Below, in pieces: positions 1-40,865 of a DNA stretch of 40,865 nt (position 1 is the stretch's first letter; every line of letters starts with the position of its first letter). The notes below the pieces were generated by a model. The model worked only from the letters and a program-made list of their open reading frames with translations, did no database searches and was not told the DNA's origin. A program made the translations under genes and the position numbers. Source of the DNA: an uncultured bacterium (GTDB taxonomy: Bacteria; Bacillota; Clostridia; Lachnospirales; Lachnospiraceae); NCBI GenBank assembly GCA_947643145.1, contig CANRVD010000022.1, forward strand, positions 1 through 40,865, given 5' to 3'.

Positions 1-50
1 TTACAGTAAAAGTGGTGTTTGTTCACAATTTATTCACTCATGCGTTTGTC

Positions 51-74
51 CTGATTGTCAGTATTTACAATCAG
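51..74. repeat. Short perfect hairpin in the left flank
   Basis: CTGATTGT (51-58) and ACAATCAG (67-74) form an 8-bp stem with an 8-nt loop, immediately left of the larger palindrome at 78-171. No U-run follows on either strand, so it does not look like an intrinsic terminator. Nothing coding was seen in 1-242. Confidence 0.4.
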
Positions 75-77
75 TAC

Positions 78-171
78 GTTACGATTCACAGCTAAATCAA
101 AAAAATAATCAGACTCATTCGTGCAAATACGGTATGTCTGATGATTTCAAAATTTAGCTTTGAATCATAAC
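78..171. repeat. Palindromic intergenic element, GTTAC-ATTCACAGC family (copy 1)
   Basis: Imperfect inverted repeat. The left arm (78-97) begins GTTACGATTCACAGC and pairs with the right arm (152-171) at 18 of 20 positions. A second stem inside uses AATCAGAC (107-114) and GTCTGATGATT (136-146). The outer arm closely matches the 15-bp end of the element at 11521-11683, so the two belong to one family. No target duplication is visible at the edges. It lies upstream of the DUF378 gene; whether it is transcribed is unknown. Confidence 0.7.
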
Positions 172-226
172 TTCAAGATGCATAATTTTTTCTTTTTAGT
201 GAAAAACTTACTCATATAAGTAACCA

Positions 227-258
227 GCGCATTGGAAATAATATGCGCAGAATGGAGG
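227..258 (+). promoter_or_regulatory. Hairpin joined to Shine-Dalgarno site of the DUF378 gene
   Basis: GCGCAT (227-232) pairs with ATGCGC (243-248), followed at once by AGAATGGAGG containing the ribosome binding site. Closely similar hairpin-plus-site arrangements precede mreC, rodA, plsY and the alcohol dehydrogenase gene on the minus strand. Confidence 0.45.
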
Positions 259-263
259 ATAAC

Positions 264-467
264 ATGAAAATACTTGATTATGTTTTACTTACTTTAGTAA
301 TCGTTGGTGCAATAAACTGGGGACTGATTGGATTCCTGCAATTCGATTTAGTCCGCGTACTTTTTGGCGATATGAGCATTCTCTCCCGCATTGTCTACGC
401 ACTTGTAGGAATTGGCGGGCTTTATGCCATTAGTTATTATGGCAGAATTGGCTGGAATAACCGCTAA
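264..467 (+). CDS. DUF378 small membrane protein (YuzA-like)
   Basis: A 67-residue protein with two hydrophobic segments, roughly residues 5-27 and 40-60, joined by a short loop with the usual N-W-G-L-I-G-F signature of DUF378. These are small integral membrane proteins found across Firmicutes; their function is not established. I chose the ATG at 264 because GGAGG (254-258) lies five bases before it. The in-frame ATG at 243 sits in the arm of a hairpin and has no ribosome site. This is the only gene in the window on the plus strand. It is convergent with the carboxypeptidase gene at its 3' side and ends at a clear terminator. No convincing -35/-10 pair was found upstream. Confidence 0.88.
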   Translation: MKILDYVLLTLVIVGAINWGLIGFLQFDLVRVLFGDMSILSRIVYALVGIGGLYAISYYGRIGWNNR

Positions 468-492
468 TATGCGATAACATTCCACTAAACAC

Positions 493-525
493 AAAAGCGC
501 ACTGGAAAAGTTCGGTGCGCTTTTT
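493..525. terminator. Bidirectional intrinsic terminator
   Basis: AAAAGCGCAC (493-502) pairs with GTGCGCTTTT (515-524) around a 12-nt loop. The stem is followed by T's on the plus strand and, read from the other side, by TTTTGTGTTT on the minus strand. It would end both the DUF378 transcript and the long minus-strand transcript arriving from the carboxypeptidase gene. Confidence 0.85.
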
Positions 526-637
526 ATGTTATTTAGGAAAGTTTTTAATATCTTTTGTTTGAAGAACACTGATTTTGTGCTTTTCTAGGTTAGATTTAGT
601 TCTACTTGGCATGGTTCTTTCATACATTAGTGGAACT

Positions 638-1630
638 TCAACCCTTTTCCTTGTTGGCCAGTTCCAGCAAATGATTCATCTGTATATACAAATCATCCCC
701 ACCCGCTGCCTTTAGGACAACCGACACAAAATGATTGTCTTTCTCATCCTTTGAATAGAGGATGAGGCAGGAGCCGGCATCATTCGTAGTTCCGGTCTTG
801 CCACCAAGTACGGTAATCCCTGCCGGAGCATCGGCGCGGCCAATTAAGTAGCGGTCTGTGGAAAGAAAATACAATTTTTTCTTTTTATTCTTTTTGTTTC
901 TGTATTTTGCAGTATAATCCGGCTGTTCCACAATTTTCATAAAGGTTTCATTCTTTGCCAGTTCATGGAAAACAAGATATAAATCATATGCTGTTGTATA
1001 GTGCTCTTTGTCATGAAGCCCATGCGGATTGACAAAATGGGAATGAACCGCACCAAGCCTCTGCATTTCCTGATTCATCATTTCAGCAAAAGAAGCCACG
1101 TCTCCTGCGATATGCTCAGCAATTGCAATCCCTGCATCATTACCAGAGCAGATTAAAAAGGAACAGAGCAAATCTTCTAATTTGATTTTGTCTCCTTCGT
1201 TAAACCCACATAACTTGGCACCGTATTCTGTAATATGGGAAGCGTTATAGCTCACCGTGACAGTATCTTCCAGATTCCCGTATTTTAAGGCAACAAGCGC
1301 TGTTACAATTTTCGTGATACTTGCCGGATAGACTTTTTTATAGATATTATGGGAGTATAACATGGTTCCTGAAGTATCATTAATCAGCAAAGACGCCTTT
1401 GCACGCATCACTGCGTCCTGTTCCACGGTCTGTTTCTTTCCCGGAATCACGCAGAGTTCTTTTGATAAATAGCCCGGTACCTCTGCCGTCACAGCAGTAT
1501 CTGCTATGGCTGGTGCCTCCACACGGTAGGAAAGCAATTCATTTTTCTGCGTCCCACATCCGGTAACTCCTGTCATAACAAGACAGCCTGCCACAACAAA
1601 GGAACATACCCTTTTACTCTTCATATTCAT
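638..1630 (-). CDS. D-alanyl-D-alanine carboxypeptidase, lipoprotein form (DacF/PBP5 type)
   Basis: Serine-type peptidase of family S11, which removes the terminal D-Ala from peptidoglycan pentapeptides. The three active-site motifs are present: S-I-T-K (Ser104), S-G-N (from Ser162) and K-T-G (from Lys278), counted from the ATG at 1630. The N-terminus is a lipoprotein signal with lipobox V-T-G-C, so the enzyme should be anchored on the outer face of the membrane. The length of 330 residues is short for the family and the usual C-terminal PBP5-C domain is missing or reduced. GAGGG lies five bases before the chosen ATG; an upstream in-frame GTG at 1636 has no ribosome site. The start overlaps the end of mgsA, so the two are translationally coupled. 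Confidence 0.88.
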   Translation of the reverse strand: MNMKSKRVCSFVVAGCLVMTGVTGCGTQKNELLSYRVEAPAIADTAVTAEVPGYLSKELCVIPGKKQTVEQDAVMRAKASLLINDTSGTMLYSHNIYKKVYPASITKIVTALVALKYGNLEDTVTVSYNASHITEYGAKLCGFNEGDKIKLEDLLCSFLICSGNDAGIAIAEHIAGDVASFAEMMNQEMQRLGAVHSHFVNPHGLHDKEHYTTAYDLYLVFHELAKNETFMKIVEQPDYTAKYRNKKNKKKKLYFLSTDRYLIGRADAPAGITVLGGKTGTTNDAGSCLILYSKDEKDNHFVSVVLKAAGGDDLYIQMNHLLELANKEKG

Positions 1631-2036
1631 CGGCACCCTCTTTTTTCACTAGTTCACGCCATTCCAAATCACCTCTGTCCAATGCTTTAATCAGCAGCTC
1701 CGCTGTTGCCAGATTAGTTGCGAATGGAATGTTATACGTGTCACACAAATGAATGACATTGTTGACATCTGGTTCATGGGACTTTGGTGAAAGCGGGTCC
1801 CTCAGAAAGAATACCATATCAATCTGATTGTGCTCAATCTGGGAAGCCAGTTGCTGCTCCCCTCCCAAATGTCCTGCCAGGTACTTGTGAACTGTCAGGT
1901 TCGTTACCTCCTCAATCAAACGCCCTGTTGTTCCGGTTGCATATATATCATGTTTCGTTAAGATTCCCCTATATGCAATCGCAAAGTTCTGCATTAAAAT
2001 TTTTTTTGCATCGTGTGCAATTAACCCAATATTCAT
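1614..2036 (-). CDS. mgsA: Methylglyoxal synthase
   Basis: Converts dihydroxyacetone phosphate to methylglyoxal and phosphate, a glycolysis overflow bypass. The 140-residue protein carries A-T-G-T-T-G-R-L, the F-F-x-R-D-P-L segment and the H-x-P-D motif of the family. Compared with E. coli MgsA (152 residues) the catalytic-base position Asp71 is Glu here (Glu60, in G-G-E-Q-Q) and Asp99 is also Glu (Glu88). The equivalents of Asp91, His98 and Asp101 are kept. The gene follows rodA by 31 bases and overlaps the carboxypeptidase start, so it is the second-to-last gene of the shape/division operon. The fold assignment is safe; full activity is not certain because of the Asp-to-Glu change. Confidence 0.9.
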   Translation of the reverse strand: MNIGLIAHDAKKILMQNFAIAYRGILTKHDIYATGTTGRLIEEVTNLTVHKYLAGHLGGEQQLASQIEHNQIDMVFFLRDPLSPKSHEPDVNNVIHLCDTYNIPFATNLATAELLIKALDRGDLEWRELVKKEGADEYEE

Positions 2037-2067
2037 TTTTGCCTTCCCCTTTCTTTTCCACCCAATA

Positions 2068-3303
2068 CTATAATTCCAAATCTAAATCAATGTTTGATGC
2101 TGGCGCATTTCCATTTACATTCCGCATAGAAAAACCACCCTTACTTGATTTTGCAGGCTGTATGCTGATATTCATAATCAGACCGATTCCTATCATGGAA
2201 GACAGCATGGAACTCAATCCATTACTGATAAATGGCAGTGGCAGACCTGTGTTTGGAAGAAGTAATGTAACGACACAGATATTGATAAATATCTGGAACA
2301 TGTACATAGATGCAACCCCAACTGCAATCATCCTTCCAAGATAGTCCTGCGACTGTTTTGCCACCATAAAACACTTGAATACAATAAACGCAAACAGAAA
2401 TAAAATAAGGCAGCAGCCTAAAAACCCAAATTCTTCTCCAATAACTGACCATACAAAGTCACTTTCATTTACCGATACAGAAGTATATGCTCTGGAAGCT
2501 CCCTCGCCTCCACCATCCTGCAAAAGCTTCCCCGAAAGCTCTCCTGCTGCAATCGCCCGAACCGAATGTACCTGCTGGTAATTAATATCCCCAGTGGGAT
2601 CATATACATCTGGATACAGCCAGCCCATAATACGTCTAAAATGGTATGGCTTTAAGATTTCTTTTTCCAAAAAGAAATTATTTGGCTGCTGGATATACCA
2701 GAACATCACTAATCCAAGCGGCAGCCCGACTGCAAGAACAGAACCTAAAATCTTATAACTCACCCCTGCCACTACCACCATAACTACCATAACAACAAGA
2801 ACTACTAAGCTGGTAGACAAATCCGGCTGTGACAGAATCAAAAATACCGGAACAATGGTTAGCGCCCCCACAATCACCAGAGTACTGAAATGGTTTAGCC
2901 GATTTCTTAGTTTTACAAATACCGTTGCCAGCGTAAGAATCAAAATAATTTTCATTAACTCCGAAGGCTGGAAGGTAATCGGCCCAAGCTCAATCCAGCG
3001 GTAGGCATCCGTGTTATTGTTTGTTCCCAGTGATGTATGGGTTGCAGCAGTAATCAAAAGCCCTACAAGATAATAAAGTATCGTAAACTTGCAAATAAAA
3101 TGATAGTCAAACACAGACAGAATTGCAACAATTATGATTCCAAGCCCCATTCCCATAAGCTGGTTCTGCATAAATCTGGTTCCATCCTCTTCCCCACCTG
3201 CTAACTTTACCGTAAATGCACTTAGCAGACACAAAAGAATCACGACTACCAACAATGAATAATTGTACTTTTTCCAATCATACTGCTTAATTTTGTTAAT
3301 CAT
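2068..3303 (-). CDS. rodA: Rod-shape SEDS glycosyltransferase RodA
   Basis: Polytopic SEDS-family protein (FtsW/RodA/SpoVE) of 411 residues, about ten hydrophobic segments. It polymerises lipid II into glycan strands in the elongasome together with a class B PBP; the partner here is the PBP2 five genes upstream. The segment with P-S-E-L-M-K, the T-S-L-V-V stretch and the late N-T-G-L-P-L-P-F-I-S-N-G motif are characteristic. I chose ATG at 3303 because GAGG lies five bases upstream; the longer frame to 3366 runs into the repeat leader. It could be FtsW or SpoVE by family alone, but the position in an mre/min cluster favours RodA. The C-terminal tail of about 35 residues is polar and asparagine-rich. 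Confidence 0.9.
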   Translation of the reverse strand: MINKIKQYDWKKYNYSLLVVVILLCLLSAFTVKLAGGEEDGTRFMQNQLMGMGLGIIIVAILSVFDYHFICKFTILYYLVGLLITAATHTSLGTNNNTDAYRWIELGPITFQPSELMKIILILTLATVFVKLRNRLNHFSTLVIVGALTIVPVFLILSQPDLSTSLVVLVVMVVMVVVAGVSYKILGSVLAVGLPLGLVMFWYIQQPNNFFLEKEILKPYHFRRIMGWLYPDVYDPTGDINYQQVHSVRAIAAGELSGKLLQDGGGEGASRAYTSVSVNESDFVWSVIGEEFGFLGCCLILFLFAFIVFKCFMVAKQSQDYLGRMIAVGVASMYMFQIFINICVVTLLLPNTGLPLPFISNGLSSMLSSMIGIGLIMNISIQPAKSSKGGFSMRNVNGNAPASNIDLDLEL

Positions 3304-3308
3304 GTTTT

Positions 3309-3336
3309 CCTCATCTCTGCGCTGTCTTTTGCGCAT
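3309..3336 (-). promoter_or_regulatory. GCGC hairpin joined to rodA Shine-Dalgarno site
   Basis: On the minus strand, TGCGCA and GCGC (plus-strand GCGC at 3331-3334 and 3319-3322) form a short stem directly followed by AGAGATGAGG, which holds the ribosome site of rodA. The same layout recurs at four other genes in this window. Confidence 0.4.
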
Positions 3337-3344
3337 AACGCAAT

Positions 3345-3397
3345 GTTTGTGTCTGTGCTGCGACACAAACTTGCCGAGTGAAAAATTTATTTTTCAC
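3345..3397 (-). repeat. Double-hairpin leader repeat upstream of rodA (copy A)
   Basis: Two adjacent hairpins. GTTTGTGTC (3345-3353) pairs with GACACAAAC (3362-3370), and GTGAAAAA (3378-3385) pairs with TTTTTCAC (3390-3397); the linker is TTGCC plus two bases. The arrangement and linker match the elements at 13008-13060 and 23589-23644. All three lie a short way upstream of a minus-strand start codon and point the same way relative to that gene. Confidence 0.65.
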
Positions 3398-3425
3398 ACT
3401 TTTTCCTATTCCACTTCACTGACTT

Positions 3426-3710
3426 CTATTTTCTGAAGTTTCTGGAACCTTCCTTAATTGGAATATTGGCCAGTAAAGCATTTACTACTCCAGACGAATC
3501 ATCAAGTTCTGTCTTTGTCACCTTGATGTCCAGTCCATCTGTATCAATATCCACATAGTTTGATATTACACGAATAATATCATTTTTCATTTGTTCCATC
3601 ACCTCCGGGGAACATACTGCCCTGTCCGAGGTAATTGCCACTTTCAGGCGGTTCTTTGCAATTTCTTTGCTGTTCTCAGAACTTCTAAAAAAATTAGTTA
3701 TAAAGCTCAT
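3426..3710 (-). CDS. minE: Cell division topological specificity factor MinE
   Basis: Stimulates MinD ATPase and drives its release from the membrane, confining division inhibition to the poles. The 94-residue protein has the amphipathic N-terminal membrane segment (M-S-F-I-T-N-F-F), the MinD-contact helix around K-N-R-L-K-V-A-I and the C-terminal dimerisation half with D-x-K-V-T. Length is typical. The start has GGAGAG upstream. The gene is 39 bases downstream of minD and last of the minC-minD-minE set. MinE-type oscillators occur in many Clostridia, in contrast with the DivIVA/MinJ system of Bacillus. Confidence 0.93.
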   Translation of the reverse strand: MSFITNFFRSSENSKEIAKNRLKVAITSDRAVCSPEVMEQMKNDIIRVISNYVDIDTDGLDIKVTKTELDDSSGVVNALLANIPIKEGSRNFRK

Positions 3711-3749
3711 TCTTACTCTCCATTTCTGTACATAATTACAACTTGTCTT

Positions 3750-4538
3750 CTACTTTTTAAAAATGGAAGCAAACTTCTTAAAGAAGCCCTGCGTCTCTTC
3801 CAAATCCAGATAAGGAACATCCTCTCCCAAAACACGTTTACAAACATTCATATATGCCCTGCCTGCCTTGGATTCCGAACCTACTAACGGCTCACCATTA
3901 TTCGTAGAAATAACAATCTGCTCATCATCAGGAACAACGCCAATCAAATCAATTGCAAGAATCTCTACCACATCATCGCTTGACATCATATTGCCCTCAC
4001 GTACCATATCGGTGCGCAGACGGTTTACAATTAAATGTGTCTGTCTGATTTCATTTGCTTCCAGTAAACCGATAATACGGTCTGCATCGCGGACAGCCGA
4101 TACCTCCGGTGTTGTAACAACCAGCGCGCGGTCAGCGCCTGCAATGGCATTTTTAAAGCCCTGCTCAATACCTGCCGGACAGTCAAGCAATATGTAATCA
4201 AATTCTTCTCTAAGCTCATTCGCTAACTTCTTCATCTGCTCAGGGCTGACGGAAGTTTTATCTTTCGTCTGGGCAGATGGAAGAAGATACAGGTTCGGAT
4301 AACGCTTGTCCTTAATCAATGCCTGCTTAATGCGGCAGTTATTTTCTACAACATCTACCAAATTATATACAATACGGTTTTCCAGTCCCATTACAACATC
4401 CAGATTACGAAGTCCTATATCTGTATCAATTAATACGACCTTTTTGCCAAGCATGGCAAGACCAGTACCTACGTTTGCTGTGGTAGTTGTCTTACCAACA
4501 CCTCCCTTTCCAGATGTAATAACGATTACTTGTCCCAT
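3750..4538 (-). CDS. minD: Septum site-determining ATPase MinD
   Basis: ParA/MinD-family ATPase of 262 residues that binds the membrane as an ATP dimer and recruits MinC. The deviant Walker A G-K-G-G-V-G-K-T spans residues 10-17, followed by the D-T-D-I-G-L-R-N-L-D segment. The last eleven residues, F-F-K-K-F-A-S-I-F-K-K, form the expected amphipathic membrane-targeting helix. AGGAGG lies upstream of the ATG. The gene sits between minC and minE; a 73-base gap separates it from minC and may carry a weak extra promoter. Confidence 0.95.
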   Translation of the reverse strand: MGQVIVITSGKGGVGKTTTTANVGTGLAMLGKKVVLIDTDIGLRNLDVVMGLENRIVYNLVDVVENNCRIKQALIKDKRYPNLYLLPSAQTKDKTSVSPEQMKKLANELREEFDYILLDCPAGIEQGFKNAIAGADRALVVTTPEVSAVRDADRIIGLLEANEIRQTHLIVNRLRTDMVREGNMMSSDDVVEILAIDLIGVVPDDEQIVISTNNGEPLVGSESKAGRAYMNVCKRVLGEDVPYLDLEETQGFFKKFASIFKK

Positions 4539-4585
4539 AACTTTGTTCCTCCTAAATAAGAATATATTTTCTTCCGATACGTTTC

Positions 4586-4591
4586 ATTGTA
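4586..4591 (-). promoter_or_regulatory. Possible extended -10 promoter before minD
   Basis: Minus-strand TGGTACAAT in the minC-minD gap has the TGn extension and a 5/6 match to TATAAT. No good -35 hexamer is present at 17 bases, so this is only a weak candidate for internal initiation of minD-minE-rodA. Confidence 0.25.
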
Positions 4592-4611
4592 CCAAAAAAC
4601 TCCAAAAAAAT

Positions 4612-5277
4612 CTATAACCGGATGTCGCCCATTACATCTTTGTCCAATGGCTCAATATAAATGTTTCCATTCTCCAAATAAGCAATCTTTGCTTCTTTTA
4701 ACTGCTTTTTCTTTGGCTTGTCCGGCGCCCTTGCAATCGTATCTGCAATACGGATTTGCATTGGTTCCATATCAAGTGCAACCACAAAAGCATTCTGGTT
4801 GCCTGCCGAGCCGGCATAAACCTTTCCTGTCAGGGAACCAAGAATAATGACATTCCCTTTTGAAATGACCTTTGCCCCTGCTTTCACATCCCCGATTATA
4901 ATAATACTGGTTTCAACATCTAAAACCTGTCCGGAACGCAGATTTCCCTTAAAAAACTGTCCCGTACTATAATCCTGTCTGGCAGTCTGGCGTTCCATTG
5001 TTGCGCGGAATGCCTGCTCTAGCTTTTCATCTTCTTCCATAATGCAGACAATGGACAGATTGCAGCTCTGCTCAATAATATCAATCATTTCTAACTTCTG
5101 CTCCTCCGAAAGCTTTTTCCCCTGAAAAGCAACTGCTTTCTGTGCTTCCCCCAAAAAAGCAGCAGATTCCTTGAATTTAGCTGCAACTGCTTTTTTTAAC
5201 ACATCATATTCCGCATCCTCTTTTAAGACAAGAATGATCCCTGATTTTGTTCCTTTAATTACTACCGTATCGTTCAT
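4612..5277 (-). CDS. minC: Septum site-determining protein MinC
   Basis: Inhibitor of FtsZ assembly, recruited to the membrane by MinD. The 221-residue protein has the N-terminal MinC domain (about 1-100) and the C-terminal beta-helix domain from about residue 112, with the typical run R-S-G-Q-V-L then G-D-V-K-A-G-A-x-V and G-N-V-I-I-L-G-S-L-x-G. I chose ATG at 5277 because GGAGGG lies just upstream; the longer frame to 5304 lacks a ribosome site. It begins 33 bases after the PBP2 stop, so it is in the same operon. Confidence 0.93.
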   Translation of the reverse strand: MNDTVVIKGTKSGIILVLKEDAEYDVLKKAVAAKFKESAAFLGEAQKAVAFQGKKLSEEQKLEMIDIIEQSCNLSIVCIMEEDEKLEQAFRATMERQTARQDYSTGQFFKGNLRSGQVLDVETSIIIIGDVKAGAKVISKGNVIILGSLTGKVYAGSAGNQNAFVVALDMEPMQIRIADTIARAPDKPKKKQLKEAKIAYLENGNIYIEPLDKDVMGDIRL

Positions 5278-5310
5278 GCTCCCTCCATTCTGTATTGCAT
5301 ACAATATACA

Positions 5311-8169
5311 CTAATCCATTGTATTTGTACTGGATTCAGGCATTTTAACCTTACCTGATACCTTCTTCTTATTTTTACTGAAATAATATTTATACACATC
5401 CCTTACTGTCTGTGCTGCATTGGATGATGCATATCCGTTAGGAATCAGACAGGTAACTGAAATTTCAGGATTTGCATATGGGGCATATGACATAAACCAC
5501 GCATGGTTTGCATGATATTCATTCTGCTGTGCCGTACCTGTCTTTCCTGCAACCTTCTTACTCAGACCTGCAAACATAGAAGAAATTGAACTACCGGCTC
5601 CATTTGCCACCCGGTACATTCCTTCATGGATATTATCCCAGGTTGAATCCTTAATCTCTACCTTGTTCCGTACCTTGGCTTTATTATTCAAAATCACTTT
5701 ACCATTGATATTTTTTACTTTATCAATCAATGTCAAATCATAGCAGGTACCGCCATTTGCTACTGTTGTAACATATCTGGCAATCTGTGCCGGTGCGTAG
5801 GCATGTGTAGCCTGTCCAATCGCTGCACGGACAATATCCGTTTTTGAGAACTGCGGTGTTGATTCAGATATCTCCACTCCTGATTTATCTGTCAGTCCAA
5901 ACATATCTGAATATTTCTCAAGCCTTGCAAGTCCCTTGGTATGGTTTACAGAACCATTCGACTTTCCGTAACCAAGCTCAAACCCTATATTGTAAAAGAA
6001 ATAGTTACAAGAGGCTTCGATTGCTGTTGAAACATGCAGGTTTCCATGTCCTGAACTTTTCCAGCACCGAGGCGGCTTCTCGCTTACCTTGTCAAATACA
6101 ACATGGTCATACACATTGGTACCTGGTGCCACAATTCCTTCCTCCAGAGCTGCAACGGCAGATACAATCTTATAGGTAGAACCAGGTGCAAGCTCCTGCT
6201 GTACGGTACGGTTTAACAACGGAGAAGAAGTTGCCTGTGTCAGATAATTATAAAAATAATCCGAATCTACCTGATTTGCCATCTTATTGTTATCGTAACT
6301 TGGATAACTGACCATCGCTTTGACTTTTCCGGTATTGACATCCGTTACAACCAAAGCCCCGGAGCAAGGCTCTAACCCCAAATCTCCCGGTGTAATCTCC
6401 AAATTTCTGATTTTCTTGATAATGAAAGAATACGGTGAAGTCAGCCCAAGCTTTAATTTTTCGTATTCTTCGGCATTATACTTGATGTCTCCCTGGTCAA
6501 AAAGGAGTAAGCAGCAGTCCCTTCCAGAAAGTTCATATTGATGAATCATATAACTGTAGACCATTTTGGGATATTTCGTATCATTTTCCAAAAGTTCCAT
6601 GCCATATGATACCAGTTTATTATAGATTTCTTCTACACTAAAGTACTGCTTGCCGATGTCTAACCTTCCAAGGTCAACCCAGCTCTTTGAAATTGCATAC
6701 TGTAAAAACTGGCTCAGGCTAATCTTCTTATCAACATACTTATTAAAAATGGCATCGGAAGAATCTACGTCATCTACCAAAATCGTTTTATCATCTTTTA
6801 ATGCCTGGTAAAAATAGTCCACAAATTCCGCCATAGAATCGGAAAGCTGCTTCTCTGTTATCTTACTATTCACTGACAGAATCTGTTTCATACGCTTCTT
6901 GATTTCTTTTGACTTCTGTTTGTATTTCTTATAGGTACTCTTTTCCAAAGGAGAAGCATCCTTATCGGTAAACCGGGAAGAGTCAATAATATTATTCTCA
7001 ATCAGTGCACTATATACATCATATATTGGAACCTTGATTTTAGATGCTGACTGTCCTTTAGAGCCGGCACTGGCACTGTTGTTAATATTGGCTATCAGGA
7101 CTCCGGCAATATGTTCCTCTAACAGCTTATAACACTCCTCCTGTATCTTGGAATCAATCGTAAGATAAATATCATTTCCCGCAATCGGTTCTTTTTCCCG
7201 TTCTGTACTCTCGATTCGATAGGTTGTTTCATTAATTGTCAGCTTTTCACGTCCTTTTTCACCACGCAGGTATTCTTCACAGGTGCTTTCCAAACCGGAA
7301 ATACCGATTTGGTCTGCTGTTGTATAAGATGTATTTGGGTCCTCCTCCTGAAGTTCAGCAAGCCTTTCCACAGAAACAGAACCAGTGTAACCGATAACAT
7401 GTGCAAAATATTTGCTTTTTTTATAGACACGGATGGAATCCTCCTCGATATCCACTCCGGGCATTTCATTATTACTTTCTTTAATTGCTGCCACCGTCTC
7501 ATCACATACATCCTGTGCCAGCACAATCGACTGGTGCTTTCGGAAACGGTTGATAAACATGGCATAGCGGACTGCCATAATCTGAAGCGTCATATCCTTG
7601 TCATATTTATCATCTATTAAAAACTTAGGGCTATCTGAACTGTCGTCAGAACGAAGAAATTCAAAAATGTCAGCCGCTGACATATCCCTTCTTTCCTGCG
7701 TCAGCTTTTCCACAGTAGTTCCAAATACTTCCGCCTTAAAACGCAGAAGGGTATTCCCACTAATTGTAAATTCCGGTACTCCTCTTTTGTCGTACTGGAT
7801 ATAGAATTCCAAAGAAAGCTTTTCCCCGGAACGCTCCAGAATTTTTATTAAATGATATATAATTTCGTTTTTCTGCTCTGATTTCAGGTTATCTGATTTT
7901 TCCGTAGCCGTATAGGTGACATTGTACGACAGTTTATTGTATGCCAGCAGCACACCATTGCAATCATATATATTACCTCTGGATGCCTTGATTGTTTTGG
8001 TTGCTTCTGTCCTCTTCGCAGCCTTACTAGCATAGTTATCCGTCTGCGCAATCTGAAGCTGGAACATACGGTTCATTAAAACAAAAAAAAGTAATACAAA
8101 GACAACCGCGATTGGCAGAAGTCTTGATTCAAAAAAATTTTGCAAATGTTCCTTAATCACATCTAACAT
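5311..8169 (-). CDS. Class B penicillin-binding protein 2, elongasome transpeptidase (long form)
   Basis: D,D-transpeptidase partner of RodA in lateral wall synthesis. One N-terminal membrane segment (about 18-36) is followed by a PBP dimerisation domain and the transpeptidase domain with S-T-Y-K (Ser664), S-C-N (from Ser720) and K-T-G (from Lys876). At 952 residues it is much longer than the 600-700 typical of PBP2. The extra length lies mainly before the transpeptidase domain, roughly residues 360-570, and is lysine- and aspartate-rich with helical character. GAGGTGA precedes the ATG. The mreD stop is 21 bases upstream. Position between mreD and minC supports the MrdA/PbpA role rather than a division PBP. 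Confidence 0.92.
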   Translation of the reverse strand: MLDVIKEHLQNFFESRLLPIAVVFVLLFFVLMNRMFQLQIAQTDNYASKAAKRTEATKTIKASRGNIYDCNGVLLAYNKLSYNVTYTATEKSDNLKSEQKNEIIYHLIKILERSGEKLSLEFYIQYDKRGVPEFTISGNTLLRFKAEVFGTTVEKLTQERRDMSAADIFEFLRSDDSSDSPKFLIDDKYDKDMTLQIMAVRYAMFINRFRKHQSIVLAQDVCDETVAAIKESNNEMPGVDIEEDSIRVYKKSKYFAHVIGYTGSVSVERLAELQEEDPNTSYTTADQIGISGLESTCEEYLRGEKGREKLTINETTYRIESTEREKEPIAGNDIYLTIDSKIQEECYKLLEEHIAGVLIANINNSASAGSKGQSASKIKVPIYDVYSALIENNIIDSSRFTDKDASPLEKSTYKKYKQKSKEIKKRMKQILSVNSKITEKQLSDSMAEFVDYFYQALKDDKTILVDDVDSSDAIFNKYVDKKISLSQFLQYAISKSWVDLGRLDIGKQYFSVEEIYNKLVSYGMELLENDTKYPKMVYSYMIHQYELSGRDCCLLLFDQGDIKYNAEEYEKLKLGLTSPYSFIIKKIRNLEITPGDLGLEPCSGALVVTDVNTGKVKAMVSYPSYDNNKMANQVDSDYFYNYLTQATSSPLLNRTVQQELAPGSTYKIVSAVAALEEGIVAPGTNVYDHVVFDKVSEKPPRCWKSSGHGNLHVSTAIEASCNYFFYNIGFELGYGKSNGSVNHTKGLARLEKYSDMFGLTDKSGVEISESTPQFSKTDIVRAAIGQATHAYAPAQIARYVTTVANGGTCYDLTLIDKVKNINGKVILNNKAKVRNKVEIKDSTWDNIHEGMYRVANGAGSSISSMFAGLSKKVAGKTGTAQQNEYHANHAWFMSYAPYANPEISVTCLIPNGYASSNAAQTVRDVYKYYFSKNKKKVSGKVKMPESSTNTMD

Positions 8170-8190
8170 ACGATTGTCACCTCACCTTCC

Positions 8191-8718
8191 TTAATAACTT
8201 TTATCTCCTTTGGCTAATGGCACCTCCTGCTGTGGATAAAGCCTGTCTTCTAACCACTGTAAAATCTTATATATTACAATTCCAACTGCAACAGTATATA
8301 TCATCTCCGGAATCATAATATGTATGATATAGAAGAGAATATCAAACCTGCTGCGCAGCAGAAAATGACAGATATAATATAGCATTCCATACAGTAAATC
8401 ACTTACTGCAACCGCAAACAGCGGTATTGATAAATCATCTTTATAATATAATTTATTGGCAAACCCATTGATATAGCCAATAATCACGTATATAAATATA
8501 CTGACTCCAATAATCTCACCATATATTAAGTCAATTAATCCCCCACAAATAACCCCAACAAACATCCCGTACTTTCTGCCATACATAAAACCTGAGGCAG
8601 ACACTAAAATCACTAACAGATTCGGCATTATATTACTTAGCCTTATATGTGTAAAAACAGATGTCTGCAAAACAAAACAGACTAAGATTAAAAAAATCAA
8701 ACTAATGCATCGTTTCAT
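8191..8718 (-). CDS. mreD: Rod shape-determining membrane protein MreD
   Basis: A 175-residue membrane protein with about five transmembrane segments, matching MreD in size and hydrophobic pattern. It is a scaffold component of the elongasome between MreC and the synthases. Sequence conservation in this family is low, so the call rests on topology and on its place between mreC and PBP2. Its ATG overlaps the mreC stop as ATGA, giving translational coupling. Confidence 0.9.
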   Translation of the reverse strand: MKRCISLIFLILVCFVLQTSVFTHIRLSNIMPNLLVILVSASGFMYGRKYGMFVGVICGGLIDLIYGEIIGVSIFIYVIIGYINGFANKLYYKDDLSIPLFAVAVSDLLYGMLYYICHFLLRSRFDILFYIIHIMIPEMIYTVAVGIVIYKILQWLEDRLYPQQEVPLAKGDKSY

Positions 8719-9581
8719 TTAAGCATCTCCTCTAACTCCGCAGAATCCTTTACCTTTGTAATCACAAATACCATACTCAGGCTGGAAAAATCCACTACCG
8801 GAGATAAATATCCGGTTTGTGTAATATTGGAGGAGTCCTTTTTGATATCCCTGACATAACCTATCAAAATTCCCGGCAGGTACTTTTCACTAATCTGTGA
8901 AGTGACTACTTCTGCACCATCTTCAATTTTGACATCACCCTTAATTCCGGTAACTTCAATCACACCATCGCTCATAAGTTTCAGGTTTCCTGTTATAATA
9001 CAGTTTTCCGAATGCTTTAAAACCGTTCCATATATATTACTGTTGTCATCAATAATAGAACGTACTTTGGCATAGGACTTATTGGCCTCAATTACAATTC
9101 CCACCAGTCCGTCTCCTGCCATAACATTCATATTCTTTCTAATGCCATCCTCTGTCCCTTTGTCAATGACAAATTCCTTATTCCAGTTATTACGGTCACC
9201 GCTGATTACCCTTGCAGCTACCTTTGGATACCCTGCATACTGTTCATCCAAATCATAGAGCTTTCTAAAATTTTCCAGTTCATATTTATCCTGCTGTAAT
9301 AATTTATTTTCTGCCGAAAGCTCAGCAATTTCTTCTTTTAGCTTTTTATTTTCATCTACCGTCTTCCTCATGGTTGTCAGATAATCCAGTTGTTTGGCAA
9401 GATTACTTCCAATGGAATTAATCCCCTTCTGCATCGGCGTAATCAGGCTGCCGGCTACGGAGCGGACCGGCTGCATCTTATCTGCAAAACGGTAAGAAAC
9501 AACTCCGAGTACAAGGCAAAGAATAAGAATGACAACCAAAACATATTTTGGATCAATTGTTATTTTCGTCTTCTTACGCAT
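8715..9581 (-). CDS. mreC: Rod shape-determining protein MreC
   Basis: A 288-residue bitopic protein. It has a short basic cytoplasmic start, a membrane segment at about 13-33, a coiled coil at about 60-100, then the beta-rich extracellular MreC domain with the conserved G-D-R-x-x-W and K-G-x-x-D-G-I segments. It links MreB to the periplasmic face of the elongasome. I chose ATG at 9581 because GGGGG lies five bases upstream; the longer frame begins with TTG at 9602 inside the upstream hairpin. It follows mreB and overlaps mreD by four bases. Confidence 0.93.
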   Translation of the reverse strand: MRKKTKITIDPKYVLVVILILCLVLGVVSYRFADKMQPVRSVAGSLITPMQKGINSIGSNLAKQLDYLTTMRKTVDENKKLKEEIAELSAENKLLQQDKYELENFRKLYDLDEQYAGYPKVAARVISGDRNNWNKEFVIDKGTEDGIRKNMNVMAGDGLVGIVIEANKSYAKVRSIIDDNSNIYGTVLKHSENCIITGNLKLMSDGVIEVTGIKGDVKIEDGAEVVTSQISEKYLPGILIGYVRDIKKDSSNITQTGYLSPVVDFSSLSMVFVITKVKDSAELEEMLK

Positions 9582-9586
9582 ATAAT

Positions 9587-9609
9587 CCCCCATTCCGCGC
9601 AACTGCGCA
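9587..9609 (-). promoter_or_regulatory. GCGC hairpin joined to mreC Shine-Dalgarno site
   Basis: On the minus strand TGCGCA and TGCGCG form a small stem directly followed by GAATGGGGG, the ribosome site of mreC. It closely resembles the leader of plsY (29908-29931). Confidence 0.4.
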
Positions 9610-9623
9610 ATTTATCAAAGCCA

Positions 9624-10631
9624 TTATTCCAACGGTACTGCATACTTTGCAGCCAGTTTAGGATGCTCTGACAAATAGCCAATTCCGGCCACTACGGTCT
9701 TTTGTGCACTGGTTGTCGTATTTACTCTCACATTCACTTCATTTGCAAAAAACTGGTCAAGCCCGGAAGTAAAAGAAGTCCCTCCTGCCAGGAAAATCCC
9801 ATTATGCGTGATTTCCGTAGAAATCTCAGGCGGTGTACGCTCTAACATAGACTTAATCTGTGTCGCAATAGAATAAAAGATATCTTTCACCAACGGATAA
9901 ATTTCTTTGGAAGAAATCGTAACCTTGCCCGGAAGTCCTTTTAAAACATCCCTTCCCACAACGGTAGCCGTCTGGTCTGTTTCCATAGTGGAAACAAGCT
10001 TGATTTTTAACTGCTCTGCTGTTTTTAACCCAATCACAAAATTATATTCCTTTCGGACATAATTCTGAATCGCCCTGTCAAAATCATTTCCTCCGTATGG
10101 CACCAGTTTTGATACAACAATCCCGCCTAACGAAAGAATGGAAATCTCTGTCGTATCGGCCCCCAGATTTACAATCAGGATTCCACGTGATTTTTCAATA
10201 TCTAACCCAAGTCCATACGCATCTGCAATCGGTTTATCAATCAGACAGACTTTTTGCGGTTTACTCTCCGACATGGTAATAATTTTAGAATAAGCTTGTT
10301 TTTCTACTTCCGTGATATCTGCCGGAACAGCAATATAAAACTGGCAGCGGCTCATTTTCTTCTTACCGGAAATCATCTTTCCCATAAAATTCCACAAAGC
10401 TGTCATATCCTCTAAATGAGATACAACTCCTCTGCTCAGCGGCAGACAGACATGAATGCTTGGCGGTGCTTTTTCATACATTTCGTATGCTTTTTCTCCA
10501 ATTGCAACCGGCTTCTTCTCTTTTCCAACGGTAGAAACTGCATTCTTCTCTAAAAGAATAATGCCGTCTCCTGTCTTATATACTTTAATGGTACTTGTTC
10601 CAAAATCAATACCAAAAGTTTTCTTTGCCAT
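9624..10631 (-). CDS. mreB: Actin-like rod shape protein MreB (divergent)
   Basis: Actin-fold filament protein that orients the elongation machinery. The 335-residue protein has the phosphate-1 loop G-I-D-F-G-T-S-T at the start and the adenosine region L-A-G-G-T-S near residue 300. Family-wide signatures are altered: the usual D-I-G-G-G-T-T-E phosphate-2 loop reads N-L-G-A-D-T-T-E, and the I-E-E-P motif reads I-D-K-P. These changes touch residues thought to act in ATP hydrolysis. AGAGG precedes the ATG. The radC-mreB-mreC order makes MreB the natural call; a second, more canonical mreB may exist elsewhere in the genome. Confidence 0.88.
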   Translation of the reverse strand: MAKKTFGIDFGTSTIKVYKTGDGIILLEKNAVSTVGKEKKPVAIGEKAYEMYEKAPPSIHVCLPLSRGVVSHLEDMTALWNFMGKMISGKKKMSRCQFYIAVPADITEVEKQAYSKIITMSESKPQKVCLIDKPIADAYGLGLDIEKSRGILIVNLGADTTEISILSLGGIVVSKLVPYGGNDFDRAIQNYVRKEYNFVIGLKTAEQLKIKLVSTMETDQTATVVGRDVLKGLPGKVTISSKEIYPLVKDIFYSIATQIKSMLERTPPEISTEITHNGIFLAGGTSFTSGLDQFFANEVNVRVNTTTSAQKTVVAGIGYLSEHPKLAAKYAVPLE

Positions 10632-10670
10632 GAAAAAACCTCTTTTCTGCTTGATACCTGCATATGCCGT

Positions 10671-11372
10671 TCAGGATAAATAGCCACTTTCTTTCAAACT
10701 GACATAGCGGTTGTCACCAATCACAATATGGTCCAGAAGCGGAATGCCAATTAACTCTCCCGCTTGGACGATTCTGCGGGTTAAAACCAAATCCTCCCGG
10801 CTCGGTGACGGGTCTCCGGATGGATGGTTGTGCAAAAGAATCACTGATACTGCCTTGTGTTTTAAAGCATAATAGTAAACTTCCCTTGGAGATGCAAATG
10901 CCGAATTAAAGGAACCGTTTGAAATCACTTTATCGGAAACAACAGCATTTCTCCCATTCAACACCAAAAGCCTTACCTGTTCCGTCTCTAAAAAACGCAT
11001 AGACGGCATATAATATGCTGCAATCCTGCATGGTTCTTCACATACAAGAACTTCCTGCGCTGTATGGTTTCTTAACATCCGTTTTGTAATTTCTGCCAGA
11101 CACAGAAGCTGGATGGCCTTCACTCTGCCAATTCCCTTTATCTCCTGTAACTGCTCCATTGAGCTTTGGAACAGCCCGCTGATACATTTTCCCGGAAGCG
11201 AAAGCAGCAGCCTCTTGGCTAACGATGTGGAACATTCCCCACTGCTGCCTGTCCGAAGAATGACTGCTAACAGCTCGCTGTCAGACAAACATTCCGCACC
11301 ATACCTCTCACACTTCTCATACGGACGCTCTGACACTGGCATTTCCCGCATTGTTATTCCGTTTTTCTCCAT
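10671..11372 (-). CDS. radC: RadC/JAB-domain protein (DUF2466)
   Basis: A 233-residue protein with an N-terminal helix-hairpin-helix-like region (about 50-95, with I-K-G-I-G) and a C-terminal JAB/MPN metalloprotease-fold domain carrying H-N-H-P-S-G-D-P-S-P-S and a following Asp. Despite the name, a direct role in DNA repair is not established; biochemical function is unknown. I chose ATG at 11372, with AGGAGGG just upstream. The upstream extension to 11432 lacks a ribosome site. It precedes mreB by 39 bases, the common order in Firmicutes, so it is likely the first gene of the shape/division operon. The 149-base leader up to 11521 is AT-rich; no confident promoter was picked. Confidence 0.9.
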   Translation of the reverse strand: MEKNGITMREMPVSERPYEKCERYGAECLSDSELLAVILRTGSSGECSTSLAKRLLLSLPGKCISGLFQSSMEQLQEIKGIGRVKAIQLLCLAEITKRMLRNHTAQEVLVCEEPCRIAAYYMPSMRFLETEQVRLLVLNGRNAVVSDKVISNGSFNSAFASPREVYYYALKHKAVSVILLHNHPSGDPSPSREDLVLTRRIVQAGELIGIPLLDHIVIGDNRYVSLKESGYLS

Positions 11373-11520
11373 ATTCCCTCCTGTCCAAGGAGGCTTCCCA
11401 TTTGTGTAAATTATAAATTTCCATAATTTCACATAGTATTAATAGTATCACAAAATATTTGCTTTGTATAGATTTTCATTCGGAAAATATCGTGTAATTT
11501 TCGTGAACATATGACAAAAA

Positions 11521-11683
11521 GTTACTATTCACAGCTAATTTTAGATAATAAGCAGAATCGGCGTGCTTGCACGTAAGAGAATGCTTATTATCTAAAATTG
11601 GCGTATAAGCTGTTCTAAAAGCATAAGTAAAACACAAGCTGCTGGTTTTACGCATGACTTTTAGAACGGCTGTGAATAGTAAC
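11521..11683. repeat. Nested palindromic element with 15-bp perfect ends (copy 2)
   Basis: Ends GTTACTATTCACAGC (11521-11535) and its exact complement (11669-11683) bound a 163-bp element. Inside are two large hairpins: an 18-bp perfect stem (11537-11554 with 11582-11599), whose loop holds CGTGCTTGCACGTAAGAG, and a second stem (11612-11621 with 11658-11667, extended by GTAAAAC/GTTTTAC). No flanking duplication is visible. The right 36 bases are read as the last codons of ynbB. Related ends occur at 78-171 and, as a single copy, at 21965-21976. Confidence 0.85.
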
Positions 11684-12961
11684 CAACCCTGCATTTTTCA
11701 TATATTGCAAAGACATGGTAATTCCATATCTGGCATGATACCAGGTAAGCCCGCCCTGAAAATATACGGCATACGGCGGTTCAATCGGACCGTCTGCGCT
11801 TAACTCAATGGAAGACCCCTGTACAAAAGCACCTGCCGCCATAATCACATCACTGTGATAACCCGGCATGGCATATGGCTCCGGCGCCACATGGCTGTCT
11901 ACCGGCGAAGCTGCCTGAATTCCCCGGCAGAATGCAATGACAGCTTCCGGCGAACCAAGCGTGACCGCCTGAATAATGTCATGGCGGGATTCTGTTTTAT
12001 CCGGTACTGCCACAAACCCTAAATCTTCATAGATATTAGCGGCAAAAATGGCCCCCTTTAATGCGCCTGCCGTAACAGTCGGTGCCAGAAAAAATCCCTG
12101 AAAGAAGGACTGGTTAACGCCAAGAGTTGCCCCGACCTCTTTTCCAAGCCCTGGAGCGGTCAGACGATAGGCACACAAATCAATATATTTTTCTTTGCCT
12201 ACAATATATCCGCCGATTGGCGCCAGCCCGCCGCCCGGATTTTTAATCAAAGAACCGACACAGAGGTCTGCCCCTGCCTGTGTTGGCTCTATGCATTCTA
12301 CAAATTCCCCATAGCAATTATCCACCATGCAAATCACATCATGCTTGACTCCTTTGATAAAAGAAATCAGTTCCCCAATTCTCTCTACAGAAAGGGTTTT
12401 TCTTGGCGCATATCCTTTGGAGCGCTGGATGGTGATTAATTTTGTCTTGTCATTGATGGCTTTTTTGATTCCTTCCAAATCAAAAGAGCCATCCTCTAAC
12501 AAATCCACCTGACGGTATTTGATACCAAACTCCTTTAGGGAACCCGGCGGATTCTTCCTTTTGATTCCAATGACACCCTCTAACGTATCATATGGTTTCC
12601 CAACCGGTGATAACAATTCATCCCCCGGACGAAGAATTGCTGACAAGGCAATGGTCAGTGCATGTGTTCCACAGGTAATTTGCGGACGGACAAGGGCGGC
12701 TTCCGTATCAAATACCTCTGCGTATACCGCTTCTAACGTCTCCCTTCCCAAATCATCATATCCATATCCGGTTGTTGCTTCAAAACAGGCCGCGCTGACT
12801 CTGTTATTCTCCATCGCCCGGATTACCTTCATCTGGTTTAATTCAGCGATTTCATCAATCTGATGAAATCTGTCTTTTAATCCCTTTTGAACCGTGTCGC
12901 AAAAATCATATACTTCCTCATCGATTCCTGCTGACAGATACATCTCTTTTAATGTGTTCAT
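11648..12961 (-). CDS. PLP-dependent methionine gamma-lyase-like protein (YnbB, aluminium-resistance family)
   Basis: A 437-residue fold-type I PLP protein of the YnbB/Alr family. The Schiff-base lysine is probably Lys240 in S-L-I-K-N-P-G-G-G, and the cofactor-binding stretch T-C-G-T-H-A-L lies near residue 97. The physiological substrate is unknown; the aluminium-resistance name is historical. TGGAGG precedes the ATG at 12961. It follows miaA, as in Bacillus (where hfq lies between; no hfq is seen here). The last eleven residues and the stop codon are encoded by the arm of the palindromic element at 11521-11683, beginning exactly at its GTT end, so the natural C-terminus was probably replaced. 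Confidence 0.88.
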   Translation of the reverse strand: MNTLKEMYLSAGIDEEVYDFCDTVQKGLKDRFHQIDEIAELNQMKVIRAMENNRVSAACFEATTGYGYDDLGRETLEAVYAEVFDTEAALVRPQITCGTHALTIALSAILRPGDELLSPVGKPYDTLEGVIGIKRKNPPGSLKEFGIKYRQVDLLEDGSFDLEGIKKAINDKTKLITIQRSKGYAPRKTLSVERIGELISFIKGVKHDVICMVDNCYGEFVECIEPTQAGADLCVGSLIKNPGGGLAPIGGYIVGKEKYIDLCAYRLTAPGLGKEVGATLGVNQSFFQGFFLAPTVTAGALKGAIFAANIYEDLGFVAVPDKTESRHDIIQAVTLGSPEAVIAFCRGIQAASPVDSHVAPEPYAMPGYHSDVIMAAGAFVQGSSIELSADGPIEPPYAVYFQGGLTWYHARYGITMSLQYMKNAGLVTIHSRSKSHA

Positions 12962-13007
12962 TTTTAGCCTCCATGCTACGACTGTTTTTTAAGAGCAGAT
13001 AATGGCA

Positions 13008-13060
13008 CAAGTTTTTGCGTAGCACAAAACTTGCAGGTTGAAAAACAAAGTTTTTCAACC
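13008..13060 (-). repeat. Double-hairpin leader repeat upstream of ynbB (copy B)
   Basis: CAAGTTTT (13008-13015) pairs with AAAACTTG (13026-13033). GGTTGAAAAAC (13036-13046) pairs with GTTTTTCAACC (13050-13060), an 11-bp stem with a 3-nt loop. A third similar hairpin (CAAGGTGAAC with GTTCCCCTTG, one mismatch, 13077-13099) follows to the right. Layout, linker (TTGCAG) and orientation match the leaders of rodA and the alcohol dehydrogenase gene. It fills the 140-base gap between miaA and ynbB. Confidence 0.65.
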
Positions 13061-13101
13061 TTGTCCTCATTTCTGCAAGGTGAACTTTGTTCCCCTTGGT
13101 T

Positions 13102-14064
13102 CTATTGCGCATCCCCGATATTTGTGTCAAGCAATACCATACAGTCCTGTATACAGTACCAAAGCAGTGCATCTTCATCTGCAAATTTTTCCTTTTCCAG
13201 CCATGTGACATCCCGCTCCCTGCGAAACCAGGTAAACTGCCTTTTTGCAAAATGCCTTGTTTCCTGCTTAATTCGTTCATAAGCATGATCCATTGTATCA
13301 CGCCCTTCCAATGCGTCAATGATTTCTTTATAACCAAGACCCTGCATGGAAACCATTTTTCTGGTACAGCCCATTTCCAGAAGTTTTTTTACTTCCTCCT
13401 CTAAGCCTTCTTCCCGCATTTTATCCACTCTTTTGTTAATTCTTTCATATAACACATCCCTTGGCAGGCTCAATACATAATACCTAAAATGATATTTTGC
13501 ATGTTTCTGCCGCTGTGTTTCATTGTGCTCCGAAATCTTCTTTCCCGTCTGTCTGTAATATTCCAAAGCACGGATGACCCGCTTGACATTATTGGGATGA
13601 ATGGCATCTGCCGCTTTTTCATCTACCTTTGCAAGTTCTCTATGAAGTGCTTCCTTCCCGTGGCACTTTGCAAATTCTGCCAACTCCTCCCGGTAGAAAG
13701 TATCCGCCTCCGTTTCCTCAAAATCAACAGCATATAAGACAGACTGGATATAAAAGCCTGTCCCGCCTGTTAAAATCGGTATCTTCCCCCGCCTGTGAAT
13801 GTCTTCGATACATTCCCTGCATCGTTTTTGGAAAACCGCTACGCTAAACTCTTCCCACGGCTCAAACTCATCAATCAGATGATGCCTGACCCCCTGCATT
13901 TCCTCCGGCTTTATTTTAGCAGTGCCAACATTCATATGACGGTATACCTGCATGGAATCCGCCGATATAATTTCACCATCCAAGGCTTTTGCAAGACCAA
14001 TGGATAAGGCTGTTTTTCCTACAGCAGTAGGCCCGGTTAATATAATTAAGGGCGTTTTTGACAT
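13102..14064 (-). CDS. miaA: tRNA dimethylallyltransferase MiaA
   Basis: Adds a dimethylallyl group to A37 of tRNAs reading codons starting with U, the first step towards ms2i6A. The 320-residue protein has the P-loop G-P-T-A-V-G-K-T at residues 11-18, the D-S-M-Q-V-Y-R segment, the G-G-T-G-F-Y motif and the W-F-R-R-E-R segment near the end. I chose ATG at 14064; an in-frame TTG two codons earlier is possible, with GGAG upstream of both. The order mutS-mutL-miaA is conserved in Firmicutes. A 280-bp palindrome separates it from mutL. Confidence 0.95.
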   Translation of the reverse strand: MSKTPLIILTGPTAVGKTALSIGLAKALDGEIISADSMQVYRHMNVGTAKIKPEEMQGVRHHLIDEFEPWEEFSVAVFQKRCRECIEDIHRRGKIPILTGGTGFYIQSVLYAVDFEETEADTFYREELAEFAKCHGKEALHRELAKVDEKAADAIHPNNVKRVIRALEYYRQTGKKISEHNETQRQKHAKYHFRYYVLSLPRDVLYERINKRVDKMREEGLEEEVKKLLEMGCTRKMVSMQGLGYKEIIDALEGRDTMDHAYERIKQETRHFAKRQFTWFRRERDVTWLEKEKFADEDALLWYCIQDCMVLLDTNIGDAQ

Positions 14065-14096
14065 ATCCAAATCTCCAATCCTTTTTCTACATATAA

Positions 14097-14376
14097 TATG
14101 ATGTTGAGGTCAAAAGACTCATTTTTGTATCTACTTCGTCGATTTGCACGAAAGAAAAAGATAACTAAGAAAGCGGAATAATAATTTTTATCTCCGGACT
14201 GTTCGAAACCGTTGGTGCTTAAACAGCGTCGTTTGCTGTTTTATGCACCATTACGTGCTTCGCCAAGCGAAAGCGTGTCCTGAATGAAAATTATTATTCC
14301 GCTTTCTGCATTATTGTATCATTGTGCAAATTGACGAAGCCACTAAACAAGTAGAACTTTTGCCCCTAACATCATA
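14097..14376. repeat. 280-bp nested palindrome between mutL and miaA
   Basis: This 315-base intergenic stretch has no gene but is almost wholly self-complementary. The ends TATGATGTT and AACATCATA pair (14097-14105 with 14368-14376). CTTCGTC-ATTTGCAC arms pair with one mismatch (14134-14149 with 14324-14339). A perfect 21-bp stem follows (14168-14188 with 14287-14307). The centre holds further stems: GGTGC/GCACC with AAACAGC/GCTGTTT (14214-14249), and a GCTTCGC/GCGAA hairpin near 14255-14275. It could be a mobile palindrome of the MITE type or a structured RNA leader of miaA; the sequence alone does not decide. Confidence 0.75.
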
Positions 14377-14379
14377 GTA

Positions 14380-16356
14380 TCAAACAATACGCTTAAAACG
14401 CTTTTCTAACTCTTTTTTGGTCAGACTAATCATCGTCGGCCTGCCATGCGGACAATGATATGGATTCTCAAGCACCATCAGTTCTTTTAACAATTCCTCC
14501 ATCTGCACCACAGGAAGCTTGCTGTTTCCCTTTACAGCGGCTTTGCATGACATGGATGCCACCTTTTCCAAAAGCACTTCCGGTGTGCGCTTTCTTCCCT
14601 GCTCTTCTGTCAGGGAATCGATAATTTCCAATAAAAGCTCCTGTGAACCAACAGACGGCAGATGTGCCGGTACACCGTTTACTGCATATTCCCTTCCGCC
14701 AAATGGTTCAATCTGATAACCTGCCTGTACAAATACTTCTTTGTTTTCCTCTACCGCCTGCTGTTGTGACATGGAAAGCGTCAGAACTACCGGAGGCCTT
14801 AAAAGCTGTGTCATCGGCTCTTTTTCCTGCAATTCCTTCATAAACCGTTCATATAATACTTTCTCATGGGCAGCGTGCTGGTCTACCAGATATAATGCAT
14901 CTTCATACTGCAAAATCCAGTAGGTGGAAAACGCCTGCCCGATAATTTTAATTTCCTTCTGAATCTTATCAGCACCAGACAAAATTCCTTTTTCAAATAA
15001 ATCCTCCTGCTTCGCATCTTTTACCGGATATGCAGGATGTTCGGCAAGCAGGTTTTGGTTTTGCACAGGCTGCGGTTCCGGCTGTACCAGTTTCTGCTCC
15101 TGATGGGCAGGCTTTTGTACATATCCTGCTGTGGGACTGCTTTTTATGTTTCTTTGCGTATTTGCTGTCATTACAGAACTGCCTTGCACATTTTGCGGCA
15201 TTTCCATTGTATACTCCTGCTTTCTGGCAATATCTTCCTGCCAGTTTGTATCTTTTCTCTTTTCCGGCTGCCCTTCCGCAGCCCTCTTTTTTTCAAATGG
15301 CTCTGCTCCGCGTGGAATGACCGTCTTCTTTTCTTTCTTTTCCTGAAACGTTACTTCTGGTATAAATTCCCGGTGTTTTAATGCCTCCGATATCCCATGG
15401 TACACACTCTTAAAAATTTCTTCCTCCCTGTTAAAGCGAATCTCCATTTTCTGCGGATGGACATTTACGTCAATATATTCCGGTGCAACCGTAATATGAA
15501 GTACGGTAAACGGATACCGCTGTTTCATAACATAAGGGGCATATGCCTCCTCAATGGCGCGGTGAATCAGAGGACTTTTGATATAACGCCCGTTAATAAA
15601 ATAATTCATCATACCACGGTTGCCGCGTGAAACAACCGGCTTTCCAATAAACCCATCAAGTTCACTAAAATCCTCTTTCTGTGATACTGCAATCAGATTG
15701 GAGGTAATTTCCCGTCCATAAACATGGTAAATAACATCCTTTAAATTCCCATTGCCAGAAGTTGAAATCTTCGTCTGCTTCTGATTAATAAAACGAAACG
15801 CAATATCAGGATGCGAAAGCGCCATCCGCTCTACCAGCCCGCTGATATAGCCCGCCTCTGTCTGGGCCGTTTTTAAAAATTTAAGCCTTGCCGGTGTATT
15901 ATAAAAAAGATTTCTCACTAAAAACGTAGTGCCATCCGGGCAGCCAACATTTTCTTCGATTTTTTTTTCGCCGCCATCTATGCAGTAACGCACTCCCATC
16001 AATTCTTCTTTTGGTTTTGTTACCATTTCAAGTTGTGATACCGATGCAATGCTTGCAAGTGCCTCCCCGCGGAAACCAAGACTGGAAATTTCAAGCAAAT
16101 CCGTAACATCCTTGATTTTACTGGTCGCATGGGGTGCAAAAGCAAGTTCAATATCCTCTTTTTCGATACCGCTTCCATTGTCTGTAATACGGATTAGCGT
16201 CTTCCCGCCATCCTGAATTTCAATCGCAACCGCATTCGCCTTCGCATCAATTGCATTTTCAACCAATTCCTTTACCACAGCCATCGGTCGCTCCACCACC
16301 TCGCCGGCAGCAATTTTATTTATCGTATCCTGATTCAGCAAATGTATCTGTGCCAT
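14380..16356 (-). CDS. mutL: DNA mismatch repair protein MutL
   Basis: GHKL ATPase and endonuclease of mismatch repair, acting after MutS. The 658-residue protein has the N-terminal ATPase motifs (E-N-A-I-D-A near 34, D-N-G-S-G-I, G-F-R-G-E-A-L), a proline/glutamine-rich linker (about 350-455) and a C-terminal domain with the metal-binding endonuclease motif D-Q-H-A-x2-E-x4-E and C-P-H-G-R-P. Endonuclease motifs are expected where MutH is absent. GGAG lies before the ATG. It starts 23 bases after mutS stops, so the two form an operon. Confidence 0.96.
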   Translation of the reverse strand: MAQIHLLNQDTINKIAAGEVVERPMAVVKELVENAIDAKANAVAIEIQDGGKTLIRITDNGSGIEKEDIELAFAPHATSKIKDVTDLLEISSLGFRGEALASIASVSQLEMVTKPKEELMGVRYCIDGGEKKIEENVGCPDGTTFLVRNLFYNTPARLKFLKTAQTEAGYISGLVERMALSHPDIAFRFINQKQTKISTSGNGNLKDVIYHVYGREITSNLIAVSQKEDFSELDGFIGKPVVSRGNRGMMNYFINGRYIKSPLIHRAIEEAYAPYVMKQRYPFTVLHITVAPEYIDVNVHPQKMEIRFNREEEIFKSVYHGISEALKHREFIPEVTFQEKKEKKTVIPRGAEPFEKKRAAEGQPEKRKDTNWQEDIARKQEYTMEMPQNVQGSSVMTANTQRNIKSSPTAGYVQKPAHQEQKLVQPEPQPVQNQNLLAEHPAYPVKDAKQEDLFEKGILSGADKIQKEIKIIGQAFSTYWILQYEDALYLVDQHAAHEKVLYERFMKELQEKEPMTQLLRPPVVLTLSMSQQQAVEENKEVFVQAGYQIEPFGGREYAVNGVPAHLPSVGSQELLLEIIDSLTEEQGRKRTPEVLLEKVASMSCKAAVKGNSKLPVVQMEELLKELMVLENPYHCPHGRPTMISLTKKELEKRFKRIV

Positions 16357-16379
16357 ACTTTACTCCATTACTTCATTCT

Positions 16380-19085
16380 TTATATTCGTTCTTTTAATTT
16401 CACCTGCATTTTATACAATATATTTAATGCTTCAATCGGCGTAGTTGCTGATAAATCCAAATCGTGCAGTTCCACAATAATATCATCCGTTTTAATCCCT
16501 GTATTTGACGTATCAAACAGGGACATCTGCCCCAGTTTCTCGGACTCTATTTCCGACTCTGTTTTTTTACGTGTCTTTCGTTTCGTATGGGTCTGCTGCT
16601 CAATTCCATATGTATAATCAGGAATATCATATTCCACATCAATTCCTTTGGCTTTCGCCGCAATATCGTTATCACTTAACTCCCCAACGATTTCCCTTGC
16701 CCTCTGAAGCACATTCTCCGGGACTCCCGCAAGCTTTGCAACCTGAATTCCATAGCTCTTATCTGCACCGCCCTTTATAATTTTACGAAGAAATACAATA
16801 TCCTCTCCCTGCTCCTTTACCGCAATACAGTAATTGTCTACACTGTCTAATTTTCCTTCTAACTCCGTCAGTTCATGGTAATGCGTTGCAAAAAGTGTCT
16901 TTGCCCCCAAAAGCCTTGGGTTTGCAATGTGTTCAATGACGGACCATGCAATCGAAAGCCCGTCAAAGGTGCTGGTTCCCCGTCCGATTTCGTCAAGTAT
17001 AATTAAGCTGTCCTTAGTGGCATTGCGCAAAATATTGGCAACCTCAGTCATTTCCACCATAAAGGTACTCTGCCCGCTTGCCAAATCATCCGAAGCACCG
17101 ACTCTGGTAAAAATCCGGTCAACAATTCCAATCGTGGCACTCTTGGCCGGAACAAAGGAGCCGATTTGCGCCATTAAAACCAACAGGGCAGTCTGCCGCA
17201 TGTACGTTGACTTTCCCGCCATATTCGGCCCGGTAATAACGGCTATCTTGTGGTTATCATCATCCAGATAGGTATCATTTGCAATAAACATATCATGCGG
17301 AATCATCTTTTCTACCACCGGATGCCTTCCATCCTTAATATCAATTTTTCCACCCCGCGTCATCACCGGACGGACATAATGGTTCTGTTCCGCTACCAGC
17401 GCAAGCGAGGCAAACATATCCACCGCCGCAATGATTTTCGCTGTTTCCTGTATCTTGGAAATCTCCTGAAAAATCCTCTCCCTGACCTGACAGAATAATT
17501 CATACTCCAGATTATACAGCCTGTCCTCCGCCCCAAGAATGGTATCCTCCAGTTCTTTTAAACGTGGTGTCGTATATCGCTCTGCATTGGCTAATGTCTG
17601 CTTTCTCGTCCATTCGATTGGTACAAGCCCTTTATAGGAATTGGTCACCTCTAAATAATAACCAAAAACTTTATTATATTTGACCTTTAGATTCTTAATG
17701 CCTGTCCGTTCCTTCTCTTCCTCCAAAAGCTCTGTAAGCCATGTTTTTCCATCTGTCTTTGCACGGCGCAGGCGGTCTACCTCTTCATTATAACCATCCT
17801 TTATAAGCCCCCCTTCACGAATGGACAGAGGCGGCTCTTCTTCAATGGCTGCTTCAATCAAATCGTGCAGCTCTTTTAAGTCCTCCATCTGATTTCCATA
17901 TTTCCGAAGCAGCGTCCCTTCATAGGAGGATAATATAAATTTAATCGGCGGCAGCATGGAAAGTGACTGCCGGAATGCAATCAAGTCCCTTGCATTTGCG
18001 CTACGATAGCTGATTTTACTAATCAGACGCTCTAAATCATAAATGGGGGAAAGATACTCCCTTAATTCTTCCCTGTTAATCACATTGTCATTTAATGCAC
18101 CAATGATATCCAGCCGTTCATTGATTGCCTCTAACTGTAAAAGCGGCTGCTCAATCGCACCTCGCAGCATTCTGGCTCCCATTGCCGTTTTTGTCTTATC
18201 CAAAACCCAGAACAGAGAACCTCTTTTTGCCTTTTCCCGCATTGTCTCACATAATTCAAGGTTTCTTCTGGTAGAGCGGTCAAGAAGCATATAACTGCCA
18301 GATACATAGGGATGCAGCATAGTAATATGCTCCAGAGAAATCTTCTGGGTTTCCTCAAGGTACTGCATCACAGCTCCTGCCGCTGCGATTCCGATATTGT
18401 AACCGTCCAATCCAAGCCCCGCAAGGCTTCCGACCTTAAAATGCCGCTTTAGGGTTTCCCTGCAGCGTTCTTCGTCAAAATGCCATGCGTCAATCGCAGA
18501 TACCACAACACCAAGGCGTCCCTGCAAATCTTCAAAATCCACTCCCGATACCAGAAAGGAATCATTACAGATAATCTCTGATGGAGATGTTTTCCCGATT
18601 TCATCCAAAAGCTGGTTCTGGGAATCAAATTCCGCCAAAAAATAGTCTCCTGTCGTCACATCCACATAGGAAATACCATATGCATTTGTCGTATATACCA
18701 CACACATTAAGTAATTATTTTTCGAAGCATCCAGTGCCTGTGTATTCAGGTTCGTTCCGGGGGTTACTACTCTTGTGACTGCCCTTTTTACCAGTCCCTT
18801 TGCCTCTTTTGGGTCTTCTACCTGCTCACAGATGGCAACTTTGTATCCTTTCGTTACCAGTTTGTTCAAATATCCGTCTACTGCATGGAAAGGAACACCA
18901 CACATCGGCGCACGTTCCTCTAACCCACAGGCTTTTCCTGTCAATGTAAGTTCTAATTCCCTGGAGCAGATATTTGCATCCTCAAAAAACATCTCATAAA
19001 AATCCCCTAAACGATAAAAAAGAATACAATCTTTGTATTCCTCTTTGGTTTCCATATATTTTTGCATCATTGGTGTGAGTGGCAT
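16380..19085 (-). CDS. mutS: DNA mismatch repair protein MutS
   Basis: Mismatch recognition ATPase of 901 residues, close to the usual bacterial length. The mismatch-contacting F-Y-E-M-F motif lies near residue 28, the Walker A motif G-P-N-M-A-G-K-S-T at about 618-626, and the D-E-I-G-R-G-T-S-T Walker B/signature segment follows. The C-terminal tail after about residue 800 is charged and variable. GAGAGG precedes the ATG. It lies just downstream of the RNase P RNA gene on the same strand, so some transcription may read through from the rnpB promoter. No clear separate mutS promoter was found in the 85-base gap. Confidence 0.96.
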   Translation of the reverse strand: MPLTPMMQKYMETKEEYKDCILFYRLGDFYEMFFEDANICSRELELTLTGKACGLEERAPMCGVPFHAVDGYLNKLVTKGYKVAICEQVEDPKEAKGLVKRAVTRVVTPGTNLNTQALDASKNNYLMCVVYTTNAYGISYVDVTTGDYFLAEFDSQNQLLDEIGKTSPSEIICNDSFLVSGVDFEDLQGRLGVVVSAIDAWHFDEERCRETLKRHFKVGSLAGLGLDGYNIGIAAAGAVMQYLEETQKISLEHITMLHPYVSGSYMLLDRSTRRNLELCETMREKAKRGSLFWVLDKTKTAMGARMLRGAIEQPLLQLEAINERLDIIGALNDNVINREELREYLSPIYDLERLISKISYRSANARDLIAFRQSLSMLPPIKFILSSYEGTLLRKYGNQMEDLKELHDLIEAAIEEEPPLSIREGGLIKDGYNEEVDRLRRAKTDGKTWLTELLEEEKERTGIKNLKVKYNKVFGYYLEVTNSYKGLVPIEWTRKQTLANAERYTTPRLKELEDTILGAEDRLYNLEYELFCQVRERIFQEISKIQETAKIIAAVDMFASLALVAEQNHYVRPVMTRGGKIDIKDGRHPVVEKMIPHDMFIANDTYLDDDNHKIAVITGPNMAGKSTYMRQTALLVLMAQIGSFVPAKSATIGIVDRIFTRVGASDDLASGQSTFMVEMTEVANILRNATKDSLIILDEIGRGTSTFDGLSIAWSVIEHIANPRLLGAKTLFATHYHELTELEGKLDSVDNYCIAVKEQGEDIVFLRKIIKGGADKSYGIQVAKLAGVPENVLQRAREIVGELSDNDIAAKAKGIDVEYDIPDYTYGIEQQTHTKRKTRKKTESEIESEKLGQMSLFDTSNTGIKTDDIIVELHDLDLSATTPIEALNILYKMQVKLKERI

Positions 19086-19112
19086 AATCTGTTTCCTCTC
19101 TTTTCTTAGGTG

Positions 19113-19142
19113 CTGTTAAAAGATATATTGTTTCTTAACAGT
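19113..19142 (-). other. Hairpin between rnpB and mutS
   Basis: CTGTTAAGA and TCTTTTAACAG form a stem with one bulge, just downstream of the RNase P RNA on its strand. No U-run follows, so it is at best a weak terminator or processing structure. Confidence 0.3.
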
Positions 19143-19170
19143 TCCTTACTTTCAATTCCTCTTTTATATT

Positions 19171-19520
19171 ATGAGTAACACGGTAAGCCGAGTTCTGTAT
19201 CTGACAATCATCTATCTAGACCTGACGTTACCATCAGGTTCAAGCGACCTACCCGGAACACAGCGGGCCACCGTATCATTCCTGTTCGGTCTTGCTTCGG
19301 ATGGGGTTTACAGCCGCCGCCTTTGTTACCAAAGACGCGGTGAGCTCTTACCTCACCTTTTCACCCTTACCAGCCATGCTGGCGGTTCTTTTCTGTTGCA
19401 CTAGCCTGGGAGTCACCTCCACCGGACGTTATCCGGCATCCTGCCCTGTGAAGCTCGGACTTTCCTCACCTGCAGCCTTTCGGCATTTGCAGCCGCGATT
19501 GTCTGTGTTACTCATCGTGC
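19171..19520 (-). ncRNA. rnpB: RNase P RNA, bacterial type A-like
   Basis: Catalytic RNA that matures tRNA 5' ends. On the minus strand the sequence contains the conserved GAGGAAAGTCCGAGCT core, the AGGGTGAAA segment, the GTAAACCCCATC stretch, GGTAGGTCGC-like and AGAACTCGGCTTA near the 3' end. The 5' and 3' ends pair through ATGAGTAACAC (19505-19515 on the minus strand) and GTGTTACTCAT (19171-19181), the P1 helix. Length of about 350 nt fits. The exact ends are inferred from P1 and the promoter. It is flanked by the 4Fe-4S membrane protein gene and mutS. Confidence 0.95.
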
Positions 19521-19523
19521 CCT

Positions 19524-19552
19524 ATTTTAGCATAAGACTTTTAAAAAGTAAA
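19524..19552 (-). promoter_or_regulatory. rnpB promoter
   Basis: Minus-strand TTTACT (-35, 19547-19552), a 17-base spacer and TAAAAT (-10, 19524-19529) with a TGC extension just upstream. Transcription would begin about seven bases later, in the GGGCACG stretch at the 5' end of the RNase P RNA. Confidence 0.75.
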
Positions 19553-19598
19553 GAACACTGCCAGCAAATGCAGAATAACAGTAACACGCATATTATGT

Positions 19599-20396
19599 TT
19601 AACGTTTCCCAAAACTTAATGCACAGTTATTACAATGCTCCATACAATCCCCGCACTGGATACATTCCCTGTCCCCAACTTGGCTTACATCTAACCTGCA
19701 ATGGGCGACACAGGCATTGCAGCCATTACATTTCTCTTTGTCCACCCGCATTCCTATCAAGGCAGTCCTGTGAAACATGCTGTAAAATGCCCCCAGTGGA
19801 CAGAGGAAGCGGCAGAAACTTCTAAAAATAAATACCGCTGAAAGAATCACTACGGCTAACACTGCCATTTTCCATGAAAAAAGGCTGCCCGCCAACGCAT
19901 GCAGACGCTCATTCCCTGCGACCAGAAATACTCCGCCCTCTAACGTACCCGCAGGACAGATATATTTACAAAATCCCGGCACAGCAAACAGCAGCGGCAC
20001 TCCGATTACAAACAGAATCAAAAGTATATATTTTAAAACCGATAACCTTTTTGTCCATTTATTCTTTTTAAGCTTTTTGGCAGGAATTTTATATAACAGT
20101 TCCTGAATAAGGCCAAACGGACATAAAAAACCACAAATGACCCTTCCAAAGATAACGCCAAACAGTAATAATACTCCTAACATATAATACGGAATTTTAT
20201 ACCGGGAAGAAAGCAGTGCGGTCTGAAAACTGCCAAGAGGACAAGACGCAACTGCCCCGGGACAGGAATAACAGTTTAGGCCGGGAACACATAGTCCCTT
20301 TCCCTCCCCCTGGTAAATTTTTCCCTCTGCAAATCCGGTCACATTGCAATTATATAAAAGGGCACAAATGACCTGGATTATTTTCCTTCTTCGCAT
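19599..20396 (-). CDS. NapH-like membrane protein with 4Fe-4S clusters
   Basis: A 265-residue membrane protein with about four transmembrane segments. It has an N-terminal cysteine cluster (C-x5-C-x2-C-P-G-A-x4-C-P-L-G), three C-x3-C-P motifs at membrane edges, and two C-terminal ferredoxin motifs (C-x2-C-x2-C-x3-C, each) for two 4Fe-4S clusters. Proteins of the NapH/NosR/YccM type move electrons across or along the membrane. The start is the ATG at 20396, which shares one base with the stop of the CxxC peptide gene (TAATG), showing translational coupling. The upstream genes encode the CxxC peptide and a TlpA-like lipoprotein, which suggests that this protein feeds electrons to an outer thiol pathway. 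The actual donor and acceptor are not known. Confidence 0.85.
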   Translation of the reverse strand: MRRRKIIQVICALLYNCNVTGFAEGKIYQGEGKGLCVPGLNCYSCPGAVASCPLGSFQTALLSSRYKIPYYMLGVLLLFGVIFGRVICGFLCPFGLIQELLYKIPAKKLKKNKWTKRLSVLKYILLILFVIGVPLLFAVPGFCKYICPAGTLEGGVFLVAGNERLHALAGSLFSWKMAVLAVVILSAVFIFRSFCRFLCPLGAFYSMFHRTALIGMRVDKEKCNGCNACVAHCRLDVSQVGDRECIQCGDCMEHCNNCALSFGKR

Positions 20397-20536
20397 TATC
20401 CGATTCCTATACACTCATAACAGATACGGATTGCTTTGCTCTTAATATCATGAAATCCATTTTGCCAAAGACCGATTAAGATAAGTGCAATTGCTGTAAT
20501 GAGCAGTCCTTTCCTGATAATTTTCACCTTCATCAT
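20396..20536 (-). CDS. 46-residue CxxC membrane peptide (CD1871A-like)
   Basis: A short gene easily missed by length filters. It starts with two adjacent ATG codons (20536, 20533) after GGGAG, and its stop overlaps the next start as TAATG. The product has a basic N-terminus (K-V-K-I-I-R-K-G), one hydrophobic segment (about residues 11-24) and a C-terminus ending I-C-Y-E-C-I-G-I-G. This matches the small CXXC family that NCBI calls CD1871A. By the positive-inside rule the C-Y-E-C pair should lie outside the membrane. It sits between a TlpA-like thiol reductase and a 4Fe-4S membrane protein, so a thiol relay role is a reasonable inference; function is unproven. Confidence 0.8.
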   Translation of the reverse strand: MMKVKIIRKGLLITAIALILIGLWQNGFHDIKSKAIRICYECIGIG

Positions 20537-20595
20537 GTTTCTCCCTGTATTTTTCTTTTTTGCTGGTACAGATACCGAATGGATAACAAATCCGT

Positions 20596-21240
20596 TTAAT
20601 CCTCTTGTTTTGTACCAGTGCCTAAGGCCGCATCAATGGCCCTCTTATACTCCTTATACTGTTCATCCGCGCCCAATGCCCCCAGATACATATTTTTTAC
20701 GGCACCATCTTTGCCAATCACCAGAGTATACGGAATTCCGTCACAAGGATATTGTTCCGATATCTTTCCTTCCATATCATAAGCAATCGGAAAACGGTAT
20801 CCATTATCAGAAACAAATTGATTTACAATCTCTTTATCCTCCTCGCAGTTAACCGCAAGAATCGAAATCTCCTGACCATATTCCTTGTAAAGCTTCTCAA
20901 ATGCCGGCATTTCCCCGACACATGGGCCACACCAGGTCGCCCAGAAATTTAGCAATACTACCTTCCCACTTTGTTCCGAAAGAATAAATGTTTTCCCATC
21001 TGTTGTTTCTGCAGTAAAATTTGGTGCACTGTCGCCCACCGAAAGTTCCTTGGAATCAGCCTGTTCCTTCTGCTGCTCCTGCTCTTCCCGGTCATTTCCA
21101 CATCCTGCCAGTATGAACACCGCAAAAAAAATAAACAAACCTCTCATACAAAAACGTTGTCTGTTTACTCTTTTTCTCTGCACCATTTTCCCTTTTCCAA
21201 ACAAGGCCCAAATCCTGCCTGTATATTCCCTTTTCACCAT
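20596..21240 (-). CDS. TlpA/ResA-like thiol-disulfide oxidoreductase, lipoprotein
   Basis: Thioredoxin-fold protein of the TlpA/ResA type with the active site W-A-T-W-C-G-P-C and the cis-proline segment G-I-P-Y-T. A hydrophobic stretch followed by L-A-G-C marks a lipoprotein signal, so it acts outside the membrane. The annotated start (ATG 21240) has AAGGAG eight bases upstream but gives a long basic n-region of about 30 residues; an in-frame ATG at 21186 (weak AAGGG site) or 21147 would give a more normal signal peptide. It is first in a three-gene cassette with the CxxC peptide and the 4Fe-4S membrane protein. No cytochrome c maturation gene is nearby, so a general extracytoplasmic reductant role is more likely than heme handling. 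Confidence 0.88.
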   Translation of the reverse strand: MVKREYTGRIWALFGKGKMVQRKRVNRQRFCMRGLFIFFAVFILAGCGNDREEQEQQKEQADSKELSVGDSAPNFTAETTDGKTFILSEQSGKVVLLNFWATWCGPCVGEMPAFEKLYKEYGQEISILAVNCEEDKEIVNQFVSDNGYRFPIAYDMEGKISEQYPCDGIPYTLVIGKDGAVKNMYLGALGADEQYKEYKRAIDAALGTGTKQED

Positions 21241-21295
21241 GTCCGATACTCCTTATCCGTATTATTACGATTACTTCGGAAGTTAAAATCACCAA

Positions 21296-21336
21296 AGCCA
21301 AATGTAAAAGGCTATTTTGTTCTTTTACATTTGGCT
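21296..21336 (-). terminator. Perfect 15-bp hairpin after the PepSY gene
   Basis: AGCCAAATGTAAAAG (21296-21310) pairs exactly with CTTTTACATTTGGCT (21322-21336) around an 11-nt loop. On the minus strand it follows the PepSY stop by about 40 bases and is followed by a T-rich stretch with interruptions, so it probably ends that transcript before the TlpA cassette. Confidence 0.6.
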
Positions 21337-21378
21337 CACTGTTTCAAAGAAATTATTGCAAAACGTTGCGGTTCCCAA

Positions 21379-21876
21379 TTATTTTTCCCACTTGTATTCC
21401 AAAAGTTTTCCTGTCCTGCCATGATATTTTAACTCATACTTTACAGAACCTTTTTTCATTTCTACCTCATATATCTCAATACCGTCGTCATCATCTCTTT
21501 CCATCCACACAACAGAAGCACCTGGTACTTTTTTCTTTGCAAGCTTTTTACAGGCAGCCTTGCTTAAAAGTGCCTTGTTACTCCTTTTTACAACTTCTTC
21601 TTCCCAGCCATACGCAATCAGCTTTCCGTCAGAAGCGCGGTAAGTAAGCTCATATTCCTTCGTTCCTTTATACAGCTTAACTTCATAGACTTTCGTTCCT
21701 TTTTCGTAATCCTGTTCCACCTCTGTAACACGGGCGCCAGGTACCTTCTGCAATGCCTTTGTTTCTGCCTGCTGTTCACTGGTAATCCCCTTTGCCGATA
21801 CCATAGCAGAAACAGAAAGAACCGTAAGTGAAATAATACATATTGCAACTAAGAAATTAGAGATTGTCTTCTTCAT
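21379..21876 (-). CDS. Secreted protein with two PepSY domains
   Basis: A 165-residue exported protein with a Sec signal peptide (about 1-28, ending V-S-A-K). Two PepSY repeats follow, roughly residues 35-92 and 103-163, each with the G-A-x-V-x-x-x-E start and the Y-E-V-x-x-x-x-G-x-x-x-Y-E-L core. PepSY domains are often inhibitors or metal/propeptide-like modules; no specific function can be given. AAGGAGG lies seven bases before the ATG, and a clear extended -10 promoter is just upstream, so it is likely its own transcription unit ended by the hairpin at 21296-21336. Confidence 0.85.
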   Translation of the reverse strand: MKKTISNFLVAICIISLTVLSVSAMVSAKGITSEQQAETKALQKVPGARVTEVEQDYEKGTKVYEVKLYKGTKEYELTYRASDGKLIAYGWEEEVVKRSNKALLSKAACKKLAKKKVPGASVVWMERDDDDGIEIYEVEMKKGSVKYELKYHGRTGKLLEYKWEK

Positions 21877-21915
21877 AAAATAGCCTCCTTAATGTCTTTT
21901 TTTTGAATCGAGAAC

Positions 21916-21924
21916 ATTATAGCA
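21916..21924 (-). promoter_or_regulatory. Extended -10 promoter of the PepSY gene
   Basis: Minus-strand TGCTATAAT contains a perfect -10 hexamer (21916-21921) and a TGn extension. The -35 region at 17 bases (TGATTT) is poor, which fits an extended -10 promoter. It lies 40 bases before the PepSY start codon. Confidence 0.6.
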
Positions 21925-21964
21925 AATTTTTTTAAAAAAATCATGTCAGAAATTTTACAATTTT

Positions 21965-21976
21965 GTGAATAGTAAC
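21965..21976. repeat. Solo end of the GTTACTATTCAC element family
   Basis: GTGAATAGTAAC is identical to the right end of the element at 11521-11683 (positions 11672-11683), but no matching second arm is found nearby. It lies between the hypothetical gene at 22001 and the PepSY promoter. It may be a decayed copy or a chance 12-mer. Confidence 0.4.
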
Positions 21977-22000
21977 GTAAACAACATCAAAAACAGTAAC

Positions 22001-22282
22001 CTAAAAATCATCCTCTTCAATCACATGAATTTCTAAATAATCAAATGGAATTTCCTCAATAAAGTTATCCTTCGTAAAACGTGTTTTATCAATCCGCTGA
22101 AATTCCTTTATATTCATATCCAGCCAGATAGGTTTTCCCAAATCAAAAGTATAGCAGACCTCCTCCAGCGCATCAAAAACCTTTTTTGTCCGGTTTTTCT
22201 CGGAGGACGGCGCACTGTCACAGATTGTAATATCCCGTATCATCCGATTCTCTTTCCATTCCTTTGCCCACAATCGAAACAT
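22001..22282 (-). CDS. Conserved hypothetical protein, 93 residues
   Basis: Not assigned to a named family. It is a soluble, mixed alpha/beta small protein without signal peptide, membrane segment or cysteine motif beyond two scattered cysteines, and with an acidic C-terminus (E-E-D-D-F). The combination of a basic start, a central D-A-L-E-E-V-C-Y segment and the K-P-I-W-L-D motif looks like a short protein I believe is conserved in Lachnospiraceae, but I cannot name a function. GGAGG with an eight-base spacer precedes the ATG, which supports real translation. It stands alone between the alcohol dehydrogenase and PepSY genes. Confidence 0.75.
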   Translation of the reverse strand: MFRLWAKEWKENRMIRDITICDSAPSSEKNRTKKVFDALEEVCYTFDLGKPIWLDMNIKEFQRIDKTRFTKDNFIEEIPFDYLEIHVIEEDDF

Positions 22283-22350
22283 AACCCTTTCCTCCTTGCA
22301 CCGCCTGACAATTACAAAGCCAGACTATTTTAACTTTTAAGCTATTCACC

Positions 22351-23445
22351 TCATTTCTGTGCAACCATCCTGCACATCTCCTGAAAAGTTTTTCTAGTCA
22401 CTTCAAAAGGCGCTGCCAAAAGTTTCTTTTCGTTCTGCATCATTTCATCAATCATTTCCTCTGTTTCTTCCCCTGATAGCTCTACAATGCCAAGAAGTTC
22501 TTTTAATGCGCCCTCAAACTGCTCCAGGCTGCCAAAGCCAAGGGTGCGGAGTGCCATAATCACCTGTGGTTCATAGTTTTCCGGCAGAGCAGACAAATAC
22601 CCTGCAAGAAAGACTCCCACTGCCTTTCCATGTGGAATCCCCTTATGATATGTCAGATAATAACTCAGTCCATGCGGCAGGCTGGTTCCGGTCTGTGCAA
22701 TTGCCATTCCTGCAAGGCTGGAAGCAAACATCAGCCTTTCATAATCCCCGTCCTTTGCGTCAATCCCAAACAAAACATCTGCCGCCATGCCCCATACCTC
22801 CATTGCATACTGGCAAAGCATACGGCTGTAATCCGTGGCATCAGAATGAAAATAACTTTCTATCATATGGCCAAGTGCATCTACTGCTGTATTGACCAGT
22901 AAAGAAAGCGGTGCCTTTTCAATATACTTTCCATCCACAAGTGCAAGTTCCGGAAAAATCATGTGGCTGATACTTTGTTTTGTCTGAATATCTTCTCTGG
23001 TCAGAATGGCATACGGCGTCACCTCAGAACCCGTCCCACAGGTTGTAGGAACAGCCACAACTGGCAGATAGCGCAGCTCCACCTTCTGGTACAGCACTTC
23101 TTTGGAGCTGTCCCGGTTCTGTAACATTAATGCGATTGCCTTCGCCGCATCTAATGGCGAACCGCCGCCAACGCCAATGACAAAATCCGCTCCTTCCTTT
23201 CTGCCAAATTCTGCTGCTTCCATAATGCTGTCTACAGAAGGGTTCTCTTTTATCTTATCAAATATAACATATGCTGTATGATGCAAATCCAACCCGTCTG
23301 TTACATCCTGCAATGCCCCATTCTTTTTAGAAGAAGAACCACCTGTTACAATCAGCGCCTTTTTTCCAAAATGCGCCATCTGGGCACTGTGCCTTTTAAC
23401 AGCATCCTTCTCCTGAAATACTTTTGTTGGTAAATAAAATTTCAT
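22351..23445 (-). CDS. Iron-containing (group III) alcohol dehydrogenase
   Basis: NAD(P)-dependent dehydrogenase of the Fe-ADH family, 364 residues. The nucleotide loop G-V-G-G-G-S-P-L-D-A-A-K lies near residue 90, and the metal ligands fit D-A-L-G-H, H-G-L-S-Y and the later P-H-G-K segment. Substrate cannot be told; butanol/ethanol or a diol are possible in an anaerobe. I chose the second of two adjacent ATGs (23445), with GAGGG upstream; 23448 is equally possible. The frame extends to 23529, but that part lies in a leader with several hairpins and has no ribosome site at a proper distance. It is isolated between two gaps and probably has its own promoter. Confidence 0.88.
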   Translation of the reverse strand: MKFYLPTKVFQEKDAVKRHSAQMAHFGKKALIVTGGSSSKKNGALQDVTDGLDLHHTAYVIFDKIKENPSVDSIMEAAEFGRKEGADFVIGVGGGSPLDAAKAIALMLQNRDSSKEVLYQKVELRYLPVVAVPTTCGTGSEVTPYAILTREDIQTKQSISHMIFPELALVDGKYIEKAPLSLLVNTAVDALGHMIESYFHSDATDYSRMLCQYAMEVWGMAADVLFGIDAKDGDYERLMFASSLAGMAIAQTGTSLPHGLSYYLTYHKGIPHGKAVGVFLAGYLSALPENYEPQVIMALRTLGFGSLEQFEGALKELLGIVELSGEETEEMIDEMMQNEKKLLAAPFEVTRKTFQEMCRMVAQK

Positions 23446-23450
23446 CATTT

Positions 23451-23476
23451 CCCTCATTTCCGCAAAGTGACGCCTG
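23451..23476 (-). promoter_or_regulatory. Hairpin joined to alcohol dehydrogenase Shine-Dalgarno site
   Basis: Minus-strand CGCA and TGCG flank a 10-nt loop and run directly into GCGGAAATGAGGG, which holds the ribosome site. The core differs by few bases from those of plsY, mreC, rodA and the DUF378 gene. Confidence 0.35.
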
Positions 23477-23588
23477 CGTACTGTATCGCTGACATTTCGC
23501 ACATCAGTCCTCTTCGCTTTGTTGCACATCTCCTAAACTACATACTCTTGGTCATGCTGCGACCATCGCAAGCAGCTAATCCACCAAT

Positions 23589-23644
23589 GTTTGTGCTGCT
23601 CACAGCTCAAACTTGCCGTGTGAACAAACTTTGTTTATTCACAC
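23589..23644 (-). repeat. Double-hairpin leader repeat upstream of the alcohol dehydrogenase gene (copy C)
   Basis: GTTTGTGCTG (23589-23598) pairs with CAGCTCAAAC (23603-23612, one mismatch), then after TTGCC, GTGTGAACAAAC (23618-23629) pairs with GTTTATTCACAC (23633-23644, one mismatch) around a TTT loop. It shares spacing, linker and much sequence with the rodA leader (3345-3397). A further GCTGC/GCAGC hairpin lies at 23556-23575. The whole gap 23446-23692 holds no gene that I can support. Confidence 0.65.
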
Positions 23645-23692
23645 TTCTTTTATGATATGATGTCTAAACTGCTTCATCCCTGCATCATGATA

Positions 23693-24883
23693 TTACTGTA
23701 TCTGCTCATATAAAGGTTTTCGCACCTTCTTTCTGGTAAGCTCTACCAGTCCAAGTTTCGTCATATCCACAAGGTTTACCGGTACTGTATCCCTGCCAAG
23801 TTCCCGGCGGAAAGTTTCTAACAGTTCTTTGTTTGCTTCCTCAGAATCCATATCTATAAAATCCACTAAAATAATTCCAGAGAGATTTCGCAGACGGATT
23901 TGTACCGCAATTTCCTTTGCCGCTTCCAGATTTACTTTTAAAAAATTCTTTCTGGCATCTTTCTTTTTAATGGCTTTTCCGGTATTGACATCAATCACAA
24001 CAAGTGCTTCTGTCGGCTGGATAACCAGATACGCTCCATTTTTCAGCCAGACCTTGGGCAGCAGTGCCTTTTCAATGGTTCTTCCAATATCAAATACGGA
24101 TTCCATTTTCCCATGCTCTGGATTCCACAGTAAAACCTCCGGCACATCCTTCCATCCGCTCCTGTCTAAAAACTCTTTCGCTGATGTAAAAATTTCCTCA
24201 TCATCTGTCAAAACCTCACCTGCATTTTCCTGAGAAATACTTTGTATGCTCTCAAGATATGCCGGCGGTGCCTGATACAGACAGCTAAACTGCTTTTTAT
24301 GCTTTCCAAAGACAATCAGCTTCTCTAAACGACTCTCTAACCGGTCAATTTCCCTCTCCAAGTCTTCTTTGGAAGCAGAGGCACTATTTGTACGGGCAAG
24401 AAGTCCATATCCTTTACGGTTGCAATATTCCTGTAAAAATTCCTGCAAATCCTTTCTAACCTGCTTGTCCTTGATCTTTTTGGAAACACAGGCTTTTTTC
24501 TCTCCAATAGACAGCACAACATATTTTCCGGGAAACTCCAGATTTCCGGTGAGGGTAGGCGGTTTTGTCTTCACTGCCTCCCGCTCGACCTGCACGATAA
24601 TCTCATCTCCTGTCAGAACCCGGTTCTGCCCATGAATCACACTGTCTGTATGTACCGGGCAAAAATCAGCCTTCAGAGGCAGATATCCCATCTGTCCCTG
24701 TTCAAATTCCACAAATGCAGCATGAATGTTTTTTACAATATTTCGTACCTTTCCAACATAGATATTTCCAAGGATTCCCTCTGACTGCGCCCGCTCTATC
24801 TGCAGCTGCCGGATTCGGCCCTCTTCTGTCCATGCCGTAATCAGCCTGTCCTCCTGCCTTGTAATCAAAAGCTGGTTTTTCAC
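23693..24883 (-). CDS. rng: Ribonuclease G/E family protein, short form
   Basis: Endoribonuclease of the RNase E/G family, acting on rRNA precursors and mRNA. The N-terminal S1 domain (about 30-120) has G-N-I-Y-V-G-K-V, and the catalytic DNase-like part has V-V-I-D-V-N-T-G-K and L-V-D-F-I-D-M, holding the two metal-binding aspartates. At 396 residues it stops at L-T-R-K-K-V-R-K-P-L-Y-E, just before the zinc-link C-P-x-C-x-G motif of E. coli RNase E/G, which is absent. The start is GTG at 24883 (or 24886), with GGAGG upstream, 13 bases after the TIGR03936 stop. The longer open frame to 25039 overlaps that gene and is not used. Confidence 0.9.
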   Translation of the reverse strand: MKNQLLITRQEDRLITAWTEEGRIRQLQIERAQSEGILGNIYVGKVRNIVKNIHAAFVEFEQGQMGYLPLKADFCPVHTDSVIHGQNRVLTGDEIIVQVEREAVKTKPPTLTGNLEFPGKYVVLSIGEKKACVSKKIKDKQVRKDLQEFLQEYCNRKGYGLLARTNSASASKEDLEREIDRLESRLEKLIVFGKHKKQFSCLYQAPPAYLESIQSISQENAGEVLTDDEEIFTSAKEFLDRSGWKDVPEVLLWNPEHGKMESVFDIGRTIEKALLPKVWLKNGAYLVIQPTEALVVIDVNTGKAIKKKDARKNFLKVNLEAAKEIAVQIRLRNLSGIILVDFIDMDSEEANKELLETFRRELGRDTVPVNLVDMTKLGLVELTRKKVRKPLYEQIQ

Positions 24884-24896
24884 CACATCCCCTCCT

Positions 24897-25712
24897 TTAC
24901 TTAGGGCAGGCTCTTCCATATTCCGAAAGCGGAACCAGCCTGCATGGAATTTCGCTTGACAATGTATGGATTTCCCCCTTTTTCGCATCCCCATCCGCAT
25001 ACATCTCCAGTCTGTGGATCTGATAGGAATACCCATCATATTCCTTTTCCTCCTGCGTACACAAGGCTTCCAACACTAATTCCGGTTTAATATTTACAAT
25101 ACTTCCTGCCGTTAGCTGCATATAGAGTACCGGAAGGTATTCCTTGGTATCAAGCGTTATTTCTCCATATCTGCCCCCGGTAAAGGCTTCAAACTCGTCC
25201 CTGTCGTCTGTCAGTTTATAGATATTTTCCCGGATATCAACCATTTTTTCCGAGCGTTTTGTCTTTTTTACAATTTCAATGGCATCCCTTGCTGCAAACC
25301 TTCTGGCAGCCTCTTTTCGCTGCTCCTTCTCCGTCAGAAAACTTGTCCTTCCAGGCTTTACTGTTATCAGATAATCACAGGCCGCCAACACAGCCATAGA
25401 CGTTTTCGACTCTTCTTCCAGTACAGTAAACTCCCTGACACGAATTTCATCATTCATCGCTGCATTCAGCCTTGCCACAAAATCCGTCACCGACTCACTA
25501 TCTTCTAAAACAATATCCAGATATTCCGCATCACTGGAAAGGCCAATTCCAAGCGGAGAAGCAAAAGACATAAGCTGATGCGGGGAAAAGCCCTGACTAT
25601 AACTCATTGCAATATCCGCTCTCCGAAAAGCCTTCTGAAAATAGCGCATCACATCAAGATGCCCTATAAAACGCATAGAACCGTTCTTGGAAAACTTAAT
25701 TCTCGCCTTCAT
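24897..25712 (-). CDS. TIGR03936 family protein (DUF2344, radical-SAM-associated)
   Basis: A 271-residue protein beginning M-K-A-R-I-K-F-S-K-x-G, with the F-I-G-H-L-D segment and S-Y-S-Q-G-F-S-P-H of DUF2344. This family occurs next to, or fused with, the TIGR03960 radical SAM protein and upstream of rng, as here. Its role is not established; association with rRNA or tRNA modification has been suggested from context only. It starts about 80 bases after the TIGR03960 stop and ends 13 bases before rng, so the three are likely one operon. Confidence 0.88.
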   Translation of the reverse strand: MKARIKFSKNGSMRFIGHLDVMRYFQKAFRRADIAMSYSQGFSPHQLMSFASPLGIGLSSDAEYLDIVLEDSESVTDFVARLNAAMNDEIRVREFTVLEEESKTSMAVLAACDYLITVKPGRTSFLTEKEQRKEAARRFAARDAIEIVKKTKRSEKMVDIRENIYKLTDDRDEFEAFTGGRYGEITLDTKEYLPVLYMQLTAGSIVNIKPELVLEALCTQEEKEYDGYSYQIHRLEMYADGDAKKGEIHTLSSEIPCRLVPLSEYGRACPK

Positions 25713-25790
25713 CCGTATTCCCCGCCTTTCTTAATTTTGAATGCTTTCCCCAAAACCCGGAAAGCATTTATACTACTGCTGAAAAATGTA

Positions 25791-27647
25791 TCATTCTTTA
25801 CATACACCACATGCAAACTTTGCGGCACCGCAGCCTGCACATTTGACACGGCAGTTTGGTGTTACTGTTTCTGCTTTGGCATTGTTATATTCCCGCAACA
25901 GAAAGTCCTTCGTCACGCCGATATCAATAAAATCCCAAGGAAACAGCTCGTCCTCCCCACGCTGCCTCTTTATATAAAAATCCATATCCACATGGAATTC
26001 CTGAAATGCCTCTACCCAGTTTTCATAGTGAAAAAACTCTGACCATGCATCATAGATACAGCCGCTTTCATATGCCCGCAAAATCACATCACAAAGCTTT
26101 CTGTCGCCTCTTGCAAAAATCCCTTCAAGCTCTGATACATCTGCATCATGGCAGTTATATTTAATACTCTTTGCATTTAACTGCCCCTTTACCTTATCAA
26201 GCAGGAAATACCTCTTTTCCTTTGCCTCTTCTTTTGAAACCATTGGCGACCATTGAAACGGCGTAAACGGCTTTGGCACAAAAATAGAGGTGCTTGTCAC
26301 AATACTTACCTTGCCATTCCGCTCTTCCTTTGGAATGGTATAATATTCCCTTGCAATTTTATCGGAAAGAACAGCAATTTCTTCAATATCTTCCCATGTC
26401 TCCCCTGGTAATCCCATCATAAAATAGAGCTTCACGCGGTTCCATCCGCCAAGAAATGCATCCTTTGCCCCCTTTAAAATAACCTCTTCCGTAAGGCCTT
26501 TATTAATCACGTTGCGCATTCGCTGCGACCCGGCCTCCGGCGCAAAGGTCAGGCTGCTCTTTCTGACATCCTGCACCTTTGACATTACATCCAGTGCAAA
26601 AGCATCAATCCGAAGGGAAGGCAGGGAAATATTGACTCCCTTACCCTGAAATTCATCTATCAGCCAGTAAACCAGCTCCGACAATTCCTTATAATCACTG
26701 GAACTTAAAGAGCTTAGGGAAATTTCATCATGTCCGGTAGAGCGTAACATCTCTCCCGCACGCCGCTTTAAAAACTCTAAACTCCTTGGCCTGATTGGCC
26801 GGTACAGCATGCCTGCCTGACAAAAACGGCATCCTCTGATACAGCCGCGCTGGATTTCCAGTACCACCCTGTCCTGTGTTATCTTGATATAAGGCACCAG
26901 CGGCTTCTTAGGATAAAAGGTATCTGACATATCCCTTTCCACCTGTTTTAGAACCTTTTTCGGTGCTTCCTTTACAATTGGATAAAAATCAGCCAGTGTC
27001 CCATCTTCCTGATATTTTACTTCATAAAATTGTGGAATATACATTCCGGGAATTCCTGCGGCTGCCTTTAAAAATTCTACCCTGTCCCTGCCAGATGCTT
27101 TCCATTCTTTATACGTATCTAACAGTTCATCATAAACCGTTTCCCCCTCGCCAATATAAAAGATATCAAAAAAGTCAGCAATTGGTTCCGGGTTGTAGGC
27201 ACAGGGACCGCCGCCAATTACAAAAATGTCCCCCTCTTTCCTGTCCTTTGCCCGAAGAGGGATTCCTGACAAGTCAAGAATCTGCAAAATATTGGTATAA
27301 CACATTTCATACTGCAGCGTAATGCCAAGGAAATCAAAATCCCTGACTGGCTCCTGGCTTTCCAGTGCAAAAAGCGGAATATTCTGCTCCCGCATGATTT
27401 TGTCCAAATCCATCCACGGGGAATAGACACGCTCACAGTAAGTATCCTCCCGTAGATTCAGCATATCATATAAAATCTGGATTCCCATATGGGACATCCC
27501 TATTTCATAAACATCTGGAAAACACATACAAAATCGGATATCTACCTTAGAAGGATTCTTCTTAACCATATTGATTTCGCCGCCAATATATCTTGCCGGC
27601 TTTTCTACCGATAAAAGTATCTCATCACTTAACGCCAGTTTTCTCAT
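25791..27647 (-). CDS. TIGR03960 family B12-binding/radical SAM protein
   Basis: A 618-residue protein with an N-terminal B12-binding-like domain (about 30-190, with the F-P-D-V-Y-E-I-G-M-S-H region) and a radical SAM domain whose cluster motif is C-I-R-G-C-R-F-C near residue 265. The end of the protein is cysteine-rich (C-R-V-K-C-A-G-C-G and C-G-V-C), which may bind a further cluster or zinc. The substrate is unknown. The ribosome site is weak (GAGAG) and only nine bases separate it from the gene before, which suggests coupling to the small membrane protein. Confidence 0.92.
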   Translation of the reverse strand: MRKLALSDEILLSVEKPARYIGGEINMVKKNPSKVDIRFCMCFPDVYEIGMSHMGIQILYDMLNLREDTYCERVYSPWMDLDKIMREQNIPLFALESQEPVRDFDFLGITLQYEMCYTNILQILDLSGIPLRAKDRKEGDIFVIGGGPCAYNPEPIADFFDIFYIGEGETVYDELLDTYKEWKASGRDRVEFLKAAAGIPGMYIPQFYEVKYQEDGTLADFYPIVKEAPKKVLKQVERDMSDTFYPKKPLVPYIKITQDRVVLEIQRGCIRGCRFCQAGMLYRPIRPRSLEFLKRRAGEMLRSTGHDEISLSSLSSSDYKELSELVYWLIDEFQGKGVNISLPSLRIDAFALDVMSKVQDVRKSSLTFAPEAGSQRMRNVINKGLTEEVILKGAKDAFLGGWNRVKLYFMMGLPGETWEDIEEIAVLSDKIAREYYTIPKEERNGKVSIVTSTSIFVPKPFTPFQWSPMVSKEEAKEKRYFLLDKVKGQLNAKSIKYNCHDADVSELEGIFARGDRKLCDVILRAYESGCIYDAWSEFFHYENWVEAFQEFHVDMDFYIKRQRGEDELFPWDFIDIGVTKDFLLREYNNAKAETVTPNCRVKCAGCGAAKFACGVCKE

Positions 27648-27656
27648 AAAAATCTC

Positions 27657-27968
27657 TCATTTCTTCTTTGAAATATTCTGTTTCATTACCTGTGTCACCT
27701 GATTTACAAGGCTTTCCCAGTGACTGTCATCAGAAAGTACCTGCTTTACATACTCCTTATCATATTCCTTATAGGAAAGCTGTAGATGGAAGGAAAGCAC
27801 CAGTACGAAAAAAAGCACCCCTGCAGTTACCATACGCAGTATGCCAAAGCGATGCCTTCCTTCCTCAATAGACGAATCCTCCTCCTGACTGTTAACAAAC
27901 CTTCTTTCTCTTCCAAATCCCGGTGTAAAAGAAGATTTTGCAAGCCGGATTTTCTCTGAACGGCTCAT
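27657..27968 (-). CDS. Small single-pass membrane protein, function unknown
   Basis: About 103 residues with a basic cytoplasmic N-terminal part, one transmembrane segment (R-M-V-T-A-G-V-L-F-F-V-L-V-L-S-F) and a C-terminal outer part of about 45 residues with no cysteines. I do not recognise a family. I placed the start at ATG 27968, which has GGGGAGG eight bases upstream; an ATG at 28013 would add 15 acidic and glycine-rich residues but lacks a good ribosome site. It is nine bases upstream of the TIGR03960 gene, so it probably leads the TIGR03960-TIGR03936-rng operon. Confidence 0.7.
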   Translation of the reverse strand: MSRSEKIRLAKSSFTPGFGRERRFVNSQEEDSSIEEGRHRFGILRMVTAGVLFFVLVLSFHLQLSYKEYDKEYVKQVLSDDSHWESLVNQVTQVMKQNISKKK

Positions 27969-28170
27969 CTGCCGTTCCTCCCCTCCATCATATCCATTAT
28001 AATCCATATTCATTTCACCACGCCCTTTCCTGCTTTTAAAGCCAATTACCCGTCAAGCTTGGCTTTGCTTTTCAGTAAAAAGTATGCGTGATTTTTCTTA
28101 TTTATGTTAAATCATTACCATTCAAGGCAAATTCATGACAATAAAATTTTACGAAACATGATTTCTATTG

Positions 28171-28229
28171 TTTCAGAAACCAAACAAACTCTTCGTGCTT
28201 GCACGTAAGAGGCCGCTTGGTTTCTGAAA
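28171..28229. repeat. Nested hairpin element with CGTGCTTGCACGTAAGAG core
   Basis: TTTCAGAAACCAA (28171-28183) pairs exactly with TTGGTTTCTGAAA (28217-28229). Inside, CTCTT/AAGAG and CGTGC/GCACG continue the stem to a TT loop. The 18-base core at 28194-28211 is identical to the loop of the element at 11521-11683. It starts four bases beyond the gpsA stop but no U-run follows on that strand. The rest of the 28014-28232 gap is AT-rich with no gene seen. Confidence 0.7.
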
Positions 28230-28232
28230 GAG

Positions 28233-29258
28233 TCAAGCCTTGCCGTCATCAATCCACCCAAGGTCAGGATACTCCATACAGCGGTCTCTTGTCAGAAGCT
28301 TTTTAATCGCTTCATTTACATCCGCTCCCTCAAAAAGCACCTGACAAATCTGCTCCACAATCGGCATGGTAACATTATACTTTTTTGCCAGCATATATAC
28401 TGCCTTAGCAGAATAGACACCCTCCACTACCTGTTTTACTTCTTCTAATGCCTCTTTTACCGAGCGTCCCTGTCCAATCAGATAACCGGCATTGTGATTC
28501 CGGCTGTGGTTACTGGTACAGGTAACAATCAAATCGCCAATCCCAGATAAACCGCCGATTGTCTCCATCTTTGCGCCCATTGCAACACCCAGACGGGAAA
28601 TTTCTGTAATTCCCCTTGTAATTAGCGCTGCCTTTGTATTATCACCAAAACCAAGGCCATCACAGACACCTGCCGCCAGCGCAATGACATTTTTTACAGA
28701 ACCGCCAAGCTCAATTCCAATAATATCAGGGCTGATATACACCCTAAAGTTATCATTCATAAAAATTTCCTGGATATAAATGGCAGATGCTTTATTCGTA
28801 CTGCCCACCACCACTGTTGTAGGCATCCCAATGGCTACCTCCTCCGCATGGCTTGGGCCGGAAAAAACAGATACATCTGCCTGCGGGATTTCTTCCACCA
28901 GAATATCACGAAGTGTTTTTAAAGAAGCTTCCTCAATTCCCTTTGCCGCATTTACAATTCGCTGTCCCTGTGGAAGCAGGGGAGCTGCCATCTTTGCCGT
29001 ACTTCTGACGAAAGGAGACGCAACAGTAAACACCAGCAAATCCCTGTCAGCACAGGCCATCTCCAAATCACTTGTGACTACAACGGAATCCGGAAGCATG
29101 ATACCCGGAAGGCGGTCCTTATGCTCCCTGTTTTTAAGAAGCATGGTAACCTCTTCTTCTATCTTCGACCAGAGGATTACTTCATGCCCCTGCTTTGCTA
29201 ACATAATTGCCAGCGCTGTTCCCCAGCTTCCTGCACCCAAAAAACTAATCTTGCCCAT
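28233..29258 (-). CDS. gpsA: Glycerol-3-phosphate dehydrogenase [NAD(P)+]
   Basis: Makes sn-glycerol 3-phosphate from dihydroxyacetone phosphate for membrane lipid synthesis. The 341-residue protein has the Rossmann motif G-A-G-S-W-G-T-A-L-A at residues 6-15 and the conserved V-K-N-V-I-A-L-A-A-G and G-L-S-G-I-G-D-L segments, typical of GpsA. GGAGGGG precedes the ATG. It follows plsY by 19 bases; together they give the first two steps of phosphatidate synthesis. The der-plsY-gpsA order is common in Firmicutes. Confidence 0.96.
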   Translation of the reverse strand: MGKISFLGAGSWGTALAIMLAKQGHEVILWSKIEEEVTMLLKNREHKDRLPGIMLPDSVVVTSDLEMACADRDLLVFTVASPFVRSTAKMAAPLLPQGQRIVNAAKGIEEASLKTLRDILVEEIPQADVSVFSGPSHAEEVAIGMPTTVVVGSTNKASAIYIQEIFMNDNFRVYISPDIIGIELGGSVKNVIALAAGVCDGLGFGDNTKAALITRGITEISRLGVAMGAKMETIGGLSGIGDLIVTCTSNHSRNHNAGYLIGQGRSVKEALEEVKQVVEGVYSAKAVYMLAKKYNVTMPIVEQICQVLFEGADVNEAIKKLLTRDRCMEYPDLGWIDDGKA

Positions 29259-29277
29259 CTATTGTCCCCTCCTTTTC

Positions 29278-29901
29278 TTATTTCCTTTTCCAAAGTTTAT
29301 TTTCATTACCATGAATCAGTCTTATAATATTTTCACGATGCTGAAAATATGCAAAAAGTGTAAACAAAAGACTGATAAGCATCATATGTATAAAATGTTC
29401 TTCCCCATGATGATAAATAAGCGTATTGGCCGGAATATACCATGCAACAAACAAAGAGCCAACGGATACATAGCGTGTCAGAGCCACTACCACAATAAAA
29501 ATAGCTAACCCAACCGGAATCATAATGGGGTGCGCAGCAGACATAACAACAGCAGACGTTACCGCAATTCCCTTTCCGCCTTTAAATCCCAGATAAAAAG
29601 GATAGTTATGCCCTAACACGACTCCTAGTCCGCAATAGAGGCACAAAAGATACCAGTAAGTCTGTGTCTCAAAACAGAAACGAATCAGTAAAATCGGTAC
29701 AACCGCCTTAGCCAAATCCCCGACAAATGTTATAATGGCAGGTACAACACCAAAGTTGCGAAGCACATTTGTAGTTCCTGCATTCCCGCTTCCCAGTTTA
29801 CGGATATCCTTACGAAAAAATCTTCCCACAAAATATCCGCTGGAAATACATCCACAAAAATATCCTGCTACCAGACACAAAATGATTTCCACATAATTCA
29901 T
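29278..29901 (-). CDS. plsY: Glycerol-3-phosphate acyltransferase PlsY
   Basis: Membrane acyltransferase that uses acyl-phosphate to acylate glycerol 3-phosphate. About five transmembrane segments in 207 residues. The conserved loops G-S-G-N-A-G-T-T-N near residue 38 and G-H-N-Y-P-F-Y-L-G-F-K-G-G-K-G near residue 100 are present. I chose ATG at 29901; GGGG lies six bases upstream. The frame could begin at 29913, inside that ribosome site. The leader has the hairpin shared with mreC. It lies 36 bases after der. Confidence 0.94.
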   Translation of the reverse strand: MNYVEIILCLVAGYFCGCISSGYFVGRFFRKDIRKLGSGNAGTTNVLRNFGVVPAIITFVGDLAKAVVPILLIRFCFETQTYWYLLCLYCGLGVVLGHNYPFYLGFKGGKGIAVTSAVVMSAAHPIMIPVGLAIFIVVVALTRYVSVGSLFVAWYIPANTLIYHHGEEHFIHMMLISLLFTLFAYFQHRENIIRLIHGNENKLWKRK

Positions 29902-29907
29902 TGTTAA

Positions 29908-29931
29908 CCCCATTTCCGCGCCCTATGCGCA
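29908..29931 (-). promoter_or_regulatory. GCGC hairpin joined to plsY Shine-Dalgarno site
   Basis: Minus-strand TGCGCA, a short loop and GCGC form a small stem running directly into GGAAATGGGG. Nearly the same string precedes mreC (9587-9609). Confidence 0.4.
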
Positions 29932-29937
29932 TTTCAC

Positions 29938-31260
29938 TCATGACTTTTCTTTCCGTTCCCTGATTAAAAACTTTAACGGTGTTCCTGCAAAGCCAAATGC
30001 CTCCCGTATCTTGTTTTCAAGATATCTTGTATAAGAAAAATGCATTAATTTTTTATCATTAACAAAAACAACAAACGTAGGCGGTTTTACACTGACCTGC
30101 GTCATATAGTATATTTTCAGCCGCCTGCCCTTATCAGACGGAGGCTGCTGCATTGCCACAGCCTCTGTTAAGATTTCATTTAATACTCCTGTCGCAATCC
30201 GAAGCTGATGGTTCTGGATGACAACATCAAGCACATCAAAAAGCTTATAAATCCTCTGTCCTGTTACGGCAGAGATAAAAATAATTTCTGCATACGGCAG
30301 GAAGGAAAGGACATTCCTGATTTTATTCGTATATTCCTTAACAGAATGGTTATCCTTTTCGATTGCATCCCATTTGTTCACCGCAATAATCATTCCGCGT
30401 CCTCTGTCATGGGCAATTCCTGCAATTTTGGCATCCTGCTCCGTGACTCCTTCTGTCGCATCAATCACAAGAACGACCACATCTGCACGCTCTACTGCCG
30501 ATACTGTCCGCAAAATACTGTACCGCTCTATTTCTTCTTTGATTTTATTCTTACGGCGCAGACCTGCTGTATCAATAAAGACATATTCTTTCTCTTCCCA
30601 GGTAACAGAAGTATCAATTGCATCACGCGTGGTTCCTGCCACGTCTGATACAATCACACGGTTCTCTCCCAAAAGTTTATTGATAATCGACGATTTCCCT
30701 ACGTTTGGCTTTCCAACAATCGCCACACGTGGCCTTTCATCCTCCATATCCTCCACATCATTCGGAAAAAGTGCCGTAACCTCGTCTAACATATCACCTA
30801 TTCCCAGCTTTCCAATGGAAGAAACCGGATGCGGGTCCCCAATTCCCAGATTATAAAACTCATAGACATCCGGCATCAGCTTATCAAAGTTATCCACCTT
30901 ATTGACGACAAGGACAACTTTCTTTTTCGCTTTCCGTAACATATCTGCAACTTTATAATCGGAATCAACAAGCCCCTGCTTAACATCTACAATAAACATG
31001 ACAACATCTGCCATTTCAATTGCCATCTCTGCCTGCTCTCTCATATCACGAAGCATCTGGTTTGTGCTCTCCGGCTCAATTCCACCGGTATCCATAATTG
31101 TAAAATTATAATTCAACCAGGATACATCGGCATAAATCCTATCCCTTGTCACACCAGGCGTATCTTTTACAATCGCAATCCTCTCCCCGGCTAACATATT
31201 AAAAAGCGTGGATTTTCCTACATTCGGTCTTCCCACTATCGCTACGATCGGTTTACTCAC
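29938..31260 (-). CDS. der: Ribosome biogenesis GTPase Der (EngA)
   Basis: Double GTPase needed for 50S subunit assembly. The 440-residue protein has two G domains, with P-loops G-R-P-N-V-G-K-S-T (residues 8-16) and G-K-P-N-V-G-K-S-S (near 183), the matching D-T-G-G and D-T-A-G motifs, N-K-V-D and N-K-W-D, and a C-terminal KH-like domain from about 355. The start codon is GTG with GGAGG five bases upstream. It is followed closely by plsY and gpsA. Confidence 0.97.
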   Translation of the reverse strand: MSKPIVAIVGRPNVGKSTLFNMLAGERIAIVKDTPGVTRDRIYADVSWLNYNFTIMDTGGIEPESTNQMLRDMREQAEMAIEMADVVMFIVDVKQGLVDSDYKVADMLRKAKKKVVLVVNKVDNFDKLMPDVYEFYNLGIGDPHPVSSIGKLGIGDMLDEVTALFPNDVEDMEDERPRVAIVGKPNVGKSSIINKLLGENRVIVSDVAGTTRDAIDTSVTWEEKEYVFIDTAGLRRKNKIKEEIERYSILRTVSAVERADVVVLVIDATEGVTEQDAKIAGIAHDRGRGMIIAVNKWDAIEKDNHSVKEYTNKIRNVLSFLPYAEIIFISAVTGQRIYKLFDVLDVVIQNHQLRIATGVLNEILTEAVAMQQPPSDKGRRLKIYYMTQVSVKPPTFVVFVNDKKLMHFSYTRYLENKIREAFGFAGTPLKFLIRERKEKS

Positions 31261-31328
31261 ATCTTCCTCCGTTCTGTTGCTTCCATCATCCTGCCAGCAA
31301 TAGCAAAGAATGACTTAGTTTCACTTAA

Positions 31329-31435
31329 GCGGTGTTTTTTACCGCATTTTGAGAGAAGAATCGCTTTGCGATTCTTCATAGATGCGACATAGATTTACTT
31401 AGCGAGTTCTTTCGAGCTTAGTAAGTCTTCGCATC
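31329..31435. repeat. Cluster of three hairpins between the FKBP and der genes
   Basis: GCGGT/ACCGC (31329-31345), a perfect 10-bp stem GAAGAATCGC/GCGATTCTTC with a TTT loop (31355-31377), and a longer stem GATGCGA/TCGCATC enclosing TTACTTAGC/GCTTAGTAA (31381-31435). The last begins two bases after the stop codon of the FKBP-like gene on the minus strand and could act as its terminator, though no U-run follows. The stem-TTT-stem style resembles the double-hairpin leaders. Confidence 0.6.
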
Positions 31436-31437
31436 TT

Positions 31438-32577
31438 TTATACTTCTTTTGCATTCTTGTACACAAAATCAGAAACCTTATTAAACAGTAAATTGTTATA
31501 AATAATGTTTTTTATTGTCGTTCCATAATTGGAGATAAATATCTTATTCAAATCTTCCTCTGTCTGCACATTATGGCTTGTCAGATAGGTCTTTAACTCT
31601 GTCTGGTACTCCTCATCTGTGATTTCAATCTTTTCTGCCTGTGCAATCGCATTATATACCAGCTGGTTTCCAACATCCGTCGTTGATGTTTCTTTTAACT
31701 GATTATTATGCTCCTCTTCTGTAATCTTCTTACCTGTCAAATATTGCTCAATATTTATTCCACTTTGTGACAGATAAACTTCAAACGTCTTTTTCAGCTG
31801 TGTCGTCATTTCGTTTACTTTGTCTTCCGGATACTTATCAATCTTAGTATCCTCACATACCTTTTTCAGCGCCATGGATTTGATAATTGACTGTCTGTTC
31901 TGTTTCTTATAATCCTTCGCCGATGTATACTGTGTCAGATTTTTCTTGACAAACTCATCATTAAACTTTGTTTTAATCTTCTCGCCCCGCTTATAGTTAA
32001 TGGTTACGGTAAAAACAGCAGGCTTGCCAGCCAGCTCTTCGCTTTGCGGATATTCCTCTGGGAATGTAACATCAATATCATAAGTCTTCCCGACCTCCTT
32101 ATCAATCAACGCATCCTCAAAGCCGTCAATGAAGTCACCGGATCCAATCGTCAAATCAAAGCCGCTCGGGTAATCCTTCTCTGTACAGGAACCGCCTTCA
32201 AAGACTTCTCCGTCTATTCTTCCCACATAATAAAGATTAACCGTGTCCCCTTCTTTTACCTTTCCCTTTTTAATCTGCTTATAAGAAGCATACGTCTCCA
32301 AGGTTGCATCAATCTGCTTCTGCAGTTCCTTGTCAACCTCACTCTTGTCAAGCTCCACCTTCTTATAATCAGCCAGCGTGGTGATATAAGATGCCGCATC
32401 TGCAATCAGCGGGTCGGCATCCGCCGCTAACGATGTATCATCGTCTTTTTTCGTTTCCTCCTGCTTTGTGTCTTCCTTGCTGTCCTTTTTATCTGACCCT
32501 TTGCTGCATCCGCCAAAAGCTGTTACGCTTAAACCTGCACAAAGTGCCAAAACCAGTAATTTATTTGCTTTTCTCAA
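31438..32577 (-). CDS. Lipoprotein with FKBP and trigger-factor-like C-terminal domains
   Basis: A 379-residue exported lipoprotein (signal with A-F-G-G-C, then a charged K/D/E linker of about 35 residues). The FKBP-type peptidyl-prolyl isomerase domain covers about residues 85-190 (G-D-T-V-N-L-Y-Y-V-G-R-I-D-G, I-G-S-G-D-F-I-D-G-F-E). The rest is helical and resembles the trigger-factor C-terminal chaperone domain. It should fold secreted proteins outside the membrane, a role like that of PrsA. I chose the TTG at 32577 because GGAGGG lies eight bases upstream and the signal peptide then starts M-R-K-A-N-K; the ATG at 32592 lies in the ribosome site itself. A strong promoter is just upstream. 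Confidence 0.85.
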   Translation of the reverse strand: MRKANKLLVLALCAGLSVTAFGGCSKGSDKKDSKEDTKQEETKKDDDTSLAADADPLIADAASYITTLADYKKVELDKSEVDKELQKQIDATLETYASYKQIKKGKVKEGDTVNLYYVGRIDGEVFEGGSCTEKDYPSGFDLTIGSGDFIDGFEDALIDKEVGKTYDIDVTFPEEYPQSEELAGKPAVFTVTINYKRGEKIKTKFNDEFVKKNLTQYTSAKDYKKQNRQSIIKSMALKKVCEDTKIDKYPEDKVNEMTTQLKKTFEVYLSQSGINIEQYLTGKKITEEEHNNQLKETSTTDVGNQLVYNAIAQAEKIEITDEEYQTELKTYLTSHNVQTEEDLNKIFISNYGTTIKNIIYNNLLFNKVSDFVYKNAKEV

Positions 32578-32630
32578 TGTTAATCCCTCCATAACCTATA
32601 TTTATTGCAATCCATAACCCAATATCCTCT

Positions 32631-32659
32631 TTTATACCATAAACAGCTATAAAAGTCAA
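32631..32659 (-). promoter_or_regulatory. Strong promoter of the FKBP-like lipoprotein gene
   Basis: Minus-strand TTGACT (-35, 32654-32659), a 17-base spacer and TATAAA (-10, 32631-32636) with a TGG extension. It is a near-consensus vegetative promoter and places the transcript start about 45 bases before the TTG start codon. Confidence 0.8.
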
Positions 32660-32682
32660 AAATTCTGTACAAGCATGTCTTT

Positions 32683-33606
32683 TTAGGTGCGATTCAGAAT
32701 TGACAGAAAACCGTTTAAATTCCCCCGTTTTCCACCGGTAGCACGATGCGAAAACAGCAGTTTACTGTTACAGCAGGTACAAATCCCGGCAACATGAATC
32801 TGTTCCGGTAAAAGCCCGGCGTCCTTTAGCTGGAAAAAATTTGCAGCCCACAAATCCAGCTGGTACTTTCCCTTTTCTTTATCCGAAGGATACACAATCT
32901 CCTTCATCTGCTCCTCACTATAGCTTTCAAAAAAGGCATCTGCAACCTCTTTTCCTACCTCATAGCAGCTCTGGCAAATCGATGGCCCAATCACCGCCAC
33001 GATATCCTTTCTATCGGATAAAAACTCACTCTCCATCCGTTCTACTGTCTTTTTCCCCATCTTTTCAACTGTCCCGCGCCAACCAGAATGAGATGCTGCC
33101 ACCACCTTTTTTATCCTGTCCACAAAAAAGAGCGGTACGCAGTCTGCATAGGAAGTTGCCAGACAGACATCAGGCTGGTTTGTCACAAGCCCATCAATTC
33201 CCGTCAGCTTTTTTTCAATAACTTCCCCACAGACATCCTTCTTTTCTACGGTATAGATCTGCGTCTCATGTATCTGGTCTGACAGCACAAGGCTTGCCGC
33301 TGGCACACCCATCGACTCACAAAAACGTTCATAATTCCTTCTTACGTTTTCCTCAGAGTCTCCACGCCCAAAGCCCAGATTCAGTTCCGAAAAAATCCCT
33401 TCACTCACTCCGCCTATTCTTGTTGAAAAGGCAGCATTTACAAAAGGAATTTCCTGAAATGCCCGAAAACGAATCAGAGGAACGGTATCTGTGTGTTCCA
33501 GATAAGATTCCTCTGTGACTAAATCATACGGCTTTCCTTTCATCTTTTCGGCAAATTCCTTTCTTTTTTCCACTGCCCTTTCCCACAAATCAGACCTTCC
33601 CACCAT
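32683..33606 (-). CDS. pgeF: Peptidoglycan editing factor PgeF (laccase-domain, YlmD-like)
   Basis: Multicopper-polyphenol-oxidase-fold protein of 307 residues; in other bacteria PgeF removes mis-incorporated serine from peptidoglycan precursors. The zinc ligands fit Y-A-D-C-V-P and S-H-S-G-W-R-G-T, with another histidine in the S-D-Q-I-H-E-T segment. The N-terminal 45 residues before F-S-T-R-I-G-G-V are charged and extra to the core. GGAGG lies nine bases upstream of the ATG. It follows yraN by 18 bases. Confidence 0.9.
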   Translation of the reverse strand: MVGRSDLWERAVEKRKEFAEKMKGKPYDLVTEESYLEHTDTVPLIRFRAFQEIPFVNAAFSTRIGGVSEGIFSELNLGFGRGDSEENVRRNYERFCESMGVPAASLVLSDQIHETQIYTVEKKDVCGEVIEKKLTGIDGLVTNQPDVCLATSYADCVPLFFVDRIKKVVAASHSGWRGTVEKMGKKTVERMESEFLSDRKDIVAVIGPSICQSCYEVGKEVADAFFESYSEEQMKEIVYPSDKEKGKYQLDLWAANFFQLKDAGLLPEQIHVAGICTCCNSKLLFSHRATGGKRGNLNGFLSILNRT

Positions 33607-33624
33607 GCATTATATCCTCCATTC

Positions 33625-33984
33625 CTAAAAAGCATTTTCAATATGTACAGCTTCTTCCCCGTCAAATGCAATCACATCAAAGCGGCATGGTATCTCCATA
33701 TTCTGAAAATGTTTTTTATACAGATAATACCCTGCCGACTGTCTCATTCTTTTTTGTTTTTTTGGTGTCACAGCCTCTGCCGCATATCCTTTCTTTGTGT
33801 TCTTCCGGTATTTCACCTCCACAAATACAAGGCAGCCGCCGTTTTTTGCAATAATATCAATCTCACCATAGTATGTATAAAAGTTTCTCTCTAAAATCTG
33901 GTATCCTTTTTCCTTTAATAATAAAACAGCCTTATTTTCATAGACTGTTCCAATATCACGCTTATTTTCCCTTTTTGTCCCCAC
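33625..33984 (-). CDS. YraN family (UPF0102) nuclease-like protein
   Basis: A 119-residue restriction-endonuclease-fold protein with the motif G-E-I-D-I-I-A then F-V-E-V-K-Y-R, the E/D-x(n)-E-x-K metal-binding pattern. Function is not established. The start is GTG at 33984 because no other start codon leaves the conserved N-terminus intact. It overlaps the ylqH end by 23 bases, which indicates coupling. Gene order rnhB-ylqH-yraN is widespread in Firmicutes. Confidence 0.9.
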   Translation of the reverse strand: MGTKRENKRDIGTVYENKAVLLLKEKGYQILERNFYTYYGEIDIIAKNGGCLVFVEVKYRKNTKKGYAAEAVTPKKQKRMRQSAGYYLYKKHFQNMEIPCRFDVIAFDGEEAVHIENAF

Positions 33985-34306
33985 GTCCCCTGTCTAATAC
34001 CTTTCCTTTGATTTTATCCATCGCATCTACATATACCAGCACTTCTGCCACCACCTGATATAATTCCTTTGGAATATATTCACCGATTTCCAGTTCCCCT
34101 AAGCTTTTAGCCAGCTTTCCATCCTTATGAATCGGAATATCATTTTCCTTTGCCGTCTCCACAATTTTATCTGCCAGATATCCCTTTCCGGTTGCAATGA
34201 CCTTTGGTGCAATATCACCTTTTTCATATTCCAGCGCAATTGCAGATTTATCCATATCAGGAGATATGATATCGCGGCCATATATTTTTTTCTTATCATC
34301 CTTCAT
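33962..34306 (-). CDS. FlhB C-terminal-domain-like protein (YlqH)
   Basis: A 114-residue soluble protein matching the cytoplasmic domain of FlhB/type III export switch proteins, with A-L-E-Y-E-K-G, P-K-V-I-A-T-G-K-G and A-x-x-N-D-I-P-I-H. The self-cleaving N-P-T-H site is not present, and no flagellar genes are in the window. In B. subtilis ylqH also follows rnhB, and its role is unclear. GGAGG precedes the ATG. The start overlaps the stop of a 26-codon frame as ATGA. Confidence 0.85.
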   Translation of the reverse strand: MKDDKKKIYGRDIISPDMDKSAIALEYEKGDIAPKVIATGKGYLADKIVETAKENDIPIHKDGKLAKSLGELEIGEYIPKELYQVVAEVLVYVDAMDKIKGKVLDRGRGDKKGK

Positions 34307-34383
34307 AGAAATCCTCCATTCCTGCCAAACTGCACACTAAACTGATGTGATAGCTGATTGTCCCGTACCTGCGGCACTCTCAC
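34303..34383 (-). CDS. Possible 26-residue micro-ORF between rnhB and ylqH
   Basis: The frame starts with GTG sharing GTGA with the rnhB stop, and ends with TGA sharing ATGA with the ylqH start, so it would be translationally coupled on both sides. The product is 26 residues, rich in Gln, Arg and Gly, and no family was recognised. It occupies the place of ylqG in B. subtilis and could be a relic of such a gene. A stop-free run of this length can occur by chance. Confidence 0.3.
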   Translation of the reverse strand: MRVPQVRDNQLSHQFSVQFGRNGGFL

Positions 34384-35141
34384 AGAAAGTTTTTAATAAA
34401 AGTCCTCCGATGAACCGGAGAAGCCCCAAATTCCTTTATCGCCTGAATATGCGCCGCAGAGCCATACCCTTTATTCTGCTTAAAACCATATTCCGGATAC
34501 AAGGCATCCATCTCCACCATCATCCTGTCCCTTGTCACCTTTGCCAAAATACTGGCAGCCGCAATCGAAACACTCTTTGCATCCCCTTTAATAATCCCTA
34601 TCTGCTTTATTGCCACATCTGGAACCGTAACCGCATCCACCAGTAGGAAATCCGGCTCCACCTGCATCGCTGCAATGGCTTTCCTCATAGCCTCATAGGT
34701 CGCCTGTAAAATATTAATTTCATCAATTCTTGCTGGAGATACCATTCCTACTCCAAAAGCAACTGCTTTTTCCCTGATTTCATCATACAAAAGCTCCCGT
34801 TTGGAAGCGTTTACTTTTTTGGAATCATTCAGGTACAGGATTTGTTCGTCAGCCCGAAGAATACACGCTCCTGCTACAACCGGTCCCGCCAAGGGTCCCC
34901 TGCCTGCCTCATCAATCCCACAGATTAGGGAATACTTCCCTGCATACTTCTTCTCAAAAACTTTCATCTGCTCCAGACGCTCTATCTCTGCAAACAGTGC
35001 CCGCTCCTGTTTGCGGTATTTCTCTACCAGATGCAAAACACCCTTTCTTGCATCATTCTCATATTCTGCTAACAGCCTACTCCGTTCCTCACTGGATGCC
35101 TGCTCCAGTTCTTCCTTTATCTGGGAAATTGCTTTTGCCAT
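34380..35141 (-). CDS. rnhB: Ribonuclease HII
   Basis: Removes RNA or single ribonucleotides from DNA duplexes. The 253-residue protein has the core G-I-D-E-A-G-R-G-P-L-A-G-P near residue 75, the L-N-D-S-K-K segment and the later L-V-D-A-V, giving the D-E-D-D catalytic set. The first 60 residues are a charged helical extension. The ATG has a modest GGGTGA site. It lies 23 bases after lepB. Confidence 0.95.
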   Translation of the reverse strand: MAKAISQIKEELEQASSEERSRLLAEYENDARKGVLHLVEKYRKQERALFAEIERLEQMKVFEKKYAGKYSLICGIDEAGRGPLAGPVVAGACILRADEQILYLNDSKKVNASKRELLYDEIREKAVAFGVGMVSPARIDEINILQATYEAMRKAIAAMQVEPDFLLVDAVTVPDVAIKQIGIIKGDAKSVSIAAASILAKVTRDRMMVEMDALYPEYGFKQNKGYGSAAHIQAIKEFGASPVHRRTFIKNFL

Positions 35142-35164
35142 ATCACCCGTACCCGTCCTTTACC

Positions 35165-35968
35165 TTATTCTCGCGTACGCAACGAGCCAAGCGCAAGCTT
35201 GCTTGCATTTGGCTGTTGCGCGTCGGTCATTTTGATTACCCCAGGAACCAGACCAAAGTGCGAAAACGGCCAGATTCTCATAAATACTTTTCCAACAATA
35301 TCTTTTCTATGTACCATTCCAACAAAATCACTCCGGCTGTCCGTACTCATATTCCTGTTGTCGCCTAAAACAAAATATTCATCCTCTTTCAGAGTTACCG
35401 GCTCTCCTGCATTTCCACTGTTTAAAATTGCAGACAGGCAGTATTTATCGTCTGAAAGCACTTCTCCGTCAATATATACTTTTCCTTCCTTTATCTGTAC
35501 GGTTTCTCCCGGCAGTCCAATAACACGTTTGACATAATAGGTATTGTCCTGCTCACCATCCTGGTTCACAGAAAGCACTGGAAAAACAACCACGTCATAA
35601 CGCTCAGGATTACGGAAGTAATAACTGATTTTCTGTATAATAATAGAGTCCCCGTCCGAAAGCGTCGGCTCCATGGAATCTCCTTCTACCCACGTCTGAT
35701 GTGCCACATAATGAATAACCATAGTTGCAATAAAATAAGCAAGCAATATGCATACCGCTAATACAAAAATATTATTAATCGTCCGTAGCCCCGTGCTCTC
35801 TGAAGTGGGACGTCTCCAGCCCTTCACTTTGGCAACGGAAAGTTCCGCATTTTCCAAAGGAAGCCGTTTTTTCACTATTTTCGTTTCTTCCTCAAAGAAA
35901 GGCCCATAATATTCTTTTGCAGTTTTGCAAAATTCCAAACTGTCTTCTACTTCCTCTTTGTTATACAT
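35165..35968 (-). CDS. lepB: Signal peptidase I (active form)
   Basis: Cleaves signal peptides of secreted proteins. The 267-residue protein has a cytoplasmic N-part of about 60 residues, one membrane segment (about 65-88), the catalytic serine in G-D-S-M-E-P-T-L (Ser98), the catalytic lysine in V-K-R-V-I-G-L-P-G-E (Lys147) and box E G-D-N-R-N-x-S-x-D-S-R. I chose ATG at 35968 because GGAGG lies six bases upstream; it overlaps the rbgA stop by eight bases. The last 19 residues plus the stop are encoded by a palindromic element, so the C-terminal tail after about residue 248 is probably not part of the native enzyme. Confidence 0.92.
   Translation of the reverse strand: MYNKEEVEDSLEFCKTAKEYYGPFFEEETKIVKKRLPLENAELSVAKVKGWRRPTSESTGLRTINNIFVLAVCILLAYFIATMVIHYVAHQTWVEGDSMEPTLSDGDSIIIQKISYYFRNPERYDVVVFPVLSVNQDGEQDNTYYVKRVIGLPGETVQIKEGKVYIDGEVLSDDKYCLSAILNSGNAGEPVTLKEDEYFVLGDNRNMSTDSRSDFVGMVHRKDIVGKVFMRIWPFSHFGLVPGVIKMTDAQQPNASKLALGSLRTRE
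35171..35225. repeat. Palindromic element inside the 3' end of lepB
   Basis: ACGCAACGAGCCAAGCGCAAGC (left half from 35177) pairs with GCTTGCATTTGGCTGTTGCG (from 35201), with one bulge and two mismatches around a TT centre. The outer TATTCTCGC-type end also occurs at 39789-39797 next to etfA. It lies wholly within the last codons of lepB. Confidence 0.6.
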
Positions 35969-36824
35969 CGACATCCTCCGAACATTCCGGTAGTTCCAGG
36001 CTAATCGCGCCAAGCTTTCCTGCCCGAAAATCATCTATCAAGCATTTTGCTGCCTTATCCACATCATAGGCACCGCCTGCCTTCATACAGCCCCTGCGCA
36101 CTGCAATCTGCTCTAACTGCACTGCACTTTCCTCTACCTGCTCTGTTTCATAATAAGACGAAACCGCTTCCGGATAATTTTCACGCAGATAATCTAACAG
36201 CAGGATGCTAAGCTCATACATATTAAAAAGCTCATCCTTGATAGAACCAATAAATGCCAGGCGAAGCCCTACTGACTGGTCGTCAAATTTGGGCCACAAA
36301 ATTCCGGGAGTATCTAAAAGCTCTACATTTTTATTCAGACGAATCCACTGTTTTCCTTTTGTCACTCCTGGTTTATTTCCTGTTTTTGTACAGGCTTTTT
36401 TTGCAAAGCTGTTGATAAAGGTAGATTTTCCTACATTGGGAATTCCTACAATCATCGCCCGGATAGGACGGTTCAAAATGCCACGTTTCCTGTCCCGTTC
36501 TATTTTATCGTGGCATGCCTTCCTGATAATATCCTGCACTGCCTTCACACCGGCACCACTTTTTGAATTTACCTTTGCTACAAAATATCCTTTTTTCTCA
36601 TAATAGTCCATCCAACACTTTGTCCTTGCATCATCTGCCAAATCATACTTATTCAGCAGAATAATTCTGGACTTTCCATTTGCCATCTGATCAATATCAG
36701 GATTTTTGCTGCTTAGAGGCACTCTGGAATCCACCAGCTCAATGATTACATCAATCAGCTTCAAATCCTCCTGCATAGCACGCTTCGCCTTGGTCATATG
36801 ACCCGGATACCACTGAAACTGCAT
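35961..36824 (-). CDS. rbgA: Ribosome biogenesis GTPase RbgA (YlqF)
   Basis: Circularly permuted GTPase for late 50S assembly. In 287 residues the G4 motif N-K-Y-D comes first (near 58), then the P-loop G-I-P-N-V-G-K-S-T (about 127-135) and D-T-P-G. The start M-Q-F-Q-W-Y-P-G-H-M-T-K-A is the hallmark of the family. Its ribosome site (GGAGG) lies in the last codons of the preceding signal-peptidase-like gene. It overlaps the start of lepB by eight bases. Confidence 0.96.
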   Translation of the reverse strand: MQFQWYPGHMTKAKRAMQEDLKLIDVIIELVDSRVPLSSKNPDIDQMANGKSRIILLNKYDLADDARTKCWMDYYEKKGYFVAKVNSKSGAGVKAVQDIIRKACHDKIERDRKRGILNRPIRAMIVGIPNVGKSTFINSFAKKACTKTGNKPGVTKGKQWIRLNKNVELLDTPGILWPKFDDQSVGLRLAFIGSIKDELFNMYELSILLLDYLRENYPEAVSSYYETEQVEESAVQLEQIAVRRGCMKAGGAYDVDKAAKCLIDDFRAGKLGAISLELPECSEDVDV

Positions 36825-36827
36825 ATA

Positions 36828-37448
36828 CTACTTAGCCTCCTTCTCTTCCTTTTTATCCGCCTTTTCCTTTGCAAAACCATCCAAATTGCTGATTAGCTCG
36901 GCAGTATTCAGACGAATCCAGGCTTTTCCTACAATATTATCACGTAAAATGTTCCCAACATTCGCATTCCGGCTATCCTCGCCATTATTTCTGTTGTCAC
37001 AAAGTACGAAATATTCATCTTCATCCAAAATAACCGTCTCCAAAGCCAGTCCACCATTTTCCATTAACGGAAAATCATATTTTTCCTCCAGCAGTTCTCC
37101 GTCAATATACACCTTACCATCCTTTATCTGAATCTGCTCTCCCGGAAGCGCAATGACTCTTTCTACAGAATAATAATTATGTTCTGATCCTCTCTGCTCC
37201 ACAATAACAACATCATTCCGCTTAATCGAATGAATGCGGTATGACATTTTATTGACTAAGATTTCATCCCCATTTTCCAATGTCGGGCTCATATACTGGC
37301 CTGTTACCGTAAAGGTCTCCATTCCATAATGCGTAAATGCATACCCAAGAAAGACAACCACAATTACCTCAAGGACAGTAATTAAGATTTTCCGGGCTAA
37401 TTTTTTCCCCGCCTCTTTCCGGTTCTCTAAATCAAAATCATATTTCAT
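36828..37448 (-). CDS. Signal peptidase I-like protein lacking catalytic Ser and Lys
   Basis: A 206-residue protein with a membrane segment at about 21-40 and the whole S26 fold signature: box B G-x-x-M-x-P-T-L, box D with R-V-I-A-L-P-G-E, and box E D-N-R-N-N-G-E-D-S-R. The catalytic serine position is Tyr52 (G-Q-Y-M-S-P) and the catalytic lysine position is Glu96 (S-V-E-R-V-I). The first glycine of box E is Cys. The reading frame is intact, so it is not a decaying pseudogene by frame. An inactive paralogue beside an active one is known in Staphylococcus aureus (SpsA next to SpsB). AAGGAG precedes the ATG. It is 11 bases after mecA and three before rbgA. Confidence 0.88.
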   Translation of the reverse strand: MKYDFDLENRKEAGKKLARKILITVLEVIVVVFLGYAFTHYGMETFTVTGQYMSPTLENGDEILVNKMSYRIHSIKRNDVVIVEQRGSEHNYYSVERVIALPGEQIQIKDGKVYIDGELLEEKYDFPLMENGGLALETVILDEDEYFVLCDNRNNGEDSRNANVGNILRDNIVGKAWIRLNTAELISNLDGFAKEKADKKEEKEAK

Positions 37449-37459
37449 TCGGAGACTCC

Positions 37460-38224
37460 TTACATCTGGTATTCTTTTATAAGCTGTAATGCCTGCTTGC
37501 CAATAATCATTTCATAATGCTCTTTACAGTACTGCTCAATGAAAGGCTGGCCTGTAAGAGGCACTCCATATTCCATCAGCCTGTGGCATACCTTTTCATA
37601 TTCCTCTAACTTAAGCTTGCCCTTCTTTACCAAAAGATACCATGCGCCCTTCTTTCCATCCCGGTATAATTTATTTGGAAAAATCTTTGTCATCTCAAGG
37701 CTTGCCGCAAAACTCTCAAGTGCCTGGAACTGCTCAAAACGGTATACCTTCGCCGCACTGCGTCTCTTCCGGTTCTTCTGAGACAGCTTTTTGGCTTCCT
37801 CCTCCGGCAGATTCTTGAGCCGCTCTTCAAAATCCTGCATATTTTCTTCACTATGAAGGCTCTCTTCCGAGGTTGCACCGGTTTCACGCGCCATTGCATT
37901 GACAATGGACTCCGCCGTTCCCTCATCAATCAGCCCTGCCAGATTTTGAATCTGGTTCAGCATACTCTGAAGACCTTCTTCTCCTCTGTCAGAAAAAGTT
38001 ATCACTAAAGAATCATCCGGCATCCGCATAAGCTGCATCGAAATCATCCCACTTTCCACCTCATAGCCGATTTCTTCCTCGGCACGCTCCACCAGCCTCT
38101 CTAAAAAATCACGCGACTTTTCCTGATTCGTAAAAAAGTCCTCTATCCGCAAACCGTACTCCCGCATTTCCTCCACTGTCATATGGCACTGTACGGTATT
38201 CTTTCCAATTCTCTCAAATTCCAT
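37460..38224 (-). CDS. mecA: Adaptor protein MecA
   Basis: Adaptor that delivers substrates to the ClpC ATPase. The 254-residue protein has the N-terminal substrate-binding domain (about 1-75, M-E-F-E-R-I-G and I-E-D-F-F-T-N), an acidic linker, and a C-terminal ClpC-binding domain (about 160-254, F-x-x-L-E-x-F-A-A-S and L-Y-R-D-G-K-K-G-A-W-Y-L-L-V). The ATG has GGAGG and a consensus-like promoter is just upstream. It is the first gene of the transcript running into the signal peptidase and rbgA genes. Confidence 0.93.
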   Translation of the reverse strand: MEFERIGKNTVQCHMTVEEMREYGLRIEDFFTNQEKSRDFLERLVERAEEEIGYEVESGMISMQLMRMPDDSLVITFSDRGEEGLQSMLNQIQNLAGLIDEGTAESIVNAMARETGATSEESLHSEENMQDFEERLKNLPEEEAKKLSQKNRKRRSAAKVYRFEQFQALESFAASLEMTKIFPNKLYRDGKKGAWYLLVKKGKLKLEEYEKVCHRLMEYGVPLTGQPFIEQYCKEHYEMIIGKQALQLIKEYQM

Positions 38225-38256
38225 AAATGTCCTCCTTTTTTATTCTCACTCCCCTT

Positions 38257-38285
38257 ATCTTAAGCCTAAGTTCGCATTCTGTCAA
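38257..38285 (-). promoter_or_regulatory. mecA promoter
   Basis: Minus-strand TTGACA (-35, 38280-38285), a 17-base spacer and TAAGAT (-10, 38257-38262). The -35 is perfect and the spacing ideal. It gives a leader of about 25 bases before the mecA start codon. Confidence 0.8.
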
Positions 38286-38358
38286 TCTCCAAGGTGGAAT
38301 CCCCTTGCAGTAGTTTTTACCAGTGGTTACATTTCATACCTTAGCCTCTAACAGATAG

Positions 38359-38388
38359 ATATTGTGCAAGTTTACTTGCAGACAATAT
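38359..38388. terminator. Hairpin between uppP and mecA
   Basis: ATATTGT/ACAATAT and GCAAGT/ACTTGC form a long stem with a two-base bulge (38359-38388) about 30 bases after the uppP stop on the minus strand. The following bases are only partly T-rich, so it is a weak terminator candidate that would separate uppP from mecA. Confidence 0.4.
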
Positions 38389-38416
38389 TACTACTAATCA
38401 TTTCACACCTTCTTGA

Positions 38417-39247
38417 CTAAACCCAAAGGTTATTCGTGATAAAAAAATAACCTAAAACAATTACGCCCAAAGCAATTCGATACCATCCAAATGCCTTAAA
38501 ATCATGCTTTCTGATAAAATTCATCAAAAAACGTATGACAATCACCGAAACCAAAAAGGCAGTCAAAAGCCCAGCCACCAATACCCGTACCTCAGAAGCC
38601 GTATACTGCATCCCAAACTTTAACACCTTAATCAGACTGGCTCCAAACATAACAGGAATCGCAAGATAAAAGGTAAATTCTGCCGCTACTGTCCTTGTAA
38701 GCCCAAGCACTAGCCCACCGATAATCGTTGCACCGGATCGGGAAGTTCCGGGAAGAAGCGCTGCCACCAACTGAAACACACCGATAATAACCGCCGCCCG
38801 GTATGTGATTTCTGCAATACTTCCTATTTTTGCCTCCCGTCCCTTATTCCAGTTTTCCACCAGAATAAACAGTATCCCCACTGTAATCAGCATAATGGAA
38901 ACCGTCTGATAATTATAAAAAATCTCCTCCAGTCTGTCACCAAATAACAGCTCCAAAATTGCTGCCGGAATACACGCCGCTAAAATCTTAAACCACATGG
39001 AAAAGATATCCTTTTGAATCCATCCCTTTTCCTGACTGGTAAACGGCCATATCTTTTTCCAGAACAAAAGAACAACCGCCATAATCGCCCCCAACTGTAT
39101 AACCACCAGAAACATTTCCATAAAAGCGTCTGACATTGATAACGGAATAAACTCATTTAACAGAATCATGTGGCCTGTACTGCTGATTGGCAGCCATTCC
39201 GTAATCCCTTCCACAATGCCAAATAAAATCGCTATCCATATCTCCAT
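38417..39247 (-). CDS. uppP: Undecaprenyl-diphosphate phosphatase UppP (BacA)
   Basis: Recycles the lipid carrier of cell wall synthesis by dephosphorylating undecaprenyl diphosphate. The 276-residue membrane protein has about seven transmembrane segments and both signature motifs: E-G-I-T-E-W-L-P-I-S-S-T-G-H near residue 13 and P-G-T-S-R-S-G-A-T near residue 169. The ATG has AGGGGA directly upstream. It is not near other bacitracin-resistance genes and is flanked by a nuclease remnant. Confidence 0.95.
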   Translation of the reverse strand: MEIWIAILFGIVEGITEWLPISSTGHMILLNEFIPLSMSDAFMEMFLVVIQLGAIMAVVLLFWKKIWPFTSQEKGWIQKDIFSMWFKILAACIPAAILELLFGDRLEEIFYNYQTVSIMLITVGILFILVENWNKGREAKIGSIAEITYRAAVIIGVFQLVAALLPGTSRSGATIIGGLVLGLTRTVAAEFTFYLAIPVMFGASLIKVLKFGMQYTASEVRVLVAGLLTAFLVSVIVIRFLMNFIRKHDFKAFGWYRIALGVIVLGYFFITNNLWV

Positions 39248-39302
39248 TCCCCTGCCCCTTCCTTTCTGCCTTATCGCCTCTAAAATACATCATTCCTTGC
39301 TT

Positions 39303-39578
39303 CTATAATATATATGATACACACCACCCAATCAGCACATTTTTTCCTTCAAATGCAAAGCCATACTTTTTGATACGTTCTGCCAGAATTCCCTTTGCCT
39401 TAAGGACCGCCGTATATCTTTCTTCCTCAATTTGCTGCAATGCCGTTTTCACTGTTTCCTCCAAATCACTCTCCCTATGCGAATGATGCACTTTAAATTC
39501 CATAATAATAACTAGTGTACTGTTTTTTCCTATAACTATCAATATCCTTTTGACGTATTTACCATAGGCAAACCCCAA
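39303..39578 (-). pseudogene. Remnant of a PD-(D/E)XK nuclease/AAA-ATPase-like protein
   Basis: The 66 residues from the internal start M-E-F-K resemble the C-terminal part of the DUF1703/AAA-ATPase-like proteins common in Clostridia: I-I-M-E-F-K, then [10 protein letters not shown] and K-Y-G-F-A-F-E-G-K. The E-F-K fragment is the end of the nuclease motif. The ATPase part and most of the nuclease part are missing upstream, and the first 25 residues of the frame look unrelated. The frame also runs on past the usual end into W-C-V-S-Y. I regard it as a broken gene. Confidence 0.6.
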
Positions 39579-39594
39579 AATTGCTGCAGATTAG

Positions 39595-39638
39595 TCTGCT
39601 ATCATAATTCCACCTATCATGATAATGTTTATAGCAGA
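39595..39638. repeat. Imperfect hairpin beside the nuclease remnant
   Basis: TCTGCTAT (39595-39602) pairs with ATAGCAGA (39631-39638), with partial pairing inside (CAT/ATG). It lies just outside the nuclease remnant and may mark an old element boundary. The rest of 39639-39740 is AT-rich with no gene seen. Confidence 0.35.
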
Positions 39639-39740
39639 GAAACTTATCCAAATAATCTTCCCCTTTTATCCTTCTTTTACTAAATTCCCTAAACAGTTTC
39701 AGATTAATCGTGAACCTTTTTCGGTATATCCCATAACATT

Positions 39741-39782
39741 AATAAACAAGGAGTTACGCACTATCCAGTACCTAACTCCCTG
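39741..39782 (-). terminator. etfA terminator
   Basis: On the minus strand CAGGGAGTTA (39773-39782) pairs with TAACTCCTTG (39747-39756), ten pairs with one G-U, and TTTATT follows. It lies about 25 bases beyond the etfA stop and should end the etf transcript. Confidence 0.6.
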
Positions 39783-39806
39783 CTCTTTATTCTCGCACAC
39801 GCAAGA

Positions 39807-40844
39807 TTATTTTACAACTTTCTTTAATTCTTCTGTCAGCTTTGGAACAATCTTATTCAGATCACCAACAATACCGTAATCAGCTACTTCAAAGATAGGA
39901 GCTGTATTATCCTTGTTGATTGCAATAATGATATCAGACTCTTCCATACCTGCTGTATGCTGGATTGCACCGGAAATACCGATTGCGAAGTATACATTAG
40001 GACGAACAGTCTTACCTGTCTGTCCTACCTGCAGCTCTTTTGGCTTCCAGCCGCTGTCAACAACTGCACGGGAACAGCTTACGGTACCACCGATTGCTTC
40101 TGCCAAATCCTCAAGAATCTTAAAGTTCTCAGGGCTTCCAACACCACGGCCGCCGGACACAAGAATCTTTGCATCCATAATGTCTACGGTATCGGAAAGT
40201 TCTTTTACGATATCAACAATCTCAACATACTTATTGTTTGGAGTAAATCCAGGATTGTATTCAATTACTTCTGCCTTAGCGCCAGAAACAGGCTCAAGCT
40301 TCTGCATAACACCAGGACGGACAGTTGCCATCTGTGGGCGGTTGTCCGGGCAGGCGATTGTAGCAATTGTGTTACCACCAAATGCAGGACGAGTCATTAA
40401 TAACTGGTTATGCTTCTGCTCCTGTCCAGGAACCGGATTAAGAGGGAAGTCACCAATCTCAAGAACAGTACAGTCTGCAGTAAGACCTGTAGCAACTCTT
40501 GCAGATACACGAGGACCTAAATCTCTTCCGATTGCTGTAGCACCAACTAGAACGATTTCCGGCTTATACTCGTTAATTACGGAAGCTAATGCATGTGTAT
40601 AAGGCTCTGTTCTATACTCCTTTAATTCAGGATCATCAACTACAATAACCTTATCTGCACCATATTCTGCTAACTGGTCTGTAAGACCTTTCACATCAGA
40701 ACCAATCAGAACTGCTGTAACATCTGTACCAAGGTCACCTGCAAGTTCCTTTGCTTTTCCAAGCAATTCAAAAGCGATACTGCTTAATTCATTGTCTACC
40801 TGCTGTGCATAGACATAGACACCCTTATATTCTTCTAAACCCAT
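39807..40844 (-). CDS. etfA: Electron transfer flavoprotein alpha subunit
   Basis: FAD-binding subunit of the EtfAB dimer, which in butyrate-forming Clostridia works with butyryl-CoA dehydrogenase in electron bifurcation. The 345-residue protein has the N-terminal ETF domain and the C-terminal FAD region with S-G-G-R-G-V, S-R-A-V-V-D-S-G-W, G-Q-T-G-K-T-V-R-P and I-G-I-S-G-A-I-Q-H. I placed the start at ATG 40844, with GGTGA five bases upstream; in-frame GTG codons at 40853 and 40856 follow an AAGGA and are alternatives. The gene ends close to the window edge, and etfB and an acyl-CoA dehydrogenase gene would be expected just outside. Confidence 0.94.
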   Translation of the reverse strand: MGLEEYKGVYVYAQQVDNELSSIAFELLGKAKELAGDLGTDVTAVLIGSDVKGLTDQLAEYGADKVIVVDDPELKEYRTEPYTHALASVINEYKPEIVLVGATAIGRDLGPRVSARVATGLTADCTVLEIGDFPLNPVPGQEQKHNQLLMTRPAFGGNTIATIACPDNRPQMATVRPGVMQKLEPVSGAKAEVIEYNPGFTPNNKYVEIVDIVKELSDTVDIMDAKILVSGGRGVGSPENFKILEDLAEAIGGTVSCSRAVVDSGWKPKELQVGQTGKTVRPNVYFAIGISGAIQHTAGMEESDIIIAINKDNTAPIFEVADYGIVGDLNKIVPKLTEELKKVVK

Positions 40845-40865
40845 TTTAGTCACCACTTTTCCTTA

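Follow-up and report, generated by a model that had tools for sequence, protein, structure and literature searches.

A signal peptidase I homologue without its Ser-Lys dyad, retained under purifying selection near an active-type paralogue in Lachnospiraceae

Why should bacteria keep, over a whole genus, a signal peptidase gene in which both catalytic residues have been replaced? This question is raised by the gene lepB1 in the stretch of Lachnospiraceae DNA analysed here (40,865 nucleotides, hereafter the window), where it lies close to a second signal peptidase gene, lepB2. The genes concerned, and the predicted membrane anchor of LepB1, are:

37460 to 38224, minus strand: mecA, encoding a ClpC adaptor (PF05389, 169 bits), 11 nt upstream of lepB1
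36828 to 37448, minus strand: lepB1, encoding a dyad-less S26 signal peptidase homologue of 206 amino acids (open reading frame, PF10502 match, structure model)
37323 to 37400, minus strand: predicted membrane anchor of LepB1, about residues 17-42, inside the model helix 7-42 (two models, hydrophobic stretch)
35961 to 36824, minus strand: rbgA (ylqF), encoding a ribosome-biogenesis GTPase, between both lepB genes (TIGR03596, 354 bits)
35165 to 35968, minus strand: lepB2, encoding an active-type signal peptidase I with Ser98 and Lys147 in a reading of 267 amino acids (open reading frame; PF10502, 142.9 bits for a longer reading)

LepB1 has one N-terminal membrane anchor followed by an S26 domain that is predicted to be extracytoplasmic and, with 113.8 bits against PF10502 (cut-off 22.9) and 124.4 bits against TIGR02227 (cut-off 47) in profile searches, it is a member of the S26 family. 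The better of its structure models has a mean pLDDT of 85, with residues 7-42 forming the anchor helix; the fold searches were run with an earlier model (mean pLDDT 78). The gene starts with ATG, preceded by AAGGAG, and begins 11 nt past mecA, with rbgA starting 3 nt beyond it, so that its place is indeed the one given in the original prediction, i.e., between mecA and rbgA. lepB1, rbgA, and lepB2 are arranged head to tail, and mecA is the next upstream match in all 26 loci of the genus and in 28 named loci. Further along, after rnhB, the window encodes a stand-alone FlhB C-terminal-like protein of 114 amino acids (PF01312; 33962-34306, minus strand), and a match of this kind occurs at the same place in many loci of the genus.

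It had been predicted that Tyr (TAT) and Glu (GAA) stand in LepB1 where a signal peptidase has its catalytic Ser and Lys. Both codons were found as described, on the minus strand, and beyond that prediction two further residues of the active site, Cys150 and Gly156, turned out to be altered:

37293 to 37295, minus strand: codon 52, TAT, Tyr at the position of the nucleophilic Ser, in TGQYMSP (codon read)
37161 to 37163, minus strand: codon 96, GAA, Glu at the position of the general-base Lys, in YSVERVI (codon read)
36999 to 37001, minus strand: codon 150, Cys for the Gly beside the catalytic Lys (Gly272 of Escherichia coli; codon read, Cys in 25 of 26 orthologues)
36981 to 36983, minus strand: codon 156, Gly in place of the Lys-stabilising Ser (Ser278 of E. 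coli; codon read, Gly in 17, Cys in 8, and Ser in 1 of 26 orthologues)

LepB1 has neither the Ser nucleophile nor the Lys general base of an active type I signal peptidase, unlike the S26 enzymes LepB, SpsB, and SipS, in which the dyad is present, and LepB2, which keeps both residues (Ser98 and Lys147, numbered in the reading from 35968), as had been noted before. Here, “altered” and “dead” refer to a Ser-Lys dyad that is not intact by sequence. The comparison covered three overlapping sets, i.e., 26 orthologues of the genus, 28 named loci, and the best 120 of 667 homologues. Lys at position 96 occurs in none of them, and Ser at position 52 in one orthologue, one named locus, and four of these best 120 homologues. 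Among the 26 orthologues, position 52 is occupied by Tyr (12), Asp (6), Glu (4), Asn (2), Ser (1), or Gly (1), and position 96 by Glu (14), Ala (5), Gln (3), Asp (3), or Gly (1); overall, Y, D, E, N, G, S, and T were encountered at the former and E, A, Q, D, G, and V at the latter. The loss of the dyad is conserved and Tyr and Glu are common to the nearest relatives, but the exact residues vary within the genus (Tyr in 12/26, Glu in 14/26). The wandering of both positions speaks against a new catalytic pair having replaced the dyad. Judged from these residues, the peptidase activity of LepB1 has probably been lost.

The loss is neither recent nor a sign of decay. An orthologue of LepB1 was found in 26 of the 28 genomes of the genus, the two misses being only 60% and 63% complete, and in all 17 genomes with a completeness of at least 90% and a contamination of at most 5%. 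(The name of the genus would follow from genome G014, which we take to be Butyribacter intestini TF01-11, locus L058.) The reading frame is open in all 26 orthologues, one of which is cut by a contig end, and their alignment holds 39 invariant columns. Seven pairs of species with dS under 1, none of which includes the window's own species, gave dN/dS ratios of 0.03-0.13 (0.032-0.125). For LepB2 the values were 0.090-0.203, exceeding those of LepB1 in all five pairs in which LepB2 could be read in both genomes; for rbgA they fell below those of LepB1 in some pairs. Selection on LepB1 is thus purifying, with ratios as low as those of the active-type paralogue, and by this comparison the rest of LepB1 is constrained no less strongly than LepB2. 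We rejected a sequencing error or a recent loss, since the nearest database relatives (P0002-P0008, 88-96% identical) likewise carry Tyr and Glu and Lys is absent from the best 120 of 667 homologues, and gene decay was rejected by the low dN/dS. The original prediction that the gene is selected for a job that does not need the Ser-Lys dyad is therefore supported by its retention, the absence of Lys, and the dN/dS ratios; neither close relatives with Ser and Lys nor relaxed selection, either of which would have spoken against it, was found. The states of the orthologues place the loss of the dyad most simply on the stem of the genus.

Inside the domain, LepB1 and LepB2 were compared gene against gene in the 22 genomes in which both were readable. 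Averaged over its columns, the domain has a lower entropy in LepB1 (0.79 bits) than in LepB2 (0.96 bits). Four columns of the catalytic centre (52, 96, 150, and 156) are relaxed in LepB1, to a degree reached by 2 of 5000 random quartets, although columns 150 and 156 entered this quartet only after their change had been noticed and columns 54, 138, 84, and 62, outside the catalytic centre, are equally relaxed. The same paired entropy test singled out the stretch that is most constrained relative to LepB2:

37038 to 37073, minus strand: residues 126-137 of LepB1, FPLMENGGLALE, the 12-residue stretch most constrained relative to LepB2 (22 genomes)

Its pattern is FPxMENGGLALE, and 60 of 5000 column shuffles were as extreme. 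The residues of the signal-peptide pocket of SpsB, which include Met37, Ile32, Leu41, Tyr30, Val66, and Val76 (PMC4704075), were mapped onto LepB1 via alignments. The cleft-shaping Met53, Val48, and Leu57 (equivalent to SpsB Met37, Ile32, and Leu41) show little or no variation, Met53 and Leu57 being present in 120 of the best 120 homologues, whereas positions 46, 82, and 95 (Tyr30, Val66, and Val76 of SpsB) drift among hydrophobic residues, with 46 and 82 being fixed in LepB2. The kept residues and the exclusively hydrophobic drift make it likely that LepB1 has retained a hydrophobic cleft without the same fixed specificity, and the drift at positions 46, 82, and 95 implies that the Ala-X-Ala specificity may be gone.

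The locus of the window is one form of an arrangement that is common in Lachnospiraceae, where rbgA is often flanked by two lepB genes. We surveyed one genome per genus, covering 110 of 149 other genomes; 39 were left out, and those examined were mostly genomes with listed hits to the profile of the genus, which favours strong hits. Three loci came from a separate locus set, and rows in which the dyad columns were cut by the end of a stretch were dropped before counting. Of 103 other genera with a readable LepB1 in the slot upstream of rbgA, 11 have an altered dyad (Lys to Arg in six, Ser to Ala in two, both changes in three) and 92 an intact one, compared with 1 altered of 78 in the LepB2 slot (Fisher p 0.014). 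Each of the 11 genomes encodes another S26 protein with Ser and Lys. The sole altered slot-2 copy surveyed (locus L151, 4396-4971, genome G120) carries Arg and Ala in place of Lys and Gly272 and stands beside a slot-1 copy that keeps Ser and Lys, possibly a swap of roles. An apparent Ser-to-Tyr change in genome G062 proved to be an alignment artefact, as a profile alignment restores Ser and Lys, and this copy was counted as intact. It carries an insertion of ~13 residues directly after the nucleophile (locus L107, 1441-2127), and its activity is doubtful.

In trees, the slot-2 copies (25 from the family sample and 12 from the genus) form one clade (98), and the upstream copies, which make up the rest, include the LepB1 orthologues of the genus as one clade (99); the long-branch row S1_G160 was left out of the second tree. 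LepB1 thus lies upstream of rbgA and outside the slot-2 clade, as befits the first gene of a lepB1-rbgA-lepB2 cassette. Loss of the dyad, scored with the label LOST, took nine changes on two quick trees, of which only four are forced by well-supported branches. Holding the altered upper-clade LepB1s together was not rejected (p 0.345), nor was holding together those of the window's genus, of the second genus described below with G148, and of G105 (p-AU 0.505). As its counterpart in the same slot keeps Ser and Lys in 92 of 103 other genera, the dyad-less LepB1 is likely descended from an active signal peptidase of the LepB/SpsB/SipS type.

A similar state was found in a second genus, that of G159, one of the 11 altered cases. 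Of its 39 genomes, 35 have a match and 30 gave loci. In all 30, Lys is replaced by Arg and Gly272 by Ser or Cys, and Met53 is kept; 21 also have a residue other than Ser at the nucleophile position, and Ser is combined with Arg in nine. The G159 protein has 423 homologues, and in the best 120 of them Arg replaces Lys throughout and Ser is kept in 70. A change from Lys to Arg is expected, from the chemistry of the general base, to kill a signal peptidase. Ratios of dN/dS were 0.03-0.11 in five pairs with dS under 1. In a clade of rumen Lachnospiraceae (L062, L063, L065-L067, and L069), LepB1 also has Arg for Lys, with Ser or Gly at the nucleophile position, and rbgA is followed by rnhB rather than lepB2; dS was finite for 8 of 15 pairs, of which seven are saturated, and dN/dS in these 8 was 0.07-0.12.

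The active-type neighbour carries an N-terminal tail, predicted to be cytosolic, with a short motif near its start:

35927 to 35950, minus strand: VEDSLEFC, residues 7-14 of the tail of LepB2 (sequence)

In the genus, the length of this tail differs widely: the distance from the first Met to the catalytic Ser of LepB2 is 93-734 residues, compared with a median of 46.5 for the rows of the family sample. The motif [IV]x[DE]SL stands near the start of all 23 readable LepB2s of the genus (29 loci), and 19 of these have Cys three residues on. The longest tails (574-734 residues to Ser; L048, L051, L052, L055, and L056) are of low complexity, rich in Q/P or in E/K/R, and such tails are unusual for a signal peptidase. 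A search for the codon pattern of EDSLEFC, which is narrow and lets variants of the motif escape, gave 11 hits, one each in 11 of the 28 genomes of the genus, ten of them, by their coordinates, at the place of lepB2; the other (G006) lies within a frame that by eye resembles cytidine deaminase.

In the family sample, the motif occurs in 4 of 78 LepB2s (G062, G105, G148, and G159, the last belonging to the second genus). Three of these four stand beside an altered LepB1, compared with 5 of the 69 without the motif where both slots are present (Fisher p 0.003, ignoring kinship); in the fourth, G062, LepB1 keeps Ser and Lys with the insertion mentioned above. Within the second genus, G159 included, [ILV]x[DE]SL is present in 14 of the 17 LepB2s in view and absent in L228, L233, and L252. 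Kinship weakens the p value, because single-origin trees for LepB1 (see above) and for LepB2 (all motif-bearing copies held together, p-AU 0.576) are not rejected. Moreover, an altered LepB1 occurs without a motif-bearing LepB2 next door in five genomes with both slots and in three without slot 2, and nine loci of the second genus have an altered LepB1 and no LepB2 in view. These exceptions indicate that the link is not strict. Most simply, an altered LepB1 and a tailed LepB2 were paired once, long ago, and the dyad of LepB1 was lost on further occasions elsewhere. A mirror-tree analysis of 18 genomes gave no support for co-evolution, i.e., no special link between LepB1 and LepB2 (partial correlation 0.16), with higher values for mecA (0.55, the highest) and rbgA (0.44).

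What, then, may LepB1 do? We consider it possible, with a probability of roughly 0.42, that LepB1, anchored in the membrane, assists the active-type LepB2 as a partner that does not cut but holds or presents exported precursors. It would bind precursor peptides in its old cleft and may touch LepB2 via the stretch 126-137, the membrane, or the LepB2 tail; LepB2 would then cut the precursors held or presented to it, and LepB1 may affect secretion. This role is favoured because of the purifying selection, the partly kept cleft, the constrained stretch, the adjacency of LepB2, and its tail; the co-occurrence of altered LepB1 and tailed LepB2 in the sequences lends it indirect support. A simple partnership is called into question by the weak mirror-tree value and by those altered LepB1s that have no tailed LepB2 next to them, and binding in the cleft by the drifting cleft positions and by the SipA mutant described below. 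A more far-reaching version, which we regard as doubtful, is that a broad group of Lachnospiraceae has a two-part signal peptidase, a bacterial counterpart, made by duplication, of the eukaryotic multi-subunit complex, in which LepB1 would be the non-catalytic, substrate-handling subunit and the cutter LepB2 would have acquired an extended cytosolic tail that bears the docking motif [IV]x[DE]SLxxC. The likeness to the eukaryotic signal peptidase complex holds only if cutting and non-cutting subunits work together here as well. The accessory subunits of the eukaryotic complex are not known to be dead copies of the protease.

Instead of presenting precursors, LepB1 might occupy signal peptides or LepB2 itself and so slow or gate cleavage, with its level set by ClpC-MecA turnover. 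Such a regulator or decoy would account for the place of mecA directly upstream in the 26 genus and 28 named loci (11 nt in the window), for the mirror-tree correlation being highest with mecA, and for the head-to-tail order of the LepB1, RbgA, and LepB2 genes. However, no mecA match was found beside the altered copies of other genera (L062-L113; tblastn with the MecA of the window, short flanks), and gene order by itself is no proof of regulation. We therefore judge this explanation unlikely.

Known dyad-less signal peptidases suggest another role. SpsA of Staphylococcus aureus is a dyad-less paralogue of the active SpsB, and the parallel drawn in the original prediction is a fair one (PMC12445088). 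In another study, an spsA mutant showed 48.8% relative phagosomal escape (PMC5025175). The lepB1 and lepB2 genes are near each other, with rbgA in between. By contrast, spsA and spsB, which we take to be adjacent, would place the dead copy directly beside the active one. The closest solved dyad-less relative of LepB1 is SipA (LepA) of Streptococcus pyogenes (PDB 4n31), in which both Ser and Lys are replaced, the equivalents of Gly272 and Ser278 are changed, and the cleft is kept, and of which a mutant designed to block the cleft still worked (PMC4049620). LepB1 resembles SipA in its S26 fold (by fold match), its membrane anchor, the lost dyad, and the altered Gly272 and Ser278 equivalents, and could analogously hold a surface protein uncut in its cleft and aid sortase in building pili or surface polymers. 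Yet SipA is encoded in a pilus gene cluster with sortase, whereas the mecA-lepB1-rbgA-lepB2 locus contains no pilin cluster, and a sortase match is absent in 14 of the 28 genomes of the genus and 8 of the 17 good-quality ones, while lepB1 is kept in 26 of 28; the window's own genome has no sortase candidates. Furthermore, LepB1 is closer to an active signal peptidase (4nv4, E 7.4e-21) than to SipA (E 2.3e-5). With half of the genomes of the genus lacking a sortase match, a SipA-type role in pilus assembly is quite unlikely.

It is even less probable that LepB1 still cuts by another route, with Ser54 as a shifted nucleophile, Cys150 as a new one, or Glu or Arg in the role of the base. Cys150 (25 of 26 orthologues, 118 of the best 120 of 667 homologues) and His90 (25 of 26 and 120 of 120) are well kept, a few copies retain Ser52 (1 of 26 and 4 of 120), and the second genus combines Ser with Arg in nine loci and in 70 of its best 120 homologues. 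Ser54 (AGC), in contrast, is Ser in just 9 of 26 orthologues and 65 of the best 120 homologues and is therefore not a conserved nucleophile, in line with the doubt expressed in the original prediction; Cys150 is Gly in 4 of the 28 named loci, positions 52 and 96 wander, and no new catalytic pair is conserved throughout the genus. Since they are not conserved as a set, Ser54, Cys150, and His90 were rejected as replacement catalysis. That LepB1 is a functionless relic kept by its operon position and heading for loss, as might be thought from S. aureus SpsA being termed dispensable (PMC12445088), is scarcely credible given dN/dS below that of the active-type paralogue, the open frames, the 39 invariant columns, and the like state in the second genus.

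Dyad-less signal peptidases are already a known kind, as SipA and SpsA illustrate. Our literature search, which covered few subscription journals, turned up nothing on a dyad-less copy shared across Lachnospiraceae genera, on its recurrence in the LepB1 slot, or on the motif in the LepB2 tail. In bacteria, signal peptidase I is regarded as an enzyme that works alone and as a drug target. Here, one of two old lepB copies has repeatedly lost its dyad and has nevertheless been kept by selection, in 26 of 28 genomes of one genus and in all 30 loci of a second. Because the NCBI model for signal peptidase I accepts LepB1 far above its cut-off and database names follow, counts of peptidases in these bacteria are likely too high. 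If LepB1 is indeed a partner of LepB2, such bacteria would use a two-subunit peptidase.
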